Of a stretch of 64,000 bases of DNA, positions 1 through 64,000 are shown one piece after another. The first letter of the stretch is position 1; each line of letters opens with the position of its first letter. The notes beneath the pieces were generated by a model. The model was not told the origin of the DNA, made no database searches, and saw only the letters and a list, made by a program, of their open reading frames with translations. The translations under genes were made by a program, and so were the position numbers. This DNA comes from Desulfurococcaceae archaeon (GTDB lineage: Archaea > Thermoproteota > Thermoprotei_A > Sulfolobales > Desulfurococcaceae). The stretch lies in contig JAGDWI010000001.1 in NCBI GenBank assembly GCA_023269825.1, positions 244,492-308,491 of the forward strand, given 5' to 3'.

Positions 1-1
1 C

Positions 2-244
2 GTTATTGGAGCAGGGTAAATTGGTTTGAGAGTTGCTGAGATAAGGGCAAAGAGGTTTAGTATGAGAACCATATATTACACTAAGTTGAGTAAAGAAAAC
101 TTAGAGAAGGAATTAAACGCTGAGTATAGAGAACTACATCAACTTTTACGAGAAGCTGATATCGTCACAGTGCATGTTTCAATGGCTAATGAAACAAAGC
201 ACATGAACAATGAAGAGAAATTGGGGAATATGTATGAACCTTGA
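2..244 (+). pseudogene. Remnant of a D-2-hydroxyacid dehydrogenase (glyoxylate reductase-like)
   Basis: The frame starting at position 2 reads VIGAG-stop-IGLRVAEI, the start of a Rossmann NAD-binding domain with a TAA (17-19) inside the glycine-rich loop. After the stop the frame continues with segments typical of GyaR/SerA-type dehydrogenases: ELHQLLREADIVTVHV, then ETKHMNNEEKL. It ends at a TGA (242-244) where an intact enzyme would continue into its catalytic half. The remaining stretch covers only about 80 codons of a family that is usually 310-335 aa. The 5' part lies outside the window. The in-frame stop plus the early 3' truncation argue for a decayed gene. A TTG at 26 could formally start a 72-aa product, but it would lack both the nucleotide loop and the active site. 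Confidence 0.7.
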
Positions 245-274
245 TTTCAATTAAATTACGGAATTAGTTCCACT

Positions 275-841
275 CTAATCATGTAAACCGAGCTTAACTT
301 CATATACTAGGAGCTCTTTCTCTAATTCCCTGTAGTTTTTGAATTGTTTTTCAACGCAAGACCAGAATTCTTGATTATGCCTTAATTCAACTAAGTGGCA
401 TACTTCATGGTATGCTAGATACGATATCAAGTATTCTGGTAGATGCTTTGCCAGCTCATTTACTGTAATGGTTTTTCTTATACTACAACTAGCCCATCTA
501 GTCCTCATTTTCCTTATATTTATTTTACAGGGGTTTTCACCCAGGATCTTTAAAGCAGCTTCCTCCACATATTTTTCAACGAGTTCTCTAAGTTCTTTTC
601 TGCTCCTATGCATTAACTTCACTTTCCTCGAATATTCATATGCAATACGTAACTCCTCATGCTTCTTTAGAATCCATTTTTCGTGTTTTTTAAAAATCTT
701 ATAAGCAACCTCCTCGCGGAAAGGAGCGGGTAAAACAATTAAAACACCCCAAGTTTTCACAATTAATCTTGGTCGTTTCACTCTTGCTCTTCTCACTTCG
801 ATCCGTAGTTTACTTCGATTACTACTACTTATGGCGATCAC
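275..841 (-). CDS. YgjP/DUF45-family zinc metallopeptidase (WLM-type)
   Basis: This 188-aa protein has the hallmark of the YgjP-like (DUF45) metallopeptidases. An RWASCS motif (about residues 115-120) is followed by the zinc site HEVCH (145-149), with a third ligand in the LRHNQEFW segment (H155). The family is usually 170-240 aa, so the length is normal. The N-terminal half is basic and beta-rich, as in relatives. Substrates are unknown for the family; in bacteria it often accompanies restriction or repair genes. No signal peptide or membrane segment is seen, so it is probably cytosolic. It is transcribed alone, next to the dehydrogenase remnant. Assignment to the family is firm; the biological role is not. 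Confidence 0.85.
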   Translation of the reverse strand: MIAISSSNRSKLRIEVRRARVKRPRLIVKTWGVLIVLPAPFREEVAYKIFKKHEKWILKKHEELRIAYEYSRKVKLMHRSRKELRELVEKYVEEAALKILGENPCKINIRKMRTRWASCSIRKTITVNELAKHLPEYLISYLAYHEVCHLVELRHNQEFWSCVEKQFKNYRELEKELLVYEVKLGLHD

Positions 842-890
842 CTTGACACATATTTAACTAGGTGACCTCGAGTATTCTAAACCAACGAGA

Positions 891-988
891 GCGCTTTGAA
901 GCGCATTACGTGAACATATAGGGATTCGATATTCTGTAAGTGAACTCATGCTCGTTGAGATGAGAAAATTAACTACGTTGAGAATCCC
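891..988. repeat. Short inverted repeats in the gap between the peptidase and the HTH gene
   Basis: Two small inverted repeats lie here: GCGCTT/AAGCGC (891-904, 2-nt loop) and AGGGATTC/GAATCCCT (919-926 with 981-988). Either could form part of a transcript end or operator. No ORF or RNA signature goes with them. Confidence 0.25.
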
Positions 989-1012
989 TGAATTAAAGGA
1001 TATATTTTAATT

Positions 1013-1492
1013 TTAATCATATATGTATTCTTCGAGTAGTTTTATTAATTCGCTAGTTGAATTCACGGTGATTAATTTCCGTGCAAGTACTTTCGCGCCC
1101 AGTTGATCAGCCAACCACTTAGTGAGATATTCCTTCCTCAAATGATGTAGAACGATGTTTTCAGGAACTAGCTTATATTTTAATATAACGTAGAGTTTCT
1201 CGATACTATCGAACTTTACAGGTACCGGTGCGCCGTTTTCATCTGTGAAGACGTATGAGTACTTATCTTCCACTATCTTCTCTTTGACTCTAGAGCCCTC
1301 AAGTATAAGTGATCCCTCCTCGGTTAAAGCGTACTTATTATCCGATATCTTGGTCACTATACCTAATTTAATCATCTCGGATAAGTATTTCTTCGCGGTC
1401 CTAGGTGAAATACCTGCTTTAAGTGTAATATCCTCTAAGGCGAACTCCTCGCCTAGTAGACTAATGATCTTTTTTAAACGCGCAGTTATCAT
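1013..1492 (-). CDS. Winged-helix DNA-binding protein, function unknown
   Basis: About the first 60 residues form a typical archaeal winged helix: EEFALEDITLKAGISPRTAKKYL reads as helix-turn-helix, followed by a wing ending KYALTEEG. The C-terminal 100 residues have no domain I recognise; they contain a segment that may bind a ligand or partner. The start is ATG at 1492; a TTG three bases upstream would add one methionine. The gene stands alone, with about 210 bp of AT-rich sequence upstream. It is likely a local transcription regulator of unknown target. Fold confidence is good; function is open. Confidence 0.7.
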   Translation of the reverse strand: MITARLKKIISLLGEEFALEDITLKAGISPRTAKKYLSEMIKLGIVTKISDNKYALTEEGSLILEGSRVKEKIVEDKYSYVFTDENGAPVPVKFDSIEKLYVILKYKLVPENIVLHHLRKEYLTKWLADQLGAKVLARKLITVNSTSELIKLLEEYIYD

Positions 1493-1706
1493 CAAAAATA
1501 CACCTTAGCTAATATGAAGTTTAAACAATTATATATAGTTTTCCAATATCCCATACCCAAATATGTATATTTTACTTTGGTGCGTAAATTCTACTCCAGG
1601 TTTTGAACGATCTGTAGTTTCCGATATGCGAGCATTATTTTATTGTTTTCATCGATCCTGATTGAAGATTCTACGACAAAGTGTAAAGGCCATCAATAAT
1701 CCTCAT

Positions 1707-2441
1707 TTAGCCTGCTTTATCTTCTTCTTTTTTACCTAGTTCTCTCATGACATGGTCTCTGAGTTCTCTTATTTTAGCTAGGTGCTCTCTCACTTTTTCC
1801 AACCAATCTCTTGAAGCCTCTATACCTTTCCTCGTGAAGAAAGCCACTGCTTCACTCCTACTCTTGAATACGCCGGCTTCAACTAATTCATCTATTATTT
1901 TTGCATCTTCCTCTCTAAGTCTGATCGATGATACAACGGTTGAAGCGTACTCCAAGGCTCTTCTCGTTTCATCTAGTGCTTGTTTAATGGCGTCACTGAC
2001 TTCCTCGCTTATAGTTCGCGTCAATCTCCAAGGTAACATTGTAATTGCAGCCCATCTTGCACCACGTCTAGTTTTAATCTCAGGGTAATTGTCCTCAATG
2101 TACTCTATGAATTCACGGTACTTCTTATCGAATTCCCTGATTCTAGAACGTATAAATTCTTCTAGTTTATCAACGGCTTCCAATGCATCTTTATCCCCAA
2201 TGTTTAATGCATTCTTTCTAATTTCGCGAAGCTTTTTTCGTACATCATCTAAGGTTTCCTCAAAGGAATCAACAATATATTCGAGTTCTCTGTATAATCT
2301 AACTAGACGACGTGGAATAGGCCACTCTGATACTTCCTTCTTAATGTTCTCTAATTCCTCAACCGCTTTCCTAAAAGACTCATCTACGATGTCTCTGATT
2401 CTATCAATTTCCTTTTTGATATCTGACATTTTTATCACCAT
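1707..2441 (-). CDS. Coiled-coil protein with C-terminal ribbon-helix-helix-like segment
   Basis: The 244-aa product is mostly charged heptad-like helix (residues 1-130 rich in K/E/R/L), consistent with long coiled coils. Near the C-terminus, EDAKIIDELVEAGVFKSRSE and the following AVAFFTRKGIEA resemble the helix-turn-helix part of CopG/Arc-type ribbon-helix-helix proteins; 35 more charged residues follow. I cannot match it to a named family. Two starts are possible. ATG 2441 lies about 26 nt below an ATATTTAAG TATA box, giving a leaderless transcript. ATG 2429 is preceded by GGTGAT. Direct repeats flank that TATA box, which suggests autoregulation. It could be a nucleoid-type or partition-type protein, but this is inference. 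Confidence 0.65.
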   Translation of the reverse strand: MVIKMSDIKKEIDRIRDIVDESFRKAVEELENIKKEVSEWPIPRRLVRLYRELEYIVDSFEETLDDVRKKLREIRKNALNIGDKDALEAVDKLEEFIRSRIREFDKKYREFIEYIEDNYPEIKTRRGARWAAITMLPWRLTRTISEEVSDAIKQALDETRRALEYASTVVSSIRLREEDAKIIDELVEAGVFKSRSEAVAFFTRKGIEASRDWLEKVREHLAKIRELRDHVMRELGKKEEDKAG

Positions 2442-2448
2442 ACATGTA

Positions 2449-2507
2449 ATTATGTAAAAGTCCTTAAATATTTAATTATGTAATAATGTATTAATGTAAT
2501 ATTAATG
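2449..2507. promoter_or_regulatory. Direct repeats around the promoter of the coiled-coil/RHH gene
   Basis: The 11-bp sequence TAATTATGTAA occurs exactly at 2449-2459 and again at 2473-2483. It is followed by further copies of the TAATGTA/TTAATG theme up to 2507. The repeats bracket the minus-strand TATA-like element (about 2463-2471) of the 1707-2441 gene. RHH proteins commonly bind short direct repeats at their own promoters, so an autoregulatory operator is plausible but unproven. Confidence 0.4.
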
Positions 2508-2601
2508 TTTTTATGGTTGACCAATAGTATTCTGCTATAAATAGTTTTACTGGAAACCGAGGAGTGAATAGTGTTCATAAGAGTTAGTACTCTTATTTAA
2601 A

Positions 2602-3420
2602 CTATTTGATCACATCTTTCTGTAGAAGGTACTCTACCTCGTCAACTTTGAACCCTAAGTCTTCTAGAAACATTACTAGTTTCTTCTTAGAGGCATCTAC
2701 AGGTATCTCAATGTTTTTCAAACCGCGAGATAGAGCGAGGTTTCTAAGTGCTGTTAATGCTGCTTCAAGTGCTTCCAGGGCGCTATATGATGAAAGTGTT
2801 AGACTATCCACTATTAACTCGTGGTTCACACTGTATGTTACTATGGCTTTAATACTTCTATTCTTCTTGACTATTAGAGCTCTCTCATCTCTATATAGTT
2901 TTCTGTATATGTATTTATCTACTTCATCTACTAGGTTACTCCAACTCGTTAAGGGCCTATTAATATGTGTTTTTACTCTGCTCGCACTCACGTCCATTAC
3001 AAAGTAAGACTCATTGAACTCTTTCTCCTTAAATCTCTCTGGCTCCACGCTCATAAGTAGAACTACGCCTCGTACAGCATAACCCTGTCTCAGGTAGAAG
3101 TTTAAAGCCCGAATATTCCAGTTTTTCACACTCAAGTATATTGTTTTTGCCCCATGTTTAATGAGTGTTTTCTCTGCTTCACTTATCAGCAATCTACCTA
3201 TACCAGTGTTTCTGTACTCTTCGTGCACAGCTATGTTTTCTATGTACGCCCCGTCATTGTTTCTATAAGCTAAAATAAATCCGACAACTTCGGTGTTTAC
3301 GCATGCAACAAGAAACACTATTCGCTTAGATTTTGATGTTATAACTGCATTAAACCACTGTAAGTCCTCTTTTCCAAGCTCTCTATTGGCATTATCATAT
3401 ATTGACTTTATCGCGTTCAA
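2602..3420 (-). CDS. GNAT-family N-acetyltransferase, two-domain
   Basis: Residues 1-130 carry the GNAT core: the acetyl-CoA pyrophosphate loop is EYRNTGIGRLLI, preceded by the beta-4 segment IENIAVHEE and followed by NFYLRQGYAVRG. The C-terminal 140 residues look like a second, degenerate GNAT-like half (ALEAALTALRNLALSRG, then FLEDLGFKVDEVEY). The only conventional start in the open frame is TTG at 3420. However, the frame remains open upstream to 3471 and encodes NIVIRKAGKRDL, the expected GNAT first strand. Still further upstream an ATG at 3478-3480 is in the same frame but separated by AGT and a TGA (3472-3474). So either a recent nonsense change hit codon 3 or initiation is unusual. The substrate is unknown. 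Confidence 0.75.
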   Translation of the reverse strand: MNAIKSIYDNANRELGKEDLQWFNAVITSKSKRIVFLVACVNTEVVGFILAYRNNDGAYIENIAVHEEYRNTGIGRLLISEAEKTLIKHGAKTIYLSVKNWNIRALNFYLRQGYAVRGVVLLMSVEPERFKEKEFNESYFVMDVSASRVKTHINRPLTSWSNLVDEVDKYIYRKLYRDERALIVKKNRSIKAIVTYSVNHELIVDSLTLSSYSALEALEAALTALRNLALSRGLKNIEIPVDASKKKLVMFLEDLGFKVDEVEYLLQKDVIK

Positions 3421-3735
3421 ATCTCTTTTTCCAGCTTTCCTAATGACTATGTTTCTCTCTAAACGAAGTATTCAACTCATAGTAACCTTTACAACCCACA
3501 TGAATACACTTTGTGTATTAGTAATGATAAAAGAGGTTTTAAATAAAAACACAATCGATCTAATTAAACAAAAATTCGGTGATCGCAATGAGCTCTTAAA
3601 GACTCACCGCTTAACGCTAAGGAGGACTATGTCTCGATAAATATGGTAATGGAGGTGTTAATGATTGATTAAACGTAGCATATGTTTATATACTGATATA
3701 GCAATATATTCAAAGTAGAACAAGGTAGGCTTATC

Positions 3736-4368
3736 TTGAGTATTAATCGCTGGGTTTTACGTTTTCAATCACAGTTAATTTATTACATGCCTCGAGAAGG
3801 ATTAATTGCTTTACCGGTTTCTATAAACCCTTATCTTCCAATAATTAACTACTATTTGCAACCTCACAGATTAGAAGAAGCGTTTCTATTACCATTCGAT
3901 GAACTATACAGTGCATCCGATAAAATAATATTTTATACTTACTTGAAGCAAGCCAAGTATAATATAGGAAAATGTAGCGTGAAATTATACACAGTACCGG
4001 AAGACGCTGAGGATCCTGAATACGCTGTTCCAGTTGCCGCTAAAGACATGGAGATAAGGTTCATTGGTGAAAGAGCTAAACTAGAACCCGTGATCAAAAG
4101 CAAGACTTTTCAAGCAGATGACCCCATCTTCGTAGAGGAGGCACTAAGTTGGACTAAGATGTTGAACATAGCTAAGCAACTATCAAACTATGCTCTAAAA
4201 ACAAATGAATTAACTAAAAAGTACGGTTTCAACTTAAATGCCTATCTACACTTAAAAGGATCAAACATGTGCCCCAGGGAAATAAGAGAATATGAAGATA
4301 TACTGAAGATCATATCGCAATACGATGAAGCCATCATAGAATTATCAAGCAATATATGCAGAGATTAA
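3736..4368 (+). CDS. Orphan protein, function unknown
   Basis: A 210-aa ORF with no recognisable domain. It has no signal peptide or clear membrane helix. The N-terminal half is rich in aromatic residues and proline, and the C-terminal half is helical with a KQLSNYALKTNELTKKYGF stretch. It starts with TTG at 3736. An AAGGTAGG sequence nearby could serve as ribosome-binding site, and a TATA-like element (GTTTATATAC, about 3682-3691) is correctly spaced for a short leader. It sits in the gene-poor accessory stretch between the acetyltransferase and the PD-(D/E)XK-like gene. Composition is like its neighbours. Likely a real but lineage-restricted gene. Confidence 0.55.
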   Translation: MSINRWVLRFQSQLIYYMPREGLIALPVSINPYLPIINYYLQPHRLEEAFLLPFDELYSASDKIIFYTYLKQAKYNIGKCSVKLYTVPEDAEDPEYAVPVAAKDMEIRFIGERAKLEPVIKSKTFQADDPIFVEEALSWTKMLNIAKQLSNYALKTNELTKKYGFNLNAYLHLKGSNMCPREIREYEDILKIISQYDEAIIELSSNICRD

Positions 4369-4554
4369 ATAGTAAAAATGAACAATCAAGTATTACTTTT
4401 CTAATAATAATTATTAACAATCAATAGGGATGCTTTTAAGGAAAGATTAGTAATTTCAAATAATTGATCTAGAGAAGCTAATTAGAACAGGCTTCATGAT
4501 CGTAGCTTTCTCCACTAAAAACAAAGAATAAAATTGTAAATACTAATAACAAAA

Positions 4555-4606
4555 GTATATAAACCCCGATTCAAAGATCCTAATTGAGGTAATACCCGGT
4601 AATACC
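4555..4606 (+). promoter_or_regulatory. TATA box and tandem GGTAATACC repeat upstream of the 34-aa peptide
   Basis: GTATATAAAC (4555-4564) is a strong archaeal TATA element with A-rich sequence before it. About 25 bp downstream, the expected transcript start region carries GGTAATACC twice in tandem (4588-4596 and 4598-4606), a possible operator over the initiation site. Confidence 0.45.
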
Positions 4607-4622
4607 TTTAGAGAGGAGTATT

Positions 4623-4727
4623 ATGAGCATCATAGAAGTATGCTTATATACTCTTGCCGGGTTGTGTTGCATAAAAATTCTATTTGCAATACTAATTGAA
4701 AATGCACGAAAGAGAGTAGTAGAGTAG
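4623..4727 (+). CDS. Candidate 34-aa single-span membrane peptide
   Basis: ATG 4623 opens a 34-codon frame whose middle (LYTLAGLCCIKILFAILI) is one hydrophobic span, followed by a basic tail ENARKRVVE. It is preceded by a purine-rich AGAGGAG ribosome-binding sequence 4-5 nt from the ATG and by a well-placed TATA box about 60 nt upstream. The combination of promoter, Shine-Dalgarno-like site and clean membrane topology makes translation likely. Nothing can be said about function. The rest of the 4369-4984 gap shows no other feature. Confidence 0.4.
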   Translation: MSIIEVCLYTLAGLCCIKILFAILIENARKRVVE

Positions 4728-4987
4728 CAACAAATTTAATTATTGTTACTGATTATACAAGCTCATTCTTAGTGTTTCATATTGGTTTAATTCTGGATTA
4801 CTCTCTGTAGTGGATTCAAAGCAGTGAATAAACATCCTATTAGTAAATATAGTGGGCAAAGCTTGTAGAATAAATGTATTGTTTAGCACAGAGAAACTAG
4901 TATTACTGGGTATTATGGTTTTTCAGAGTTTCAGAGTCGAGTAATTGTTGGTCAGCTTCCAAATGATATATTGATGTTTTATGGTTG

Positions 4988-5563
4988 ATGACCTTGTCGA
5001 TTGAGGAGAAAGATATAAATGAAGTCAAAAAGGTTATTATTGATCTCGGTAGAAGCCTTGACGAAGTTAGAAGAGAGACCAGTGCTCTCTCAGAGAAAAT
5101 CGATAAACTAGCTAAGTCTGTTGCTGAATTATCTAGAGAAGTGGGGAAACTAAGTGATACTTATGGATTCATAGTTGAAGACATTGCTCGTAGTTTTCTA
5201 CCATCATGGTTCTACTTGAACATGGATTTAACCGTGAACGAGTTTAACAGAGCCTTTCTCAACACAGGGGATAAAGTTCTTGAACTGGATTTATACGGGG
5301 AGGGATGCGATAAAACAGGTAATCAAGTAATTTTAATTGGCGAAGCAAAAGCTAGAATACACGGTGAAGATGTAAGAGTTTTCCACGAGAAAGTAAACAA
5401 GTTCATAAACAAAGAGAACTCACGCTACGTTATATTCATGTTCGGATTATACATTCATCCAACTGCAATGCAGGAAGCACTCAACCGAGGGGTAATACTC
5501 ATATCACCATATGCTACAATAACGAGAACTCCGACAAACCAAATAATACAGAACACATCATAA
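4988..5563 (+). CDS. Coiled-coil PD-(D/E)XK nuclease-like protein (DUF3782-type)
   Basis: Residues 1-55 form a coiled coil (DEVRRETSALSEKIDKLA onward). The rest resembles the archaeal DUF3782/PD-(D/E)XK group. An acidic residue in a strand (ELDLYGEG) is followed by VILIGEAKARI, which fits the D...ExK active-site pattern. The HEKVNKFINKE segment and IFMFGLYIHPTAMQEALNRGVILI match the closing helix and strand of the fold. Related proteins occur in many copies in hyperthermophile genomes, but their substrates are not known. TTG 4985 also starts this frame, but ATG 4988 is the simpler start. It stands alone in the accessory stretch, immediately upstream of the structured RNA region. Confidence 0.7.
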   Translation: MTLSIEEKDINEVKKVIIDLGRSLDEVRRETSALSEKIDKLAKSVAELSREVGKLSDTYGFIVEDIARSFLPSWFYLNMDLTVNEFNRAFLNTGDKVLELDLYGEGCDKTGNQVILIGEAKARIHGEDVRVFHEKVNKFINKENSRYVIFMFGLYIHPTAMQEALNRGVILISPYATITRTPTNQIIQNTS

Positions 5564-5671
5564 TACGTTCACAATAATGAAAAATGCATTACTTGAACAA
5601 TAGTTATACAAAAATATGAACCACAAACATACAAAAAACAAAGAAGAACACAATAATACAAAACCTAATCC

Positions 5672-5678
5672 TTAAATA
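5672..5678 (+). promoter_or_regulatory. TATA box of the BHB hairpin RNA
   Basis: CCTTAAATAAG contains TTAAATA at 5672-5678. Its centre is about 26 nt upstream of G5701, which is the first base of the basal stem of the hairpin RNA. That is the spacing expected for an archaeal promoter. Confidence 0.5.
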
Positions 5679-5700
5679 AGAACAAACAGAATTATACATT

Positions 5701-5876
5701 GGCTCGGCCCAACCCGGTATTGTGGTATAGTATAATTACACTCATATGGTCACGGGTCCGGGGGCACGGGTCTACCCGCCACGGGATAACCGGGCGGGGA
5801 AGATTCCGGGTACTCCGGGTTCGTGAGCCGTATGAGTGTAATTATACTATACCACAATACCGGGGGTAAGCGAGTT
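5701..5876 (+). ncRNA. Rod-like GC-rich hairpin RNA with a basal bulge-helix-bulge motif
   Basis: A 34-bp perfect inverted repeat (5713-5746 with 5831-5864) encloses an 84-nt core of roughly 70% G+C in an otherwise AT-rich gap. The core keeps pairing: 5748-5754 with 5822-5829 (one bulged G), 5755-5763 with 5813-5821, and an apical hairpin CCCGCC/GGCGGG (5775-5780 with 5793-5798) with loop GATAA. At the base, CTCG/CGAG (5703-5706 with 5871-5874), a 4-bp helix GCCC/GGGU (5707-5710 with 5864-5867) and 3-nt bulges AAC (5711-5713) and AAG (5868-5870) reproduce the canonical BHB geometry recognised by archaeal splicing endonuclease. A TATA box lies 26 bp upstream and T-tracts follow at 5905-5926. 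No coding frame spans it. It may be excised and circularised. A MITE-like element is the main alternative. Confidence 0.6.
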
Positions 5877-5904
5877 CCTTGCTTTATAACTCTTAAATAA
5901 TACT

Positions 5905-5926
5905 CTTTTATTGTGTTTTATTTTTA
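5905..5926 (+). terminator. T-rich termination tract after the hairpin RNA
   Basis: Several runs of four or five T on the plus strand (CTTTTATTG, GTTTTATTTTTATC) lie 30-50 nt downstream of the hairpin. Archaeal RNA polymerase terminates at such tracts. Confidence 0.35.
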
Positions 5927-6027
5927 TCATGCGAGTAATAGAGTTATGGATTTCGAGTGCGTTGGGTTATTTTAAAATTGGCTGAGAGTTTGCTTTAAAT
6001 GTTGAGAACTAATACATTGATTTAAGG

Positions 6028-7635
6028 GTGTTTTGCTTGGATCTCAAGGGCTTTATAAACGCGAAGATATATGCTTCCTTTAAACCTTTGAGGGTTTTTG
6101 AAGGTTTCATTGTGGCTGGAGATAAGGTTGCCTATGCTGGTTCTAGCGTAGAAGTTAAGCAAGTTGTGGAGTCGCTTGGTGGAAGAATAATTGATTTAAA
6201 GAACAAGGTAGTTTTACCTGGGTTTATAGATTCTCATTTGCATTTGGATTCTCTTGGTTTAACTCTTGTTAGTATAGATCTTCGCGGAGTGAGAAGTATT
6301 AGTGAGTTAAAGGAGAAACTGAGAATGTACTCTGAGACTACGAAATTTAAATGGGTGATTGGTAGAGGTTGGGATCAAGAAATGCTACTTGAGAAAAGGT
6401 ATCCCACAAGGTTGGATCTGGATGAAGTAGTCAAAGATAAACCCGCTGTTCTCTTAAGAACATGTGGTCATGCAGCCGTATTAAACACTAAGGCACTTGA
6501 GTTAACGGGTTTAATTAACTATGAAGGTAAAGAAGTTGAAAAAAGCACCGATGGGTATCCTACAGGAGTTATCTACGAGGAGGCCGTGGGAATCGCTATG
6601 GCTAAATTCGCGGAGTCTATTAGTATTGAAGAATACGTTGAACTTTTAAGGGTGGCGCAAAATCACTTAGTCTCCCAAGGTGTTACATCTATTGGTTTCA
6701 TGAGTTGCAGTTTAAAGTCGCTTAAAGCCCTACTTGAAATGTGGGTGAGGAATGAACTAAAGATCAGGGTGAGAGTCTACCTCAACCCCATGGATAATAA
6801 TTTGAATTTAATAGAAACACTCAAAAGCCTTGGTCTTAAAAGGGGATTTGGGGGTAAATACCTGAAAATCATGGGTTTCAAATTGTACGCAGATGGATCA
6901 CTCGGAGCTAGAACCGCTTGGTTAACTCAACCTTATAACGACGACTCCTCCAAAACCGGATACCCGGCCATCGATCCTTATTACCTCAGAGAAATAGCTA
7001 AAATAATTGATGAAGCAGGATTACAGTTGGCCATACACGCTATTGGTGATAGAGCTGTCGAAGAAGTACTGGGCATTTACAGGGAGTTAAATAATACTAG
7101 GAGTCTTAGGCATAGAATAGAGCACGTTTCTCTCCTAAGGGATGATCAACTATTAGAGTTATCTAATTCGGGTGCAGTCGCAGTTGTTCAACCACACTTC
7201 ATTGTATCGGATTGGTGGGCTGATCGCAGATTGGGTCCCAGCAGAATCAAGTGGTTATATAGGTTTAAATCAATGATTGAATCAAACGTAAGAGTGGCTT
7301 TCTCTACTGATGCACCGGTTGAACCAGTTAATCCATGGGAAACAGTTTACGCTGCAGTTACGCGAGGAAAATACGATAACTTACCTTTTTACCGTGAAAT
7401 ACTACATGAATCCTTAGATGTCCTTGAAGCTCTGCATTCATATACATATGGTTCAGCATACGCGATCCATGAAGAAGACGTGCTCGGATCACTGCTACCT
7501 GGTTTCTACGCTGACTTCGTTGTTTTAGATAAAGATCCACTGGAGACTCCGGATAATCAGTTGAAGGATATTAAAATACTTGAAACATATGTTGGAGGAG
7601 TTAAAGTGTGGCGTTTCCCCTCTAACGGTGCTTGA
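6028..7635 (+). CDS. YtcJ-type amidohydrolase (amidohydrolase family 3)
   Basis: A 535-aa TIM-barrel metal-dependent hydrolase. The first metal motif is GFIDSHLHLD (about residues 70-79). The GRGWDQE, YPTRLDLDEV and LLRTCGHAAVLNT segments are characteristic of the YtcJ/LAF3-like branch. Later come KLYADGSLGART, LAIHAIGDRAV, RHRIEHVSLL and FSTDAPVEPVNPW, which supply the remaining barrel ligands. The C-terminal LLPGFYADFVVLDKDPL belongs to the small beta domain. Length is normal for the family. The start used is GTG 6028. Substrates in this family are rarely known. The last codons and the TGA lie within one arm of an inverted repeat (7617-7671), so the 3' end may have been altered by the neighbouring element. 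Confidence 0.9.
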   Translation: MFCLDLKGFINAKIYASFKPLRVFEGFIVAGDKVAYAGSSVEVKQVVESLGGRIIDLKNKVVLPGFIDSHLHLDSLGLTLVSIDLRGVRSISELKEKLRMYSETTKFKWVIGRGWDQEMLLEKRYPTRLDLDEVVKDKPAVLLRTCGHAAVLNTKALELTGLINYEGKEVEKSTDGYPTGVIYEEAVGIAMAKFAESISIEEYVELLRVAQNHLVSQGVTSIGFMSCSLKSLKALLEMWVRNELKIRVRVYLNPMDNNLNLIETLKSLGLKRGFGGKYLKIMGFKLYADGSLGARTAWLTQPYNDDSSKTGYPAIDPYYLREIAKIIDEAGLQLAIHAIGDRAVEEVLGIYRELNNTRSLRHRIEHVSLLRDDQLLELSNSGAVAVVQPHFIVSDWWADRRLGPSRIKWLYRFKSMIESNVRVAFSTDAPVEPVNPWETVYAAVTRGKYDNLPFYREILHESLDVLEALHSYTYGSAYAIHEEDVLGSLLPGFYADFVVLDKDPLETPDNQLKDIKILETYVGGVKVWRFPSNGA

Positions 7636-7671
7636 TGGTATTTGTGAATACTTGTATTTCCGTTAGAGGGG
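7617..7671. repeat. 12-bp perfect inverted repeat at the 3' end of the amidohydrolase gene
   Basis: CCCCTCTAACGG (7617-7628) is repeated as CCGTTAGAGGGG (7660-7671) with a 31-nt loop. The left arm encodes the last residues of the amidohydrolase. The right arm is the end of the GC-rich region described next. It may be a subterminal hairpin of an IS605-like right end or a processing/termination hairpin. Confidence 0.5.
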
Positions 7672-7790
7672 TTGCACCTCGATGTGGGTTCACTTGCTTC
7701 ACCCACACTTCATGGGTGCCTGTCGAGCCCAACGCCACGGGGCTCCCATCTGAGTCTCTACGTCACCGCAGAGCGGGTCATCCGAGAAAC
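7650..7790 (-). ncRNA. GC-rich structured RNA or IS200/IS605 tnpB 3'-end remnant
   Basis: This stretch is clearly more GC-rich than its surroundings and folds well: TGTGGGT/ACCCACA (7683-7689 with 7701-7707), and a nested hairpin ATGGG...CCCAT enclosing GAGCCC/GGGCTC (7712-7749). On the minus strand a TTTAAATA element (7809-7816) would start a transcript near 7788. Also on the minus strand, two broken frames read like the degenerate tail of archaeal TnpB proteins (CGDVETQMGAPWRWARQAPM, then with a shift VKQVNPHRGATPL), whose 3' coding end overlaps the structured right end and omega-type RNA. I therefore call it either a stranded IS605 right end or an independent ncRNA. No intact transposase is present. 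The plus-strand frame across it is not protein-like. Confidence 0.4.
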
Positions 7791-8010
7791 TATAATGAGA
7801 CGGGGGGGTATTTAAACAATACTCTACGACACTAAGTATTTACAAGTATTCACAGATATTTAAACTTATCATCAATCCCATAACAGCCTTAATGTTTCAA
7901 ATAATTGTTTTCAACAATAAGTTCATGAACGCGTAGTCGTAAAAGGATTATTTACGTTAAAAAATCTGCACGATCTCCAATGATTAGATTTCCCTCTGTG
8001 AACAACGTGC

Positions 8011-9129
8011 TCAAGGCCCTATAACGCCGGGTATTCTTGGGTGTGGTGTTGCGAATGCTATGTGCTTAGCGTTGCATATATACTTCACTAATCTTTCTAC
8101 ACCTAATCCCCATCCACACGTTGGCCTTATTAATCCAGCTTCAACTAATTCGAGGAACCATTTATACTTCGAAGGATCCTCCCTATGTCTCTTAATTATT
8201 CTCTCTAATATCTTACTATACCTGTACTCCCGGCAACCACCATCTAATACTTCTCCTAAACCGGGGAGCAGTAAGTTATAGTCTACGTTGAACCCAGGTT
8301 TCTCAGGGTTCTCGATATAGTAGAAACCCCTGCTCTCAACTGGGAATCCTTCAATCCATACTGGTATACCGTACTTATTCGCTAAAGCTAATTCAGCGTC
8401 AAAACTCAGTTCTTGACCGGGTTTAACATCTAACCCCATTGCTTTAACTTCATCTAATGCTTCACTGTATGTTAACTTAGGGTAGGGTGGTTTCACTATT
8501 TCTCTTTCGAGTCTATCTACTTCTTTACCTGTAAATAGATCTCCGTGCTCTTGAATCAGCTTCTTAACAGTAGTGTAGAGAACTATCTCAGCTAGTTTAA
8601 TTACGTCGTTTTTACAGTAATCAGCGGACTCAATGTCGAGTTGCGTGAACTCGAGTAAATGTCTACCAGAATACAGGTTCTCCAGTGGTTCAAGTCTTAT
8701 GTTTCTTGCTGCATAGAATATCCTATTGTAGATGCTTGCATATAGTTGCTTATACATAATCATACTGCTCTGCAACTCAAATACTTTACCGTATAATTCG
8801 ACAGATAATTTGGATGCCCCTCTCAACCCTGGATCACTCGCTACTCCTATAATGACAGTGGGTAATTCTATGAATCCTTTTCTTTGAAGAATTCTCCGCA
8901 TATACTCCAACGTATAGGAGTATACAAGGATGTTCCTGGAAATAGCTGGGTGTCTAACATATAGATGATACTTTTGAACATATTCAACTGGATCCCCTGG
9001 TAGTTCATCAATGCATGCTAGGTCTTCTCTTAGAGGTTTATGTAGGACTTTAATGTTTTCTACGCAGATCTCCCCGTTATCGATGTATCCTTTGATTTCA
9101 ACGAGACTACCGCAGGGTATTGACTTCAA
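8011..9129 (-). CDS. Asparaginyl-tRNA synthetase-related class II enzyme
   Basis: The body has class II aspartyl/asparaginyl synthetase motifs. Motif 2 reads GRHLLEFTQLDIES, and motif 3 reads GWGLGVERLVKYI. A conserved ASKLSVELYGKVFELQSSMIMYKQ block precedes motif 2. The protein is about 60 aa shorter than true AsnRS. Known archaeal paralogues of this kind make asparagine from aspartate (AS-AR type) or have unknown roles. The first conventional start is TTG 9129, but the same frame is open upstream to about 9300. There it encodes a plausible OB-fold N-terminus (EQREITLTTWIKHV, then DEFLLWDTKKSVKIKVKC) that joins smoothly to the annotated protein. No ATG, GTG or TTG exists in that extension; CTG at 9255 is the best-placed candidate. 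With the extension the enzyme would be a small but near-complete AsnRS-like protein. Confidence 0.8.
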   Translation of the reverse strand: MKSIPCGSLVEIKGYIDNGEICVENIKVLHKPLREDLACIDELPGDPVEYVQKYHLYVRHPAISRNILVYSYTLEYMRRILQRKGFIELPTVIIGVASDPGLRGASKLSVELYGKVFELQSSMIMYKQLYASIYNRIFYAARNIRLEPLENLYSGRHLLEFTQLDIESADYCKNDVIKLAEIVLYTTVKKLIQEHGDLFTGKEVDRLEREIVKPPYPKLTYSEALDEVKAMGLDVKPGQELSFDAELALANKYGIPVWIEGFPVESRGFYYIENPEKPGFNVDYNLLLPGLGEVLDGGCREYRYSKILERIIKRHREDPSKYKWFLELVEAGLIRPTCGWGLGVERLVKYICNAKHIAFATPHPRIPGVIGP

Positions 9130-9393
9130 TGCCTCACCATTACATTTTACTTTTATTTTGACTGATTTCTTTGTATCCCAAAGGAGGAATTCATCACCAT
9201 TTACGTGTTTTATCCACGTTGTTAGAGTTATTTCTCTTTGTTCAAGGATATCCAGGTTTAATTTCTTATTTAAACTAGTTAAATAACATCCCGCAACCCT
9301 CTATTCATAGAGATATATATGTTATATGATAACTAATTAAGGGTTTAAAAACTTAGAGCGTGAAAATAATGAGTATTAATCCAGTTGATACAG

Positions 9394-9999
9394 TTACTCG
9401 AACTCCTCTAGTTCCTCCTCTCTTGGACCTATAACGCAACCTGTTTCACTTAATCTATGAGCTATTTGGTTAACAGCTTTCTCCACTTCTAGTTCTTCTT
9501 TAGCCCCTGTTATCACCATTTTACCGCTACTAAAGATTAATAGCACAACTCGTGGGTCACGCATTCTGTGAATTAAACCCGGGAATTGCTCTGGTTCATA
9601 CATGCAGTCCTCAAGGTAGTAAGCGGCCTTCTCAAGGTTAACGTATGCGTGTAAATCTCCACCAGCCACTATGTTCTGTATTTGAACTCTGGGTTTTCCA
9701 TGTATGCCGCCACCGTATTTTTTGAGTATTCTGTCGATTGTTTTAATGATCCTTTTGACTGCTTCTATGAGCTGCGTAATGCTCTTCGTCCCTGTAACAA
9801 CCATTTTACCTGATCTAAAGATCAAAGCAGTCGCTCTTGGTTTGTCGAGTCTAAATATTACTCCTGGAAACTGTTCTGGTTTATATACGTGGTTAGGTAA
9901 CTCTGTCTCAAGCAAATCAATATCTATATCGTGCTCAAGGATCACAGTTGCCACAATGTTCTCGATTCTATAAGTGGGCTTTGTTAATGGTAACGGCAA
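9394..9999 (-). CDS. tbp: TATA-box-binding protein
   Basis: This is the general transcription factor that recognises archaeal TATA boxes and recruits TFB and RNA polymerase. The two direct-repeat halves are plain: [20 protein letters not shown] with [10 protein letters not shown] (first half, about residues 38-70), and [20 protein letters not shown] with [10 protein letters not shown] (second half, about 132-165). An acidic tail EEEL-EEFE ends the protein, as in many crenarchaeal TBPs. Length (201 aa) is standard. The frame starts at TTG 9999; a nearby ATG is out of frame. The upstream region (10020-10060) contains two TATA-like elements on the minus strand. Confidence 0.97.
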
Positions 10000-10066
10000 C
10001 CATGCAACACCCTTTTAAAGTCATTTGTATTTAAATATAAGGGGTTTATAAGGATGCGCTTACGCC

Positions 10067-11728
10067 CTAGATCAAAAGAGATATAATAAGTGGGGTAATA
10101 AACACGTAGGTTAACAGTAGAATTGCTGCTTCTTTTAGACTAGAGTTCAATTCTTTCTTAATCACATTAACACTATCACCCATTAATTTAAGGTTCATTC
10201 TACTACTGTATACTCGTGCCCCAGTTAGCCTAGGAGCTCTCTTTAGTTCTAGGCATGCTTCTTTAACTGATCTAATTAGGTCAGGCGTATCATGTACAGG
10301 TATGTATGCTATGTGTGCTCTTGTACCAGTCTCGCTGTGTTCATCATTAGTTACGACCTCTAAATATGGTGTTTCAATATCCTCCATAGCTCTTAGAAGG
10401 TTTTCCCTTGCACCCGGCTTCATATTGTTCCCCCTTAAATACAGTATGCATGCTTCTTCTCTGTTCTCTCCACTTAAGCAAACTATGCAACCATATCCAT
10501 CCACTAAACCAGGTGCTTTTGACTCGAAGCACTTATACCTGTATAGGACCTCAACGGGCGGCCTATTCATGTATTCCTCGATTTTACTTATCGCTTGGTC
10601 GAGTAGTTTTTTCAAACTATTAAGATCTGGTTCATCCTGGAGCTCTGAATTATGAGCATCTAGGATGATGACATCACCATAACCTTTTACACGGGTTTTC
10701 AATTCGTATTCTAATTGTATATCGTACGGTAAGTCATCTATACCTTTAATTGGTCTTGAAGCTATTATTATCGTTAATTTATCGAATACTATGCTCATTA
10801 ATCTCCACTCGCTGTTTTCAACGCTGAAAGCTCCACGGTAAAGCAGGATGCTTCCACTATTACCTAGAAATGTTTTGACAAGTTCTTCAACGTACTTACT
10901 GGCGTGATCCAGTGAAGCGATGTTTCTATCATGTGAACCAAGTCCATGCAAAGTCAGTACATTCCTGTAACCTATCTTATTAAATGCATGTGTAAGTATG
11001 ATTGGGAGCCTACTACTACCAATGTTTGAGAATGGGCCATAATGCACATCCGTGTAAATCAGTAATAAGTCTCCGAGTTCTATTATTCGCGGGTTAACAT
11101 ATTGTACTTCGCTGAGTTCGTCGAACGCTTTCTCAATATCTGTTCTTCTATCGAGCCAGTTGCGTAGAAACATGGTGCCAAGCTCTGGGAAAGAGTAATG
11201 GTTTATTCTTCGCCTTGACATGAATAGGAATATAATTAGATCAATTGAGGCAAGTCCTAAAACTATAGTTAAACTCATTAGTACTTGGTACCACGTGTAG
11301 AATCCAAGGAGATGCGATAACATTAGAGTAATGTAAATAGGAGTTATTGCTAAAAAGAACCTGGATAAGTTTGCCCCATCTAAGCCTAGTATGATAACTG
11401 TTAGCATTGTAGAAGAGGAGACTACACCTATAAGTGTTTTGCTCGTTAATCCAGTGTAGATAGAAGAGTATACGAGTATAGTTAGTGCTAAACCTACTAT
11501 GCGTTTAATCTTGTGAAAAACAGTGTCTTTACATAGTTTAGAGTAAATATATAGGATAGTGAATACAAGTAAACTATTTATTACTAGTAGAGAAGCATAT
11601 ATACCCATCGAGAAAATCACTATTAAACCCGTTACTATTAGAATAGATGCTAGAATTTGCCAATTTGGCAGAGTAAATAATACCATGTAATACTTGCTTA
11701 CCATGGCTTTCGGCTTATATAGATTCAA
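10067..11728 (-). CDS. DUF2070 family membrane protein
   Basis: A 553-aa archaeal protein. Residues 20-175 contain about six or seven membrane helices. A large cytosolic or extracellular domain follows, with the DUF2070 hallmark LIYTDVHYGPFSNIGSSRLP and LHGLGSHDRNIASLDHA. One more hydrophobic span ends the chain (AAILLLTYVFITPLIISLLI). The motif set with H and D residues (DVHYGP, GSHD, DAHN) suggests a metal-dependent hydrolase-like soluble domain, but no activity is known for the family. The gene lies between TBP and the GPN GTPase, all on the minus strand with separate promoters likely. Confidence 0.85.
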   Translation of the reverse strand: MNLYKPKAMVSKYYMVLFTLPNWQILASILIVTGLIVIFSMGIYASLLVINSLLVFTILYIYSKLCKDTVFHKIKRIVGLALTILVYSSIYTGLTSKTLIGVVSSSTMLTVIILGLDGANLSRFFLAITPIYITLMLSHLLGFYTWYQVLMSLTIVLGLASIDLIIFLFMSRRRINHYSFPELGTMFLRNWLDRRTDIEKAFDELSEVQYVNPRIIELGDLLLIYTDVHYGPFSNIGSSRLPIILTHAFNKIGYRNVLTLHGLGSHDRNIASLDHASKYVEELVKTFLGNSGSILLYRGAFSVENSEWRLMSIVFDKLTIIIASRPIKGIDDLPYDIQLEYELKTRVKGYGDVIILDAHNSELQDEPDLNSLKKLLDQAISKIEEYMNRPPVEVLYRYKCFESKAPGLVDGYGCIVCLSGENREEACILYLRGNNMKPGARENLLRAMEDIETPYLEVVTNDEHSETGTRAHIAYIPVHDTPDLIRSVKEACLELKRAPRLTGARVYSSRMNLKLMGDSVNVIKKELNSSLKEAAILLLTYVFITPLIISLLI

Positions 11729-11850
11729 CTATGCACACCGTTTAATTCACTGGATACGTAATACTCTTAAACAACCGGGAAATAATTTATTTCAAATATG
11801 GAGAATAAATACTTAATAATTAATTGAGACCATTGATGTATCAAGTAGCA

Positions 11851-12618
11851 TTATGTTAGATCCCCGCATGCACAAAACGCCTCGTGTAGAATCACGTGTA
11901 ATTGTTGCATATCACTTAGTTCCATCGCTGATACTAGTACAGCTCTTAGGGGACCCTTGGTTTTATTAGCTATCTCTATGAGTTCTGGAACTATAATCGC
12001 AGCTAACCCTTCATCTCCGACTTCATGTATGAGTTTGCCCGGATCCTCGATCAGTAATTTAAGGATCTTTGAGTTAATTGCGATATCTTTCTTATTGATC
12101 ACAGGTACAGCTAACAAGCCTGTTTTAACTTGGATTAAAACATAGAGAAACCATAAGAAAACAGCATCTGTTACTTTTCCTATCGCTGAAGCATCCATGA
12201 TGTACGCGATAACAGTGTTTCCGATGCTTTTGAGTCTTGACAAGAAGAAGTTGCTTACAGGTCTGAATAGGAATGCTTCCATTTGACCAGGTGTATCTAT
12301 TAATACCAAGTCCCAATCCCATGGATTAGAGAAAGGTTGATTTGAGAATATTTCATCTAGTTTTTCAGCAATTAACTCTGATGCTTTTATAAATGCACCG
12401 TTAGGGCCCAACTTATAGGTCTCCATGATATCTCTCAATGTAAACAGTTTCCTGATATCGAAAACCGGTTTGTACCCTAGTTCCTCGGCCCCTGGATCCA
12501 AGTTCACTGGGGCAACTCTAAGTAAGAGATTGCTTCTAGCCCACTCACTGTATGCTTTAACTAAGCTGGTTTTACCTGATCCAGCCGGCCCTATGAATAC
12601 TGCTATAACCGCAGGCAT
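11851..12618 (-). CDS. GPN-loop GTPase
   Basis: This 255-aa P-loop GTPase belongs to the GPN/XAB1 group (archaeal model PAB0955). Walker A is GPAGSGKTS (residues 10-18). The lineage-specific GPN loop is KLGPNGAF (about 69-76). The switch II region is LIDTPGQMEAF (about 106-116), and NKKD (G4 motif) lies near 175. GPN proteins work as dimers; in eukaryotes they assist RNA polymerase assembly, and the archaeal role is not settled. Length and domain order are normal. It is followed on the same strand by the DUF2070 gene after about 120 bp. Confidence 0.92.
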   Translation of the reverse strand: MPAVIAVFIGPAGSGKTSLVKAYSEWARSNLLLRVAPVNLDPGAEELGYKPVFDIRKLFTLRDIMETYKLGPNGAFIKASELIAEKLDEIFSNQPFSNPWDWDLVLIDTPGQMEAFLFRPVSNFFLSRLKSIGNTVIAYIMDASAIGKVTDAVFLWFLYVLIQVKTGLLAVPVINKKDIAINSKILKLLIEDPGKLIHEVGDEGLAAIIVPELIEIANKTKGPLRAVLVSAMELSDMQQLHVILHEAFCACGDLT

Positions 12619-12700
12619 CGTTTAACCCATATGGTATAGTAATAGCCTCCTTAATTTACTAGTGAATAGTGGGTTTCAACGCGTTTTGATGTTATCCATG

Positions 12701-14533
12701 TTACGGCTCAGTTGTCGGCTCAGCAGCGATTTTCTTTAATTGCCTATTGTACATTTCCACTAGTTCCTGACTAGTTGTAGCATCCTCTGGTCTCTTGTCG
12801 GGTCTCCACCGTATGAATCTCGGGAATCTGATTGAAATACCGGCATCGGGTTTAATCACTCCTCTAGCGCAGGTGTGGATCGGTGATAGTGTGAGCTCTG
12901 CGCCAATTACCTCGGCAACCAGCGCTGGATCAACCCATACATCAGGTTCCATTTCAGCTACGACTCTAGGGTGTTTTCTATCTCTAATGTATGGTTTCAA
13001 CATCTCTGGGAGCCGATCTAGGTCCTCGTCCTTGAATCCTGACCCCACTTTACAGACTGTTTCGAAAACGTCTTTTTCCTCATTGTAAGCGGCCATTAAC
13101 AATGCACCATATTTTCCGCCTCTCCTACCTTTACCGTGGAAAGCTCCAACTACAACTAAGTCAACTGTATCAGCCATTTCGCTCTTATAGTCTCGCTTAT
13201 ACTTGATCCAGAGCCATCCCCTAGTGCCTGCTTGGTATACTGCATCACTGTGTATAGCTTTAATCATTACTCCCTCAGCGCCTTCACTAATAGCTTCCAA
13301 GAAGAATTTCTCGAGTTCATCGGGTGAATTCGTCTTAATGTACTCTGCTATCGTGAAATCATCTGATTTCTCAATGATTTTCTCAAGAGCACTCCTTCTC
13401 TCCGTGAGGGGTTTAACAGTGTAATCTTCTCCGTTTAAGTAAAGTAAGTCGAATAGGAATACCTTCACTGGGTACTCTTTGATTGCAATATGGATATCGT
13501 ATTTCCTCTTTCTATGCATTAACTCCTGAAATGGTTTTAGTTCACCGGTCTCGGGATCGTAAGTCACTATTTCTCCTTCAACTATCGCTTCTTCTGCTTT
13601 AACACGTTCAATTACTTTTTGAACAACATCTGGGTATTGATGTGTAATGTTCTCTAATCTCCTCGAGAATATCCACACTTTATTGTTCTTCTTATGTATC
13701 TGTGCTCTTTCACCATCGTACTTGTACTCCACGAATCCTTCGCCGCCTACTTTAACCAGGATTTCTCGGGGATCACTTAGTCTCTCAGCAAGCATAGGTC
13801 TTATGGGTACACCTACTTCTGGTTTAATTGTTTTAATTGCTTCTAATCCCTGTGCAGCAAGTATTCTCGCAACTTCGCCCAAGTCTGCACGTAGATTATA
13901 AGCTCGCTCAATGATGGGCCTTGCAAAGGCTCCACCACCAAAAGTAGTTGCTAGAGCATCCATTATTGTTGCGTCTCCTATTCCGACTCTGAGTTTACCC
14001 TCCATGAATCTAACAATGAATTTAGCTTCCTTCGGGGAGGCATCTCGTATTAATCCAGCTGTGAGCCTTATTTTGAGATCTTTACTGCCTTCACCTTGAG
14101 TTGAAGCGATTTTAACGAGGGTATTATACGTAGAGAGAACAGTTAACTCTGCCGATGACTTCTGAGAGAACGCGAACAACGTGGTACCAGTGGATTTAGT
14201 TAATACTTGTTGCTTTAGTTTTTCAACGGCTCTACCTAGATCCCCTGTTTCCTTAACTAGTTTTTCAACATCTTTCTCCGAGACATTGCAAGCAAGTGAA
14301 ATAGCTTTAACTAGCATTTTTTCTCCAACGCCTAGTTCAGGCATCCCTTTCCAGTCAGGCCATAAAACTCCTTGAACTAAGTATATAACTTTATCAATGA
14401 TATCTGGTGGAGTATCTTTAAACAAGTTAACAAGCAATGCAACCATTTGAGTCCTAGCAGTAATTAGCTCTAGTTTATCCATCGTTTCAGCGAGTAAACG
14501 GAGAGGCATATCAGCCATGACGCTTATACCCAT
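12701..14533 (-). CDS. lig: ATP-type DNA ligase
   Basis: A 610-aa archaeal replicative/repair ligase. The adenylation lysine is K271 in [12 protein letters not shown] (motif I). The other nucleotidyltransferase motifs follow: FSRRLENIT (III), EGEIV (IIIa), EGVMIKA (IV) and [10 protein letters not shown] (V). The N-terminal about 230 residues form the DNA-binding domain, and the C-terminal OB domain ends in [11 protein letters not shown]. Length is standard for crenarchaeal Lig. It seals nicks with ATP, and in some relatives also ADP or GTP. The start ATG 14533 gives [10 protein letters not shown]; the internal ATG at residue 6 is an alternative start. Confidence 0.96.
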
Positions 14534-14995
14534 CTAAATAATATGTTTAACCTAGTTAAAAGACCTCACATAAGCAAAAAACATAGACCAGTAATTTGCG
14601 AGAGTAAGATCAATTGATTAATTAAAATAACCTTTACTTAATAATATTCTTGGATGATGATAACCCGGCAAGAATGATGGGTGATTTATCAGAGTTAAAC
14701 TGATGAAGAAATAGAATAAAAATAAACTGGTTTACTGAAAACGATTTGGAGCTATTTATGGTGAGTAAACTTAGACTGTAATTATTCCCCTTTAACACCT
14801 GAACTTATAGCTATGAAGCCACTTTAAGTTATTCATAGTATGGTGACAATGGTTCACGGTTACTTGTAATTATTGTTTTCTCAACTCTACTAGTCTTATG
14901 CTATAATTAAGTTCCTTTGATTGTTTAAACAATAAAGCATTTATTACTCAAAATACTTTAAATTAAGTAGTGATGAAGCGGGCAGCCACTAGACC
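14534..14995. other. Intergenic region with one sRNA candidate
   Basis: Apart from the box C/D candidate at 14647-14710 and the TATA-like CTTTAAATTA (about 14957) before the next gene, this 460-bp AT-rich gap shows no ORF or repeat that I can support. Confidence 0.5.
14647..14710 (+). ncRNA. Box C/D sRNA candidate A
   Basis: C box ATGATGA (14654-14660) and D box CTGA (14700-14703) are joined by a 5-bp terminal stem TTCTT/AAGAA (14647-14651 with 14706-14710). Guide regions on both sides are exactly 12 nt (14661-14672 and 14688-14699). They flank a weak D' (AATG) and a degenerate C' (GTGATTT, 14681-14687). The complement of the first guide, CTTGCCGGGTTA, resembles from memory the conserved 23S rRNA helix 71 segment. 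The perfect spacing and stem support it; the poor D' box weakens it. Confidence 0.5.
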
Positions 14996-15472
14996 ATGAT
15001 GTGGAATGAAGAACTCAATGCTCAATCTGATAATCCATTTGTACCAGGTTTAATCATTGTTTTAGACTTGGATCGATTTGGTGAATATGTTAAGCAGAGA
15101 GGGTTAGATGAGTATAAGCCGAACACCGTGACCGGCGAGTTGACGAATCTCGTGGAAGAACTCGCTGTTAAACACAGAGGAGTAGTCATTTATGGTTTAA
15201 GCCGTAATCGTGGCACGGAGGAAGCAATTATTGAAATACCCTATGGATCAGATGATTTAAACCAAGTCGTTAAAGACGTTGAGGAAATAAAAAAGAAAAT
15301 AGAGGAGTACGGGGTTTCACTCTCAGCTGTAATTGTAAAAGACTACGTCACAGGTAAACCAGCTAGGGATAGAAGGGAAGCATATCATGGAACACCTGGT
15401 AGGAGCAAAGCTATTAAAGCACTGAGAAACATTAAGCGTCGAGGAGGCGGGAGAATATTACTTCTTGGTTAA
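14996..15472 (+). CDS. Uncharacterised archaeal protein, possibly nucleotide-cyclase-like fold
   Basis: A 158-aa protein conserved in style with archaeal proteins that begin with a short leader then GLIIVLDLDRFGEYVKQRGL. The DLDRFGEY start and the later alternation of strands and helices resemble a ferredoxin-like or GGDEF-type core, such as in archaeal GTP cyclohydrolase III, but the diagnostic catalytic motifs are not clear. The C-terminus is basic (SKAIKALRNIKRRGGGR) and may bind nucleic acid. It starts at ATG 14996 (or 14999) below a TATA element. The tyrosine-phosphatase-like gene follows after 23 bp, so the two are probably co-transcribed. Confidence 0.6.
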   Translation: MMWNEELNAQSDNPFVPGLIIVLDLDRFGEYVKQRGLDEYKPNTVTGELTNLVEELAVKHRGVVIYGLSRNRGTEEAIIEIPYGSDDLNQVVKDVEEIKKKIEEYGVSLSAVIVKDYVTGKPARDRREAYHGTPGRSKAIKALRNIKRRGGGRILLLG

Positions 15473-15495
15473 TATTTACTCCTTAGGGACAAGTT

Positions 15496-16398
15496 ATGTT
15501 TGCATGGATCATTGAGGGTAAACTAGCTCAATCAAGCTTCCCAAATTTATCAGATATCGATAAAATAAGTAAGCAGTTCACAGGAGTAGTTGTTTTAACG
15601 ATGGAGCATGAAATGCCCATCTTTTACTTAGATAAATTAGTTGGGTCTGGTTTAGATGTTCTCCACTTGCCTACGCCCGATTATCACCCAGTTGAATTAC
15701 TCGATCTCCTTAGAGCTGTATTCTTTATAGAGAAACACGTAGAAAACAATGGCACAGTTTTGGTTCACTGTTATGGAGGCATAGGTAGAAGCGGGGTCAC
15801 CACGTCAGCGTACTTAGTGTATAAGGGCTTAAACTTATATCGTGCTGTTGAACACGTTAGAAGCATGGTGCCCGGCTCGGTTGAGAACAGGTGGCAACTA
15901 CAGGTTCTAGAAGATTTCTACATGATGATCAGCACTCAGAGTAGGGAAACCATTGAAAAATACGCGAACGCGGTTAGTAAACTCAGTGAACTAGATGCTG
16001 CCTCATATAAACACTTATCAAAAGTACTGCAATTCACCATAGAATTATACAATTCCCTCGAATTTAGATATGATATATTATTGGAGAAGGAAATAATTAG
16101 AGCAATGCGCCATGTTCATAGATTAGATTTACGCAGCCACATAATAAGGTCAATAGGAGCCGGGACGGGAAGTGATGAGGGAATCCTAGAGGATTTATCA
16201 CATGCACTAGATTATAAAATGGATTCAAGAGTCGTGGTTTTATATGCTAGAGATATTGATGAACCTGAATTACTGCTCTTATGTCGTGAAAACTGTGAAA
16301 CCATTGTCAGGGAATTCCATTCAAAGTTGACTAAATATGAGCACATTATCAACAGTAGACCTGAGGTAAGCTGGGATAATTACTTAAACTATGTATAG
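15496..16398 (+). CDS. Dual-specificity/tyrosine phosphatase-like protein
   Basis: The signature VHCYGGIGRSG gives the CX5R active site with C92 and R98. The general acid is probably D62 in the PTPDYHPV loop. The first 150 residues form the phosphatase domain. The remaining 150 residues are helical with no domain I recognise (ETIEKYANAVSKLSELDA onward), which is unusual because archaeal DSPs are commonly about 150-190 aa. It would hydrolyse phosphotyrosine, phosphoserine or a small phospho-metabolite. It is downstream of, and probably co-transcribed with, the 14996 gene. Confidence 0.85.
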   Translation: MFAWIIEGKLAQSSFPNLSDIDKISKQFTGVVVLTMEHEMPIFYLDKLVGSGLDVLHLPTPDYHPVELLDLLRAVFFIEKHVENNGTVLVHCYGGIGRSGVTTSAYLVYKGLNLYRAVEHVRSMVPGSVENRWQLQVLEDFYMMISTQSRETIEKYANAVSKLSELDAASYKHLSKVLQFTIELYNSLEFRYDILLEKEIIRAMRHVHRLDLRSHIIRSIGAGTGSDEGILEDLSHALDYKMDSRVVVLYARDIDEPELLLLCRENCETIVREFHSKLTKYEHIINSRPEVSWDNYLNYV

Positions 16399-16467
16399 TA
16401 AACTATGATTACTATGATTACTAAAGATTCTAAAATCTACGTACGCGAATAAAACAGTATTTCGGAT

Positions 16468-17601
16468 CTAAGGCGCTTCCATGTAGTGGAATACTAGTGT
16501 GTCAAGGAATCTTATTCTCTTCGGTATTGGTGGATGAGTTGAGAAGAACTCTGATATATCTTCTGTCCGCGTTTTCTTCAATTCTTCTACTACTTTATCT
16601 ACGTCTATGTTTCTTATGTCTCTATCTATTGGTTGATGTCGGTAGAATGGGTTAGCGTACGCTTCCGTGAAAGCATAGATAAATAGTGCTTTTATCTTAC
16701 TGCTAGCTACTACTTCTCTAGCTAATCTGTTTGTGTTATAGTATAAATGTATTCTTGCTAAGGCTCTCTGCATAGATCTACTGCTCGTGGCAAAGGCTCC
16801 CGCCGAATCAGCGTAGTATTCCCTTAATCTACTGAAAGCTAATACTAGGACTTGGACGATGAAGCTTAGTGCAACAGCGAGAACACCCACTATTACTAGG
16901 AGTAATCCGCCCTCTCCTCCTCTTCTCTTATTAGCATATGCTCTAGCATATCCAGATATGAACCCTACTCGCATCAAGAAAACACCCATAAAGTACAGTA
17001 GGCTTGGTATTAAACCCATGAAGAGCATTATAGTGTTATCTTTGTGTCTATGGTGTCCAAGCTCGTGTCCAATGATGGCTTTTAGTTCATCTGTAGTTGC
17101 TATCTCCATTAGACCAGTGGTTACAGCTACGTATTTGCCAGATAAGAAGTTACCGTATGCGAAAGCATTAGGTGGGCCATTAACTAGGACAGCTTTGGGT
17201 GGTTTACTGAAACCTAGTTTTCTCGCTACATCATTCACTAACTCCTGCAATTGAGCGTTTCGCTTAGCACCATACATTATATTTATTGTTAAAGGTGAAA
17301 CTAGGTAAGATATAATGTTTAATACTAGAACCATTAGAATAATGGACGTTATTAACCCTGTAGCATCCTCTACGCTGAACAAGCTCGCCAATAGGTAAGC
17401 AGTAATACCTACACCAGCGAATCCTGCTACTATAATTATTAAACCTATTATTATCATTGATGCTTGCAATGAGAACTTGTTAGTGAATTTCCTAGCGACT
17501 CTTGGAGCTAGGTAACCGGCTGCAAACAATAAAATAGTAAACCCGACTATATAAGCTAGAATCAACGATATCATTGTGAATGGATCATATATTAACCACA
17601 T
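16468..17601 (-). CDS. htpX: M48-family membrane zinc protease (HtpX/Ste24-like)
   Basis: Four hydrophobic segments (about residues 10-32, 48-72, 82-103 and 225-250) embed a cytosolic catalytic domain. The zinc site is IIGHELGHHRHKDN (HExxH at 179-183). The third ligand E lies in the RLREYYADSAGA segment. Length (377 aa) is close to other archaeal HtpX-like proteins. Such proteases degrade damaged membrane proteins. It opens a run of membrane or secreted protein genes on the minus strand (16.5-22.4 kb) that includes a secreted Lon-type protease. Confidence 0.92.
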   Translation of the reverse strand: MWLIYDPFTMISLILAYIVGFTILLFAAGYLAPRVARKFTNKFSLQASMIIIGLIIIVAGFAGVGITAYLLASLFSVEDATGLITSIILMVLVLNIISYLVSPLTINIMYGAKRNAQLQELVNDVARKLGFSKPPKAVLVNGPPNAFAYGNFLSGKYVAVTTGLMEIATTDELKAIIGHELGHHRHKDNTIMLFMGLIPSLLYFMGVFLMRVGFISGYARAYANKRRGGEGGLLLVIVGVLAVALSFIVQVLVLAFSRLREYYADSAGAFATSSRSMQRALARIHLYYNTNRLAREVVASSKIKALFIYAFTEAYANPFYRHQPIDRDIRNIDVDKVVEELKKTRTEDISEFFSTHPPIPKRIRFLDTLVFHYMEAP

Positions 17602-17690
17602 TTACTAAGCATCACCCTTAATTCCACTGTTTGAATGATAACCATGTTCCTTATTAAGCTTATCCATTAAAAACAAGGACACCAATAAAA

Positions 17691-19622
17691 CTATGATTTT
17701 GTGGATGCGAAAACCTTTGCAACTATGGCAATGAGAATAATGGCTAGTAATAGCAGAATCAATAAATCAACGGTCTCCACGGTGTTTAAAGAATTCTCAG
17801 TGGTTGTTGTAAACGTAGTTGTTTGAACACTCGTGGTAGTAGATGAAGATGCAGTACTTGGAACTACTTCTCTGCCTGCTGTGGATTGATTAATACCAGT
17901 TGTAGTATATGTATTATTTATTGATTCAACTCCAGTAACTCTGAGTATTTGCAGTAAACCTATCGCGGTAAATAGAGATAAAGCTGCTGTGTCTGTGTCC
18001 CCTAATTTCAGGCTATCTCTTAGAAGACTAATGTAGAATGACACCAGTGGATCTCCATTGTTTAACCAGTAGAGGCTTATAATTTGTTCTCCACGGTTTA
18101 AGACATTATTGAGAGACCCAGCTAATTCTTGAATAACCATTGCTGATTGACCAATTATGAATGCAGCTGTTGCATAGACTCCTACGTTGTTGTTTTCGTA
18201 CATATACTGTATTGCTGAAATATAGTTGTTTAGTTCACCGAGTTGACTCGTGTCTTGACCGGACTCCTCAATTAACCTTGAAACATAAGTATATACAGCT
18301 AAGGAATGCGAGTACACTTCTGTAAACTTAGGTGAAGTACAGTTAAGCATAGTATCCTCTATGCTCAGTTTCTCAATTAATTTACTTAGTTCAACGTATT
18401 TCAATGCTTCAGTTGCATAGTTTAATGCTGTTGATGTATCGCTAGCGTTCAACGAGTAAGCATAATACAACCACGCTGAGTATAAGAGAGCTTGAGTCAT
18501 ACTATTCGCTAAACTACATTTGTTGCCCTGTAATTCATTATATGCTTTAACAATGGATTCATTAACATAACTTGTAATATCACTCAACGTGTTCAACCTC
18601 AACAATAATTTCAAGCTCAAATAAATCTGTAGAGCTGATTGGTAAGCTTTAATTGAACTGTACGCAACGTAGACAGGTGTTGACTCAGTATAACTAATTA
18701 ATTGTTTCAAAGTGTTATTCAAATTACTAATCGACACTAAATAGAGGTTCCTATAGGAGATACTGGCGAGTTGGCGGGCTAAATTCGTGGAATCCGCGAG
18801 CAGTGAAGCCGTTTCCTCAATTAAATTCATTGTTGCACTATTTAATTCCTCGATATGGTTTTCACCGAGTCCAATGGTTGTCTTTGATCTCGATAAATTT
18901 ACACCTGTAAAGTAGTAGAAAGCTTCACCTACGTCAACTACTTCAACTACACTGACACCTAGATTCTTCCCATACTCTACGAGATCCATGGATTCATATC
19001 TAACTGTCCGGAAAACAAATGGTCCACGCCTGATTTCCTCGTAGACAGGGTACCTGTATACTCTTTGACCCGCTGGAATCAAGAATACTGTGAACCCGCC
19101 ATTTTTAGCGGCTTCAAGTTTCTCTTTTAATCCTCCAACGAAGCCAATGCTTCCATCGGGGTTAATCATGCCTGTCATTGTAACATTACTATATATGCTT
19201 GTATTCAGCAGTAACGCAGTTAACCCAACTGTTATTAAACCACCAGCGCTTGGGCCGCCTATTAGGGGAGTATTGGATTCAACCAGGATAAAGTAATCAT
19301 ATTTCGAGAAATCAACGTTAGCTATTAAAGCCGCAACATATGCGGCTATTCTCGCAGCTCCCTGTGTTTCTACCTCGGTGTAAGGTAAAGCGGAGAAGAA
19401 TACTCTTCCGCTTCCAGGATAAGCTACTGCTAAAGTCGTCTTAGATAATACTCCTCCACCGCTACTAGAGACCGCTGGAGCGTATACCGTGATTGTTTTA
19501 ACGCTACTGTACTCGAATAGTGACTGCGTAGTAGTTATTGTTGAAGAGACAAGTATGAACATTAGAATAATGCTTAATATCCAGCGCAAATAAATCACCT
19601 TATCAAAAACCCTACATCTCAA
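17691..19622 (-). CDS. Secreted/membrane-anchored Lon-type (S16) protease
   Basis: A signal peptide-like N-terminus (ILSIILMFILVSSTI, residues 15-29) is followed by a Lon catalytic domain without an AAA module. Serine 125 is in NTPLIGGPSAGG, and lysine 166 is in GFVGGLKEKLEAA; these form the expected Ser-Lys dyad. A TGMINPDGSIGFVGG strand is diagnostic of archaeal secreted Lon-like proteins (COG1750). Residues 245-560 are helical repeats of unknown role. A Ser/Thr-rich linker (about 575-610) and a C-terminal membrane helix (DLLILLLLAIILIAIVAKVF) suggest a cell-surface anchored enzyme. Full-length for the group. Confidence 0.88.
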   Translation of the reverse strand: MRCRVFDKVIYLRWILSIILMFILVSSTITTTQSLFEYSSVKTITVYAPAVSSSGGGVLSKTTLAVAYPGSGRVFFSALPYTEVETQGAARIAAYVAALIANVDFSKYDYFILVESNTPLIGGPSAGGLITVGLTALLLNTSIYSNVTMTGMINPDGSIGFVGGLKEKLEAAKNGGFTVFLIPAGQRVYRYPVYEEIRRGPFVFRTVRYESMDLVEYGKNLGVSVVEVVDVGEAFYYFTGVNLSRSKTTIGLGENHIEELNSATMNLIEETASLLADSTNLARQLASISYRNLYLVSISNLNNTLKQLISYTESTPVYVAYSSIKAYQSALQIYLSLKLLLRLNTLSDITSYVNESIVKAYNELQGNKCSLANSMTQALLYSAWLYYAYSLNASDTSTALNYATEALKYVELSKLIEKLSIEDTMLNCTSPKFTEVYSHSLAVYTYVSRLIEESGQDTSQLGELNNYISAIQYMYENNNVGVYATAAFIIGQSAMVIQELAGSLNNVLNRGEQIISLYWLNNGDPLVSFYISLLRDSLKLGDTDTAALSLFTAIGLLQILRVTGVESINNTYTTTGINQSTAGREVVPSTASSSTTTSVQTTTFTTTTENSLNTVETVDLLILLLLAIILIAIVAKVFASTKS

Positions 19623-19730
19623 AAGACTTTAAAATAATTACTCTCTGATCAGCAACTAAATCAACGGTTTTCGCAACTACTTCACTTAATAATTAAAGTA
19701 AAGTAATCCATGCAAAAAATTATTCAAAAA

Positions 19731-20129
19731 CTATTTCTTGAGGAATCCTATTATTACTCCAACAATAAACCCTATCGCAATGGGGCCAACAAGAATGGTT
19801 AAGAAAGCTAATACTATGTTTTTAAGGGTTTCAAGTGTTACACCCAGTTTTGATAGTGATTCTCCAGAGAGAGAGCCAATAGACCAAACAGAGAGAAATG
19901 AACCCAGTATTAATATGGCAATCATCGCGATAATGTACTTAAATATTTTGGCTGTTATGTAACCGAGTGCTAGACCTAGTAGGAATTGAATGAATGTAAC
20001 AATGGCACCCGTCGGAGTCGACAATATCTCAGTTAAAAGCTCAGTTATCGTTAAATCAGTCAATTTAGCCACCAAATCTTCATAATCTTTAACACCGTTA
20101 ATAAGCATGAAAACCCGAAATAAACTCAT
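19731..20129 (-). CDS. Small membrane protein, function unknown
   Basis: A 132-aa protein with three hydrophobic stretches (about residues 40-58, 63-85 and 105-130) separated by a short loop containing SGESLSKLGVTLETLKN. It has no recognisable domain, and the topology resembles many archaeal small helper proteins. It lies between the secreted Lon-type protease and the beta-propeller gene, in the same orientation, and may work at the membrane with either. It starts at ATG 20129. Confidence 0.6.
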   Translation of the reverse strand: MSLFRVFMLINGVKDYEDLVAKLTDLTITELLTEILSTPTGAIVTFIQFLLGLALGYITAKIFKYIIAMIAILILGSFLSVWSIGSLSGESLSKLGVTLETLKNIVLAFLTILVGPIAIGFIVGVIIGFLKK

Positions 20130-20214
20130 TATCTTTAATAACTTTCATAAATATGTTATGATATAATACACTGATTCATGATAATTGTTTATATTAAAAA
20201 TGAATGAACTAAGT

Positions 20215-22419
20215 TTAATCTAATAGAGTCTCATTAATCATGTCAATGCTCGGCAACGACCACGTTCTAATCGATCTAAATGATACCGTGTACAACTTGT
20301 TTTCAATATATATAGCTCTAATTGCTTCAGCATGCTCCGCGATTCTTATACTCGGGTTTATCATTGATTTCTCTATATCAATTTTTACTATTAATATACC
20401 ACTAATCTTCAGGCTAACTCCTTTTTCATCGATCACTTGGATTGGTAGATAACATAGTGAGTATCTATTATCGAATAGGAGCGCGTGGTAATCATCAGCG
20501 TCTACTATTGGGGAATAACCATTGATCTTAAGAGTAGCTTTCTCCAAGATGTTCTTTGGATCACTTACATCAAATAAACTTACTTTAATTGATAAACCCT
20601 CTCTACCAATACCTAGTAGTAGGTTATCGTTTATAGGGTGCAAGTACTCGCTAAATCCCGGTATTTTAAGGTACCCTAGGATCACAGGTTTCTCAGGGTT
20701 GCTGAGGTCGATTGCGAACAATGGATCAACTCTCCTAAAGGTAACTAAGTACAATGTATTTTTAATTAATCTAGCTGCGTAAACTCGTTCCCCTGACGCT
20801 AGTTTACTCAATTCACTGACTATCTCTAAATTACTGGGTTTCACTACATATATGCTATTAGTCCATTCCCACTCTTTCGTACTAATATAGAATAAGTATG
20901 TAGGGTACTTTCGTTCTTCTTCTTGTATCTTCGTTGTGTTGATATGCATGGATATACAGACTTGTTCATTAGTCCCATTAACGAGGTGGCACAGTGAATA
21001 CGTCACAACACTGGTTGAATCACTCAACGTAGGCTTAGGCACAGCGAAATACCCTATAGTATAATTGTATCTATTAATAGTTGTTGCTACTGCAAGGTAG
21101 GGTTCCCCTCTCGCTTCAAATTCCTCAATAGCAAATTGATCTAGAATCCCACCATTCACTTCAACGAGGCCATTTAACTTGGGTGTGAAATCGCTTATAT
21201 CAAATGACGCGATCAACGATTTATCGGATATGGATAAAGGCCCCTGGGAGTTAATTGATTCAATGATTGTTTTAACGTCTTTTTCATCGAGTTTACTCAA
21301 ATACTCTATTAACTCCTTGAATGCATCACTGTATTTCTCCTGCTGAATATAATTATTTAACTTCCATGCGATATCCACGGGTAATCTATTGGTTTTAAGA
21401 GCCTTGTTTAATAACTCCTTATATAGCATTAACTGTTCACTTATTGAGCACACAACGTAGAGTCTACTATACGACATGTATATTCTACTAATGGGAGGTA
21501 ATAATACAGCAGTAGTATTCCATGAACCATTATCTAAGTTCAGCGAGAACACCACCAGGTATGCGTTAGACAAGTAATCAGTGATCTTGATATTAGCGGA
21601 GTCAATGTATAAACCATTAATTCTAGGTATTAATGTTTTCACTTCGTTAGTAGTTTCAATGATGAACGCAGGAAGCTGTGTAACAATGTAAAGGTAAGGT
21701 GGCTTCAATCTACTTCCCATGAATTCTCCATCGATCAAGTGTTTATCAGAAAGCACTGGGTTATATAGATTCCCTATGTCAAAGACATATATTGTTGTTC
21801 CGCTTCTTTCAGTGTCAACGTTTCCTGAGAGTATGGCAATCAATTTCTCTTCAGCAACGTAAATGCCTCTACAACGCCATCCTGTAGGCAACTGGATTCT
21901 ACTAGCTACTTTGTAATTGTCTGCATCAAATATAACTATGTCTTTCTCCCGTGCTATATAAATAGCTCTTCCATCTGTTTTCACAATGTCTTGTTCATCT
22001 ATTCCGTATACTTGTACATTAGTGGTTGAAAAAGAGCTTATTGCACCATGTTTAACTGTAGCTTCACTCGCGTACGCTACAAGTACATCTCTAGCCACGG
22101 ATACCGGTGTAGTTATAAGCGGTGTAACTATGAGCGGAGTACTTGCGATACCCTGAATCATCATTTTTGTGATTTGTTGACTCTGCAAATAAAGTGTTGC
22201 TGATTTATTTAGTGCAGATAATAGATCTCTATAAGTGTTTGGTAACTGGGTCTGATTATGATCTGTTCCCACCGGCCCCGATTCTAGTACAGTTGTTGCG
22301 CGTTCACCGTATCCTCTTTGCGGTAAAATAAAAGGCACCAACGCAAACAGTAAGCCCAGGGTTACCGATAATATAACTAGTAATCCAAAAACTCTGTTAA
22401 CGCCTTTCACATCGCTCAC
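20215..22419 (-). CDS. Secreted C-terminal beta-propeller protein (PF09826-type)
   Basis: A 734-aa extracellular protein. A hydrophobic N-terminal anchor (FGLLVILSVTLGLLFALVPFI, residues 11-31) precedes a Thr/Val-rich segment. The diagnostic block STTNVQVYGIDEQDIVKTDG (about residues 133-152) opens the propeller, followed by repeated blades such as GRAIYIAREKDIVIFDAD and YAARLIKNTLYLVTFRRVDP. Archaeal and bacterial relatives are described as secreted proteins with a propeller distantly related to WD40; substrates are unknown. It sits with two membrane proteases in a minus-strand block and faces a membrane-linked HTH gene (22547), which may regulate it. Confidence 0.85.
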   Translation of the reverse strand: MSDVKGVNRVFGLLVILSVTLGLLFALVPFILPQRGYGERATTVLESGPVGTDHNQTQLPNTYRDLLSALNKSATLYLQSQQITKMMIQGIASTPLIVTPLITTPVSVARDVLVAYASEATVKHGAISSFSTTNVQVYGIDEQDIVKTDGRAIYIAREKDIVIFDADNYKVASRIQLPTGWRCRGIYVAEEKLIAILSGNVDTERSGTTIYVFDIGNLYNPVLSDKHLIDGEFMGSRLKPPYLYIVTQLPAFIIETTNEVKTLIPRINGLYIDSANIKITDYLSNAYLVVFSLNLDNGSWNTTAVLLPPISRIYMSYSRLYVVCSISEQLMLYKELLNKALKTNRLPVDIAWKLNNYIQQEKYSDAFKELIEYLSKLDEKDVKTIIESINSQGPLSISDKSLIASFDISDFTPKLNGLVEVNGGILDQFAIEEFEARGEPYLAVATTINRYNYTIGYFAVPKPTLSDSTSVVTYSLCHLVNGTNEQVCISMHINTTKIQEEERKYPTYLFYISTKEWEWTNSIYVVKPSNLEIVSELSKLASGERVYAARLIKNTLYLVTFRRVDPLFAIDLSNPEKPVILGYLKIPGFSEYLHPINDNLLLGIGREGLSIKVSLFDVSDPKNILEKATLKINGYSPIVDADDYHALLFDNRYSLCYLPIQVIDEKGVSLKISGILIVKIDIEKSMINPSIRIAEHAEAIRAIYIENKLYTVSFRSIRTWSLPSIDMINETLLD

Positions 22420-22546
22420 CTGAGTAAAAATACATTAGATTAGTCCTGATATCTCAAATGATTGTACAGCTCGTTCAAAGATCTGAACACTGTGAGCTTT
22501 GACTTTTCTTAAATTGATACTTGTGACATATTACTTAGTGGGTAGA

Positions 22547-22978
22547 ATGTCATTGATTGCTGAAGAACTAAGTAGCACTGAGAAAACCATTTATGTATAC
22601 TTGATTGAGCAGGGTAAACCAACTGGGGTAAGAGATATCGCAAGAGCCCTGAACATGCCTGTAAGCACTGTTCACTATAATCTAAGAAAGCTAATGGAGA
22701 AGAACTTAGTTGTCAAGACAATTGAAGGATATGTTGCTCGAAAAATTAATCCACCTGAGGGATTCATTCTCATCGGATATAACTTGGTTCCTCGTTTACT
22801 ATTGTATGCTGCGTTTTATTTCGGTACAACAATAGCATCAGCTATACTCTTGTTCACATATTGGAGCATTGAGAGATTGATGCTATTTTTATTGTCATTG
22901 ATAGCATTCACTGTATTTTTAATAGAAGGCGTGCAAGCACGCAAAGCACTATATAGACGTAGGAAGAAATTAGAGTAA
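22547..22978 (+). CDS. HTH transcription regulator with two membrane helices
   Basis: Residues 1-70 form a winged helix. The recognition part is GVRDIARALNMPVSTVHYNLRKL, with a wing ending VKTIEGYVARK. Residues about 80-128 are two hydrophobic helices, and the basic tail is QARKALYRRRKKLE. Membrane-bound one-component regulators of this layout are common in archaea. The start is ATG 22547 with GTGGGT upstream. An in-frame TTG 16 codons earlier would add an unlikely hydrophobic leader. It is divergent from the beta-propeller gene and may respond to envelope conditions to control that block; this is inference. Confidence 0.75.
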   Translation: MSLIAEELSSTEKTIYVYLIEQGKPTGVRDIARALNMPVSTVHYNLRKLMEKNLVVKTIEGYVARKINPPEGFILIGYNLVPRLLLYAAFYFGTTIASAILLFTYWSIERLMLFLLSLIAFTVFLIEGVQARKALYRRRKKLE

Positions 22979-23294
22979 AATTAACAATATACAAAAATTA
23001 TCAAAGCGGGATATCTTATTCACCTTGGAGAATTAAATCGTAATACATGTTTCCTTAATCCCATAGTTAGTGACGAAACTTGAATATGCATCTATAGTGG
23101 GTTGCTATTTAAATACCTTCGCTATGATATAATACAAACGGGGATTATGTGACTTGTGGAGGTTTACGCGACTTACTGCAAAGGAAGATTTACAAATCGA
23201 GAAGGATAAAGCTGAGATCATTGGAGAAGAATGCTAACTAGTTCTAACAATGATTTTTAATAAGTAACATGGTGCACTGTATCTAGAATGTTCT
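22979..23294. other. Intergenic region, possible tiny ORF
   Basis: A TTTAAATA element (about 23108-23115) is followed by a 27-codon frame from TTG 23154 to 23237 (WRFTRLTAKEDLQIEKDKA...). It is hydrophilic and protein-like but lacks a clear ribosome site. It may be a gene remnant. Nothing else is supported here. Confidence 0.25.
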
Positions 23295-23594
23295 CTATGG
23301 ATCAGGATTCTCCAGGATGTCGCTTAGTGCTTTTTCAATGTCTTCTTCGTTTATGCCAATTATTTTAACGCTTCTTTCCCTAATGATTCCCAGTGCTTTT
23401 TCTTTGAGCTCAAATAAGTGGCATTTTAAGTTAAGTAAACTTGAAATAAGGTCCTCAACTGCGTTTTCGGGTTCAGCGAAGAAATCCCCGGTTAGCAATA
23501 CGCCTTGAACTTCTCCGCCCATTATATTTACGCATATTTTTACTAGTTTGCCACCCGGGTGTTTTTTCTCCTTGCAGATGGTTTTATGGTTCAT
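23295..23594 (-). CDS. lplB: Lipoate-protein ligase accessory subunit (LplB-like)
   Basis: A 99-aa protein matching the C-terminal accessory domain of bacterial LplA, which in archaea such as Thermoplasma is a separate polypeptide required for lipoate adenylation. Visible features are the HPGGKLVKICVNI start and the VQGVLLTGDFFAEPENAVED segment. It overlaps the lplA stop by 11 bp, so the two are translationally coupled. Together they would attach lipoate to E2 or glycine-cleavage H-type proteins. Which lipoylated protein exists in this organism is not seen in the window. Confidence 0.85.
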   Translation of the reverse strand: MNHKTICKEKKHPGGKLVKICVNIMGGEVQGVLLTGDFFAEPENAVEDLISSLLNLKCHLFELKEKALGIIRERSVKIIGINEEDIEKALSDILENPDP

Positions 23595-24456
23595 TGATAA
23601 TCTCCTCTAATCTTCTAACTATTTCATCTTGTTGAGGACTAGGTTTACTTATTAGTCTTAGAGCATTGTATTCTTCACTTGTTAACAGGTTTCTCAGTTC
23701 CTCTGTGAATGCCAGGTTCCATTCAGGCCTAGAGTACTTCTCCCAGTATAACTTAACTGCTTGTTCTAGCTCTTTTTTACTTAAATCGCTATTTAATGGT
23801 TTAAGTCCCAGTTTTCTTTGCAATGCACTTGTTATCGCCTCTTGTACTTCACCGGGGTCGATGCTCCTACCAAGGGCCTCGCGAATCGTTATGACGCGTT
23901 TAACTCTGCTTTGTGTAAGCTTTTTATCAATAAGCTTTTCGCTCGAAATTTTCAGCACTCTCCACAATAATTCTATGTTACTGGATACAAGCATTGCTCC
24001 ATGGACGAAAACCCTGTCATGACTTCTAGTAGCTGCAAGGCCCGATATTTTAAGTCCATCCACCTCTATATCGTTGAGAGGTCGATAATAAGCTTTTTCT
24101 AACCCAAGGGTTTTTAATGCTTCTACTATTACTTCGCCTACTAGTTTAAATGCTTCCTCAATATTCATGTCAGCGTATGGTAGAACTATAGCGTAGTTCA
24201 AGTTACCTAGATCATGGTATACTGCTCCTCCACCCGTAAATCTTCTCACAAGTTTCACGCCGTATCTTAAAGCTTCTAATGCATTAACCTCTAATACAGG
24301 TGATTGAAGTCTCCCGATAACTACTACTTTATCGTTTCTCCAGAATCTCATGGTGGGTTTATCGGAGGCTCTATAAAAAGCTTCTTCGAAGGCTAAGTTG
24401 AAGAATTGATTACTCGGCCACTCTGCTACTAATACTCTGATATCATTACTCATCAT
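23584..24456 (-). CDS. lplA: Lipoate-protein ligase catalytic subunit
   Basis: A 290-aa biotin/lipoate ligase-fold protein. The lipoyl-binding motif is RRFTGGGAVYHDLGNLNYAI (about residues 70-89). A catalytic lysine candidate lies in LKISGLAATRSHDRVFVHGA. It lacks the C-terminal accessory domain, which is encoded by the overlapping downstream gene. The remaining C-terminal helices (EQAVKLYWEKYSRPEWN) match the extra region seen in archaeal LplA. The start is ATG 24456 or the next codon. The arrangement lplA-lplB is the two-gene archaeal form of a bacterial single-chain enzyme. Confidence 0.9.
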   Translation of the reverse strand: MMSNDIRVLVAEWPSNQFFNLAFEEAFYRASDKPTMRFWRNDKVVVIGRLQSPVLEVNALEALRYGVKLVRRFTGGGAVYHDLGNLNYAIVLPYADMNIEEAFKLVGEVIVEALKTLGLEKAYYRPLNDIEVDGLKISGLAATRSHDRVFVHGAMLVSSNIELLWRVLKISSEKLIDKKLTQSRVKRVITIREALGRSIDPGEVQEAITSALQRKLGLKPLNSDLSKKELEQAVKLYWEKYSRPEWNLAFTEELRNLLTSEEYNALRLISKPSPQQDEIVRRLEEIINEP

Positions 24457-24475
24457 TTTGAATACCTAGTTTGCG

Positions 24476-25942
24476 CTAATTACAATTCTCTGGTTTAATT
24501 AAAATCAGTTCCTCTATTAAATCTCGTACTCTACTCACTATAGTTCTCCAAGCTCTCACTACCTCGACTTGAATGCTAGTGTTAACTGTTGTCAAGTATA
24601 GGATGTAGAATAAGTTAACGTAGGCCAGTGGAGCCAATTGAACAGCGTAAAAACTATATTGCGTCCTACTTCCCAGTATCCATATGATTATATAACCAGA
24701 TAAAACTCCTAAGTAGAATAGTAAGTTGTAACCTAGGACTCTGTATCCTCTATATACTAGTGGAGTGAACACTAGTGCTAATACGATGGATGTAAACCAT
24801 AATGGGTAAAATCCTTCAGCAGAGAGCGTTTTGCCGTCCGGGTAAATGTATAGTGCGAAACTATTGTGGCCAATGAACCAGTCCCAAGGAGCTGAACTAA
24901 TTGGGCAACCTGGAGTTGTGCACTTTGTACTGAGATGCCATCCAATGGATCCAATTAATGAGTACTTTAGCCAATTCGAGTAACCCATGTAGTATATAAT
25001 AGGGGCTGATGCAATGGTAAGGAGTCCAATATATAAAGTAATTGTAATTAAGCCGTAGACTATGACTTGGTAAATGAAATCAAGTAAGTTACCGTTCGTT
25101 AACTTAGTATGATTTCTGGCGAGCAGGATGATCACGGGTATCGCCACGAATAATCCAGTAGCCTTAAATAAACCTGCCACAGTGGAAGCGATTAATGCTT
25201 CGCGATATCTTCCTCTTATGACGAGGTATAATCCGAGAACAGTGAAGAAAGCCACGTATCCGTCAAGTATAGCTATGCTAAATATTGCTCGAGACATTGT
25301 GTCTAAGATAAATATCGTTGAACCCGCTAAACCCAATACTACTGATCCGCTTAGTTGTTCTAAAACGAGAAAAACTAACACTGTTGATGCAACACCGAAT
25401 ACTATGACTGGTATACGCCAATATAGTGGGGAATCACCTGCGATGAGCATCGATAAAGCGATCAAGTATTTACCCATTGGCGGGTGCTCCCAGTTAATGT
25501 AATCGTTTACTCCCTCGCTGTCAGGCAACTGCCAGCCGGGGACCACGTCGCTTACATTATAACTAGATTTAGTGATATTCACGAATTCCTCAACATTCGT
25601 TCTCGAGCCATTAACATATATAGCCGGCAACTTAGTATAATCAGTTCTTAGACTTAAGTTTAATTCCTCAGCGAGTTTTATTAAAGGAAGATAATTGATT
25701 GGTTTACTTGTAAAAACAATTGTTACACCATAAGTATCAATCTGCTTTGGTTGTAGTCCAAGTATCTTGATCATGATGTTCCTTGCAGCTGAAACATACC
25801 ATACCTCATCAGTAACATATCCTCGTCCGCCTCTTTTGACCTCTGTTTCGTGAAGACTCCACGAAGTATTAACTAATATGTACGTTGAAGCGAACACTAA
25901 TAATAACATGATCAATAGTGTTAAATGATGTTTTTTCATCAA
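24476..25942 (-). CDS. Polytopic glycosyltransferase, GT39/PMT-like
   Basis: A 488-aa membrane protein with about 10-11 helices. The first loop after helix 1 carries DEVWYVSAARNIMIK, where an acidic motif near the membrane is typical of GT-C dolichyl-phosphate-sugar transferases. A second loop has NWEHPPMGKYLIALSMLIAG; the HPP-GKY motif is highly characteristic of PMT/ArnT-like enzymes. It probably transfers sugar from a polyprenyl phosphate to protein or lipid on the outer face. It starts at ATG 25942 and overlaps the stop of the upstream GT gene by 4 bp, so the two form an operon. Confidence 0.82.
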   Translation of the reverse strand: MMKKHHLTLLIMLLLVFASTYILVNTSWSLHETEVKRGGRGYVTDEVWYVSAARNIMIKILGLQPKQIDTYGVTIVFTSKPINYLPLIKLAEELNLSLRTDYTKLPAIYVNGSRTNVEEFVNITKSSYNVSDVVPGWQLPDSEGVNDYINWEHPPMGKYLIALSMLIAGDSPLYWRIPVIVFGVASTVLVFLVLEQLSGSVVLGLAGSTIFILDTMSRAIFSIAILDGYVAFFTVLGLYLVIRGRYREALIASTVAGLFKATGLFVAIPVIILLARNHTKLTNGNLLDFIYQVIVYGLITITLYIGLLTIASAPIIYYMGYSNWLKYSLIGSIGWHLSTKCTTPGCPISSAPWDWFIGHNSFALYIYPDGKTLSAEGFYPLWFTSIVLALVFTPLVYRGYRVLGYNLLFYLGVLSGYIIIWILGSRTQYSFYAVQLAPLAYVNLFYILYLTTVNTSIQVEVVRAWRTIVSRVRDLIEELILIKPENCN

Positions 25943-27231
25943 TGTTCACCAGCGTCATTCAAAGCGTTCGCTTTACTAATGATTATTTCGAGCAGGGTAA
26001 TTATCCATATTAATAAGAGCACGAAGTTTCTCGCGAAAGCCGCGTACTGGGTATTTGAACCATAAGTCCATGGATTAGGTTCATTGAAGAAAAGTAATAT
26101 GATCAAAGCATTGAAGACATCAGCCATTAAGTACATGTAGATTTGCGGCTTACTTAAAGCCATTATGGCGAAAGGCGTTATCATTAGTAGCATTTGGGGT
26201 GAGAAAACATAGTTGAAAATCACTAAAGTCATAACTGATACTAAATAATACTTGGATTCCTCACGAATCCTTATGTCACGCCACGGAGATAGAAGAGTCG
26301 CAAGTAGAAACATGAAGCATGTTCCAATGGAGAAGTATAATTTACGGTTTAAATCCGAGTAGATATCCTTAGTTAAAGGTAAATAGAGGCAGTTCTCGCA
26401 GTACCATGAAGCGTGGTGATTTATGAAATCAATGAAACCTTTGGGTGCCACAATGTATAATACTAGATAGGGAGTTAAACCCGCGAGAATTAATCCCACA
26501 ACGTATTTTACTATGTGGTGATTGCTTCTCTCCTCCATGGATAATAGTTTGACTAGAAAGTAGAATGCTAAGCCTACTGTAAGTATTTTCGTCGAGATCG
26601 ATAAACCTAGAAGAAAGCCTGCTTCAAAGTACTTTTTGTTGATGAAAAAAAGTACTCCAGTTACTGCGAATAAAGCGGCAACAATATCCCAGTTGTAGAC
26701 TAAGTATAAGATCGTGGATGGTGCAATAATGAACACGTACCTGAAAACGTCGCCGTTTAATGAGCTATGTTCACTCCTGATCCTAAACAAAGTTACTACG
26801 ATCAAGGCGAAGGAAACCAGTAAAACAACGGAATTCGCATAGAAGTTAATGCGCGCAGCAGATTCCACGTCGTTACCAATAGTGAACCCTATGCATGTTG
26901 AAGCATACCATAAAACCCCTATGATGGGTGGATACTCGAACTTGTAATCTATGTATGGTACAGGGCACTTGTACTTCGAGTTAAGGAAATCTGTATATGA
27001 ATTAATATTGTACCATTTATCGCTACTCCCTGGCTGAAAAATGGTGTGAAACAAACCATGAACTATATCAGTGTACTTGAAGCCATAATTGTTCATTAAT
27101 ATGGGCGTTAAGGGATCATGTAAGTATGTTGATATAGTCCAGGAGATGGTAGCTAGAATCAATAAGATCAATAGTTTTCGATTTATTTTTGTTCTCAATA
27201 ATGGTCCCCGCAAGACGCCTTGATGACACAT
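25939..27231 (-). CDS. Polytopic glycosyltransferase, GT87/DUF2029-like
   Basis: A 430-aa membrane protein with about 10 predicted helices. A first large loop contains YIDYKFEYPPIIGVLWYAS; the FEYPPI motif is typical of GT-C mannosyltransferases of the GT87/PIG-M-like groups. Another loop carries FINHHASWYCENCLYLPL. It probably uses a polyprenyl-phosphate sugar outside the membrane. The annotated start is at 27231; its first residues are soluble and short. It is co-transcribed with the GT39-like gene (4-bp overlap), suggesting consecutive steps in surface glycan or lipid synthesis. Confidence 0.75.
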   Translation of the reverse strand: MCHQGVLRGPLLRTKINRKLLILLILATISWTISTYLHDPLTPILMNNYGFKYTDIVHGLFHTIFQPGSSDKWYNINSYTDFLNSKYKCPVPYIDYKFEYPPIIGVLWYASTCIGFTIGNDVESAARINFYANSVVLLVSFALIVVTLFRIRSEHSSLNGDVFRYVFIIAPSTILYLVYNWDIVAALFAVTGVLFFINKKYFEAGFLLGLSISTKILTVGLAFYFLVKLLSMEERSNHHIVKYVVGLILAGLTPYLVLYIVAPKGFIDFINHHASWYCENCLYLPLTKDIYSDLNRKLYFSIGTCFMFLLATLLSPWRDIRIREESKYYLVSVMTLVIFNYVFSPQMLLMITPFAIMALSKPQIYMYLMADVFNALIILLFFNEPNPWTYGSNTQYAAFARNFVLLLIWIITLLEIIISKANALNDAGEH

Positions 27232-27409
27232 ATCTCACTTTAGTTATTGTTCAGATGAAGTAATAAACTCTACTGTTCAATAATATGGAGGAATATTCAG
27301 ATGGCGATGAGTGCGTTAATTCAATGAGTTAAAGAGAGTAGACTACGGGGACATATATTGTTTTCATGGAGAACAAGATTAATTAGTGAATTATGCGCTT
27401 ATTTATGAA

Positions 27410-27468
27410 ATGTGTGATGATGCCGACATAGCCTGATTCATTGATGAAGGGTCGATTGACTGATCACA
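27410..27468 (+). ncRNA. Box C/D sRNA B
   Basis: All boxes are good: C GTGATGA (27414-27420), D' CTGA (27433-27436), C' TTGATGA (27441-27447) and D CTGA (27460-27463). Both guides are exactly 12 nt: TGCCGACATAGC and AGGGTCGATTGA. ATGTG/CACAT (27410-27414 with 27465-27469) closes a terminal stem. The D box abuts the stop codon of the opposite-strand metallophosphatase. The core of the D' guide (pairing to AUGUCGGC) matches, from memory, the universally conserved peptidyl-transferase-centre segment of 23S rRNA. Confidence 0.85.
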
Positions 27469-28354
27469 TCTGGCAAAGTAATTGAACAGCATCGTAATTT
27501 TTGAACTCGATGACAGCGTATTCCCGACTATCAACAATAAATCTCTCTACTTCAATGTAGTTGCTTAATTCCCGTGATTCAAAGTATTCAACGCTGCGAC
27601 TAGATATTTCCCCTAAATCTATCCACGTTATTACTGACGCTGATTCAAGGCTCTCCATTTTCCTAATTATTGGAGATAAGTACTCTGCTGGAAACGGTGT
27701 AACAACTACTCCTGGGTGATAAGGGCCAGTTGCAGGCAACACTATGATCGTTTTTTTGTTTAAAGGGATCTTCATGAAGCAAGGGAATCTATAGACTTCG
27801 AAGCATTTTAAACTCGGGTGTTCATGACCGATTACAACTACATCGTGTTCAGATAAATCTACTTCTTCGTGGCCATGGGTGAACAGTACTCTTTTACCTT
27901 CGATGGGGATCGATATAGAGTTAACGAATTCAACATCTATTTTTCTCAGAATATGTTTAATGAAATTATCGTGATTACCTCTAACTACGATTATATCATC
28001 TACTCCTTTTTCACGTAGGTATTTGATTAGGCTTATAACTTCCTCCTTTTCTTGTTTTAGAAGTCTATCGAAAGCGTGTTTTAAGTCACCGTTAACTAGT
28101 ATTCTTTTAACTCTCAGCTCGCCGAGTACTTTGTCGAGTAATGATATGGTTTTCTTGAACTGTATTCTAGGAATAAATACTGCATAATATCCACTCGATT
28201 TCCTCAAACTATATATTAACCCCCGAGAAGCTGCTTCCTCGAATCCAAAATGCAGATCAGCCATTACCAGTGTTTCAGATTCATCAATATAAATGAATGG
28301 TGTTCCAGCAACCAGGTATAATCCCTGCAGCTCCTTCATTAATGGTCTTAACAT
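27464..28354 (-). CDS. Calcineurin-like metallophosphoesterase
   Basis: A 296-aa two-metal phosphoesterase. The five motifs are in order: DLHFGFEEA (D-x-H, about residues 33-41), NGDLKHAF (GD, about 93-100), VRGNHDNF (GNHD, about 133-140), THGHEE (GH, about 158-163) and GHEHPS (GHxH, about 176-181). The family (SbcD/YfcE-like, archaeal ICC type) includes nucleases and nucleotide phosphatases, and the true substrate cannot be told from sequence. It starts at ATG 28354, directly downstream of tRNA-Lys. Its 3' end touches the C/D sRNA encoded on the other strand. Confidence 0.88.
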   Translation of the reverse strand: MLRPLMKELQGLYLVAGTPFIYIDESETLVMADLHFGFEEAASRGLIYSLRKSSGYYAVFIPRIQFKKTISLLDKVLGELRVKRILVNGDLKHAFDRLLKQEKEEVISLIKYLREKGVDDIIVVRGNHDNFIKHILRKIDVEFVNSISIPIEGKRVLFTHGHEEVDLSEHDVVVIGHEHPSLKCFEVYRFPCFMKIPLNKKTIIVLPATGPYHPGVVVTPFPAEYLSPIIRKMESLESASVITWIDLGEISSRSVEYFESRELSNYIEVERFIVDSREYAVIEFKNYDAVQLLCQM

Positions 28355-28392
28355 TTTGCCTTAACCTACTTCTCGTATAATATTAAGGAATG

Positions 28393-28466
28393 CGGGCCCG
28401 CCGGGATTTGAACCCGGGACCTACGGGTTAAGAGCCCGCCGCTCTACCAGGCTGAGCTACGGGCCC
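28393..28466 (-). tRNA. tRNA-Lys (anticodon CTT)
   Basis: A 74-nt cloverleaf: acceptor GGGCCCG/CGGGCCC, D arm GCTC/GAGC, anticodon stem GCGGG/CCCGT with loop CTCTTAA, T arm CCGGG-TTCAAAT-CCCGG, and discriminator G. There is no intron and the terminal CCA is not fully encoded. A GATATATAAGC promoter element (about 28493-28503) lies 27 bp upstream of the 5' end. Confidence 0.97.
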
Positions 28467-28564
28467 ACCCATCATTTATACCTATAATGAAGAGCTTATA
28501 TATCTTCACTAGGTATTGTGCTTTAAACTTTGTTCTCTAATCATATATTAATGGGTTTTAGAAA

Positions 28565-29206
28565 TTGGAGAAAAAACACAAGAAGCTCACTGACTTTATT
28601 AAGAAGCCCTCAGTGAAGGAGGATAAAGAACAAGTGGAAAAGGAAACTATTGAAGTAGCTAAGAAAGATGTTTCAGCTGGTGAAGCAGGGGGAGGCGAGG
28701 AAGTATTAGTAGAACTGGTTAAAATCCTTGAGCAGAAGCAGAAAGCTGTTGAAGCACAGAAACCATCTTTAAAGACAAATGTTAGAGAGGAGGAGAAGGA
28801 GGTAAAGGAGCTGAGACCATTCGAGGAAGATAAAGTTATCAGTATTGCGCAGGAAGCGTTTCAAAGAGACATAAGATTAATAGAGTGCAATAAGCAGGGA
28901 GTATGCGCTGATGGGAGAAAATTAGGAGAAGTATTTGAGGATTCAAAGGGGTTGAAGTGGCAGCGTAGTTTCCTGAACACGACGAGGATACCTTTATTCC
29001 TGGATTTCATCGCTGAGGAGGCTGAAATAAAGGGCAGAGTTGGTAAAGCAGCTGTTATAGTTTCATCGAGAGGAGCAAAGGCTATAATACCCGAGGACTT
29101 CATATGTGAAGCAATATCAAGATACGGGATAATACTAAGTATAGATAAATGCAGTAACTTCAAGCCATCTCCTTGGGCTGATAGAACGAGGAAAAAACAA
29201 AAATAA
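28565..29206 (+). CDS. Uncharacterised protein with PIP-like N-terminal motif
   Basis: A 213-aa protein. Residues 1-85 are highly charged and probably disordered. They open with KKLTDFIKKPS (about residues 5-15), which resembles a PCNA-interacting motif (x-x-L-x-x-F-I). Residues 90-205 form a compact domain with two Cys-containing strands (RLIECNKQGVCADGRK) and PRIPLF-type segments (TTRIPLFLDFIAEEAEIKGR), not matched to a named family. It starts with TTG 28565. It is divergent from tRNA-Lys. Relatives in Desulfurococcales-type genomes would be expected, but I cannot name them. A DNA-associated role is only suggested by the motif. Confidence 0.6.
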   Translation: MEKKHKKLTDFIKKPSVKEDKEQVEKETIEVAKKDVSAGEAGGGEEVLVELVKILEQKQKAVEAQKPSLKTNVREEEKEVKELRPFEEDKVISIAQEAFQRDIRLIECNKQGVCADGRKLGEVFEDSKGLKWQRSFLNTTRIPLFLDFIAEEAEIKGRVGKAAVIVSSRGAKAIIPEDFICEAISRYGIILSIDKCSNFKPSPWADRTRKKQK

Positions 29207-29225
29207 AAAAATAAGACTTATAGGT

Positions 29226-29576
29226 TTAAGCTAAGCTATATAAAGCTCTGGGCTCAGGCTCTATGTCCATTAGTTTAGCTACTCTTCTCCTACGTCTCCT
29301 TCTTACACCAGTTGGTTTCCACTCCATGTCTGGTGTTCCAAGGCTTCCATCAGGGAACTCGACAATTTTCTTCAAAGCTAGTAAATGACTAACAGCTCTT
29401 CTAACTCTATCTTCTCCCACTATTCCGCTGAATTCCCTCACTATTTCCTGGAAGAATACTGGTTTTCCTTTCTTCTTTATGTAACTATACACTAAGTCCG
29501 GTAGCTCTGGGTCTCTTGGAGCTATTTCTACTAACACATCGGTGTCTTCGTATAAGACTTTTTTCTTCGCGTTCAT
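29226..29576 (-). CDS. Small winged-helix DNA-binding protein
   Basis: About 116 aa. Residues 25-90 look like a winged helix (VYSYIKKKGKPVFFQEIVRE, then VGEDRVRRAVSHLLALKKIV). A basic cluster GVRRRRRRRVAKL near the C-terminus would contact nucleic acid. ATG 29576 is preceded by GGGGTG; GTG 29582 is an alternative start. It is convergent with the 28565 gene. It may be a chromatin or transcription protein, but nothing more specific can be said. Confidence 0.65.
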   Translation of the reverse strand: MNAKKKVLYEDTDVLVEIAPRDPELPDLVYSYIKKKGKPVFFQEIVREFSGIVGEDRVRRAVSHLLALKKIVEFPDGSLGTPDMEWKPTGVRRRRRRRVAKLMDIEPEPRALYSLA

Positions 29577-29730
29577 AAACACACCCCAATTAAATATAGT
29601 GGGAGGACAAATATTTAAACTTTTTCATTATGCAGTCCCACCATTGTATATTCGAGTAAGAATATTGAAAACACTTGCTTTCTATTTCAACTTATTATCC
29701 TGGGGCAACAAGAATTAAAAAGGTGTCTGA

Positions 29731-31656
29731 TTGTTGGACCACTATTTACTCAAACCGAAGGGAAGTAAGGTACTATTATTGGGAAACGAGGCCATTGCAC
29801 GAGGAGCGTTGGAAGCAGGTATCTGTTTTGCGGCAGCATATCCTGGTACACCTTCAACTGAAATATTAGAGGTTTTAGCCGAGGTTGCAGATGAGTGTGG
29901 GATAAATGTTGAGTGGAGTGTAAATGAGAAAACAGCGTTTGAAGCAGCATATGGTGCAGCTATATCTGGAGTCAGAAGTTTAACAGCTATGAAGCATGTT
30001 GGATTAAACGTTGCGTCAGACATATTGATGAGCTCTGCTTACTCAGGGGTTGAGGATGGGTTCGTTGTTGTTTCAGCTGATGATCCCTCCATGCATAGTA
30101 GTCAGAATGAGCAAGATAATAGATGGTATGGTTTAATATCTCATATTCCTGTTGTAGAACCATCGAGTCCGAGAGATGCATACAAGTTAACCAAGGAGGC
30201 CTATAAGCTTAGCTCTAAGTACAAGGTACCAGTTATTCTCAGGTCTACTACTAGGATAAGCCATACTAGAATGCCTATTGAGTTAGAGGACGAAGTATTC
30301 TTTGAGAGAAAGTGCAAAGGTGTTTTTAGAAAAGACTATGAGAGATGGGTACTGGTTCCAGGTAACGCGAGGAAGAGGAAACTGGAATTAATGAAAACAT
30401 GGAAAACAGTGATTGAAAACGAGGGTAGGGAACCATTCGTAAGCATATTAAATCCTGGTCTAAAGAAGGCAATAGTAGCTAGCGGCATAGCGTACTCATA
30501 TGTTAAAGAAGCATTGGATTTAATGAACGCCTTGGATAAAGTCACTGTTCTTAAAGTTAATCTACCTGTTCCATTACCCGTCGAACCAGTTAAGAAAGTC
30601 TTGGAGTACGCGGATGAAGTACTAGTCGTTGAGGAACTGGATCCCGTGGTTGAGTTACAGTTGAAAAGCATTGCTCAAACCCTTGGGTACAAGTCCAGAG
30701 TAATCGGTAAAAGTGTAGTACCTGAGAACTATGAGTTATCCATTGAAACATTGTATAAACCCATCGCTGACTTCCTAGGATCACCAGCTATGGATCACTG
30801 GATCAGCATTGGGACAGTTAAAACAGATCCACCCATACCTCCTAGGCCTCCTATACTATGCGCTGGTTGCCCTCATAGAAACACATTCTACATCTTAAGA
30901 ATTGCAGCCAACAAAGCGGGTTTAAAGAACCCTGTTTTCACGGGAGATATCGGTTGCTACACGCTTGGTTACCAGAAACCATTTGAGACGCAGTCAACTT
31001 CATTCGAGATGGGTGGTAGTATAGGTGTAGCACATGGGTTATCTAAATCAACGGATAACCCAGTTATAGCGGTTATAGGTGATTCAACATTTTTCCACGC
31101 TGGTATACCTCCAGCATTGAACGTGGTTTATAATGACAGTAATGTCGCAATAGTTGTATTGGATAATTTAACAACTGCTATGACTGGTCATCAACCGCAT
31201 CCAGGAACAGGTGTATCAGCTACTGGTAAAAGAACCCGGAGAATTTTACCCGAGAAAATTCTGGAGGCCATTGGGTACGATGTGACAGTTATTAACCCAC
31301 TGAGAGTAAAAGAATCCGTCTCAATAGTTACGAAAGCATTTGAAAACTATAGGAGTGGAGCCAAAATCGCAGTAGTGTCAAGAATGAGGTGTGCGCTTGA
31401 GGCTTTGAGATTGTCGAGAAAGAAGAACATTATATTACCAGTATACCATGTGATCGAGGAGAAGTGTACAGGCTGTATGGCCTGTATTAAATTAACAGCA
31501 TGCCCAGCCCTAATACTAGAACCAGGTGAAAAGAAACCTAGAATTAATCCGGAGATCTGCGCTGGATGCGGGCTATGCGCAACAATATGTCCATACAACG
31601 CAATAGAAGTTAAAAATAAGCCATCCATGAACTGGGAGACAACATGGTGGGATTAA
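29731..31656 (+). CDS. iorA: Indolepyruvate:ferredoxin oxidoreductase alpha subunit
   Basis: A 641-aa enzyme of aromatic amino acid fermentation. It oxidatively decarboxylates aryl-pyruvates to aryl-acetyl-CoA with ferredoxin. The N-terminal pyrimidine domain has AAAYPGTPSTEILE. The TPP-binding domain has GDIGCYTLGYQKPF and GDSTFFHAGIPP. Two 4Fe-4S motifs end the chain: CTGCMACIKLTACPA and CAGCGLCATICPY. Cysteine spacing in the first cluster is slightly irregular, as in known IorA. It starts with TTG 29731. It overlaps iorB by 13 bp, so they are coupled. Confidence 0.96.
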   Translation: MLDHYLLKPKGSKVLLLGNEAIARGALEAGICFAAAYPGTPSTEILEVLAEVADECGINVEWSVNEKTAFEAAYGAAISGVRSLTAMKHVGLNVASDILMSSAYSGVEDGFVVVSADDPSMHSSQNEQDNRWYGLISHIPVVEPSSPRDAYKLTKEAYKLSSKYKVPVILRSTTRISHTRMPIELEDEVFFERKCKGVFRKDYERWVLVPGNARKRKLELMKTWKTVIENEGREPFVSILNPGLKKAIVASGIAYSYVKEALDLMNALDKVTVLKVNLPVPLPVEPVKKVLEYADEVLVVEELDPVVELQLKSIAQTLGYKSRVIGKSVVPENYELSIETLYKPIADFLGSPAMDHWISIGTVKTDPPIPPRPPILCAGCPHRNTFYILRIAANKAGLKNPVFTGDIGCYTLGYQKPFETQSTSFEMGGSIGVAHGLSKSTDNPVIAVIGDSTFFHAGIPPALNVVYNDSNVAIVVLDNLTTAMTGHQPHPGTGVSATGKRTRRILPEKILEAIGYDVTVINPLRVKESVSIVTKAFENYRSGAKIAVVSRMRCALEALRLSRKKNIILPVYHVIEEKCTGCMACIKLTACPALILEPGEKKPRINPEICAGCGLCATICPYNAIEVKNKPSMNWETTWWD

Positions 31657-32261
31657 TGAAGAATGTATACAGTGTGGCTGTAGTCGGAGTTGGAGGCCAA
31701 GGATTACTAACACTCGGCAGTATACTTGGATACGCTTGCATGCTTTCAGGTTTAGATGTCTCAGTTGGAGAAGTACACGGTATGAGTCAACGAGGTGGTA
31801 GCGTAATAGTTCACGTGAGAATAGGTAGAAACCCTAGCCCAATAATACCAGTGGGCGGTGCAGATCACATTATAGCAATGGAATTGCTTGAAGCAGCGAG
31901 ATACGCTCATTACGCTCGAAAGGGTGGAGTATTAACAGCAAATGATTTTATTTGGCCACCACCACTCTCCAATTATCCAAGTCGCGAGGAAATTATTGGT
32001 AAGATGAAAGGAAAAGAGCTCCTATTCTACTTATTTAACGCCAATGATTTGAGCAATAGGATCGTCGGTTCAACTGTATCAGCCAACATTGCAATGCTGG
32101 GTTTTGCCCTAGGTGTTGATCAAGAGTTGAGATCAATAGTTAACATCAAACACGTTGAGGAAGCACTATTAGAGCACTTTAAGGGTAAAGTATATGAGGT
32201 CAACAAGGAATTACTTCACATAGCTTACAATGAAGGCTTAAAGCATGCAGAGAAAAAGTGA
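31644..32261 (+). CDS. iorB: Indolepyruvate:ferredoxin oxidoreductase beta subunit
   Basis: A 205-aa gamma-type subunit of the oxidoreductase. The nucleotide-like start VAVVGVGGQGLLTLGSILG and the GEVHGMSQRGGSVIVHVRIG block are diagnostic of IorB. It forms an alpha-beta complex with the upstream IorA. The predicted start may be the ATG at 31656 or 31644. The 65-aa gene at 32245 begins inside its 3' end. Confidence 0.95.
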   Translation: MVGLMKNVYSVAVVGVGGQGLLTLGSILGYACMLSGLDVSVGEVHGMSQRGGSVIVHVRIGRNPSPIIPVGGADHIIAMELLEAARYAHYARKGGVLTANDFIWPPPLSNYPSREEIIGKMKGKELLFYLFNANDLSNRIVGSTVSANIAMLGFALGVDQELRSIVNIKHVEEALLEHFKGKVYEVNKELLHIAYNEGLKHAEKK

Positions 32262-32442
32262 TGTATTAAGTAAATTAGATGAAGCTATGAGCCTAGTGGA
32301 GAAAATAGAGGTATTCACTAGCAGGGTAAAACCAGGTGAAGAGGTTAAACCCGGTGTTATTTACCAGATTTACGAGTCGCTGATCCTACTGAAGGAGAAG
32401 ATCTTGGAGGCCAGGCTAATTATTCTACAAGAAGATAAATAA
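32245..32442 (+). CDS. Small helical protein coupled to iorB
   Basis: A 65-aa, charged, helical protein whose start (ATG 32245) overlaps iorB by 17 bp. It contains AMSLVEKIEVFTSRVKPGEE and a second helix IYQIYESLILLKEKILEARL. The overlap implies co-translation with IorAB. It could be a small assembly factor for the complex or unrelated. No domain is recognised. Confidence 0.5.
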   Translation: MQRKSDVLSKLDEAMSLVEKIEVFTSRVKPGEEVKPGVIYQIYESLILLKEKILEARLIILQEDK

Positions 32443-32445
32443 GTT

Positions 32446-32889
32446 TCAAGGATATGGGTTATAAGCATAATCGATGTTTTTTGCTTCTCCAATTTTCCTA
32501 ATATACATGTGTGGGTCAACAAACAAGAGTTTCTCAGCATACTCTAATTCATCAACAATACATAGTTCACTTAAAACAGCCTCAGAAGTATGCAGTTTGC
32601 CGATATATGTTTTCCTCGCGTAGACTTTGCTTGCACGTAAGTAACCAATAACGACAGGGTTTTTCGAGCCGATGGCGACTATTGAGCCACAGTAAACGTT
32701 TCCAAGTATCAGGGGTTTATGTGATGATGCTATAGTACATTTCTTCGATGCGAGTAAGTCGACTCTACCTCCACCGATTAATGTAGCTTCTTCCTCAGCT
32801 GTTAATATACCTACGCGGAGTAATCCAATAGCGTGTACCTCGTTGTCTCTTAAAACACTTCTATTTATTCTGCCTATAATTGAAACCAC
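32446..32889 (-). CDS. Bactofilin-like beta-helix protein, function unknown
   Basis: A 147-aa protein with a regular pattern of short strands typical of right-handed beta-helix/bactofilin-like repeats: LLRVGILTAEEEATLIGGGR, SSHKPLILGNVYCGSIVAIG and VIGYLRASKVYARKTYIGKL. No signal peptide is seen. Bactofilins are self-assembling scaffold proteins in bacteria; the archaeal function is unknown and the match is by pattern only. It is convergent with the iorB-linked gene (4-bp gap) and upstream of the 32920 gene on the same strand. Confidence 0.5.
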   Translation of the reverse strand: MVSIIGRINRSVLRDNEVHAIGLLRVGILTAEEEATLIGGGRVDLLASKKCTIASSHKPLILGNVYCGSIVAIGSKNPVVIGYLRASKVYARKTYIGKLHTSEAVLSELCIVDELEYAEKLLFVDPHMYIRKIGEAKNIDYAYNPYP

Positions 32890-32919
32890 TTCGCTTACAC
32901 CAGCGAATACTAGTGTATT

Positions 32920-33279
32920 TTAATCTAATAGTTCTTGAAGGGATTTAGGTATTCCCGGATAAAGAGAACCTTTCTTACTCTTTATTATCTCTATTATCCA
33001 GTCTGCTAACCTATAGACTCCGTTCCTATAATCCAGGAAACCTCTTCTCGCGAGCATAGCAATAGTTATCTGTATTTCTCTTATTATGATTGCTTCTTCT
33101 AATTCACTTACGAGATCTGTTTCGCCTTGCTTCATTCTCTTTTTCACTTCCTCCTTTAAGTCGAGTAACGCGATTATTTCACCTGCACTGATGTGTCTGA
33201 GAAAATAATCCATGATTAATTTTTCCAGCTTACTCAGTGCCAGTATTTCTCTTATATTTCTCTCGGGTTGCTCACTCAT
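32920..33279 (-). CDS. Small helical protein, possibly DNA-binding
   Basis: A 119-aa protein with helix-rich sequence: NIREILALSKLEKLIMDYFL, EEVKKRMKQGETDLVSELEE, then ITIAMLARRGFLDYRNGVYRL, which looks like the recognition helix and wing of a winged helix. It has no named family. It is adjacent to the Fe-S endonuclease III-like gene (12 bp), same strand, probably one transcript with it. Confidence 0.55.
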   Translation of the reverse strand: MSEQPERNIREILALSKLEKLIMDYFLRHISAGEIIALLDLKEEVKKRMKQGETDLVSELEEAIIIREIQITIAMLARRGFLDYRNGVYRLADWIIEIIKSKKGSLYPGIPKSLQELLD

Positions 33280-33290
33280 CTAATATCACG

Positions 33291-34337
33291 CTAATAGTAC
33301 CATGTATTATAATATGTGTGCTCAGTTACCATGAATGCTGAGTGATTTCTCGCTTTGCAGAATCCTTTAAATAAACACTTCTCGCAAACTGGTGGTGAGT
33401 CCCTTAAACAAGTGCTTCTACCCATGATCCAGAAGAAGTCATCTATATTCATGGGGCTTAGTTTAGCTCTTTCAGCTACATGTCTATAAGCTCTCCGTAT
33501 AGTTAGCCTCAATAAAATGTCCTCCTCGAATGTGACTTCTTCTTTATTCTTGATTTTATCCCATATAGTACCTGAAACCATTACGAGGCCAAGTCTATAA
33601 GCTATTCTGGATAAGTGGTTGTCTACAGAGACATCAGGTTGGTCTACTGGTTTAAAGTATCCACGCGCAATTAGGAACTTGGCGAGTAGCATTGACTTCT
33701 TCTCGACTGGGTCTTCGTAGGCTCTGAAGATCCTCAGGTTGTCTAATAAACCTGGTTCTATGAGGTTACCTCTGATTTTATTATTGGAGCGCTGTAATAA
33801 CTTAGTGGCACTTGAATCATATAATTTAGCGAGTTTGACTCCAAGATCTCTGAGCAGCATTGTTCTAATCTCCACGTCTACAGGTGAGGATTCACCAGCG
33901 CTGAAAGCGCTGCGTACTTCCTCAATTGTTATTGTTGACAATTTATCGGGTGAGAAAAACTCTGGATCATCCTCATATTTCTTCATCCCCAACCTATAGA
34001 GGAGATCTGCTCCCTTATAGCAACCGTCTTCTAAGCATGCATAGTAGAGTCTGCCAGGTCTACTAAGCCTGTGATCCATTGCAACCATTACCATGAAGTA
34101 ACGTATAACGTTCTCAGCATCGTCTTTTACTGGCGGGTAGAATTTCTCATCGAAAACATTCAAGGAGGGTAATTCCTGGGCCTTATTTCTAAGTACTCTG
34201 CTAACTCTTTCAACAATAGCTTTGTCTATACCTATAACATCCATGTATGACACCGTAATACCGGAAAGCAGGCTCAATACCTCACTCTTTATTTTCTCAA
34301 GGTTAATAATAACCTTGGATCTAACAGTTTCATTCAT
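33291..34337 (-). CDS. Endonuclease III-like protein with a 4Fe-4S cluster loop
   Basis: The C-terminus carries CLRDSPPVCEKCLFKGFC (C-x7-C-x2-C-x5-C), the endonuclease III/MutY cluster loop with one extra residue. It is preceded by a helical region with the DNHLSRIAYRLGLV segment expected of a helix-hairpin-helix glycosylase fold. It is much longer than ordinary Nth, and no clear catalytic K/D pair is obvious, so the repair activity is inferred. Proteins of this type are annotated as iron-sulfur cluster loop proteins. I chose ATG 34337 with GGAG 4-7 nt upstream. An earlier ATG at 34400 would place a TATA element inside the gene. Confidence 0.75.
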   Translation of the reverse strand: MNETVRSKVIINLEKIKSEVLSLLSGITVSYMDVIGIDKAIVERVSRVLRNKAQELPSLNVFDEKFYPPVKDDAENVIRYFMVMVAMDHRLSRPGRLYYACLEDGCYKGADLLYRLGMKKYEDDPEFFSPDKLSTITIEEVRSAFSAGESSPVDVEIRTMLLRDLGVKLAKLYDSSATKLLQRSNNKIRGNLIEPGLLDNLRIFRAYEDPVEKKSMLLAKFLIARGYFKPVDQPDVSVDNHLSRIAYRLGLVMVSGTIWDKIKNKEEVTFEEDILLRLTIRRAYRHVAERAKLSPMNIDDFFWIMGRSTCLRDSPPVCEKCLFKGFCKARNHSAFMVTEHTYYNTWYY

Positions 34338-34528
34338 GGCTCCAATTTTTTTATCTTCGAAACATTTGTTTGAAATATATTTTTGCAAAATGATTTTCAT
34401 TATATTGCAACGTGGGTTTACTTAGATTAATTAAGTGAGACAAAACTGGGAGAAGCCTAATCTATAAAAGGAAATAACATTAACTCGGGCTTGAATTAAT
34501 GGAGTGAACTAGAACCGGGATTACTCAA

Positions 34529-35347
34529 TTATCCTCCTCTTGAATCACCCGTAAAACCTGGTTTGCACTCAATGTGATTTTTCATACAGTAGTTCAATAT
34601 AGTTCTAGATACTTTCGTCCACCAATTCATTGTCTTTGTTTTAACGTAATTATTGAGGGGGTGATCATTTCTATTCATGAATGGTTTCACGTGTAGGGGA
34701 TCATAATATAGTGTCGCTCCTAGTTCACTAGCTATCTCCACTAAGTTGCTGACAGTGTCTTCGTCATCGTTTAACCCAGGTATAATTGGCCCATAGAAAA
34801 TCCATGTTTTTACCCCTAACGCAGTTATTTTCCTTAATGCTTCAACTCTTGCTCGGGGTGGAGGCGAACTCGGTTCCAGGAATGATGACAACTTGTTGTC
34901 AAGGGTAGTAATAGTGAAGCCTACGTCTACTTTGCCTGGGTTTCTCGCGAATAAATCCGTATCTCTCACTACAAGCGGGTTCTTAGTTTGAATACTTACT
35001 TTAAATCCATGGCTTAACAATACCTCTAGACTTTTACGCGTTAATTTGTAAACAGCTTCTACGGGTTGGTAACTATCTGTAATTGTACCTACTCCCACTG
35101 TGCCTGGTTTTAGTTTCCTAACTTCTCTCATTAATATGGCTACAATATTTGATTTAACAAAAACGATTTTACCCCAATTCTCTGAAACCATTTTGTTCCC
35201 AGTATATTGTCTAGCGTAGCAGTAAATGCATCCATGTCCACAACCGATGTATGGGTTTAACGAGTAATCTAAGTCAGGTAAACCGCTCCTAGATAAAGCT
35301 GTTTTTACACTAGTAACATATACGCGTAAGCCACGGAATGTAACCAT
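34529..35347 (-). CDS. Radical SAM protein, SplB-like
   Basis: A 272-aa radical SAM enzyme. The cluster motif is CGHGCIYC (C36, C40, C43), preceded by SLNPYIG, as in the spore-photoproduct-lyase-like group (COG1533). The barrel continues with VGVGTITDSYQPVEAVY, which is typical of this group. It probably generates the 5'-deoxyadenosyl radical. Known relatives in archaea have unknown substrates; repair of thymine photoproducts is the bacterial SplB function. It is immediately 3' of NreA (3-bp gap), so they are likely co-transcribed. Confidence 0.88.
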   Translation of the reverse strand: MVTFRGLRVYVTSVKTALSRSGLPDLDYSLNPYIGCGHGCIYCYARQYTGNKMVSENWGKIVFVKSNIVAILMREVRKLKPGTVGVGTITDSYQPVEAVYKLTRKSLEVLLSHGFKVSIQTKNPLVVRDTDLFARNPGKVDVGFTITTLDNKLSSFLEPSSPPPRARVEALRKITALGVKTWIFYGPIIPGLNDDEDTVSNLVEIASELGATLYYDPLHVKPFMNRNDHPLNNYVKTKTMNWWTKVSRTILNYCMKNHIECKPGFTGDSRGG

Positions 35348-35350
35348 AAA

Positions 35351-36589
35351 TTATTCACTTTTCTTTATGAATTCTTCTATTCTCCTAGTATGAGTGATTC
35401 TCTTCAATAGCTTGGATGATTTGAACCACTTCATGCAGCCAAGAGTAGTGGACTTGTCGAGGTATTCGCATACTTCTCTTAAACTATTAGTTCTTAAAAC
35501 ATGGCCTTTTTGAAACATTTGTCTACACGATTCCCTAACAAACCATACTCCAATAGGTATGTTGAAACCTGGATATATTTCTCGAAGCAGTATAGCGGTT
35601 GCCTGTCTTCTAGTTCTATTAAGATGCTCAAGTGTTGCAAGCATACTTGCATAGTAGCATCCTCCTATACCAGGGTAAGTTGTTCGGCCGAAATAATCCT
35701 CGTAATCACCCTCAATCACCACGTTGGATCCAATGGGGTTCCAGGTAGAACCCGGCCACCAAGCTTCCATCCACTCGTAACTCCACTTAGATGGATACAG
35801 TATAGCGATGAATAAGTTATCGTGTACTTTGTGCTCGTAGACATGTATCTCATTGATTGACTCATACTGCTTAACGTTCTTGAGTAAGTGTTTGCACAGA
35901 AGGCTGTCTACAGCTGTTATACTCCATCGTGTTGGCACTAATCGTCGTTGATTCTTTAGCCCAAACGAGCCAATGCTGAATGCTTTCTGTATATGTGATA
36001 CAGGTATATTTGATTCATATAAGTACGTAACAGCTTCCCTAGCATTTAAATCCGTGTCCGTGTATGCTTTATCTAATGGTCTAGGTATAACAGGGTTACC
36101 TAGGACACGTATATTTTCAAGCGGTGATCTAGGGCCCTGCGGTGGTTCGTGCTCATTGAACGTAATAATTGGTTTAGGTGGTTTCTCGAGTATGACTTTT
36201 ACATCAACGGGCTTAGAGCTGAGTACAAGTAACCTTGCTTCTTCTAAAACTTTGTCATCGGGTTTTCTTACATCAAATAACTTGTAACCAGTTATAAGGG
36301 TCCACCGGTACTCTAATATATCCTCAATCCTCAAACTACTCCATTTCTCTGGGTAATCGAATAAGCTTGTATCACCTAGAACAGGTGGAGCTGAAGGCCC
36401 AGCTCTAACATAGGGGTAACCGATTCTACCAACGAAAAATGCTGGTGGAGTAGATCCCTCAATTACCTTCGAGGAGTAAGCATTTCTAATATTGAAAATT
36501 GCACGTGTTCTAGCTATAATTGGGCAATAAGCGAGACCGCATAGGCCTCTTCCTCTACATATCACGCAGAGGTTTGGGTCAATTCTCAA
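35351..36589 (-). CDS. nreA: NreA-family DNA repair protein
   Basis: A 412-aa protein with the N-terminal zinc motif CVICRGRGLCGLAYC (C8, C11, C17, C22) and the long conserved NreA body: TPPAFFVGRIGYPYVRAGP, DLNAREAVTYLYESNIPVSH, FSIGSFGLKNQRRLVPTRWS and PGIGGCYYASMLATLEHLNR. Haloarchaeal NreA works in repair of mitomycin-type damage and binds PCNA through a C-terminal motif. Here the C-terminal RRIEEFIKKSE resembles a degenerate PIP box. A TATA element (about 36615-36624) precedes the ATG, nearly leaderless. It is upstream of the radical SAM and Fe-S genes. Confidence 0.93.
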   Translation of the reverse strand: MRIDPNLCVICRGRGLCGLAYCPIIARTRAIFNIRNAYSSKVIEGSTPPAFFVGRIGYPYVRAGPSAPPVLGDTSLFDYPEKWSSLRIEDILEYRWTLITGYKLFDVRKPDDKVLEEARLLVLSSKPVDVKVILEKPPKPIITFNEHEPPQGPRSPLENIRVLGNPVIPRPLDKAYTDTDLNAREAVTYLYESNIPVSHIQKAFSIGSFGLKNQRRLVPTRWSITAVDSLLCKHLLKNVKQYESINEIHVYEHKVHDNLFIAILYPSKWSYEWMEAWWPGSTWNPIGSNVVIEGDYEDYFGRTTYPGIGGCYYASMLATLEHLNRTRRQATAILLREIYPGFNIPIGVWFVRESCRQMFQKGHVLRTNSLREVCEYLDKSTTLGCMKWFKSSKLLKRITHTRRIEEFIKKSE

Positions 36590-36697
36590 AGCAATACAAC
36601 CCTTACATATTAGTTATTTTATACGTGGATTAAATAACTAGCGCAGAAACATTTGCGGATGAACGCCGTCGTGAAACTGCTTTGTTTTTCATGAGGG

Positions 36698-36705
36698 TTT
36701 ATAAG
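36698..36705 (+). promoter_or_regulatory. TATA box of the 36.7-kb RNA candidate
   Basis: TTTATAAG lies about 20-25 nt upstream of the GC-rich RNA candidate, on the strand whose loops are purine-rich. It is the best-placed promoter element for it. Confidence 0.45.
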
Positions 36706-36720
36706 GGTTGCTGGTGTTTC

Positions 36721-36939
36721 CTCTACTGTGGAGTTACCTCGGGATGCGGGTGCATTGTGGAGACCCAAGAGGAGTGTGTTTTGCGGGAGGAATCCAGGAT
36801 GCGGGGGTTTCCCCACAGTAATGACCCAGAGGAGACAATGAAGGGGGAGCTGTGGGCTGGGGTCACCCCGAGCGAGTGGAGCCCTGTGACATGGATCCCG
36901 GTGAAAAGAGGTCCCGAGGGCAGTGAAGCCAAGAGTAGA
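36721..36939 (+). ncRNA. GC-rich structured RNA candidate, identity unknown
   Basis: About 220 nt of GC-rich (roughly 55-60%) sequence in an AT-rich genome. It is closed by a 7-bp helix CTCTACT (36721-36727) with AGTAGAG (about 36933-36939). Inner helices include ACTGTGG with CCACAGT, TGACCCAG with CTGGGGTCA (one bulged base), GTCAC/GTGAC, and CGGGTGCA...ACCC. GGATGCGGG occurs twice. A TATA box (36698) precedes it and loops are purine-rich on the plus strand. I looked for signatures of RNase P RNA (GGAAAGTCC-type) and of 7S/SRP RNA and did not find convincing ones. A tnpB-tail-like frame crosses part of it, so a mobile-element right end is an alternative. Confidence 0.45.
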
Positions 36940-36988
36940 GAACTTAATATCAAGCCCAATGAAACCCGAACCCCATGTTTATAATCTG

Positions 36989-38230
36989 CTAGTGCTTAGT
37001 GGCAGAGCCCTGGACGCCGTTTACTTCAGGGAGAACTCTGTAAGTAATTCCAGCTATTATTGCTCGTAAAGCTGTTGATGTTATAAGAGCCGAGTATACG
37101 TTGCCCGTGGCTGCACTTATCGTTGTTCCAACAGTAGCTGCTATAGCTGAAACAGTGTTAGTTATGAAATTGACAGCTGTTAAGTACAATGGTCTAATGT
37201 ACTCTGGAGGTAAGTACACGGAGTAAATGCTAGTACCAATTTCTACTGGTGCCCATATAAATCCACTGAATGCCTCAGCAAAAAATACTGTGAACACGCT
37301 GTTTGCTTCAAAGTAGAATAATGGCACAAGACTTGTAAAAGCCATACCTTCAACGAGAACTCTTTTCAAACCCTTCCTGTGAATTAAACTCTGCCACCAA
37401 TTCACCGTGAAAAATTTCACAAGGAGGTTCACCATGTTCTTCACTGGTATAATGATGTCTCTGCCTCCAGCTAAATTTAATACAATGTAATCCCAGAATG
37501 GTGCTGGAATATTGACTGCGAAGTTGAATAAAGTAATGATGTAAAGGTACTTGCGCAGATTTGGATCAGATATCAATGTTTCAACGGGTCTCAATGTTAA
37601 TGAAGTCGAATTAGCTCCCTCTAATCTATTATCCGGTATTTTGAATAGTATCATGGTTGAGATAAGAGCTGTTAAAAACGCCAATATGTACAACAGTAAA
37701 TATTTCAGTGTTAAGTTAATTGGGTATAGAAATAAGAGTATCCCAGTTAATTGCGATAATGCTATGGAAGCATATGAAAGCTTATTCATAGTACTGAAAT
37801 AAATCGGTGCTTCCATGCTAGGTATATTGCTACCAATTACATCCATAGCTGCAACTCCGCCTATTCCTCCAGCGAACTGCGCTGTAAAAGATAGTGCAGC
37901 TAAGTAAATGAGGCTTTGAGACCTGGGTAAAAGTAGAGCGAGTGGGACGAGTGCCCAGCCTATTCTGTTTATTGCACCACATATAAACCATACTTGTTTC
38001 CTCATATTCCTCTTATAAGCGAGGAGAAAAATCGCTGGAAGCTGGCTTAGTGCAATTGCAATTATTCTTATAGCAATTAAGTAGCCTAGGTCTAGGACGC
38101 CATATCCTAGGATTTTAACCATGAAAGCGTTAACTAGACCAATGGATATGTTTACTGAGAAGTTATAGGTAGAAGACTCTGCGTACCATAGTTTAGCGAA
38201 CCTGTTGATCTCTCTGTTTTTCTTCATCAA
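36989..38230 (-). CDS. MFS-family transporter
   Basis: A 413-aa polytopic protein with about 12 membrane helices in two halves, fitting the major facilitator superfamily. The loop after helix 2 contains LAYKRNMRKQVWF, a weak version of the conserved MFS loop, and helices carry typical Gly/Ala-rich faces (FVAAGGIGGVAAMDVIGS-like region near residues 114-131). No substrate motif is clear. It starts at ATG 38230 (two consecutive Met codons). It is transcribed toward the GC-rich RNA candidate, and its 3' end is close to that RNA. Confidence 0.82.
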   Translation of the reverse strand: MMKKNREINRFAKLWYAESSTYNFSVNISIGLVNAFMVKILGYGVLDLGYLIAIRIIAIALSQLPAIFLLAYKRNMRKQVWFICGAINRIGWALVPLALLLPRSQSLIYLAALSFTAQFAGGIGGVAAMDVIGSNIPSMEAPIYFSTMNKLSYASIALSQLTGILLFLYPINLTLKYLLLYILAFLTALISTMILFKIPDNRLEGANSTSLTLRPVETLISDPNLRKYLYIITLFNFAVNIPAPFWDYIVLNLAGGRDIIIPVKNMVNLLVKFFTVNWWQSLIHRKGLKRVLVEGMAFTSLVPLFYFEANSVFTVFFAEAFSGFIWAPVEIGTSIYSVYLPPEYIRPLYLTAVNFITNTVSAIAATVGTTISAATGNVYSALITSTALRAIIAGITYRVLPEVNGVQGSATKH

Positions 38231-38452
38231 TAATTACACCAAGTTCCATTAAATACTGTCTATATTTCATAGATGCTTTTAAGTGAAACGACTCATGAAC
38301 GCTCCGCTGTGAAATATGGTTGAATTATTTAATCACAGTATCATGGGGGATGGGTGAAAGGTACTCTTATTCTAGTGTAATAGAAATATTTCATTGTAGA
38401 ATAATTAGAATTTAACCTATATTTGATTATTTTTGAACTAGGTATGATTCAA

Positions 38453-39745
38453 ATGTATGCTTTGAAATGGTTTGTTAAACAAAATGTACCGGTGATAGTG
38501 CGTGGATTTAGTGATGCTTGGAGGATTAAGGGCGATGCATGGATCGCTGGCTTATATGAGAGAAGCGTTTTGAGCGAGGCTATTGAGAGAGAATTCAACA
38601 TTAGATTAAACTTTGATAGAAAATACATTGTTTTCCACAGGGTTCCATCTTGGGCTGAGAAAATAGATTACGTTGTAGAAGTATTCGGAGAAGGAGCCAG
38701 GTTAGGGTTACTCTACTATGATTTAGAAGATAAATGGAAAATAATACCTTCGGGAGCACTTGCAAGCATCTTAATTGAACATGGGGCTGAAGGCGCGGAG
38801 TTAACAGAGCCACCTAAAGGTTACTTTAAAAATAAACGTATAAAGCTAAACGAGTTTGATTGCGGAGAGAAAGAGTATGTTCTATTTAAAACCAGGAATT
38901 ATGCAGGAGTTGGTAGAGTGATTGATTCTGTTAACTGCGTCATTAAGGTTAAAGACTTAGCACCATTAGGATTTAAGTTGCTGAATGAACCAACAGAGCG
39001 TGACCTTATAAATCATAATGAACAGTTTGTTGAGGAAGCTGCTGAGGAAGCAAAGTCGTTTATTCGCTCAATATACCGTGAGAAAGTCTCTCCAGGTAAA
39101 ATGCATGTTTCATTTAGTGGTGGAGCAGACTCTGCAACCGTTCTTAGCTTAGCAGTCGAAGAATTAGGTTCAAGTAGAGTTGTAGCTGTTTACACTGATA
39201 CCGGGTTGGAATACCCGGAGACACAGAGATATGTGGAGAGAACTTCCTCTAAGCTCGGAGTTGAACTAGTGGTTTTAAAACCAAGCGTCTCTATTATTGA
39301 GGAAATACGTAGAAGAGGATTAATGAACGTTGAGAACAGGTGGTGTACTGCTATACTTAAACTAGAACCAATTAAGAAATACTATAAAGCAAATGGCGTC
39401 AAAGTCTACTTGGATGGTGCACGCGATTACGAGAGCACTCTACGGGCTAGAACACCTAGATTATCGGAAAACCCCTCAATTCCCGGAGTAATCAGGGCTC
39501 TGCCGATTAAGAAATGGCCGCGTATACTCGTGCAAATCTACCTTAAATCTCGTTCCCTTGAGTTAAACCCACTCTACGATAAGGGTTTAAGTAGAATAGG
39601 GTGCATAATATGTCCCGCTATGCACATATATGAACTCGATTTATCTTACCAAATGTATAAGAGTGTGCACGAAGAAGTACTGAAAATAACCGGGATCAAG
39701 AGAGAAGATTACTTATTAATGAAGTGGAGTGGTAAAAGATCCTAG
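38453..39745 (+). CDS. PAPS reductase-like PP-loop protein
   Basis: A roughly 430-aa protein. Residues 1-190 are a domain I do not recognise. The PP-loop MHVSFSGGADSATVLSLA (about residues 220-237) is the ATP-pyrophosphatase site of the adenine nucleotide alpha-hydrolase superfamily. AVYTDTGLEYPETQ and RWCTAILKLEPI fit the PAPS reductase/CysH-like branch, and a CIICPAM motif near the C-terminus may bind metal. Archaeal relatives are of unknown function and need not be true sulfate reductases. Starts ATG 38444 and 38453 are both possible, and TTG 38423 is longer; 38453 begins MYALKWF. Confidence 0.72.
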   Translation: MYALKWFVKQNVPVIVRGFSDAWRIKGDAWIAGLYERSVLSEAIEREFNIRLNFDRKYIVFHRVPSWAEKIDYVVEVFGEGARLGLLYYDLEDKWKIIPSGALASILIEHGAEGAELTEPPKGYFKNKRIKLNEFDCGEKEYVLFKTRNYAGVGRVIDSVNCVIKVKDLAPLGFKLLNEPTERDLINHNEQFVEEAAEEAKSFIRSIYREKVSPGKMHVSFSGGADSATVLSLAVEELGSSRVVAVYTDTGLEYPETQRYVERTSSKLGVELVVLKPSVSIIEEIRRRGLMNVENRWCTAILKLEPIKKYYKANGVKVYLDGARDYESTLRARTPRLSENPSIPGVIRALPIKKWPRILVQIYLKSRSLELNPLYDKGLSRIGCIICPAMHIYELDLSYQMYKSVHEEVLKITGIKREDYLLMKWSGKRS

Positions 39746-39762
39746 GTAAAGTATCGTTGACT

Positions 39763-39792
39763 CAGTGTTTCAATCCGATATTTAGAACACTG
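39763..39792. repeat. Inverted repeat between convergent genes
   Basis: CAGTGTT (39763-39769) and AACACTG (39786-39792) are a perfect 7-bp inverted repeat with a 16-nt loop between two convergent genes. It may be part of a bidirectional transcript end, but archaeal terminators do not require hairpins. Confidence 0.3.
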
Positions 39793-39827
39793 TTAACTCA
39801 TTGCTTGATTCCACGTGTTGAAGTTTC

Positions 39828-40580
39828 CTAGTGCCAGTCAACTATGTGCACGTGTTTATCTAACTCTACTGCGCACTTCTTGTAGAACTTGCTTAATATC
39901 TCATACTTCAATATTTCATTTACGTCTCCATATGCGTGGAACCCATAACCGAGTAACAGTATCTTCTTTGTGTAATCTAGGAGCAGTATTGGATCATGGC
40001 TCGTCGTAATTATTAGTTTTCCTCTGGAGAGCTCTCCCAGGAGCTCTGCTATATCCACTTTACCATCTGGGTCGATATTTGATAATGGTTCGTCGAGCAA
40101 AATCATTGGTGCATCTATTACTAATGTCCGAGCTAAGAACACTCTTTGCAGCATTCCACCAGATAAATTACGCAATTGCTCCATCCACATAGACTTCGGG
40201 ATATTAACTAGTTCAAGAGCTCTACGTATTTTTTCATCTACACTTATATCTCTATGAAGGAACCTTGGCCATGGTTTACTCAGCTCATAGTAGCCTTTAA
40301 CAAACTCGTAAACTGTTATTGGGGCATCTTTGGGTATACTATATGATTGAGGCATGTATGAGAATATTGGTCCATTGTGATTTCTATTGTTTAGTTCAAC
40401 GCGTATAGATCCCGACGTGGGCTTAATTACCCCTAGAATAGTGAGCATTAACGTGGTTTTACCGGAACCATTTGGCCCTATTACTTGGTAGAGTCCGGGG
40501 CCCTCCATGGAAGCACTTAGATTACTTATAACTATCTTGCTTCCCCGTTTAATAGTCAATGCTTCAATTATTACTTTCAT
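39828..40580 (-). CDS. Metal-type ABC transporter ATPase
   Basis: A 250-aa ABC ATPase of the ZnuC/TroB (metal, cluster 9) group. Walker A is GPNGSGKTTLML, Q-loop is MPQSYSIP, signature is LSGGMLQRVFLA, and Walker B is MILLDEPLSNIDPDG. The H-loop is TTSHDP. The real start is ATG 40580; an in-frame GTG 18 codons upstream would run through the promoter. It is divergent from the binding-protein gene at 40647, which together with the permease completes the importer. Confidence 0.88.
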   Translation of the reverse strand: MKVIIEALTIKRGSKIVISNLSASMEGPGLYQVIGPNGSGKTTLMLTILGVIKPTSGSIRVELNNRNHNGPIFSYMPQSYSIPKDAPITVYEFVKGYYELSKPWPRFLHRDISVDEKIRRALELVNIPKSMWMEQLRNLSGGMLQRVFLARTLVIDAPMILLDEPLSNIDPDGKVDIAELLGELSRGKLIITTSHDPILLLDYTKKILLLGYGFHAYGDVNEILKYEILSKFYKKCAVELDKHVHIVDWH

Positions 40581-40587
40581 CGCTTCA

Positions 40588-40636
40588 CCTTGTGCATAAT
40601 CTATATAAATCCCCTTATATATAAGTGTGCACAAGG
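40588..40636. promoter_or_regulatory. Palindromic operator between divergent metal-transporter genes
   Basis: CCTTGTGCA (40588-40596) and TGCACAAGG (40628-40636) are perfect 9-bp arms 31 bp apart. Between them are TATA-like CTATATAAATC (for the plus gene) and a mirror element for the minus gene, and each arm covers the expected start of the opposite transcript. This is a plausible binding site for the NikR-like regulator encoded in the same operon (42523). Confidence 0.6.
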
Positions 40637-40646
40637 GTGAGTTACT

Positions 40647-41663
40647 ATGGGTAAAACCGCGCTTATCGGTGGATTATTGCTCGTGATCCTACTGTTTTCG
40701 ACTACGAGTATTATTGCTGTTAAGGGAGAAAAAGAACTGGTTGTCATTGTAACTTTTAGTTACTTGAAACCAGATGTTGAGAGGCTTATTTGCAGCGGTG
40801 AAGTGTACGCACTAGTACCTAGTGGAGTTGATCCCCACGAGTATCAATTAAAGCCAAGTGATTTGGATTTATTGAAAAAAGCTGATTTAATTATTTCAAC
40901 GGGTCACACATCCTTCGAGAGGAGAATAAGCGAATTAGTGAGTAGCGGTGAAGTTAAATCGAAACTATTAGATATCTTGGAGATCCCTGGATTAGGGTTC
41001 ATCAAGAACCCTGTAACAAGCCAACTCAACTACCACATGCCGCTAAATGACCCAGTAAACTATTTGGTTTTCATGAATTACTTGCTGAGAGTGTTTATTG
41101 AAATAGACCGTGAGCATTTAGATTGCTATCTCGCTAATTACTTTAGTATCGTTGACGAATTAGGGGTTAACATATTAAAGTATAGGAGTTCAATGCATGG
41201 TAAAATTATTGTTGATGAACCTCACGCTCAGTATTTTGCTGAATGGCTTGGGTTTGATGTAGCGTGGATTGTTAAACCTGAAGAGGAGTACCAGGTATCG
41301 CCGAGTGATTTGAAGAAATTACAGGACTTTGCGAGAAGCGGTGACATAAGATCAGTTTTTGTTACAAGACCAGGTAATACACCGGAGAGCACGATGTTAC
41401 TGGAGTTAGCTAGAGACTATTCAATACCCGTTATATATGTTAATAATCCGAGTGATGTCAAGGGAGTATATAATTCATTAATTGATTTAGTTTCGCAAGT
41501 CGAGGTATTAACACGTAATACTACTTTAACGGAAACCCCATCTACTAGTTTACAAATAAGTCATCCTCAAACAATTACTTCGATCATAAACCTAGTAGTA
41601 GCCTTCGTTATTGGTGTATTAGTCGGCTACATAATTAAAGCTGCTTTGAGTAGGAAAAGGTGA
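40647..41663 (+). CDS. TroA-like metal-binding protein, membrane anchored
   Basis: A 338-aa cluster 9 solute-binding protein. A signal segment (IGGLLLVILLFSTTSIIAV, about residues 7-25) leads the protein. Expected metal ligands are visible: GVDPHEYQLKPSD (H), ISTGHTSFE (H), YHMPLNDP (H) and VDEPHAQYFAEWLG. The C-terminus has a membrane helix (LVVAFVIGVLVGYIIK) instead of a lipid anchor. It would capture Zn, Mn or Ni outside the cell. The gene is first in a tightly overlapping operon (4-bp overlaps) with permease, regulator and methyltransferase genes. Confidence 0.88.
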   Translation: MGKTALIGGLLLVILLFSTTSIIAVKGEKELVVIVTFSYLKPDVERLICSGEVYALVPSGVDPHEYQLKPSDLDLLKKADLIISTGHTSFERRISELVSSGEVKSKLLDILEIPGLGFIKNPVTSQLNYHMPLNDPVNYLVFMNYLLRVFIEIDREHLDCYLANYFSIVDELGVNILKYRSSMHGKIIVDEPHAQYFAEWLGFDVAWIVKPEEEYQVSPSDLKKLQDFARSGDIRSVFVTRPGNTPESTMLLELARDYSIPVIYVNNPSDVKGVYNSLIDLVSQVEVLTRNTTLTETPSTSLQISHPQTITSIINLVVAFVIGVLVGYIIKAALSRKR

Positions 41664-42526
41664 TTCACGTGAAAACCCTGATGGTGGTTTTCATTATTCT
41701 CTTACTGTTATCCTCATGGTATGCAATACCATATGATCCATTGAGGGTTTCAGCATTCATACTCATGGGCCTCGCGATGAGCGCTGTTAGCATCATAGTG
41801 TATTATAGGAGACTTGAATTCTTAACCGCTGAGAGTGTTCATGTAAGTCTTTTCGCAGTCACACTAGGTTACATTGTAAACTACTTGCTGAACATACCTG
41901 TGCTCTTGTGTGCTTTTATCGCTGGTTTACTTTTGATTTACTCAACGCAGTATATGATGTATAAGGGTTTAAGCCAAGAGAAGTCTTCAGCTGTAATTGT
42001 TTCCTCGACCTCGGCTTTCTCCGTGATGTTAATGTACTACGCTTTGACAACGATGCCGGCTCGTTATTCTCTTTCAAGCATAATATTAGGGGATCCTCTT
42101 CTTTTAACACGCTTTGATAGTTCATTAGCAATATTTTTCTCCATAGCACTGTTCATCCTGGTTATTATATTCATCAGAGAAATTATTGAAACAAGTATAG
42201 ATCCTGTTTCAGCATCACTGACTGGTGTCAAAGTGAAATACTATGATGTACTAACATATACGGCTATCGCATTAGCTTCTATAGGTTTCCTTAGACTTGC
42301 TGGTTACGTGATGGAACATGTTTTAATGTTGCTGCCGGCTATTGCATCATCATTCTACTCTAGTAGTTTAAGAGAGCACGTCGTTGACACGTTGTTATTG
42401 GGGGTTTCAGCAACTGCTACTGGTTTCGCTGCATCGCTCTTATTAAATACTATTCCAACAGGGTTAACGGGATTAATTTTATTGTTAGTGTTCCTATTAG
42501 GTTCTGTTTTGAGGCGGGAGAAATGA
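41660..42526 (+). CDS. ABC-3 family metal permease
   Basis: A 288-aa membrane protein with about eight helices, typical of the ZnuB/TroC-like permeases of cluster 9 importers. A central segment (SIDPVSASLTGVKVKYYDVL) is a typical coupling loop, followed by AIALASIGFLRLAGYVMEHVL. It overlaps the binding-protein gene by 4 bp and the RHH regulator gene by 4 bp. It would move the metal handed over by the binding protein, powered by the divergently encoded ATPase. Confidence 0.85.
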   Translation: MIHVKTLMVVFIILLLLSSWYAIPYDPLRVSAFILMGLAMSAVSIIVYYRRLEFLTAESVHVSLFAVTLGYIVNYLLNIPVLLCAFIAGLLLIYSTQYMMYKGLSQEKSSAVIVSSTSAFSVMLMYYALTTMPARYSLSSIILGDPLLLTRFDSSLAIFFSIALFILVIIFIREIIETSIDPVSASLTGVKVKYYDVLTYTAIALASIGFLRLAGYVMEHVLMLLPAIASSFYSSSLREHVVDTLLLGVSATATGFAASLLLNTIPTGLTGLILLLVFLLGSVLRREK

Positions 42527-42930
42527 CGAGTAGTAAGAAAAGATTCGGTATAAGTATTCCAGCTGATGTAGCAGATCAGCTTGAGATGACTGTTAACTCA
42601 ACGGGTTCAGATAGATCTAGTATTGTTGCTAAAGCACTAGAGCAGTACCTGCATGAAGATATCCATAAAGACGTTGAGCACTCATGCTCAGGCATCATTA
42701 TTTGTTATGGTGTTTTTCTACTAGATGCTATTAGGAGCGAGCATTATTTCAAAGTAGTTAAGACAACGTGTACTGTTAACTTATCTGGTGGACAAGTAAC
42801 CGTATTATTTGTTGAGGGTTCTTTTAAGGATATAAATGCGTTGAGGAAATCAATCGTGAGGAAATCTAGGAAACCATTAATCACTAGATATATCCCTCTA
42901 TATTGTTCACTGGAGGGTAGAAAGCATTGA
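42523..42930 (+). CDS. NikR-like ribbon-helix-helix metal regulator
   Basis: A 135-aa protein. The N-terminal RHH region (RFGISIPADVADQLEMTVNS, then IVAKALEQYL) is followed by an ACT-like domain with conserved His/Cys positions: DVEHSCSGIIICYGV, EHYFKVVKTTC. NikR uses His and Cys in this domain to bind Ni. Length matches NikR (about 130-140 aa). Its location inside the transporter operon and the palindromic operator upstream suggest feedback control by the imported metal. Zn, Co or Ni cannot be distinguished. Confidence 0.75.
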   Translation: MTSSKKRFGISIPADVADQLEMTVNSTGSDRSSIVAKALEQYLHEDIHKDVEHSCSGIIICYGVFLLDAIRSEHYFKVVKTTCTVNLSGGQVTVLFVEGSFKDINALRKSIVRKSRKPLITRYIPLYCSLEGRKH

Positions 42931-43805
42931 GTATAGATGAGTATAGGTATAGAATTCAACCCGTAAAAGGATACTGGTTTACGTCTTTCCTAGTCAAAGA
43001 ACTAAGTAATAGGACTGGTTGCTTCGAGACCACTCTAGATCTAGGTTTAACGAGAACAACTATATGCTTGAAAAACCGAGTACTATCCATAGGAGGCAAG
43101 GAAATAAATATTACTGATGTAACTCCGAGCGAGAATCATAGAGTTGTATTGTATGATATTGAAACAGGCGCTGTTTACGAAGTTTTACGCTATACTGAGA
43201 CGGGGTTTTATAAGCTTAAAGCAATTGCCTTGGATAAAGCTCCAACCCTGGAGATTAACGGTATCCATATGCATAGAATCACTGGAACAGATCCATGGAA
43301 AGATACGCTAGCTAAAATAAGAGCAGCTGGAATAAGTCGAGGCAACATTGTACTGGACACATGTATGGGGTTGGGATATACCTCGATTGCTTCCATTATA
43401 CGTGGAGCTTTTGAAGTCTACACGTTTGAAATAGATGGGAACGTACTCTGGGTTGCCGAGAGAAACCCGTGGAGCAATAGGCTATCCAGCGATTTGATCA
43501 GAATATATCGAGGCGATGTAACACAGCTTATTCACAAATTTCCGGATTCATTCTTTCACAGAGTGATCCACGATCCACCTAGATTTATGAAATCTACAGG
43601 TGACTTATACAGCTTAGATTTTTACCGTGAACTACACCGTGTTTTAAAGCAACGCGGCGTGCTATTTCACTACACTGGTGAACCCGGTAAACACAGTAAT
43701 TTTAGCGTAGTTAGAGGAGTTAAGGAAAGACTTGAAAAAGCTGGCTTCAAGGTATTAGGGTTTGATGGAGACTCTCAGGGATATATAGCGTTGAAAGTGA
43801 GTTAA
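42927..43805 (+). CDS. Class I SAM-dependent methyltransferase (archaeal, COG2521-like)
   Basis: A 292-aa methyltransferase. Motif I is VLDTCMGLGYTSIAS (about residues 149-163), followed by VYTFEIDGN (motif II acidic residue). The FFHRVIHDPPRFM strand with D-P-P is typical of the archaeal group, and HTGEPGKH-like residues near 250 complete the fold. The N-terminal 140 residues are an extra domain of unknown role. It starts 4 bp inside the regulator gene, so it is expressed with the metal transporter. The substrate is unknown. Its 3' end overlaps the next convergent gene by 4 bp. Confidence 0.8.
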   Translation: MSIDEYRYRIQPVKGYWFTSFLVKELSNRTGCFETTLDLGLTRTTICLKNRVLSIGGKEINITDVTPSENHRVVLYDIETGAVYEVLRYTETGFYKLKAIALDKAPTLEINGIHMHRITGTDPWKDTLAKIRAAGISRGNIVLDTCMGLGYTSIASIIRGAFEVYTFEIDGNVLWVAERNPWSNRLSSDLIRIYRGDVTQLIHKFPDSFFHRVIHDPPRFMKSTGDLYSLDFYRELHRVLKQRGVLFHYTGEPGKHSNFSVVRGVKERLEKAGFKVLGFDGDSQGYIALKVS

Positions 43806-44497
43806 CTCCCGAAAACTGCTCTGAACTTGATTAGCTTGTATAATGAGTAAACATTTAAAGCTAATGCAGCTGATGAAATGATTAAAAGCACTATGACAAG
43901 AATTAACGCTAACTCCGGACTAGTTCCTAGAGCTTCCCCGATCCTTGATAATTCCATTGAATTAAATAACGTATTAGCGAAGTAGAAGACAGCGTTTACT
44001 AGGAACGGCATCAATAACATGAGACTAGATAATACAACGATCCAGCCGACGAGTTTTAATCTAACGAAGTAGAAATAGGTTAATAATACACCCATGAATA
44101 TCAATCCAATAGCTAACGGAGTGAGGCCGAATAAAGCTGCTGTTGGTAAACCGAGAGCTATGGATGCATAAGCTGTTCTCCTCGTTCTCAATAATTCGTT
44201 AATTCTACCAGTTGACACTAGGTTGAGAATCACGGCTTGTCTATAAACCTGCTTAGCTTCATCTATGCAAGCACTTGGATCATGACGTGGGCTAGTGGAT
44301 GCACAATTCTTAAGAAGCATTATTTTTTGTTCAAGGATCCTAGTTGCTTCCAGGACTTCATCGCTTGGTTTTTCGCCTACATTTATTGATTTAATTAAAT
44401 CCAGTGCTTTAGATGATAATTGAGAAGCACGAGTCAAGTTATGTGAATTGAGGAAAAAGATAATATTGCTTAATTCTTCTACTATTTTTCTAATCAA
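43802..44497 (-). CDS. Membrane protein with helical N-domain, unknown function
   Basis: A 231-aa protein. Residues 1-100 are helical and soluble, with two Cys-containing positions (CASTSPRHDPSACIDEA). Residues 110-230 contain four membrane helices (ASIALGLPTAALFGLTPLAI onward). It has no named family. It is convergent with the methyltransferase gene (4-bp overlap), and the small MetS-like gene lies just upstream on the same strand with a tiny gap. Confidence 0.5.
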   Translation of the reverse strand: MIRKIVEELSNIIFFLNSHNLTRASQLSSKALDLIKSINVGEKPSDEVLEATRILEQKIMLLKNCASTSPRHDPSACIDEAKQVYRQAVILNLVSTGRINELLRTRRTAYASIALGLPTAALFGLTPLAIGLIFMGVLLTYFYFVRLKLVGWIVVLSSLMLLMPFLVNAVFYFANTLFNSMELSRIGEALGTSPELALILVIVLLIISSAALALNVYSLYKLIKFRAVFGS

Positions 44498-44499
44498 GA

Positions 44500-44652
44500 C
44501 TACTTAGCAACCTCTGCTCTTTTCTTACTCCACTTGTAGAGTGCATAGAACATGATTGCTAATACAACAATCCAACCGATGACAGCGAATATCAAGGCTG
44601 TACCTGGATCAGCTGTTAGAGGTACATTTTTATATATTCCTATGGTTTCCAT
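44500..44652 (-). CDS. 50-aa MetS-like small subunit of the NSS transporter
   Basis: A frame of 50 codons (start ATG 44652) encoding a single membrane helix (TALIFAVIGWIVVLAIMFYALY) with a basic cytosolic tail (KWSKKRAEVAK). It starts 11 bp after the stop of the NSS transporter gene, with GGTGA as ribosome site. In bacteria the NSS methionine transporter MetP needs a small partner, MetS, of about 60 aa encoded in the same arrangement. The layout and topology fit that role. The ORF is short and easily missed. Confidence 0.7.
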   Translation of the reverse strand: METIGIYKNVPLTADPGTALIFAVIGWIVVLAIMFYALYKWSKKRAEVAK

Positions 44653-44663
44653 TCATATCACCT

Positions 44664-46271
44664 TTAGACCTGTATCTGTGCATACTTTTTCTCTATTACC
44701 CTAGTTGTCACAATGTATCCCACTATGAAGAATATCAATGTGAACAGTAGTGATAACATAGCCATCGCGGGACCAAGCCATTCTAAGGGTTTGTCAGTTT
44801 CATGTATGATTGCATCAATTCTAGTACTCATTGGAAGCCAGACAATCATAGCAATGAGATATATTGGCGCTATTATAGACAACACTATTTTCCACATCCA
44901 TTTTGGTACTTTTATTAATCCTCCACGGTTTAATTCCTCGTAACCATCCTTCCATATAAATGCTCCAGCGAATATTGTCTCTAACAATGATACGACTACT
45001 AGTAGAAATGATCCAATTACGAAATCCGTGAAGTCTAAGTATGTTGTACTTGGCCCCCAGTCATAGCCAATGGTCATTGAACCCTCTATAACAATCGGTA
45101 GACCGAATATGAACATTAGGATCACTGATAAGATTGATCCGTATGTTCTCTTGACGCCTAAGTCACTGAAGAACTCCACCATAGTATTCGTTATCGCTAT
45201 GGCTGATGTTACTCCAGCAAACCATAGTAAGAAGTACCACACTGTACCCAGCACAGCGCCCGTACTCCCGAGTTTACCGAAAAACGCGGGATATACTGCC
45301 ATAGCTAAGAAGAAAGGTGATTTCTTATCAACGAACACCATTCCAATAGGCAATTCTCCGCCGAAAGCGTATCCTAGAGTGAAAGCTATTGATCCTCCAC
45401 ATATAACCTCAGCGAACTCGTTCAGTGAGGCCGTTGTTAGTGCACCCAGTGTTAAGTCTTCATCTCTCCTCAAGTAGCTTGCATACGTGGGTATGATTCC
45501 AGCGATTCCTAAGCTTAGTGAGAAGAATATTTGTCCCGCACCCTCTAACCATGTGGCTGGCTCTTTAAGCATCTCATATCTCGGCGTCCACAACCAGTAG
45601 AATCCTTTCAGTGAATCCCATTCTGGTTTTATCGGGGTTCTCCACGTGAAACCAGTTATTAGTAGACCTATAGCGAATATGAATAGTAGAGGCATCATTA
45701 TCTTGTTCCCTAACTCGATGCCTTTACTGATTCCCGGTGAAACAATTAATGCTATGACTATTAGCGATATACTCCATGGAATAATGTTGTATAATGGGTC
45801 ACCAATTATTTTCAATAGGTAACCCACTGATTGACTAACCTCAGTAACCTCGGTTATTTTCCCGGAAACCGACATTCCAGCCCAGAATCCCACCCAACCT
45901 ATCAAGTTTGTGTAATACGCATTCAGCAATATTGCTATACTTAAAGATAAGCCACCAAAGATGCCTGCTATGATTTTAGCCGTGCTGTGATTAAACCTCT
46001 TCTTCGTTATAAGGTACATCATTGGTCCAAGCCAATGTGCTCTATACTGTCCACCATGTCTCCCAATAGCCCACTCCAACCACATTAATGGGAATCCCAG
46101 TAGGAACAATGCCACAAAGTATGGTATTAAGTACGCTCCACCGCCATACAATGCTACTTTCCCAGGGAATCTCAGGAAATTTCCTAGTCCTATGGCGTTT
46201 CCAGCCATTGATAGGATTAATCCTACTCGTGTAGCCCATGTTTCTCTAGGGCCCAAAGTCTCTTTACTCAT
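44664..46271 (-). CDS. NSS-family sodium-dependent transporter
   Basis: A 535-aa transporter of the SNF/NSS family (amino acid:Na+ symport). The family signature GNAIGLGNFLRFPGKVALYG (about residues 24-43) is perfect, and GGGAYLIPYFVALFLLGFP follows. About 11-12 membrane helices are predicted. It imports amino acids with Na+; the exact amino acid is not readable. The small MetS-like gene follows at once. A box C/D sRNA lies about 100 bp upstream on the same strand. Confidence 0.93.
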   Translation of the reverse strand: MSKETLGPRETWATRVGLILSMAGNAIGLGNFLRFPGKVALYGGGAYLIPYFVALFLLGFPLMWLEWAIGRHGGQYRAHWLGPMMYLITKKRFNHSTAKIIAGIFGGLSLSIAILLNAYYTNLIGWVGFWAGMSVSGKITEVTEVSQSVGYLLKIIGDPLYNIIPWSISLIVIALIVSPGISKGIELGNKIMMPLLFIFAIGLLITGFTWRTPIKPEWDSLKGFYWLWTPRYEMLKEPATWLEGAGQIFFSLSLGIAGIIPTYASYLRRDEDLTLGALTTASLNEFAEVICGGSIAFTLGYAFGGELPIGMVFVDKKSPFFLAMAVYPAFFGKLGSTGAVLGTVWYFLLWFAGVTSAIAITNTMVEFFSDLGVKRTYGSILSVILMFIFGLPIVIEGSMTIGYDWGPSTTYLDFTDFVIGSFLLVVVSLLETIFAGAFIWKDGYEELNRGGLIKVPKWMWKIVLSIIAPIYLIAMIVWLPMSTRIDAIIHETDKPLEWLGPAMAMLSLLFTLIFFIVGYIVTTRVIEKKYAQIQV

Positions 46272-46377
46272 TTAGAGTTCTCCTCCCACTATCATAACAC
46301 AGTAGGGTTAATAAATTTTTCATAAAAACTTGCATAGTTAAAACAACGCAATGCAATTGAAGTCTAAGTACTTTGGG

Positions 46378-46435
46378 GCGCTCAGCCCCGTGACCCTCTT
46401 CACCGATCCGACTAGGATGCTTTCATCACTTAACA
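46378..46435 (-). ncRNA. Box C/D sRNA C
   Basis: On the minus strand C box GTGATGA (46423-46429), 12-nt guide AAGCATCCTAGT (46411-46422), D' CGGA (46407-46410), C' GTGAAGA (46397-46403), 11-nt guide (46386-46396) and D CTGA (46382-46385) are in canonical order and spacing. It lies in the gap upstream of the NSS gene. A minus-strand TATA-like element is visible near 46447-46470. An overlapping GGGGC/GCCCC hairpin at the 3' end is a competing structure. Confidence 0.7.
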
Positions 46436-46553
46436 ATGTGATAACTTATTTATAATCTGGTTAAAAACCATTGTATTTTTGATGAGTATATGAACAATGA
46501 GGGGCCTATGGGTTAAAGGCTTGATGATTACTATGTGATCGAGGTTTATAGTG

Positions 46554-47933
46554 ATGAAGTTAGAAGCGGAGATAACGCGTGCCGGGTACGATGAAAAAAC
46601 TATTCTATTAAGTAATGTAAATGTGAAAGCCGATGAAGGCCATGTACTACTTATTGCTGGTTCCTCTGGGTCAGGTAAAACCACACTTCTTTTATCTCTA
46701 ACTGGTGTCCTTAAACACTTATTGAACGGCATCGTGGATGGATCAATCTCAATTAATGGCTTAAACCCTCTAATACTAGAAGATTTCGAGAAACTGCCTG
46801 GCAATATAAGTGTATTAATGCAGGATCCTGAGAGACAGCTTATTTTTCCAACACCTCTAGATGAATTATCAACTTCACTGGAGGCTATTGGTTATCCGCA
46901 TGTTGAAGCCTTGAAGCAGGCTTCGATCTTACTTAGCGAAATTGGTTTAAGCAACAAAGTAAATGTTCATGTAGAAGATTTATCTTCGGGAGAAAGGAGA
47001 AAATTAACGCTAGCCTTGATCCAGGTAGGTGATCCACCTATATACATGCTAGATGAACCATCCGCGAACTTAGATCCCCAAAGTATAGCTTTAGTTAGAG
47101 ATACTGTGAAAAAGTGGAAGAACAATGGAAAAACTGTTCTCATAGTTGAACACAAAATCCACTATTTCAGGGATTTAGCAGATGAAATGTACGTGTTACG
47201 TGGCGGTAGATTAGGGGAATTCTTCGTCATCAATGACATGCTAGTTAACTTACCTGAATGTGAGCCAACGAGCTCTTCCGAGGGGGAAGTAGTTCTAGAG
47301 TTTGAAGGAGATATCGGTTACAATGATACCCCCATCGTGAGAAACGCTGAGTTTAAAGCAAGAAGGGGAGAATTGATTTCCATTGTAGGACCTAATGGTT
47401 CTGGTAAAACAACTTTTCTGAAGACACTAGCGGGTTTTCTTAAACCAGTTGACGGTGAAGTAAAAACATTTACGAAGAAATATTTCTACGCTCCACAGAA
47501 CCCAGACTTGGTTTTCGTACATAGAACTGTTAAGAAAGAACTAGAATCCATTGCGAGGAAAACTAGTAAACCTTTACATGAGTTAACACTCATGTATCCA
47601 TGGTTCATGAAGATGCTTGATAAAAGCCCGTATCAGTTGAGTCATGGTCAAAGAAGGCTCTTGGAATTATTGATCGCCTTCGCTTACGGTGAAGACTTGA
47701 TATTACTGGATGAACCAACCACGGGGTTAGATGCTCAATTATACGAGTACGTTATCAGGGAACTGAGAACGCGTGTCTCAAAGGGTTCAACAATTATAGT
47801 TGCCACTCATGATCCAAGGTTAGTGTTGGAGTCGTCTCGAGTTTACGTACTAGAATCAGGTAAAATAAAGGAGGACGATAAATGCCGTGTTGCTGAGTCA
47901 ATGTTTAAATCAATGGGTGTTATCTATGAGTAA
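46554..47933 (+). CDS. ECF transporter ATPase, two fused ABC domains (YkoD-like)
   Basis: A 459-aa energising unit. First domain: Walker A AGSSGSGKTTLLL, signature LSSGERRKL, Walker B YMLDEPSANLDP. Second domain: Walker A GPNGSGKTTFLK, signature LSHGQRRLL, Walker B ILLDEPTTGLDA. Fused EcfA1-A2 of this kind is typical of archaeal and some bacterial vitamin importers. It overlaps the EcfT gene (48 kb) by 8 bp. The start is ATG 46554 (a GTG precedes it). It powers uptake by the following EcfT and S genes. Confidence 0.9.
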   Translation: MKLEAEITRAGYDEKTILLSNVNVKADEGHVLLIAGSSGSGKTTLLLSLTGVLKHLLNGIVDGSISINGLNPLILEDFEKLPGNISVLMQDPERQLIFPTPLDELSTSLEAIGYPHVEALKQASILLSEIGLSNKVNVHVEDLSSGERRKLTLALIQVGDPPIYMLDEPSANLDPQSIALVRDTVKKWKNNGKTVLIVEHKIHYFRDLADEMYVLRGGRLGEFFVINDMLVNLPECEPTSSSEGEVVLEFEGDIGYNDTPIVRNAEFKARRGELISIVGPNGSGKTTFLKTLAGFLKPVDGEVKTFTKKYFYAPQNPDLVFVHRTVKKELESIARKTSKPLHELTLMYPWFMKMLDKSPYQLSHGQRRLLELLIAFAYGEDLILLDEPTTGLDAQLYEYVIRELRTRVSKGSTIIVATHDPRLVLESSRVYVLESGKIKEDDKCRVAESMFKSMGVIYE

Positions 47934-48621
47934 ACCCAGGGTAGCAACTCTCCTAGTATACGCTGTCGCGTCGTCAGGTCTAGCATTCGTCCTCCGCAAC
48001 TTAATGGATTTATTGATTCTAGCTATACCTCCTCTAATTTTATCAATAGTGCTAATACGTGGAAGATTAAAGTGGCTTATGTTAGCTTACTTAATTGGAT
48101 TAATAGGGGTTTTCGTCAACGCGTTGTTCTTCTCAAATACTGGTCCAACGGTAGTCTCAATAGGATTATTGGAAATTAGGGAGAAAGCACTGGAATCATT
48201 TACCATTGTATCATTGAGACTACTCGCAATAGCTGCCTCAGGTGCTTTATTCGCTCTCTTATACTCCCCTGTTGAAATCTACAGAGGTTTACTATACGAG
48301 ATAGGGGCCCCAGTTACGATTACTCTACCCATTGCGTTTGCACTTAGATTAATACCAGTTATTAGAAGAGACTTTGAGGAAGTTGTTTTTCAAAGGAAGC
48401 AGAGAAAATATAGGACAATACTCTTGAATCCAGTTCATTTTTCAAGTGTTGTAGGGGCGTTGATCACCATTAACTATGAGAGAGCGAAGTGGAGTGGCAT
48501 TAGTGCTGAGATTAGAGGGCTTAGAAAAATTAAACCAACCCGCAACTTTAGAGCAGGTTTATCTGATATATTTATGTTAATGATTCTATTGTCTCAGATA
48601 GTTTTAATCATCGCCACGTAG
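47926..48621 (+). CDS. ECF transporter transmembrane coupling protein (EcfT, YkoC-like)
   Basis: A 231-aa membrane protein with about five helices, showing EcfT features: a cytosolic RIALRLIPVIRRDFEEVV-type coupling helix (here ALRLIPVIRRDFEEVVFQRK) and a following NPVHFSSVVGALITINYERA segment. The start is ATG 47926 within the ATPase stop region (ATGAGTAA overlap). It couples the ATPase to the S component encoded at 48690. Confidence 0.85.
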   Translation: MSKPRVATLLVYAVASSGLAFVLRNLMDLLILAIPPLILSIVLIRGRLKWLMLAYLIGLIGVFVNALFFSNTGPTVVSIGLLEIREKALESFTIVSLRLLAIAASGALFALLYSPVEIYRGLLYEIGAPVTITLPIAFALRLIPVIRRDFEEVVFQRKQRKYRTILLNPVHFSSVVGALITINYERAKWSGISAEIRGLRKIKPTRNFRAGLSDIFMLMILLSQIVLIIAT

Positions 48622-48689
48622 GAAAAATAATAACTTGGTTATCAACAATTAATAACCTTTTAATCTTAAATTATGGTGGTGGATCAATC

Positions 48690-49223
48690 GTGAACAATGG
48701 TTCAACGCAAAAATATACTTTGATAGATCTACTGATACTAGGAGTCATAGCAGCAATTTTCACCATTGTATTCATCAGTATGTGGACTGTATATTACGCG
48801 GTTAAAGCATCTGCTGGACCAATTGTGGCGAGACTTCTAACATATGGAGCATGGTTCATGCCTGCACCATTAGCGGCATCTCTAATAAGAAAGAGATTCA
48901 GTGCTCTACTCGGAGAGTTTCTACCAGCACTACTTGAATCAATAATGCCAACACCGGGTGGATTGACGAACGCGATATATGGGCTCTGCCAAGGTTTATT
49001 CAGCGAGTTGGCATATGTTGCAACGAGGTATAAAAAGTACGATGTTTTAACAGCTTCACTAGCGGGTGCATTGCCAGCTGTAGCTGCTGTTTCACTTGAC
49101 GCTATTCTATTTGGTGATATTTACCCATTGGATTACATGGTGCAAATCATTTTAGCGATAGCGGTGAGCGGAGCTATATATGGTGTATTAGCGTATTATA
49201 TCGCTAAAGGAATTAGAAAATAA
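48690..49223 (+). CDS. ECF S component, YkoE-like (thiamine precursor uptake)
   Basis: A 177-aa membrane protein with about five helices. The MPAPLAASLIRKRFSALLGEFLPALLES region and LTNAIYGLCQGLFSELAYV resemble the YkoE group, which takes up hydroxymethylpyrimidine or thiamine. In bacteria ykoEDC genes form one importer, and here ATPase, EcfT and S lie in the same order-type. GTG 48690 starts it. The substrate assignment is by family and layout only. Confidence 0.72.
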   Translation: MNNGSTQKYTLIDLLILGVIAAIFTIVFISMWTVYYAVKASAGPIVARLLTYGAWFMPAPLAASLIRKRFSALLGEFLPALLESIMPTPGGLTNAIYGLCQGLFSELAYVATRYKKYDVLTASLAGALPAVAAVSLDAILFGDIYPLDYMVQIILAIAVSGAIYGVLAYYIAKGIRK

Positions 49224-49285
49224 AGGAAAAAATTTCTAGGTGTTTTTTAACCCTTAATTTTAATAATTAAACCTGGTGGATAGCG

Positions 49286-50335
49286 TTGTTTGGCAAAAAT
49301 CCATTAGACTATCCTACTGGTAGAAAACTATCAAAAGATGAGATAGCTGAAGCTGCTAGAATGGCCATCATAGCTGAGCTCGACGCGATCAACTTCTATC
49401 TACAATTAGCTAGAGCAATCGAGGACGAAAAAATAAGGAGAGTATTTGAAGACATTGCCAGAGAGGAAAAGACTCATTTCGGTGAATTTCTAGCGGTTCT
49501 CAAAGAACTAGATAAAGAACAAATTGAAGAACTGGAGAAGGGGAGAATGGAGGTCGAGGAAATACTTCAGAGAAAGTTAAGTGATCCAGGCCCTGAAAAC
49601 AACGAAGACCCAAGCACTAGAATAGAGGATTATGTAGTTGCAGAGACGAGGAAAGCAGCTGAGAGCGCGAGAACACTTGTAAAGAAGCTACCTGTAGTCA
49701 AGCTTGGGCGAGGAGTCGAAGCTGTACCATTAGAGAAACCTGGGGAAAAACCGGAGAGAACAATACTGCCTTTAAGAGAAGTCGAGTTAAAATTCAGGAT
49801 TTCACAGAGATCAATAGACTACGCTGCTAAATCAGGTAAACTACCTGAAATCCCAGGCGCAGTTGATGCAGCGGTAAAAATAGTTCTCGACGAGGAAAAA
49901 GCAATCATAGAGTCAATGTTGCATGAAGGAGCATTGAAAATGAAGATGTCGAACTGGGATCAACCAGGATCATCGGTTATCGATGTCGCTAAGGGAGTTG
50001 CTGAACTATCGAAGCAGGGTCTTAGACGACCATACTTGTTAATTATTAATTACTCAAGATACGTTAAGCTACTAGCAGTCAGCGAGAAAACGGGAGTAAC
50101 AGATCTTGAAAGAGTAAAAATGCTTGTAGATGACATAATAGCTGTTCAAAGCATTCCTGAAAACACGGCATTATTAATCTCAGCTGCTCCAGAGAACATC
50201 GAAATAGTTTACGGGGGAGACACTGAAGTAGACTACATTGGCCCAGAGGACGGATACCATGCATTTAGAATATGGTCATCGATCGCCGTTAAAATCAGAA
50301 ACCCGAATGCAATAGTAATCATGGAGAGCGAGTAA
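49286..50335 (+). CDS. Encapsulin with N-terminal ferritin-like domain
   Basis: A 349-aa protein. Residues 1-105 form a ferritin-like helical domain with metal-binding pattern AELDAINFYLQLARAIEDEK (E at start) and EEKTHFGEF (ExxH). Residues about 115-345 match the HK97-type encapsulin shell (ILPLREVELKFRISQRSIDY, then NWDQPGSSVIDVAKGVAELS). The layout is that of Pyrococcus furiosus encapsulin (345 aa). It self-assembles into a shell storing iron. TTG 49286 with GGTGGA ribosome site. The next gene is another ferritin-like protein. Confidence 0.9.
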   Translation: MFGKNPLDYPTGRKLSKDEIAEAARMAIIAELDAINFYLQLARAIEDEKIRRVFEDIAREEKTHFGEFLAVLKELDKEQIEELEKGRMEVEEILQRKLSDPGPENNEDPSTRIEDYVVAETRKAAESARTLVKKLPVVKLGRGVEAVPLEKPGEKPERTILPLREVELKFRISQRSIDYAAKSGKLPEIPGAVDAAVKIVLDEEKAIIESMLHEGALKMKMSNWDQPGSSVIDVAKGVAELSKQGLRRPYLLIINYSRYVKLLAVSEKTGVTDLERVKMLVDDIIAVQSIPENTALLISAAPENIEIVYGGDTEVDYIGPEDGYHAFRIWSSIAVKIRNPNAIVIMESE

Positions 50336-50336
50336 C

Positions 50337-50801
50337 ATGAAGACAGAGGATCTAAGGAAATTAGCATTAATGGAGGAAACATACGCAAATGAGTTAATGA
50401 AACTAGCTAACTCAATTAAACACCCAGTGTTAAGGTCACTGTTCGAAAGCATTGCGAAGGACTCTGAAAAACACGCGTTAATGTATAAAGCCGTAATAGA
50501 AGTCTTAGAGAGCACTCAACCCTTCATAAGCGAAGAAGATTTGAAAAGAGTCACCGTATCAATTAACCAACACATTGAAACCGAGATCAAAATGCTTAAT
50601 ATAGCTCTCAGCATTGCATCCGAGGCAAAAGATCCACGCGTGAAGTTACTGATATCTGCTATAGCCGATGATGAATCAAGGCACCATAAATTACTATTAA
50701 ACATCAAGGAAAAAATAGCTAAACCAGAGACTTTAACAGAGGACATTCTATGGGAAATGATTTGGAAAGACAGTCCATGGCATGGAACACCCGGAGGATA
50801 A
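50337..50801 (+). CDS. Ferritin-like protein adjacent to encapsulin
   Basis: A 154-aa four-helix protein with two E...ExxH sets: ALMEETYANELMKLANS with SEKHALMYK, and HIETEIKMLNIALS with DESRHHKLLL. This is the rubrerythrin/ferritin-like di-iron pattern. It starts 1 bp after the encapsulin stop, so it is co-translated. It is probably an iron-oxidising partner or second cargo. The C-terminal DSPWHGTPGG is a possible shell-targeting tail, not proven. Confidence 0.82.
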   Translation: MKTEDLRKLALMEETYANELMKLANSIKHPVLRSLFESIAKDSEKHALMYKAVIEVLESTQPFISEEDLKRVTVSINQHIETEIKMLNIALSIASEAKDPRVKLLISAIADDESRHHKLLLNIKEKIAKPETLTEDILWEMIWKDSPWHGTPGG

Positions 50802-50979
50802 ATTAAAACAATGTTTTTTACATCTCCTTCTTCCACTAGGTTCCAAAATTAAACCCGTGTTTATTCGATTATTCTATACCTTTAAGTTACCAAGGGGTTT
50901 AACGCGAAAGTGAAAAATATGCTTTGATTCCGAGTATATCGCTTATTTACATACGAATCAGTATTTTCAAACCAGGTTA

Positions 50980-51867
50980 TCACTCGAAAATATATATTTC
51001 TTCTTCATACCTTCTATCAATAATTGATCCGGGAGGTAGAGTCTTCAGTTTCTTCCCTGATAAATACTCGACAAGCATTCTTTGAACATCGCTTAGTGAA
51101 CGTGTTCCACTCAACCAATCTAAGGGAACATTCACGCCTAGAGGCCTAGCTGGTATAACGTGTCTTGTTGCCTTATGAATGAATACTTCTCCTCTCAACG
51201 CCGCATCTCTTACTTCTTTCTTTGTTATCGTTGGAGGAATAATGACTGCTACTACTTCATCTGCGTGAACAGATTCCAGCGCGTCTTTCTCAGTATCATA
51301 ATCTATATCGAATCCTCGTAAAATGAGTGCTCTCTCTATTCTCTTAATGTCCTCGTATAATTGCTTTATTTCACGTGTCCTGGACTTCACTCCTATAGGA
51401 GTCCTCCCGAGAACCATTATTGAAGCTAACTCTCTTCTCCCTAATGCTTCGAGGCCTTTTTCTAGGTTTGGAATCGTAGTTAACCTGAAGCCTAGTTTAA
51501 TAACTGAGTCGATGAGCGTTTTCCTAGCTTCCTCGAGATCTCTGAACGCAGGTTTCTTTGATTTAACTACTCTGCTCCACGAGTAGATTTTGATGTTGGG
51601 GTCATCGTAATCAACTAGGCAGACTGGTATATATTTTAGACCTAGGTGTCTTATGGCGGCGACTCTGTGTACGCCATCAAGTAATATGAGGGTTTTTTCG
51701 TCAACTATTACGGGGTCTCTTAATACTCCATTACTTCTTATTCTCTCAGCTAACTGTGATAAGAGCTCTGGGATAACTTCTTCGTGTATGTGAAGTGAAT
51801 TCACTTCTGCAACAGTGATCTTTAGAGTTATTGATGGCGTTTTTATCTCGTAAACAGTTTGTGACAA
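50980..51867 (-). CDS. serK: SerK-like ParB-fold kinase
   Basis: A 295-aa protein with a ParB/Srx-type N-terminal domain: LLDGVHRVAAIRHLGLKYIP (D64, H67) and an acidic site near E29-E30. This is the fold of the archaeal ADP-dependent serine kinase SerK and of SbnI. The C-terminal half (about 150-295) completes the SerK-like chain. It could make O-phosphoserine for cysteine synthesis. Single gene, minus strand, between encapsulin and P-type ATPase. Family fit is good; the kinase activity is inferred. Confidence 0.72.
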   Translation of the reverse strand: MSQTVYEIKTPSITLKITVAEVNSLHIHEEVIPELLSQLAERIRSNGVLRDPVIVDEKTLILLDGVHRVAAIRHLGLKYIPVCLVDYDDPNIKIYSWSRVVKSKKPAFRDLEEARKTLIDSVIKLGFRLTTIPNLEKGLEALGRRELASIMVLGRTPIGVKSRTREIKQLYEDIKRIERALILRGFDIDYDTEKDALESVHADEVVAVIIPPTITKKEVRDAALRGEVFIHKATRHVIPARPLGVNVPLDWLSGTRSLSDVQRMLVEYLSGKKLKTLPPGSIIDRRYEEEIYIFE

Positions 51868-51945
51868 TAATTATCCCCCTTTATCTGCGTCCATTTCTAA
51901 TAATCATGCGTGTATACAAATAAGTGTTTCACTTTTAATTCGAAT

Positions 51946-51953
51946 GTTTAAAA
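51946..51953 (+). promoter_or_regulatory. TATA box of box C/D sRNA D
   Basis: TTTAAAAA lies about 25 bp upstream of the sRNA terminal stem (51973), which is the expected promoter position. Confidence 0.45.
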
Positions 51954-51972
51954 ACAGATCTTTCAAATAAAT

Positions 51973-52033
51973 TAGTGGTGATGAATGCACGTCAGTTTGA
52001 ATCGATGAAAGTCCTCCCACCGAGCTGACGCTA
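51973..52033 (+). ncRNA. Box C/D sRNA candidate D
   Basis: C box GTGATGA (51978-51984) and D box CTGA (52025-52028) are joined by a 5-bp terminal stem TAGTG/CGCTA (with one G-T pair; 51973-51977 with 52029-52033). The D' guide is 12 nt (ATGCACGTCAGT), D' is TTGA. The C' box is weak (TCGATGA at 52002-52008), which makes the second guide 16 nt. A TATA box at 51946 supports transcription. The 3' end runs into the stop of the P-type ATPase gene. Confidence 0.6.
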
Positions 52034-54700
52034 TATACGTATTTTCAATATTTTCCTAGTTTCATCAACAACTAGTATTATTAACGGTGAAATCAACAGA
52101 GTTAACCAAATACTAATCGGTAATGAAACCGTGTGGAATACACTAGATAGTGGTGTGTATAAAGCTATTAATTGTAGCATCATTGACGCGATCAATGAGA
52201 TTATTAACCACTTATTCATTGATAGCCTCCAGAATGGAGTATTCTCGCTCCTGGAAGCTAAGCCTCTACCGAATTCCGATAGAACCAGAGATGTGAATGC
52301 AGCTGTTCTTGCTAGGTGTAGGGATACATTATAGTACAGTGAGTAAATCCACAGTGTAATGAGAGCAATTAGTGAACCCATTGATATATAGTATAGTAGT
52401 TTTCTCCTAGTTATAAATCTCTCCCAGGGTTTCCTGGGAGGCTTCTCCATGATACCTGGTTCAGGTGGTTCCAGTCCCAGAGCAGCTGCTGGCAAAGCAT
52501 CCGTAACCACATTTATCCAAAGTAAGTGTACTGGTTCAAGTGGTGACGGTACCCTAAATAACTGTGACCCAAATACCGTTGCTACTTCTCCAAAATTACA
52601 TGTCAGCAAGTAGTTAATGGGTTTCTTCAAGTTCTCGAAGATCACTCTACCTTCGCGGATGGCTTCAATTATTGTAACATAGTTGTCATCCATTAATACT
52701 AATTGAGCAGCTTCCTTCGCGACATCTGTTCCACGGATACCCATAGCTATCCCAACGTGTGCCTCCTTGAGAGCTGGTGCATCATTTACTCCATCACCCG
52801 TCATCGCTACACGGTAACCCTTTGCCTTCAACAACTTAACTATTCGAGCTTTATGTTCAGGTGTGACTCTAGCATAAACAACCACTCTATCTATGATTTC
52901 TAATAATTGTTCATCACTCATAGAGTCCAACTCTTTTCCTTCTAGCACTATTCCTTCATCGATATCTAAACCGATCATTCTAGCAACGGCGACGGCTGTT
53001 AGTTTGTGGTCACCTGTGATCATGACTGTTTTAACTCCAGCCCTCAAAGCTAATTCAACTGCTTCTCTGACTCCTTCGCGGGGGGGATCTATTATTCCCA
53101 GTATAGCGTAGAATGTTAAATCACTCTCAATGTCTTCATGGCTCCAATCTGGGTCATATTGATCCAGTACTCTGTAAGCTAGGCCAAATGTTCTATAACC
53201 TTGCAATGCTAATTCCTCGATATATTTTTCTATTCGATTCCTCGTATCACTACTTAAATCTAACTCACCGTTAGGGGTCCACGCTTTCTTAGAGAGCTTA
53301 AGTAATACTTCGGGTGCGCCAGTCACTATGGCTAGGTACTTTCCTTCACCGTACGTATGTAATGTGCTTTTGCGTTTCCTAAATCTATCGAATGGATAAG
53401 ATTTAATTAATTTCAATTCTCTGATAGCCTCTCCTACTCCTTTTTCTCCTAAGGCCTTATATGCTAGTACTAAGGCAGCACCCTCAGTTGGTGATCCCTT
53501 CACGACCCAGTTACTTCCATCTCTCTCGAGTTTAGCATCTATGACTGTGTGTGCTGCGAGCATTTTATAGAGTTGAGTTAAATCGTTGCCTTCCTTGCAG
53601 ACTACTCTACCCTCAGGTTTATACCCTGTTCCCTCCACTGAGCACTCCGTGTTCAGGGTTTTCACGATCTTGACTGTCATTTCGCCTTTTGTTATTGTCC
53701 CCGTTTTATCTGTGCATATTACGTCAACTGATCCAAGTGCTTCAACCGCTGAAAGTTTTTTAACAAGTGCCTTCTTTTTAGCCATACGGTATGCTCCAAT
53801 AGCTAAAACAGCTGTAGCTATTGCGGGCAATCCTTCCGGAACAGCTGCTACAGCTAGTGCAACTGCGATCATTAATGATTCAATGGGGGACACATAGCCC
53901 TCTATTAATCCAACTATGAAAACTATTACTGCAATCGCCAGTATAATGGCTCCTACTCTTTTACCAAAGTAATCGAGCTCGAGTTCCAGCGGAGTTTTCT
54001 CTTCTTTGACCTCGGTTACTGCTTGAACTATTTTGCCTAGAACAGTGTTCATTCCAGTGGATACGACAACCCCTTTACCTCTTCCACGTACAATATATGT
54101 ACCCATGAAAACCATGTTTTCTCTCTCACTCACAGGTGTATTGGGGTCAAGCACTACTTTGTGATCTTTCTCTACGGGTGTGCTTTCACCAGTCAAAGAA
54201 GATTCATCTACTTCGAGGTCAACGGTGTCTATTAGCCTGATATCAGCTGGTACTCTATCTCCTTCCCTCAATAATACGATATCTCCAGGCACGATCTGTG
54301 AAGCCTCTACTTCAACTTCGATGCCATCTCTTAGAACTCTACATCTAGGTGAAGCAAGTTTTTTGAGTAATTCTATTGTCTTCTCTGCTCTGAACTCCTG
54401 GATAAACCCGAATACACCCATAACGAACACGATGACGAATATGGCCAAGGCGTCTACGATTTCTCCCAGTATCGCGGATATAATTGTCGCTATGATCAGG
54501 ATGACCACCAGGAAGTTCGTGAACTGTCTCAAAAACATTTCAACAGGGCTCTTCTTCTTACCTTTTATTTCATTTAAACCATATGTTTTAATCCTATTTA
54601 CTGCCTCCTCTCTTTTCAAGCCGTAATTTGGATCTGTGTTCAGTGCTTCAACTACTTTTTCAACACTCATTGAGTGCCATTGCAAGCTTTCTGATGACAA
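52031..54700 (-). CDS. P2-type cation-transporting ATPase (Ca2+/Mn2+-type)
   Basis: An 889-aa P-type ATPase. The phosphorylation site is D331 in ICTDKTGTITKGEM. Actuator domain motif is SSLTGESTPVEK (TGES). M4 contains VAAVPEGLPA (PEGL, P2 type). The hinge is MTGDGVNDAPALKEAHVGIA. An N-terminal cation ATPase domain (residues 1-50) is present, as is the C-terminal membrane domain. It pumps divalent cations out of the cytosol; sequence alone does not fix the ion. Start ATG 54700. Complete and full-length. Confidence 0.95.
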   Translation of the reverse strand: MSSESLQWHSMSVEKVVEALNTDPNYGLKREEAVNRIKTYGLNEIKGKKKSPVEMFLRQFTNFLVVILIIATIISAILGEIVDALAIFVIVFVMGVFGFIQEFRAEKTIELLKKLASPRCRVLRDGIEVEVEASQIVPGDIVLLREGDRVPADIRLIDTVDLEVDESSLTGESTPVEKDHKVVLDPNTPVSERENMVFMGTYIVRGRGKGVVVSTGMNTVLGKIVQAVTEVKEEKTPLELELDYFGKRVGAIILAIAVIVFIVGLIEGYVSPIESLMIAVALAVAAVPEGLPAIATAVLAIGAYRMAKKKALVKKLSAVEALGSVDVICTDKTGTITKGEMTVKIVKTLNTECSVEGTGYKPEGRVVCKEGNDLTQLYKMLAAHTVIDAKLERDGSNWVVKGSPTEGAALVLAYKALGEKGVGEAIRELKLIKSYPFDRFRKRKSTLHTYGEGKYLAIVTGAPEVLLKLSKKAWTPNGELDLSSDTRNRIEKYIEELALQGYRTFGLAYRVLDQYDPDWSHEDIESDLTFYAILGIIDPPREGVREAVELALRAGVKTVMITGDHKLTAVAVARMIGLDIDEGIVLEGKELDSMSDEQLLEIIDRVVVYARVTPEHKARIVKLLKAKGYRVAMTGDGVNDAPALKEAHVGIAMGIRGTDVAKEAAQLVLMDDNYVTIIEAIREGRVIFENLKKPINYLLTCNFGEVATVFGSQLFRVPSPLEPVHLLWINVVTDALPAAALGLEPPEPGIMEKPPRKPWERFITRRKLLYYISMGSLIALITLWIYSLYYNVSLHLARTAAFTSLVLSEFGRGLASRSENTPFWRLSMNKWLIISLIASMMLQLIALYTPLSSVFHTVSLPISIWLTLLISPLIILVVDETRKILKIRI

Positions 54701-54769
54701 TTCATGCCACCCTTAACATAAACGAATAATTATTCTCAGAAACTAAATAACAAGGTTCGAATAAATTAT

Positions 54770-55210
54770 TTACTCCAATACTAATGTTACGGGAGTGCGC
54801 TCAGCTAAATTATCTGATACTGGGCAACGTTCCTCCACAGCTTTAATGAGTTTTTCTAGTTGTTCACGAGGCGCACTTGATTTTATACGTATTTTAGCTT
54901 TAATCTCCTTGTATCCCGCTCTTCCCCCTTTACCAGTGTACAGTTTCTCCGCGTTGAATACTCCTTCAACTTCTACCTCCAAGTTCTCGATGTTAACGTT
55001 CATTTCTTTAGCAACTATGTTTGCAACAATGTTAATACAGCCCGCTAGTGAAGCCAGTAAATACTCAAGTGGGCTCGGTGCTTCTCCACCAACTTTGTCA
55101 ATGTATATTTTGAAGTTACCTGATTCCACGCAGAAGAACATTGGTTGTTTTCCCGGCACTTGGTATCCTTTGACTTTGAAAACTGTGTCCTTGTATTGAA
55201 CTTTACTCAT
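54770..55210 (-). CDS. OsmC-family thiol-dependent protein
   Basis: A 146-aa OsmC/Ohr-fold protein. The two redox cysteines are expected: LLASLAGCINIVANIVAKEM (first) and EERCPVSDNL (second). Length is standard. OsmC-type proteins reduce organic hydroperoxides using lipoyl or thiol partners, so a link to the lipoate ligase of this genome is possible but not shown. It is downstream of nothing and faces the mfnF gene divergently. Confidence 0.9.
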   Translation of the reverse strand: MSKVQYKDTVFKVKGYQVPGKQPMFFCVESGNFKIYIDKVGGEAPSPLEYLLASLAGCINIVANIVAKEMNVNIENLEVEVEGVFNAEKLYTGKGGRAGYKEIKAKIRIKSSAPREQLEKLIKAVEERCPVSDNLAERTPVTLVLE

Positions 55211-55408
55211 TGATTTATCACCTCAATTAACTTAATCAGTAAAGCAAAATAAATGTTTCTATTTCCTTAGCTACTTTAATTGATTCTCAGTTAAAAAGAG
55301 GTAGATTAATTAATTGGAGTTAATGTGCTGAATTCTTTGCTTTATCAACATTAATATTCACTGTGAGAAATTAGAGATTATTGAAAACTAGTCTATGGGA
55401 TTCGTTGA

Positions 55409-56497
55409 ATGAATGTTCTTGGATTAGATATAGGCGGGGCAAACGTAAAAGCTGTCAAATTGCCAGTGGATTTTAGTTCGCATAGGGGCCACCATCAGAT
55501 CAGTGTTATACGTAAATATAATCCAGTATGGCTTACAGGAGTTGAATCATTGAGAAATATACTCTTAGAGATTAAACATGTATTCACACTTAAACCAGGC
55601 GACTACTATGTGGCAGCGACAATGACCGCTGAGTTATCAGATATATTTCGAACAAAGTACGAGGGAGTTAAAACTATTATAGAGATTGTTGAAGATGTTT
55701 TCAGCGACGCTAGAGGAATAAGATACGTATCAACCGATATGAAGTTACTGAGCTCAAATGAAGCCGTGAGGAATCACTTGAAGATCGCTGCAGCAAACTG
55801 GGCTGCAAGTGCATGGTTGCTGCAGCATGAGTGTTTAGAATGGGGCATAAGCAATGCACTATTTGTTGATATCGGTAGTACTACTACAACGATTATACCT
55901 ATGGTTAATTGCAACGTGAAGGTCAGAGGGTACACGGATCCCGAGAAACTAGTTTTCGGTGAACTGGTCTACACTGGAGTATTAAGAGGAAATGTCGCTA
56001 CATTAGTGGATAAAGTTCCATATAAGGGTTTCTATGCGAGAGTGTCGTCGGAGAGATTCTCCCTAATAGGGGATGTTCACTTACTACTTGGACACATTAG
56101 CAGCGAAGATTACACCACTGAAACAGCTGATGGGAGAGGAAAAACAGTTGAGGAGACAATGCAGAGAATAACGCGAGTCCCCTGCGGAGACTCCGGCATC
56201 ATTAACTACGATGAAGCATTGGAGATAGCGCGATACATTTATGAAAAACAAGTATTCAAGGTATTTGAGGCCATTATGCAGATTAGGTCGTGGCTTGCTT
56301 CGCAGGGCATAAAACTAGGTGATTTCACAGTAATAACAGCTGGATTAGGCGAGTTTTTAGCGGCTGAAGCTAGTAGGAGAGCTGGTTTCAGGAGGATAAT
56401 TAGTGTAAATGAGCTAGTGGGTGAGAAGGTGGCAAGCGTGTTACCGTCCTATGCGGCTGCATTGATGTTTTTAACCGAGGTAAAAAAACATGGATAA
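55409..56497 (+). CDS. mfnF: MfnF-like hydantoinase/oxoprolinase-family protein
   Basis: A 362-aa ASKHA-fold protein with N-terminal GLDIGGANVKAVKLP and a second phosphate loop LFVDIGSTTTTIIPMVN, plus VITAGLGEFLAAEASRRAG near the end. This matches the family known as H4MPT-linked C1 transfer pathway protein, whose methanogen member MfnF joins the furan and tyramine parts of methanofuran. It overlaps the next gene (mfnE-like) by 8 bp. The neighbours mfnE-like and mfnB-like strengthen the assignment. Confidence 0.82.
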   Translation: MNVLGLDIGGANVKAVKLPVDFSSHRGHHQISVIRKYNPVWLTGVESLRNILLEIKHVFTLKPGDYYVAATMTAELSDIFRTKYEGVKTIIEIVEDVFSDARGIRYVSTDMKLLSSNEAVRNHLKIAAANWAASAWLLQHECLEWGISNALFVDIGSTTTTIIPMVNCNVKVRGYTDPEKLVFGELVYTGVLRGNVATLVDKVPYKGFYARVSSERFSLIGDVHLLLGHISSEDYTTETADGRGKTVEETMQRITRVPCGDSGIINYDEALEIARYIYEKQVFKVFEAIMQIRSWLASQGIKLGDFTVITAGLGEFLAAEASRRAGFRRIISVNELVGEKVASVLPSYAAALMFLTEVKKHG

Positions 56498-57149
56498 TTT
56501 GTTTGTGCTTAAGTTATCTGGTCACATGATATATCACAGTGAAGTACTCGCTAAAACTATTCATGAGTTAAGTTCCTTAGCGCAATTAGCTAGATTCATC
56601 TTGGTACCTGGTGGAAGCGTATTCGCGGATTACGTGAGAGAACTGCAGGTAAAAATGGGTTTTAGCGATGATGTTGCACACTGGTTAGCGATCAAGGCGA
56701 TGGAAATGTACGGTGCATATATTGCGGGCATCGATGAATCCGGGATTATAATTGAAGCACATGACTTAGTTGAAGCATGCGAAGTTTTGAGACAGGGTAA
56801 AATACCAATAGTTATGCCATATAGGATTATTAAGAAATTCAATGAACTACCGCACGATTGGAGTGTTACAAGTGATTCAATAGCACTGTATATTGCTAAT
56901 CTAATTAAAGCAGACATGATCGTATTAGCTAAACCCGTTGACGGAGTCCTAGATAATGAGGGTAACTTAATCAAGAAGATGACAATTCAGGAATTAGATC
57001 AATTAAATACTAATATTATCGATCAATATGCCGTAAAACTCCTACACAATACTAAATTGCCTTTAGTCATATACAACATGTTTAAACCATTCATATTAAG
57101 GAACATAGTGAGTAGACAACCAGGGGATTACACTCTGGTAACGCCATGA
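56490..57149 (+). CDS. mfnE: MfnE-like amino acid kinase-fold kinase
   Basis: A 219-aa kinase of the amino acid kinase superfamily. ILVPGGSVFADYVRELQVKM (nucleotide loop) and SVTSDSIALYIANLIKADMI (substrate/phosphate) are visible. In methanogens MfnE phosphorylates the aminomethylfuran alcohol of methanofuran to a diphosphate. It lies directly after the mfnF-like gene and converges, with 22-bp overlap, on the mfnB-like gene. Confidence 0.8.
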   Translation: MDNLFVLKLSGHMIYHSEVLAKTIHELSSLAQLARFILVPGGSVFADYVRELQVKMGFSDDVAHWLAIKAMEMYGAYIAGIDESGIIIEAHDLVEACEVLRQGKIPIVMPYRIIKKFNELPHDWSVTSDSIALYIANLIKADMIVLAKPVDGVLDNEGNLIKKMTIQELDQLNTNIIDQYAVKLLHNTKLPLVIYNMFKPFILRNIVSRQPGDYTLVTP

Positions 57150-57865
57150 TAGTAATCTATGATTGTTTTCTTCAACTCGCTCACTAATTCTTCGGAAACA
57201 AATCCATCTCTACCCCCAACGCAGACAGCGCCTCTAAATCCAATTACATCGAAACCTAATTCAATAGCGTCAACTATGTGCTCCTTTCTCAAGCTACCAG
57301 CTAATGCAGCGAGTAAACTACTTCCATGTGCTTCTTTAACGAATAATTCCAAGTAGTTCCTTGATAAGAATTCAAAAGTCGTTTTACCAGTCTTCATGTA
57401 TGTATCAATCATCACTACACTAGCATCCACGTCTCTGGCTACTTCGATTACTTTTAAGGGCTCAATTGATCCAGTTAGTTTAAAATCAGCGTATCCAACT
57501 AAAACAAGCTTGGTACTATTGAAAGATTTTAGGACTTGGGAGACATGTGAACTCATGATCTTAGCTAACTCCATTGATCCCATGGCGAGACCTATTTTAA
57601 AGTAGCTGACACCTAGAGACGCAACAGTGTAAGCAACGTACTGTAAGTAGGGTTCAACTCTATCAATATCTCCGCCCGCAGAGCTCACTTCTACTCCAAC
57701 GATGTTCAAGGACTTAATTCTACTCAGTACTTCTCTCAGAGAACTATAACTAGGTAAACCGAGGCTCCCCTTAGATGGGTCTTTAACATCGACTATGTCT
57801 GCTCCACCACGTACCGCGTTTTCTAATTCTGAAGGATGTTTAATTGAGATCAATAGCTTAATCAA
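57128..57865 (-). CDS. mfnB: MfnB-like furan phosphate synthase (DUF556)
   Basis: A 245-aa TIM-barrel protein of the MfnB family. Catalytic residues known for MfnB are visible in context: DIVDVKDPSKGSLG (D26, K28), VSYFKIGLAMGS (K) and MIDTYMKTGKTTFEFL (D and K). MfnB joins two glyceraldehyde-3-phosphates into the furan phosphate core of methanofuran. It faces the mfnFE pair convergently. All three proteins are therefore encoded within 2.5 kb. Confidence 0.87.
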   Translation of the reverse strand: MIKLLISIKHPSELENAVRGGADIVDVKDPSKGSLGLPSYSSLREVLSRIKSLNIVGVEVSSAGGDIDRVEPYLQYVAYTVASLGVSYFKIGLAMGSMELAKIMSSHVSQVLKSFNSTKLVLVGYADFKLTGSIEPLKVIEVARDVDASVVMIDTYMKTGKTTFEFLSRNYLELFVKEAHGSSLLAALAGSLRKEHIVDAIELGFDVIGFRGAVCVGGRDGFVSEELVSELKKTIIDYYHGVTRV

Positions 57866-57933
57866 GCCAGCGCCCAGTTTAAAATTAATAATTCTTGTTT
57901 AAATATTTTTAATTCAGTGCGTGATGGCGAATT

Positions 57934-58584
57934 ATGACTAATGAAAAAATACAGGATACTTGTCTAGCAGTATTAGCGGGAGGTGATGGGAGTAGATTAG
58001 GCTTCTACAAGCCCTTAATACAGCTAGGGGATAGGAAACTAGTTGAATATGTCTTGGATAATCTAGCTCGTTATTTTAACGAGGTTTTATTAGTTGTTAA
58101 AAACACAGCCCACAGGAACTGGTTGCTAAACCATATAGGTGGAGTCATCAATAAATATGGCGTTGAAATACTATTAGATAAAGCTAATGTCGAGGGGCCT
58201 ATCGCAGGTATTATGACCGCGGCTGAGCATTGCGTGAATGACTACTTAGCTATAGCTCCATCGGATACACCATTCATTAATTTCAATATCTATAAGCGAC
58301 TGCGCAGCTACATCATTGAGCAAAAATATGATGCAGCTCTACCTGTGTGGCCAAATAACTACGTTGAACCCCTAGTTTCTTATAATCTCAGAGATAAATT
58401 GATTAGGGTTATCACTGAGAAAATTAATAGTGATGAATTAAGAGTACAGGATATCTATAGATCCTTGAACACCGCTTTCGTCGACGTTCACTCTCTATCA
58501 GAGAATCCCTCACTGGATTTTCTAAACATAAATGACTATAAGGATTTGGATTTAGCGCTTAAAATTCTCATTAAACGTGGCTAA
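57934..58584 (+). CDS. mobA: MobA-like molybdenum cofactor guanylyltransferase
   Basis: A 216-aa nucleotidyltransferase. The N-terminal loop LAVLAGGDGSRLGFYKPLIQ is the MobA/NTP-binding signature (L-G-G-x-S-R-x-G), followed by GPIAGIMTAAEHC and APSDTPFINF. MobA attaches GMP to molybdopterin for enzymes such as formylmethanofuran or formate dehydrogenase. It is divergent from the mfnB-like gene. Its 3' end overlaps the next convergent gene by 14 bp. Confidence 0.83.
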   Translation: MTNEKIQDTCLAVLAGGDGSRLGFYKPLIQLGDRKLVEYVLDNLARYFNEVLLVVKNTAHRNWLLNHIGGVINKYGVEILLDKANVEGPIAGIMTAAEHCVNDYLAIAPSDTPFINFNIYKRLRSYIIEQKYDAALPVWPNNYVEPLVSYNLRDKLIRVITEKINSDELRVQDIYRSLNTAFVDVHSLSENPSLDFLNINDYKDLDLALKILIKRG

Positions 58585-59653
58585 GCCACTTCAAGGGCTT
58601 AATGTAGTCTCTTCCGCCTGCTTCAAAAGTTCCCACTGTAACCTGGTAGTATTTTTCTCCCAGTTTCTGGTCTTCAACTTCCTCTAGTTTACCGTAAGCA
58701 ATTAACTCGTCTCCTGGTTCAGCGAGATCTATGTATAATCCCTCATAACTAGTAATTCTCGATATTTTTCCCGGTGGAGAGGCACCTTCTAGTACTTTAA
58801 CGTCGTCAACTATGTAAATAGCTGGCATGAAGATCGATTCACTCGCATCTAGTACTTTGGCTTTAACTTTCACTAATCCGAGTGGCTTGTGGATTTTATC
58901 CTCCCATCTCTCCTCAATCTCATTTTCTAATTTAACTGGGTGAACTGAAAACTGTCTTCCCCTGTATATGGCTCTATTCCACTTATACTTACTGTACAGG
59001 ATTTTTGCTTCCTCAAAGCTCAGTGAGTGATGCGATGTTATCTCCTTACTCCATTCTTCGAGGATTTCTCCTTTGGGTAGAGAGAAGAATGGTTTCTTCT
59101 CGTTTTGCAGTATGTTTTTCAAAACATCTCTAATGATCCATCCATTGCGTTGGCCATAGACTATGATATCTATGTCTGAGTATTTTAAATTATGTATTTT
59201 CAGTAGAATTGATCCAGTAATCCCGAAGTTGCCTAAACTTATATTAGTTTCTTCTGCTAATTCTTGAACGAGCTCGAGTGCAAGTTTCTCTAGTTCATCC
59301 TTAGGTGAATCAATTATTTCTCGTAATCTCTCTTCGGGTTTAAAGTGAGTTTTAATCTTGTGTCTGGGCACCTCTATTAACTCTATTGACCTATATTTAT
59401 CGTAGACAACGTAATCCGGGTAGTTCTCCTTTAAGTAATCCATTGTGTTCTTGACTCCTATTGCACTATAGTATGGTAGTATTCTACCGTACATTACTCC
59501 ATTTCTACTCCACTTAGTCCTAACTGTTGAGGAGTAGTGAGATATGTACTTCAAGTATGATACTACTCTACTTGTAGGGTGTACGTTTCCAATTACGCAG
59601 AAGATTAATCCATCAACTGATTCAATGAAGTCTCTATCTCTAAAGTCTCGCAT
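58571..59653 (-). CDS. Predicted nucleotidyltransferase (pol-beta-like), paralogue 1
   Basis: A 360-aa protein. The nucleotidyltransferase signature is GNFGITGSILLKIHNLKYSD (G-S, then D-x-D in YSDIDIIVYG, about residues 143-170). The N-terminal 130 residues and the C-terminal 100 (SRITSYEGLYIDLAEPGDEL, an OB-like domain) match the archaeal group COG1665. Its target is unknown; the group resembles polymerase beta-type or toxin/antitoxin-type transferases. It is divergent from its paralogue at 59812. Confidence 0.75.
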   Translation of the reverse strand: MRDFRDRDFIESVDGLIFCVIGNVHPTSRVVSYLKYISHYSSTVRTKWSRNGVMYGRILPYYSAIGVKNTMDYLKENYPDYVVYDKYRSIELIEVPRHKIKTHFKPEERLREIIDSPKDELEKLALELVQELAEETNISLGNFGITGSILLKIHNLKYSDIDIIVYGQRNGWIIRDVLKNILQNEKKPFFSLPKGEILEEWSKEITSHHSLSFEEAKILYSKYKWNRAIYRGRQFSVHPVKLENEIEERWEDKIHKPLGLVKVKAKVLDASESIFMPAIYIVDDVKVLEGASPPGKISRITSYEGLYIDLAEPGDELIAYGKLEEVEDQKLGEKYYQVTVGTFEAGGRDYIKPLKWLSHV

Positions 59654-59811
59654 TTAATCATCCCTAATGCCTCATACTGATTATATTAAAACATACAATA
59701 TATTTTTAAAGGATCTCACTCCTCTCCATTAGATCTAATGAATGCGTTGACTTAACTTTAGGTAAAAATATGGTATTAGGAAATAAAGTAATGTAACTGT
59801 AGTGAAGGGAG

Positions 59812-60675
59812 ATGATTGAGGGTTATATGTTTAAATATAAGGGTTATCTCTGGGTTGTTAAAGGCTGTGAGCACTACGATGAACAAGTGATCGCGTTTCC
59901 ACGCTATGATTTAATCAATCAAACAAAGATTAAGGATACTTGTAAAGCATTGAGTATTGCTGTTGAATTGGGAGTTGTAAAATATGATGAGTGCTTGAAA
60001 ATGAATATTCCCGCCGTGAGAAGAGATGAAATAGAATACGTGCTTAACCCATTTGATAGAGGGAAATGGCCTCCGCTGCCGCGAGAAATCCTTGGAATTC
60101 TCGAAGCTCTGAGTCCAAGTGAACTAGAGGACGTTGGGTTAACGGGAAGCTACTTGGCCTCTACAGTGTTGAGTAATATTGAACCAAGAGATGTAGATTT
60201 AATCATTAGAGGTAAGAACACTGGGTTCAAGGTCTACAGGATACTCAAAGACCTAAGAGATAGAGGAGTCGCTAAGCCTTTACAGGGTATTGGAGAATAT
60301 GAAGGAACAAACCTGGAGACAAGGATCAAGCTCTTGCAGAATAGAGTATTGGAGGGAGTAATTAATGATACTGTCTACAGTATACGTGTTGTGTCTTGTA
60401 TTGAGAGCGTTAAACCTACTTGCTTGGAGAAAGTTGAATTATTTAATGGTGAAATAGTTATCGCGGAAGAAGTGTCTCCTTTAGTGATGCCTTATATGTA
60501 TATTGCAGTAAGCAGTGATCTAGGTAGAATACTGGTCAGAAGTCTGAGAATGAGATTTAGTGAAATACCAGTAGGAACCAAGCTATTGGTGTCTAATTGT
60601 AGGCTAGAACACGATGTTAATGGCTCAACATACATTAGCTTGGATAATAGGGAGTGCATTGTTACCCTGTCTTAG
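59812..60675 (+). CDS. Predicted nucleotidyltransferase (pol-beta-like), paralogue 2
   Basis: A 287-aa protein related to the 58571 gene: the transferase signature is DVGLTGSYLASTVLSNIEPR with DVDLIIRG. A similar N-terminal part ends with YDECLKMNIPAVRRDEIE and the C-terminal OB-like part contains SSDLGRILVRSLRMRFSEIP. The pair is head-to-head with about 160 bp between. Probably related by duplication; the target is unknown. Confidence 0.72.
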   Translation: MIEGYMFKYKGYLWVVKGCEHYDEQVIAFPRYDLINQTKIKDTCKALSIAVELGVVKYDECLKMNIPAVRRDEIEYVLNPFDRGKWPPLPREILGILEALSPSELEDVGLTGSYLASTVLSNIEPRDVDLIIRGKNTGFKVYRILKDLRDRGVAKPLQGIGEYEGTNLETRIKLLQNRVLEGVINDTVYSIRVVSCIESVKPTCLEKVELFNGEIVIAEEVSPLVMPYMYIAVSSDLGRILVRSLRMRFSEIPVGTKLLVSNCRLEHDVNGSTYISLDNRECIVTLS

Positions 60676-60719
60676 CTGCCTGCAATGTTTAAAACAATTA
60701 ACCTTTAGAAATCATAACA

Positions 60720-61511
60720 CTATGTGATAAATGGTTGAATAAAGAAGCATAAACCATAAATAACTATTATGAATCCTATGAAAAACACGTCTTTACTCGT
60801 GATCTTCAGTTGATTGTAGAAAGTTCTTTTCTTAGAGTACCCGAAACCACGTAATTCTAGTGCCTCATATAAGTCCTTGGCTCTCAATAGTGAGCAAACG
60901 AATGCAGGTATTATGATTGACTTTAATCGCTTTATTTTCTCAATTAGACCAACTTTCTCTAACTCTATTCCACGAGATCTTTGGGCGTCGTAAATGCTCA
61001 GTATTTCATCGAAAATTATGGGTATGAATCTGAATAGTAAGACAATGCTGTATAGATACCTGTAACTTATTCCGAGAGATGCTAGTCCTTGCACTACTTC
61101 GCGGGGAGTCGTAGTATCAATAAGTACTATGAGGGATAATGCAACTAGTATTAATCTCGTAATAGCTGTACCTACGGAGTAGAAAATTTCTGTTAATGAA
61201 ACGGTTGTCAGTGATAACCAGCTGAGTACTACCCTTAACGCGATGTTAATGATCAATATTAACGCAGAGAACACTAGTAGGCCTCTAAAAGTTGAGACAA
61301 GTTTGCTTATGGGGATTTTACCTATTATTATTAAAATTAGGTTCAATGCAACCAGGATCAATAGCGTTATGATATTGTTTATTGAAGCTGCTACTAAGAT
61401 AGTTAACAGCGTGTATGTCATCTTTATTCTTGGGTCAATATTATGGAAGACTGTGCTTTTATCGCTGAAACCAAAGATGTTTCTCAAATCAAGTACGAAT
61501 TCTCTAAACAC
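60720..61511 (-). CDS. ECF transporter EcfT, second cassette
   Basis: A 263-aa membrane protein with about five to six helices and the EcfT coupling region SIYDAQRSRGIELEKVGLIE, then IPAFVCSLLRAKDLYEALEL (the A-R-G type). It overlaps the ATPase gene by 8 bp. It would couple the fused ATPase to the S component at 63230. This is a complete second ECF module in the window. Confidence 0.88.
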   Translation of the reverse strand: MFREFVLDLRNIFGFSDKSTVFHNIDPRIKMTYTLLTILVAASINNIITLLILVALNLILIIIGKIPISKLVSTFRGLLVFSALILIINIALRVVLSWLSLTTVSLTEIFYSVGTAITRLILVALSLIVLIDTTTPREVVQGLASLGISYRYLYSIVLLFRFIPIIFDEILSIYDAQRSRGIELEKVGLIEKIKRLKSIIIPAFVCSLLRAKDLYEALELRGFGYSKKRTFYNQLKITSKDVFFIGFIIVIYGLCFFIQPFIT

Positions 61512-63219
61512 TCTTACACCTTGCTGTGCGAATTAACTCTAGGAACTCGCTTGTTCGTAAGGGCTTGAACACATTGTCTAGTGCAAGTTTCCTCGTTATT
61601 TGAATAATTTGTGGTGGTATAACATGGGATGATACGAGTTTCTCGTACTGGTATAATACTCTTCTAGGAGATCCACTGGTAATTATTTCGCCTTTGTTCA
61701 TCACGATTACTCTGCTAACATATAGACTAGTCAGGAACTCAATATCGTGTGTAGCAATTATGATTGTTTTACCGTTCTTTAATAATTGGTTTAATAACTC
61801 TGCTATCTCGCTCTTCCAGCCTTTATCCAGTCCAGCTGTGGGTTCATCCAGTACTAGAATGGGTGGATCATATATTAGTATTGATGCAATAGCCAGTCTC
61901 CGCTGTTCGCCCACAGAGAGCTCGAAGGGTGATTTTTCAGCTAAGTGATCTATTCCTAGGAATTTCAGTAGGTTCAATGCTTTCTCGTACGCGTTAGGGA
62001 TGTTTCTAATTTTTGCTGCAACTAATACCTCATCTATGACTGTTTCCTCGAAAAACTGGTGTAGAGGAGTTTGGAAAACTATTCCAACATAGTTCGATAA
62101 CTCAGTAACGCTTTTTCCACGTGTATCATGGCCATATACAGTAACTATGCCCCTTGTTGGCTTCAATAAGCCATTTAGATGTTTAAGCAGAGTCGTTTTA
62201 CCCGCTCCATTAGCACCTATTAATGCAATGACTTCTCCTCGGTTTACTTCTAGATTAATGTTTCTCAAAGCAACTTTGTTGTTGGGGTATTCGTACCATA
62301 GATCTCTGATCACAATAACCTTATCTCCATCCTCGTTACTCGTGTCTTCATCGAAACTCGTGTAGTTACGGCAATCATAACTATGAGGGCTACGCATTAA
62401 GTTGGTTTCATTAATGAATTCATCGATATCAAGTACTATCTTACTTAATCCAATTTTATGTGATAACTCAGCGGTAACAGGTGTTTCTATGCTTTGATCT
62501 CCTTTGATAATTAATTCCCTTACTATATCTCTGGGTTGCCCACTCATAGTAATCGTTTTATTTAGTACTATGAGTTTATCAGCATATTTAACTATGTCAG
62601 ATAACCTGTGCTCAAAGACTATTATGGTTATATTATCTTTCTTGTTGAGTTCGTTTAATAAGTTAATGAGGTTCGCGGCGCTGTATGGATCCAAGTGGGC
62701 TAACGGCTCGTCAAGTAATAGTATCTTGGGTTTTAGTGCTAGAACACTAGCAATGAGCACTTTTTGCGCTTCACCGCCCGATAATTCCAAGGTGTTCCTT
62801 TTCCTCAAGTGCTCTATTCCAAGTTCCTTCATAACTTGGTCTATTCTATCCCTGATGATACTTGGATCTATGTTTAAATTCTCCAGTGTAAACGCTAATT
62901 CTTCTTCAACAATCAAATTGACTATTTGGTTCTCCGGTACCTGGAAAACTGTGCCCACTAAGCCAACAATAGATCTAGGGCCTTTCTCAGCTACGTTGAT
63001 CCCATTAATGTAGACACTACCACGCAGTTCGCCACCATAAGAGTGAGGAATTAGCCCAGTTAACACTCTACAAAGTGTTGATTTCCCACCGCCCGAGGGA
63101 CCCGCTATGACCACGAACTCTCCTTCACTTACATCCATGTTAACGTTGATTAATGCAGGTGTTTTCGTCTTCGGGTAATTGTATGTTAAACCCTCAACGC
63201 TCACTATTATTTTAGCCAT
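61504..63219 (-). CDS. ECF transporter ATPase, two fused ABC domains, second cassette
   Basis: A 571-aa protein. First domain: Walker A GPSGGGKSTL, signature LSGGEAQKVLIASV, Walker B LLLDEPLAHLDPYS. Second domain: Walker A GANGAGKTTLLKHL, signature LSVGEQRRLAIASI, Walker B LVLDEPTAGLDKG. A long linker (about 245-300) separates them. Fused EcfA of this kind and the neighbouring S and T genes form one importer. Confidence 0.92.
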   Translation of the reverse strand: MAKIIVSVEGLTYNYPKTKTPALINVNMDVSEGEFVVIAGPSGGGKSTLCRVLTGLIPHSYGGELRGSVYINGINVAEKGPRSIVGLVGTVFQVPENQIVNLIVEEELAFTLENLNIDPSIIRDRIDQVMKELGIEHLRKRNTLELSGGEAQKVLIASVLALKPKILLLDEPLAHLDPYSAANLINLLNELNKKDNITIIVFEHRLSDIVKYADKLIVLNKTITMSGQPRDIVRELIIKGDQSIETPVTAELSHKIGLSKIVLDIDEFINETNLMRSPHSYDCRNYTSFDEDTSNEDGDKVIVIRDLWYEYPNNKVALRNINLEVNRGEVIALIGANGAGKTTLLKHLNGLLKPTRGIVTVYGHDTRGKSVTELSNYVGIVFQTPLHQFFEETVIDEVLVAAKIRNIPNAYEKALNLLKFLGIDHLAEKSPFELSVGEQRRLAIASILIYDPPILVLDEPTAGLDKGWKSEIAELLNQLLKNGKTIIIATHDIEFLTSLYVSRVIVMNKGEIITSGSPRRVLYQYEKLVSSHVIPPQIIQITRKLALDNVFKPLRTSEFLELIRTARCKSV

Positions 63220-63229
63220 CTCTATTCAT

Positions 63230-63991
63230 CTATACTGGTACCTTATCAACATATAGTATACCGGATAAACCGGGGACTCTCTTAATTGCTTTTACAACGG
63301 GAATAGCTACAGCTGTAACAATTAGAGCTTCAAATATGTATGCTACGAGGTAGTATATAGGACTAACCAAGTATAGGCTTCTAACGAAGTTTAAGTCACT
63401 TAAACCAAAAACACCCTCGTATACTGCTGGAACAGCGAAAATGAAGCATCCAAATGCCTTATCGACTTCTCTTGCTGCGAAAAACAATCCATATAATCCA
63501 ATAATCCTTGTTTTCGCTGAGTTGCTTCTAATGAGCTTAGGGATAAAGGGAGTTATTAATAAAGCAATTATTTTATCATAGAAAGCAATAGTGTAAACAT
63601 ACCATTGCTCTGTCACAGGATAAAATGGAGGTAGAAACATTGAGACAACAATTAGTATAAATAGCAGTATACTTGAAATCCACCATTTCCTAGTTATAAG
63701 TAAATATGCAGCAAGTGCCGATAACGCAGCAGCCGGTATGAATGGGATTCCATAAGGACTAGGAGCTGGTGTCAGAGTCTTAACAGTGTTACCGAGGAGT
63801 ACTGCTAGGGGGCCAGCTAAGGGACCCAGTATTAAACCGAAGATCGGGGACAATGCTGCACCTATATCCATACTAGCTGATGTACCAATTATGGGTAAAC
63901 CTGGTAGGAATAATAAGATGTAGTATAATGCAGCTCCAACTCCAATGAAAGCTACTATATATGCCGGTTTACTTTTTAAACTTGAACTCAT
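63230..63991 (-). CDS. ECF S component, substrate unknown
   Basis: A 253-aa membrane protein with about six to seven helices, typical of ECF S components. It begins at ATG 63991, close to the right edge, so its promoter is outside. It lies 10 bp upstream of the ATPase gene on the same strand. The substrate is not readable; GASMDIGAALSPIFGLILGPLAGP-type segments are common to several S families. Confidence 0.75.
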   Translation of the reverse strand: MSSSLKSKPAYIVAFIGVGAALYYILLFLPGLPIIGTSASMDIGAALSPIFGLILGPLAGPLAVLLGNTVKTLTPAPSPYGIPFIPAAALSALAAYLLITRKWWISSILLFILIVVSMFLPPFYPVTEQWYVYTIAFYDKIIALLITPFIPKLIRSNSAKTRIIGLYGLFFAAREVDKAFGCFIFAVPAVYEGVFGLSDLNFVRSLYLVSPIYYLVAYIFEALIVTAVAIPVVKAIKRVPGLSGILYVDKVPV

Positions 63992-64000
63992 GAAATTTCC

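Follow-up and report, generated by a model that had tools for sequence, protein, structure and literature searches.

The window, a stretch of 64,000 nucleotides, belongs to the 1.5-Mb genome of a heat-loving Desulfurococcaceae archaeon (G000). At the locus described here, a gene for a nuclease-like protein is followed, on the same strand, by a partly palindromic intergenic block, a TATA-like box and a long inverted repeat with a bulge-helix-bulge (BHB) motif at its base (Table 1). The sequence-only reading had recognized this repeat as a rod-like, GC-rich hairpin RNA, and its description stands. The two arms (5713–5746 and 5831–5864) are exact reverse complements that form a perfect 34-bp inverted repeat, they enclose a core of 84 nt (5747–5830) with 70% G+C, and the whole folds as a single rod of approximately 78 bp, with flanks of only 24–29% G+C. 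The minimum free energy (MFE) of this fold is −123.8 kcal/mol, as compared to −65.5 ± 4.3 kcal/mol for dinucleotide shuffles (z = −13.5). Among all uninterrupted stems of Watson-Crick and G·U pairs with a span of up to 320 nt, the 38-bp stem of the rod is the longest in the whole 1.5-Mb genome, the runner-up being 26 bp long. We note that this second stem (G000:C2:867501-867717, equivalent to L192:701-917) resembles two facing tRNA genes with a common T-arm, GGTTCAAATCCCGG, and is ordinary. Scattered copies, a check named in the earlier reading, were not found, the rod being single-copy in its own genome.

Table 1. Features of the rod RNA locus (positions in the window).
Feature	Position	Strand	Remark
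Linked protein gene, coiled coil and PD-(D/E)XK nuclease-like domain	4985–5563	+	nine orthologs
Conserved intergenic block, partly palindromic	5566–5616	.	conserved across six loci of one genus
TATA-like box CTTAAATA of the RNA gene	5671–5678	+	spacing kept in homologs
Outer (clamp) helix, 5′ strand	5701–5706	+	pairs with 5871–5876; CTCG = 5703–5706; predicted transcript start near first base
BHB central helix, 5′ strand, GCCC	5707–5710	+	pairs with 5864–5867
BHB 5′ bulge, AAC	5711–5713	+	3-nt bulge kept in 8/9; predicted cut 5712/5713
Rod RNA of 157 nt, predicted to be excised and circular	5713–5869	+	length 153–164 nt in nine genomes; covariation
Inner helix, CCGG / CCGG	5714–5717 / 5860–5863	+	sequence read
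Apex, CGG-GATAA-CCG	5782–5792	+	CGG/CCG clamp in 9/9 homologs
BHB central helix, 3′ strand, GGGT	5864–5867	+	pairs with 5707–5710
BHB 3′ bulge, AAG	5868–5870	+	predicted cut 5869/5870
Outer helix, 3′ strand, then T-rich sequence	5871–5876	+	CGAG = 5871–5874

The rod RNA occurs in nine genomes, namely the window genome and eight others of the family, which fall into two genera: six share a genus (G000, G007, G002, G005, G004 and G006) and three belong to another (G033, G025 and G112). DNA search yielded one homolog, at the same place in G007. A covariance search of related genomes, as proposed in the sequence-only reading, was more productive: model R1, built from the G000/G007 pair, found G002 and G005. 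The loci downstream of matches to the upstream protein gave rods in G004 and G006 and, with R1, also in G033, G025 and G112. A second model, R2, was built solely from the three RNAs of the other genus; it detects the first genus at E values of 1e-17 to 1e-22, with G007 below threshold, and over the whole tiled genome of the window it returns the window locus alone (E = 2e-19). In whole-genome covariance searches, the first look overlooks diverged rods (R2 misses the window locus there), so that these searches do not prove the RNA to be confined to the nine genomes, and it may occur elsewhere.

At the base of the rod, the canonical BHB order that had been read from the window is present letter for letter, as CTCG-GCCC-(AAC)-CCGG on one side and CCGG-GGGT-(AAG)-CGAG on the other. 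Cuts in such motifs usually fall after the second nucleotide of the bulge. The pairing is retained in relatives, another check named in the earlier reading: a script given only the BHB rule identified the canonical order in 8/9 homologs but never its reverse; shuffled flanks produce a canonical BHB by chance in 0.4–2% of cases per sequence. The outer helix is present in 9/9 homologs with differing sequences, GGGG[A/G]TAA is kept on the 3′ side of all nine, and in the other genus the consensus fold yields the BHB motif de novo, without prompting. The BHB fold coincides with the MFE structure in G112 and lies 0.4 kcal/mol above it in G000 and G007. In G004 and G006, which carry the canonical letters, the gap between the BHB fold and the MFE widens to 4.9 kcal/mol, and it reaches 8.4 kcal/mol in G002, whose central helix contains one G·A mismatch.

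What is conserved among the nine RNAs is the structure, the circle length, the TATA spacing, the apical clamp and the BHB, and not the letters of the stem. Indeed, the identity of the rod core between clades is close to the shuffled level in most comparisons, while the predicted circle measures 158 ± 4 nt over all nine genomes. The apical loops that sit on the clamp read GAUAA, GUGAA, GCGAA, GACA, GAAA, AAAA or GCCA. Turnover of the stem sequence is almost complete, with approximately 28 pairs changed on both sides yet still paired (13 pairs between G000 and G007, and 14–15 in the other genus). Within the stem, a MAFFT alignment of all nine RNAs cannot be relied on, and the counts of covariation were therefore restricted to comparisons inside each clade. 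Between G000 and G007, 21/21 variable pairs are still standard, as compared to 5–7 of 27–33 when partners are slid by 1–3 columns; the corresponding values for the other genus are 30/37 and 8–13 of 38–45. Over both clades together, 51 of the 58 variable pairs are standard, as compared to a per-clade range of 5–13 of 27–45 after sliding. The rod is not a product of chance, and its RNA structure is under selection.

A palindrome could also be maintained at the DNA level, as a hairpin or cruciform used in replication or recombination or as the target of the linked nuclease, with template switching keeping the arms complementary. The long, near-perfect arms in G000 and G007, the patchy distribution and the predicted DNase-type fold of the linked protein would fit such an element. 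The strand of the variation speaks against it. When the arms are aligned in a strand-neutral manner, G·U and A·C combinations stand at 96:27, where base composition predicts a ratio of 1.2–2.2; the rows of this count are related by descent, so that a binomial p-value overstates the case. This excess points to selection on the plus-strand RNA and not on a DNA palindrome. The rods of the other genus are rich in G·U, the BHB is strand-specific, and a TATA box is present. We thus regard a DNA-level element as very improbable.

The TATA box that had been placed approximately 26 bp upstream of the RNA proved to be present in the form of the TATA-like CTTAAATA, whose first base lies 30 nt before G5701. 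In 8/9 homologs such a box is found 30–32 nt ahead of the outer helix, and in the ninth at 36 nt, as far as the helix could be delimited. This fixed spacing suggests that transcription should start at the foot of the rod, which would make the rod RNA a gene of its own. Further upstream, the block at 5566–5616 holds an inverted repeat, TAATACATT...AATGTATTA, which is perfect in G007; it is possible that it acts as an operator, perhaps a shared one, or as a second promoter. In the other genus, the promoter of the RNA carries a sequence similar to this repeat, GTATTATATGCAAAATAGTTATA.

Conservation of the BHB at the base of the rod suggests that the cell probably excises the rod and seals it into a circle. 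Joining the predicted ends would give the junction CCGGG-GGUAA-CCCGG in G000 and G007, GGG-GUAA-CCC in G005, GGG-GAUAA-CCC in G002, G004 and G006, and CUGG-GGAUAAA-CCAG in the other genus. Ligation is thus predicted to recreate a GRUAA-type loop that resembles the apex, and this is the strongest hint of ligation that the sequences offer. The conservation of GGGG[A/G]UAA on the 3′ side, which is otherwise unexplained, makes sense if these nucleotides cap a closed dumbbell. The genome of the window encodes two EndA-type proteins (splicing-endonuclease family) and one RtcB; the two EndA-type genes are consistent with a two-subunit, permissive splicing endonuclease. A precedent is known from Thermoproteus tenax: its permuted SRP RNA, whose leader and trailer form a BHB and whose TATA box lies 26 nt upstream of the start, is circularised and is cut by EndA in vitro (PMC4731332). 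This RNA demonstrates that a stand-alone gene with such a motif can give rise, by this route, to circles that are stable and functional (PMC4731332).

Alternatively, no circle may accumulate, and the rod could act in linear form, as a structured RNA or as the 3′ UTR of the mRNA for the nuclease, by stabilising or regulating that message; its BHB-like base would then be an internal loop to which a protein binds, or a site at which EndA destroys the transcript. The position of the rod, 110–190 nt downstream of the nuclease-like gene and on the same strand in 9/9 genomes, is in line with this idea, as is the difference between the MFE fold and the BHB fold in G002, G004 and G006. The constant distance of the TATA-like box, the canonical order of the BHB and its absence in reversed form argue against it, and the junction caps are explained only by ligation. 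On balance, we consider the linear alternative unlikely.

The association of the RNA with the upstream nuclease-like gene had escaped the sequence-only reading and is the strongest clue. In an AlphaFold model (pLDDT 80.5), the linked protein consists of an N-terminal coiled coil, with a helix of approximately 76 residues, followed by a PD-(D/E)XK-like domain. Residues E65, D102, E120 and K122 are conserved in the nine orthologs; D102, E120 and K122 are invariant and lie on predicted strands of the model, as in the D...(E)xK core of PD-(D/E)XK enzymes. Foldseek retrieved EndoMS/NucS and MspJI with a probability of 1.00 and TMq values of just 0.33–0.42. On the basis of the motif and of this low-TM-score fold match, the protein is a putative nuclease. 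The Pfam families DUF3782 and PDDEXK_10 remain below their gathering cut-offs (best scores of 21.3 of 24.4 and 17.0 of 21.2 bits), and Pfam, NCBIfam, PHROGs and PADLOC provided no confident name. The protein is comparable to the archaeal DUF3782 / PDDEXK_10 (COG5493-like) proteins, which also combine a coiled coil with PD-(D/E)XK; no RNA partner of these was found described in the literature searched.

The pair of gene and RNA occupies four neighbourhoods that are unrelated to one another ({G000, G007}, {G002, G005}, {G004, G006} and {G033, G025, G112}), and no further gene is common to all four. A tie to the downstream amidohydrolase was rejected, since this gene is common to G000 and G007 only. 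In the other genus (G033, L097:377-6816, minus strand), the unit lies directly before a cluster of Metallophos (Mre11-like), HerA-like (DUF87) and Rad50-like genes, which was seen in none of the other three neighbourhoods. Members of the linked-protein family were found in 59 of the 398 genomes sampled across the phylum, and coiled-coil PD-(D/E)XK proteins are multi-copy in some of them (e.g. G394, G354 and G517). A scan of the loci of these relatives outside the nine genomes gave no detectable rod nearby, indicating that proteins of this family can function in its absence. To some extent, the linkage could reflect mere proximity without joint function, although we consider a joint function likely; roles of the RNA as antidote, cofactor or structural scaffold would all be compatible with it.

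Occurrence in four different neighbourhoods would also be expected of a mobile archaeal BHB intron travelling with a free-standing PD-(D/E)XK homing nuclease, and in the close relatives G001, G003 and G014, where the RNA search was weak, neither gene nor rod was detected. Against this reading, the rod is flanked by neither a host gene nor exons, transcription appears from the TATA spacing to start at the rod itself, the rod is single-copy, and searches for viral or plasmid proteins related to the linked one found none. An imperfect 14-nt direct repeat does flank the rod (5666–5679, TAATCCTTAAATAA; 5887–5900, TAACTCTTAAATAA), its first copy including the TATA box. The second copy has no counterpart in G007, and the repeat is therefore not taken as a target-site duplication, none being conserved between G000 and G007. 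We regard a mobile intron as very improbable. A MITE or other non-autonomous transposon was rejected in view of the single copy and of the missing counterpart of the second repeat copy in G007, and the immediate neighbours, which are unrelated housekeeping or unknown genes and not of the TnpB family, do not correspond to those of an IS200/IS605 omega-RNA.

Comparison with known RNAs gave partial likenesses. No Rfam match was obtained at the rod, and a relaxed threshold gives weak, chance-like matches on hairpins only. The gene shares with that of the T. tenax SRP RNA its stand-alone nature, upstream TATA box, leader-trailer BHB and predicted EndA cleavage and RtcB ligation (PMC4731332), and the predicted junction loop can be likened to the functional terminal loop that ligation restores in that RNA. 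In contrast, the rod measures approximately 157 nt versus approximately 300 nt, is unbranched and is linked to a nuclease-like gene. It does not match RF01857, and a true SRP RNA is encoded elsewhere in the genome (C3:222921-223197), so that this identity was rejected. Circularised archaeal tRNA and rRNA introns show a similar canonical BHB, 37/38-like, with a 7-nt exon loop and an excised insert that circularises; here, however, there are no tRNA or rRNA exons, the flanks consist of the clamp helix only and the structure of the insert is conserved. A tRNA intron or split tRNA was discarded as well: the sole tRNA of the window is a tRNA-Lys at 28392–28466, and a 5′ tRNA half could not be accommodated given the position of the TATA box. 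A nuclease-motif protein next to a structured RNA is reminiscent of type III toxin-antitoxin systems (ToxIN), in which a tandem-repeat RNA lies upstream of a ToxN/AbiQ-type endoribonuclease. The layout here differs, since the RNA forms a single long rod and not pseudoknot repeats, lies after the gene under its own promoter, and is paired with a protein of PD-(D/E)XK-like fold. Lastly, viroid-like and Obelisk circular RNAs share the closed rod shape predicted here, but the rod is chromosomal with a promoter, has no Rfam ribozyme match and bears no sign of RNA replication.

Taken together, the best explanation, to which we assign a probability of about 0.65, is a stand-alone RNA gene whose product is an EndA/RtcB-circularised rod that forms a two-component module with the upstream nuclease-like protein. 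The structured RNA, its conservation, its strand and its linkage to the gene are observed; from these we infer the remaining steps. A TATA promoter belonging to the RNA gene would drive plus-strand transcription from the foot of the rod, and the canonical BHB would arise by pairing of leader and trailer. Both bulges would then be cut by the tRNA splicing endonuclease, which is probably of the two-subunit type, and RtcB ligase would seal the insert into a closed double-stranded rod of approximately 157 nt, its junction recreating a cap similar to the apex. In the likeliest form of the module, the rod would bind the nuclease-like protein and control or scaffold it. Our confidence decreases from own-promoter transcription through EndA cutting, ligation and protein binding to control or scaffolding.

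More tentatively, one may envisage a hitherto undescribed two-component archaeal system in which a PD-(D/E)XK coiled-coil nuclease is controlled, armed or scaffolded by a dedicated circular dsRNA rod made by tRNA splicing, both moving between loci as a unit. With a rod fixed at approximately 158 nt and 78 bp and with similar end loops, this system might be a defence, addiction or genome-maintenance module; we give this reading as a whole somewhat less than even odds.

The rod RNA and its partnership with a nuclease appear to be new, while the biogenesis resembles that of the circular SRP RNA of Thermoproteus. If the proposed processing is true, this would be a cellular RNA, conserved in shape and length, that is circularised for its own sake and not as the by-product of an intron, and a closed dsRNA rod would be a product of the tRNA-splicing machinery. 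The prediction is a sharp one, consisting of one junction and one binding partner in nine species, and the rod ties an RNA to a nuclease-like protein family that, as far as we could find, has no known function.
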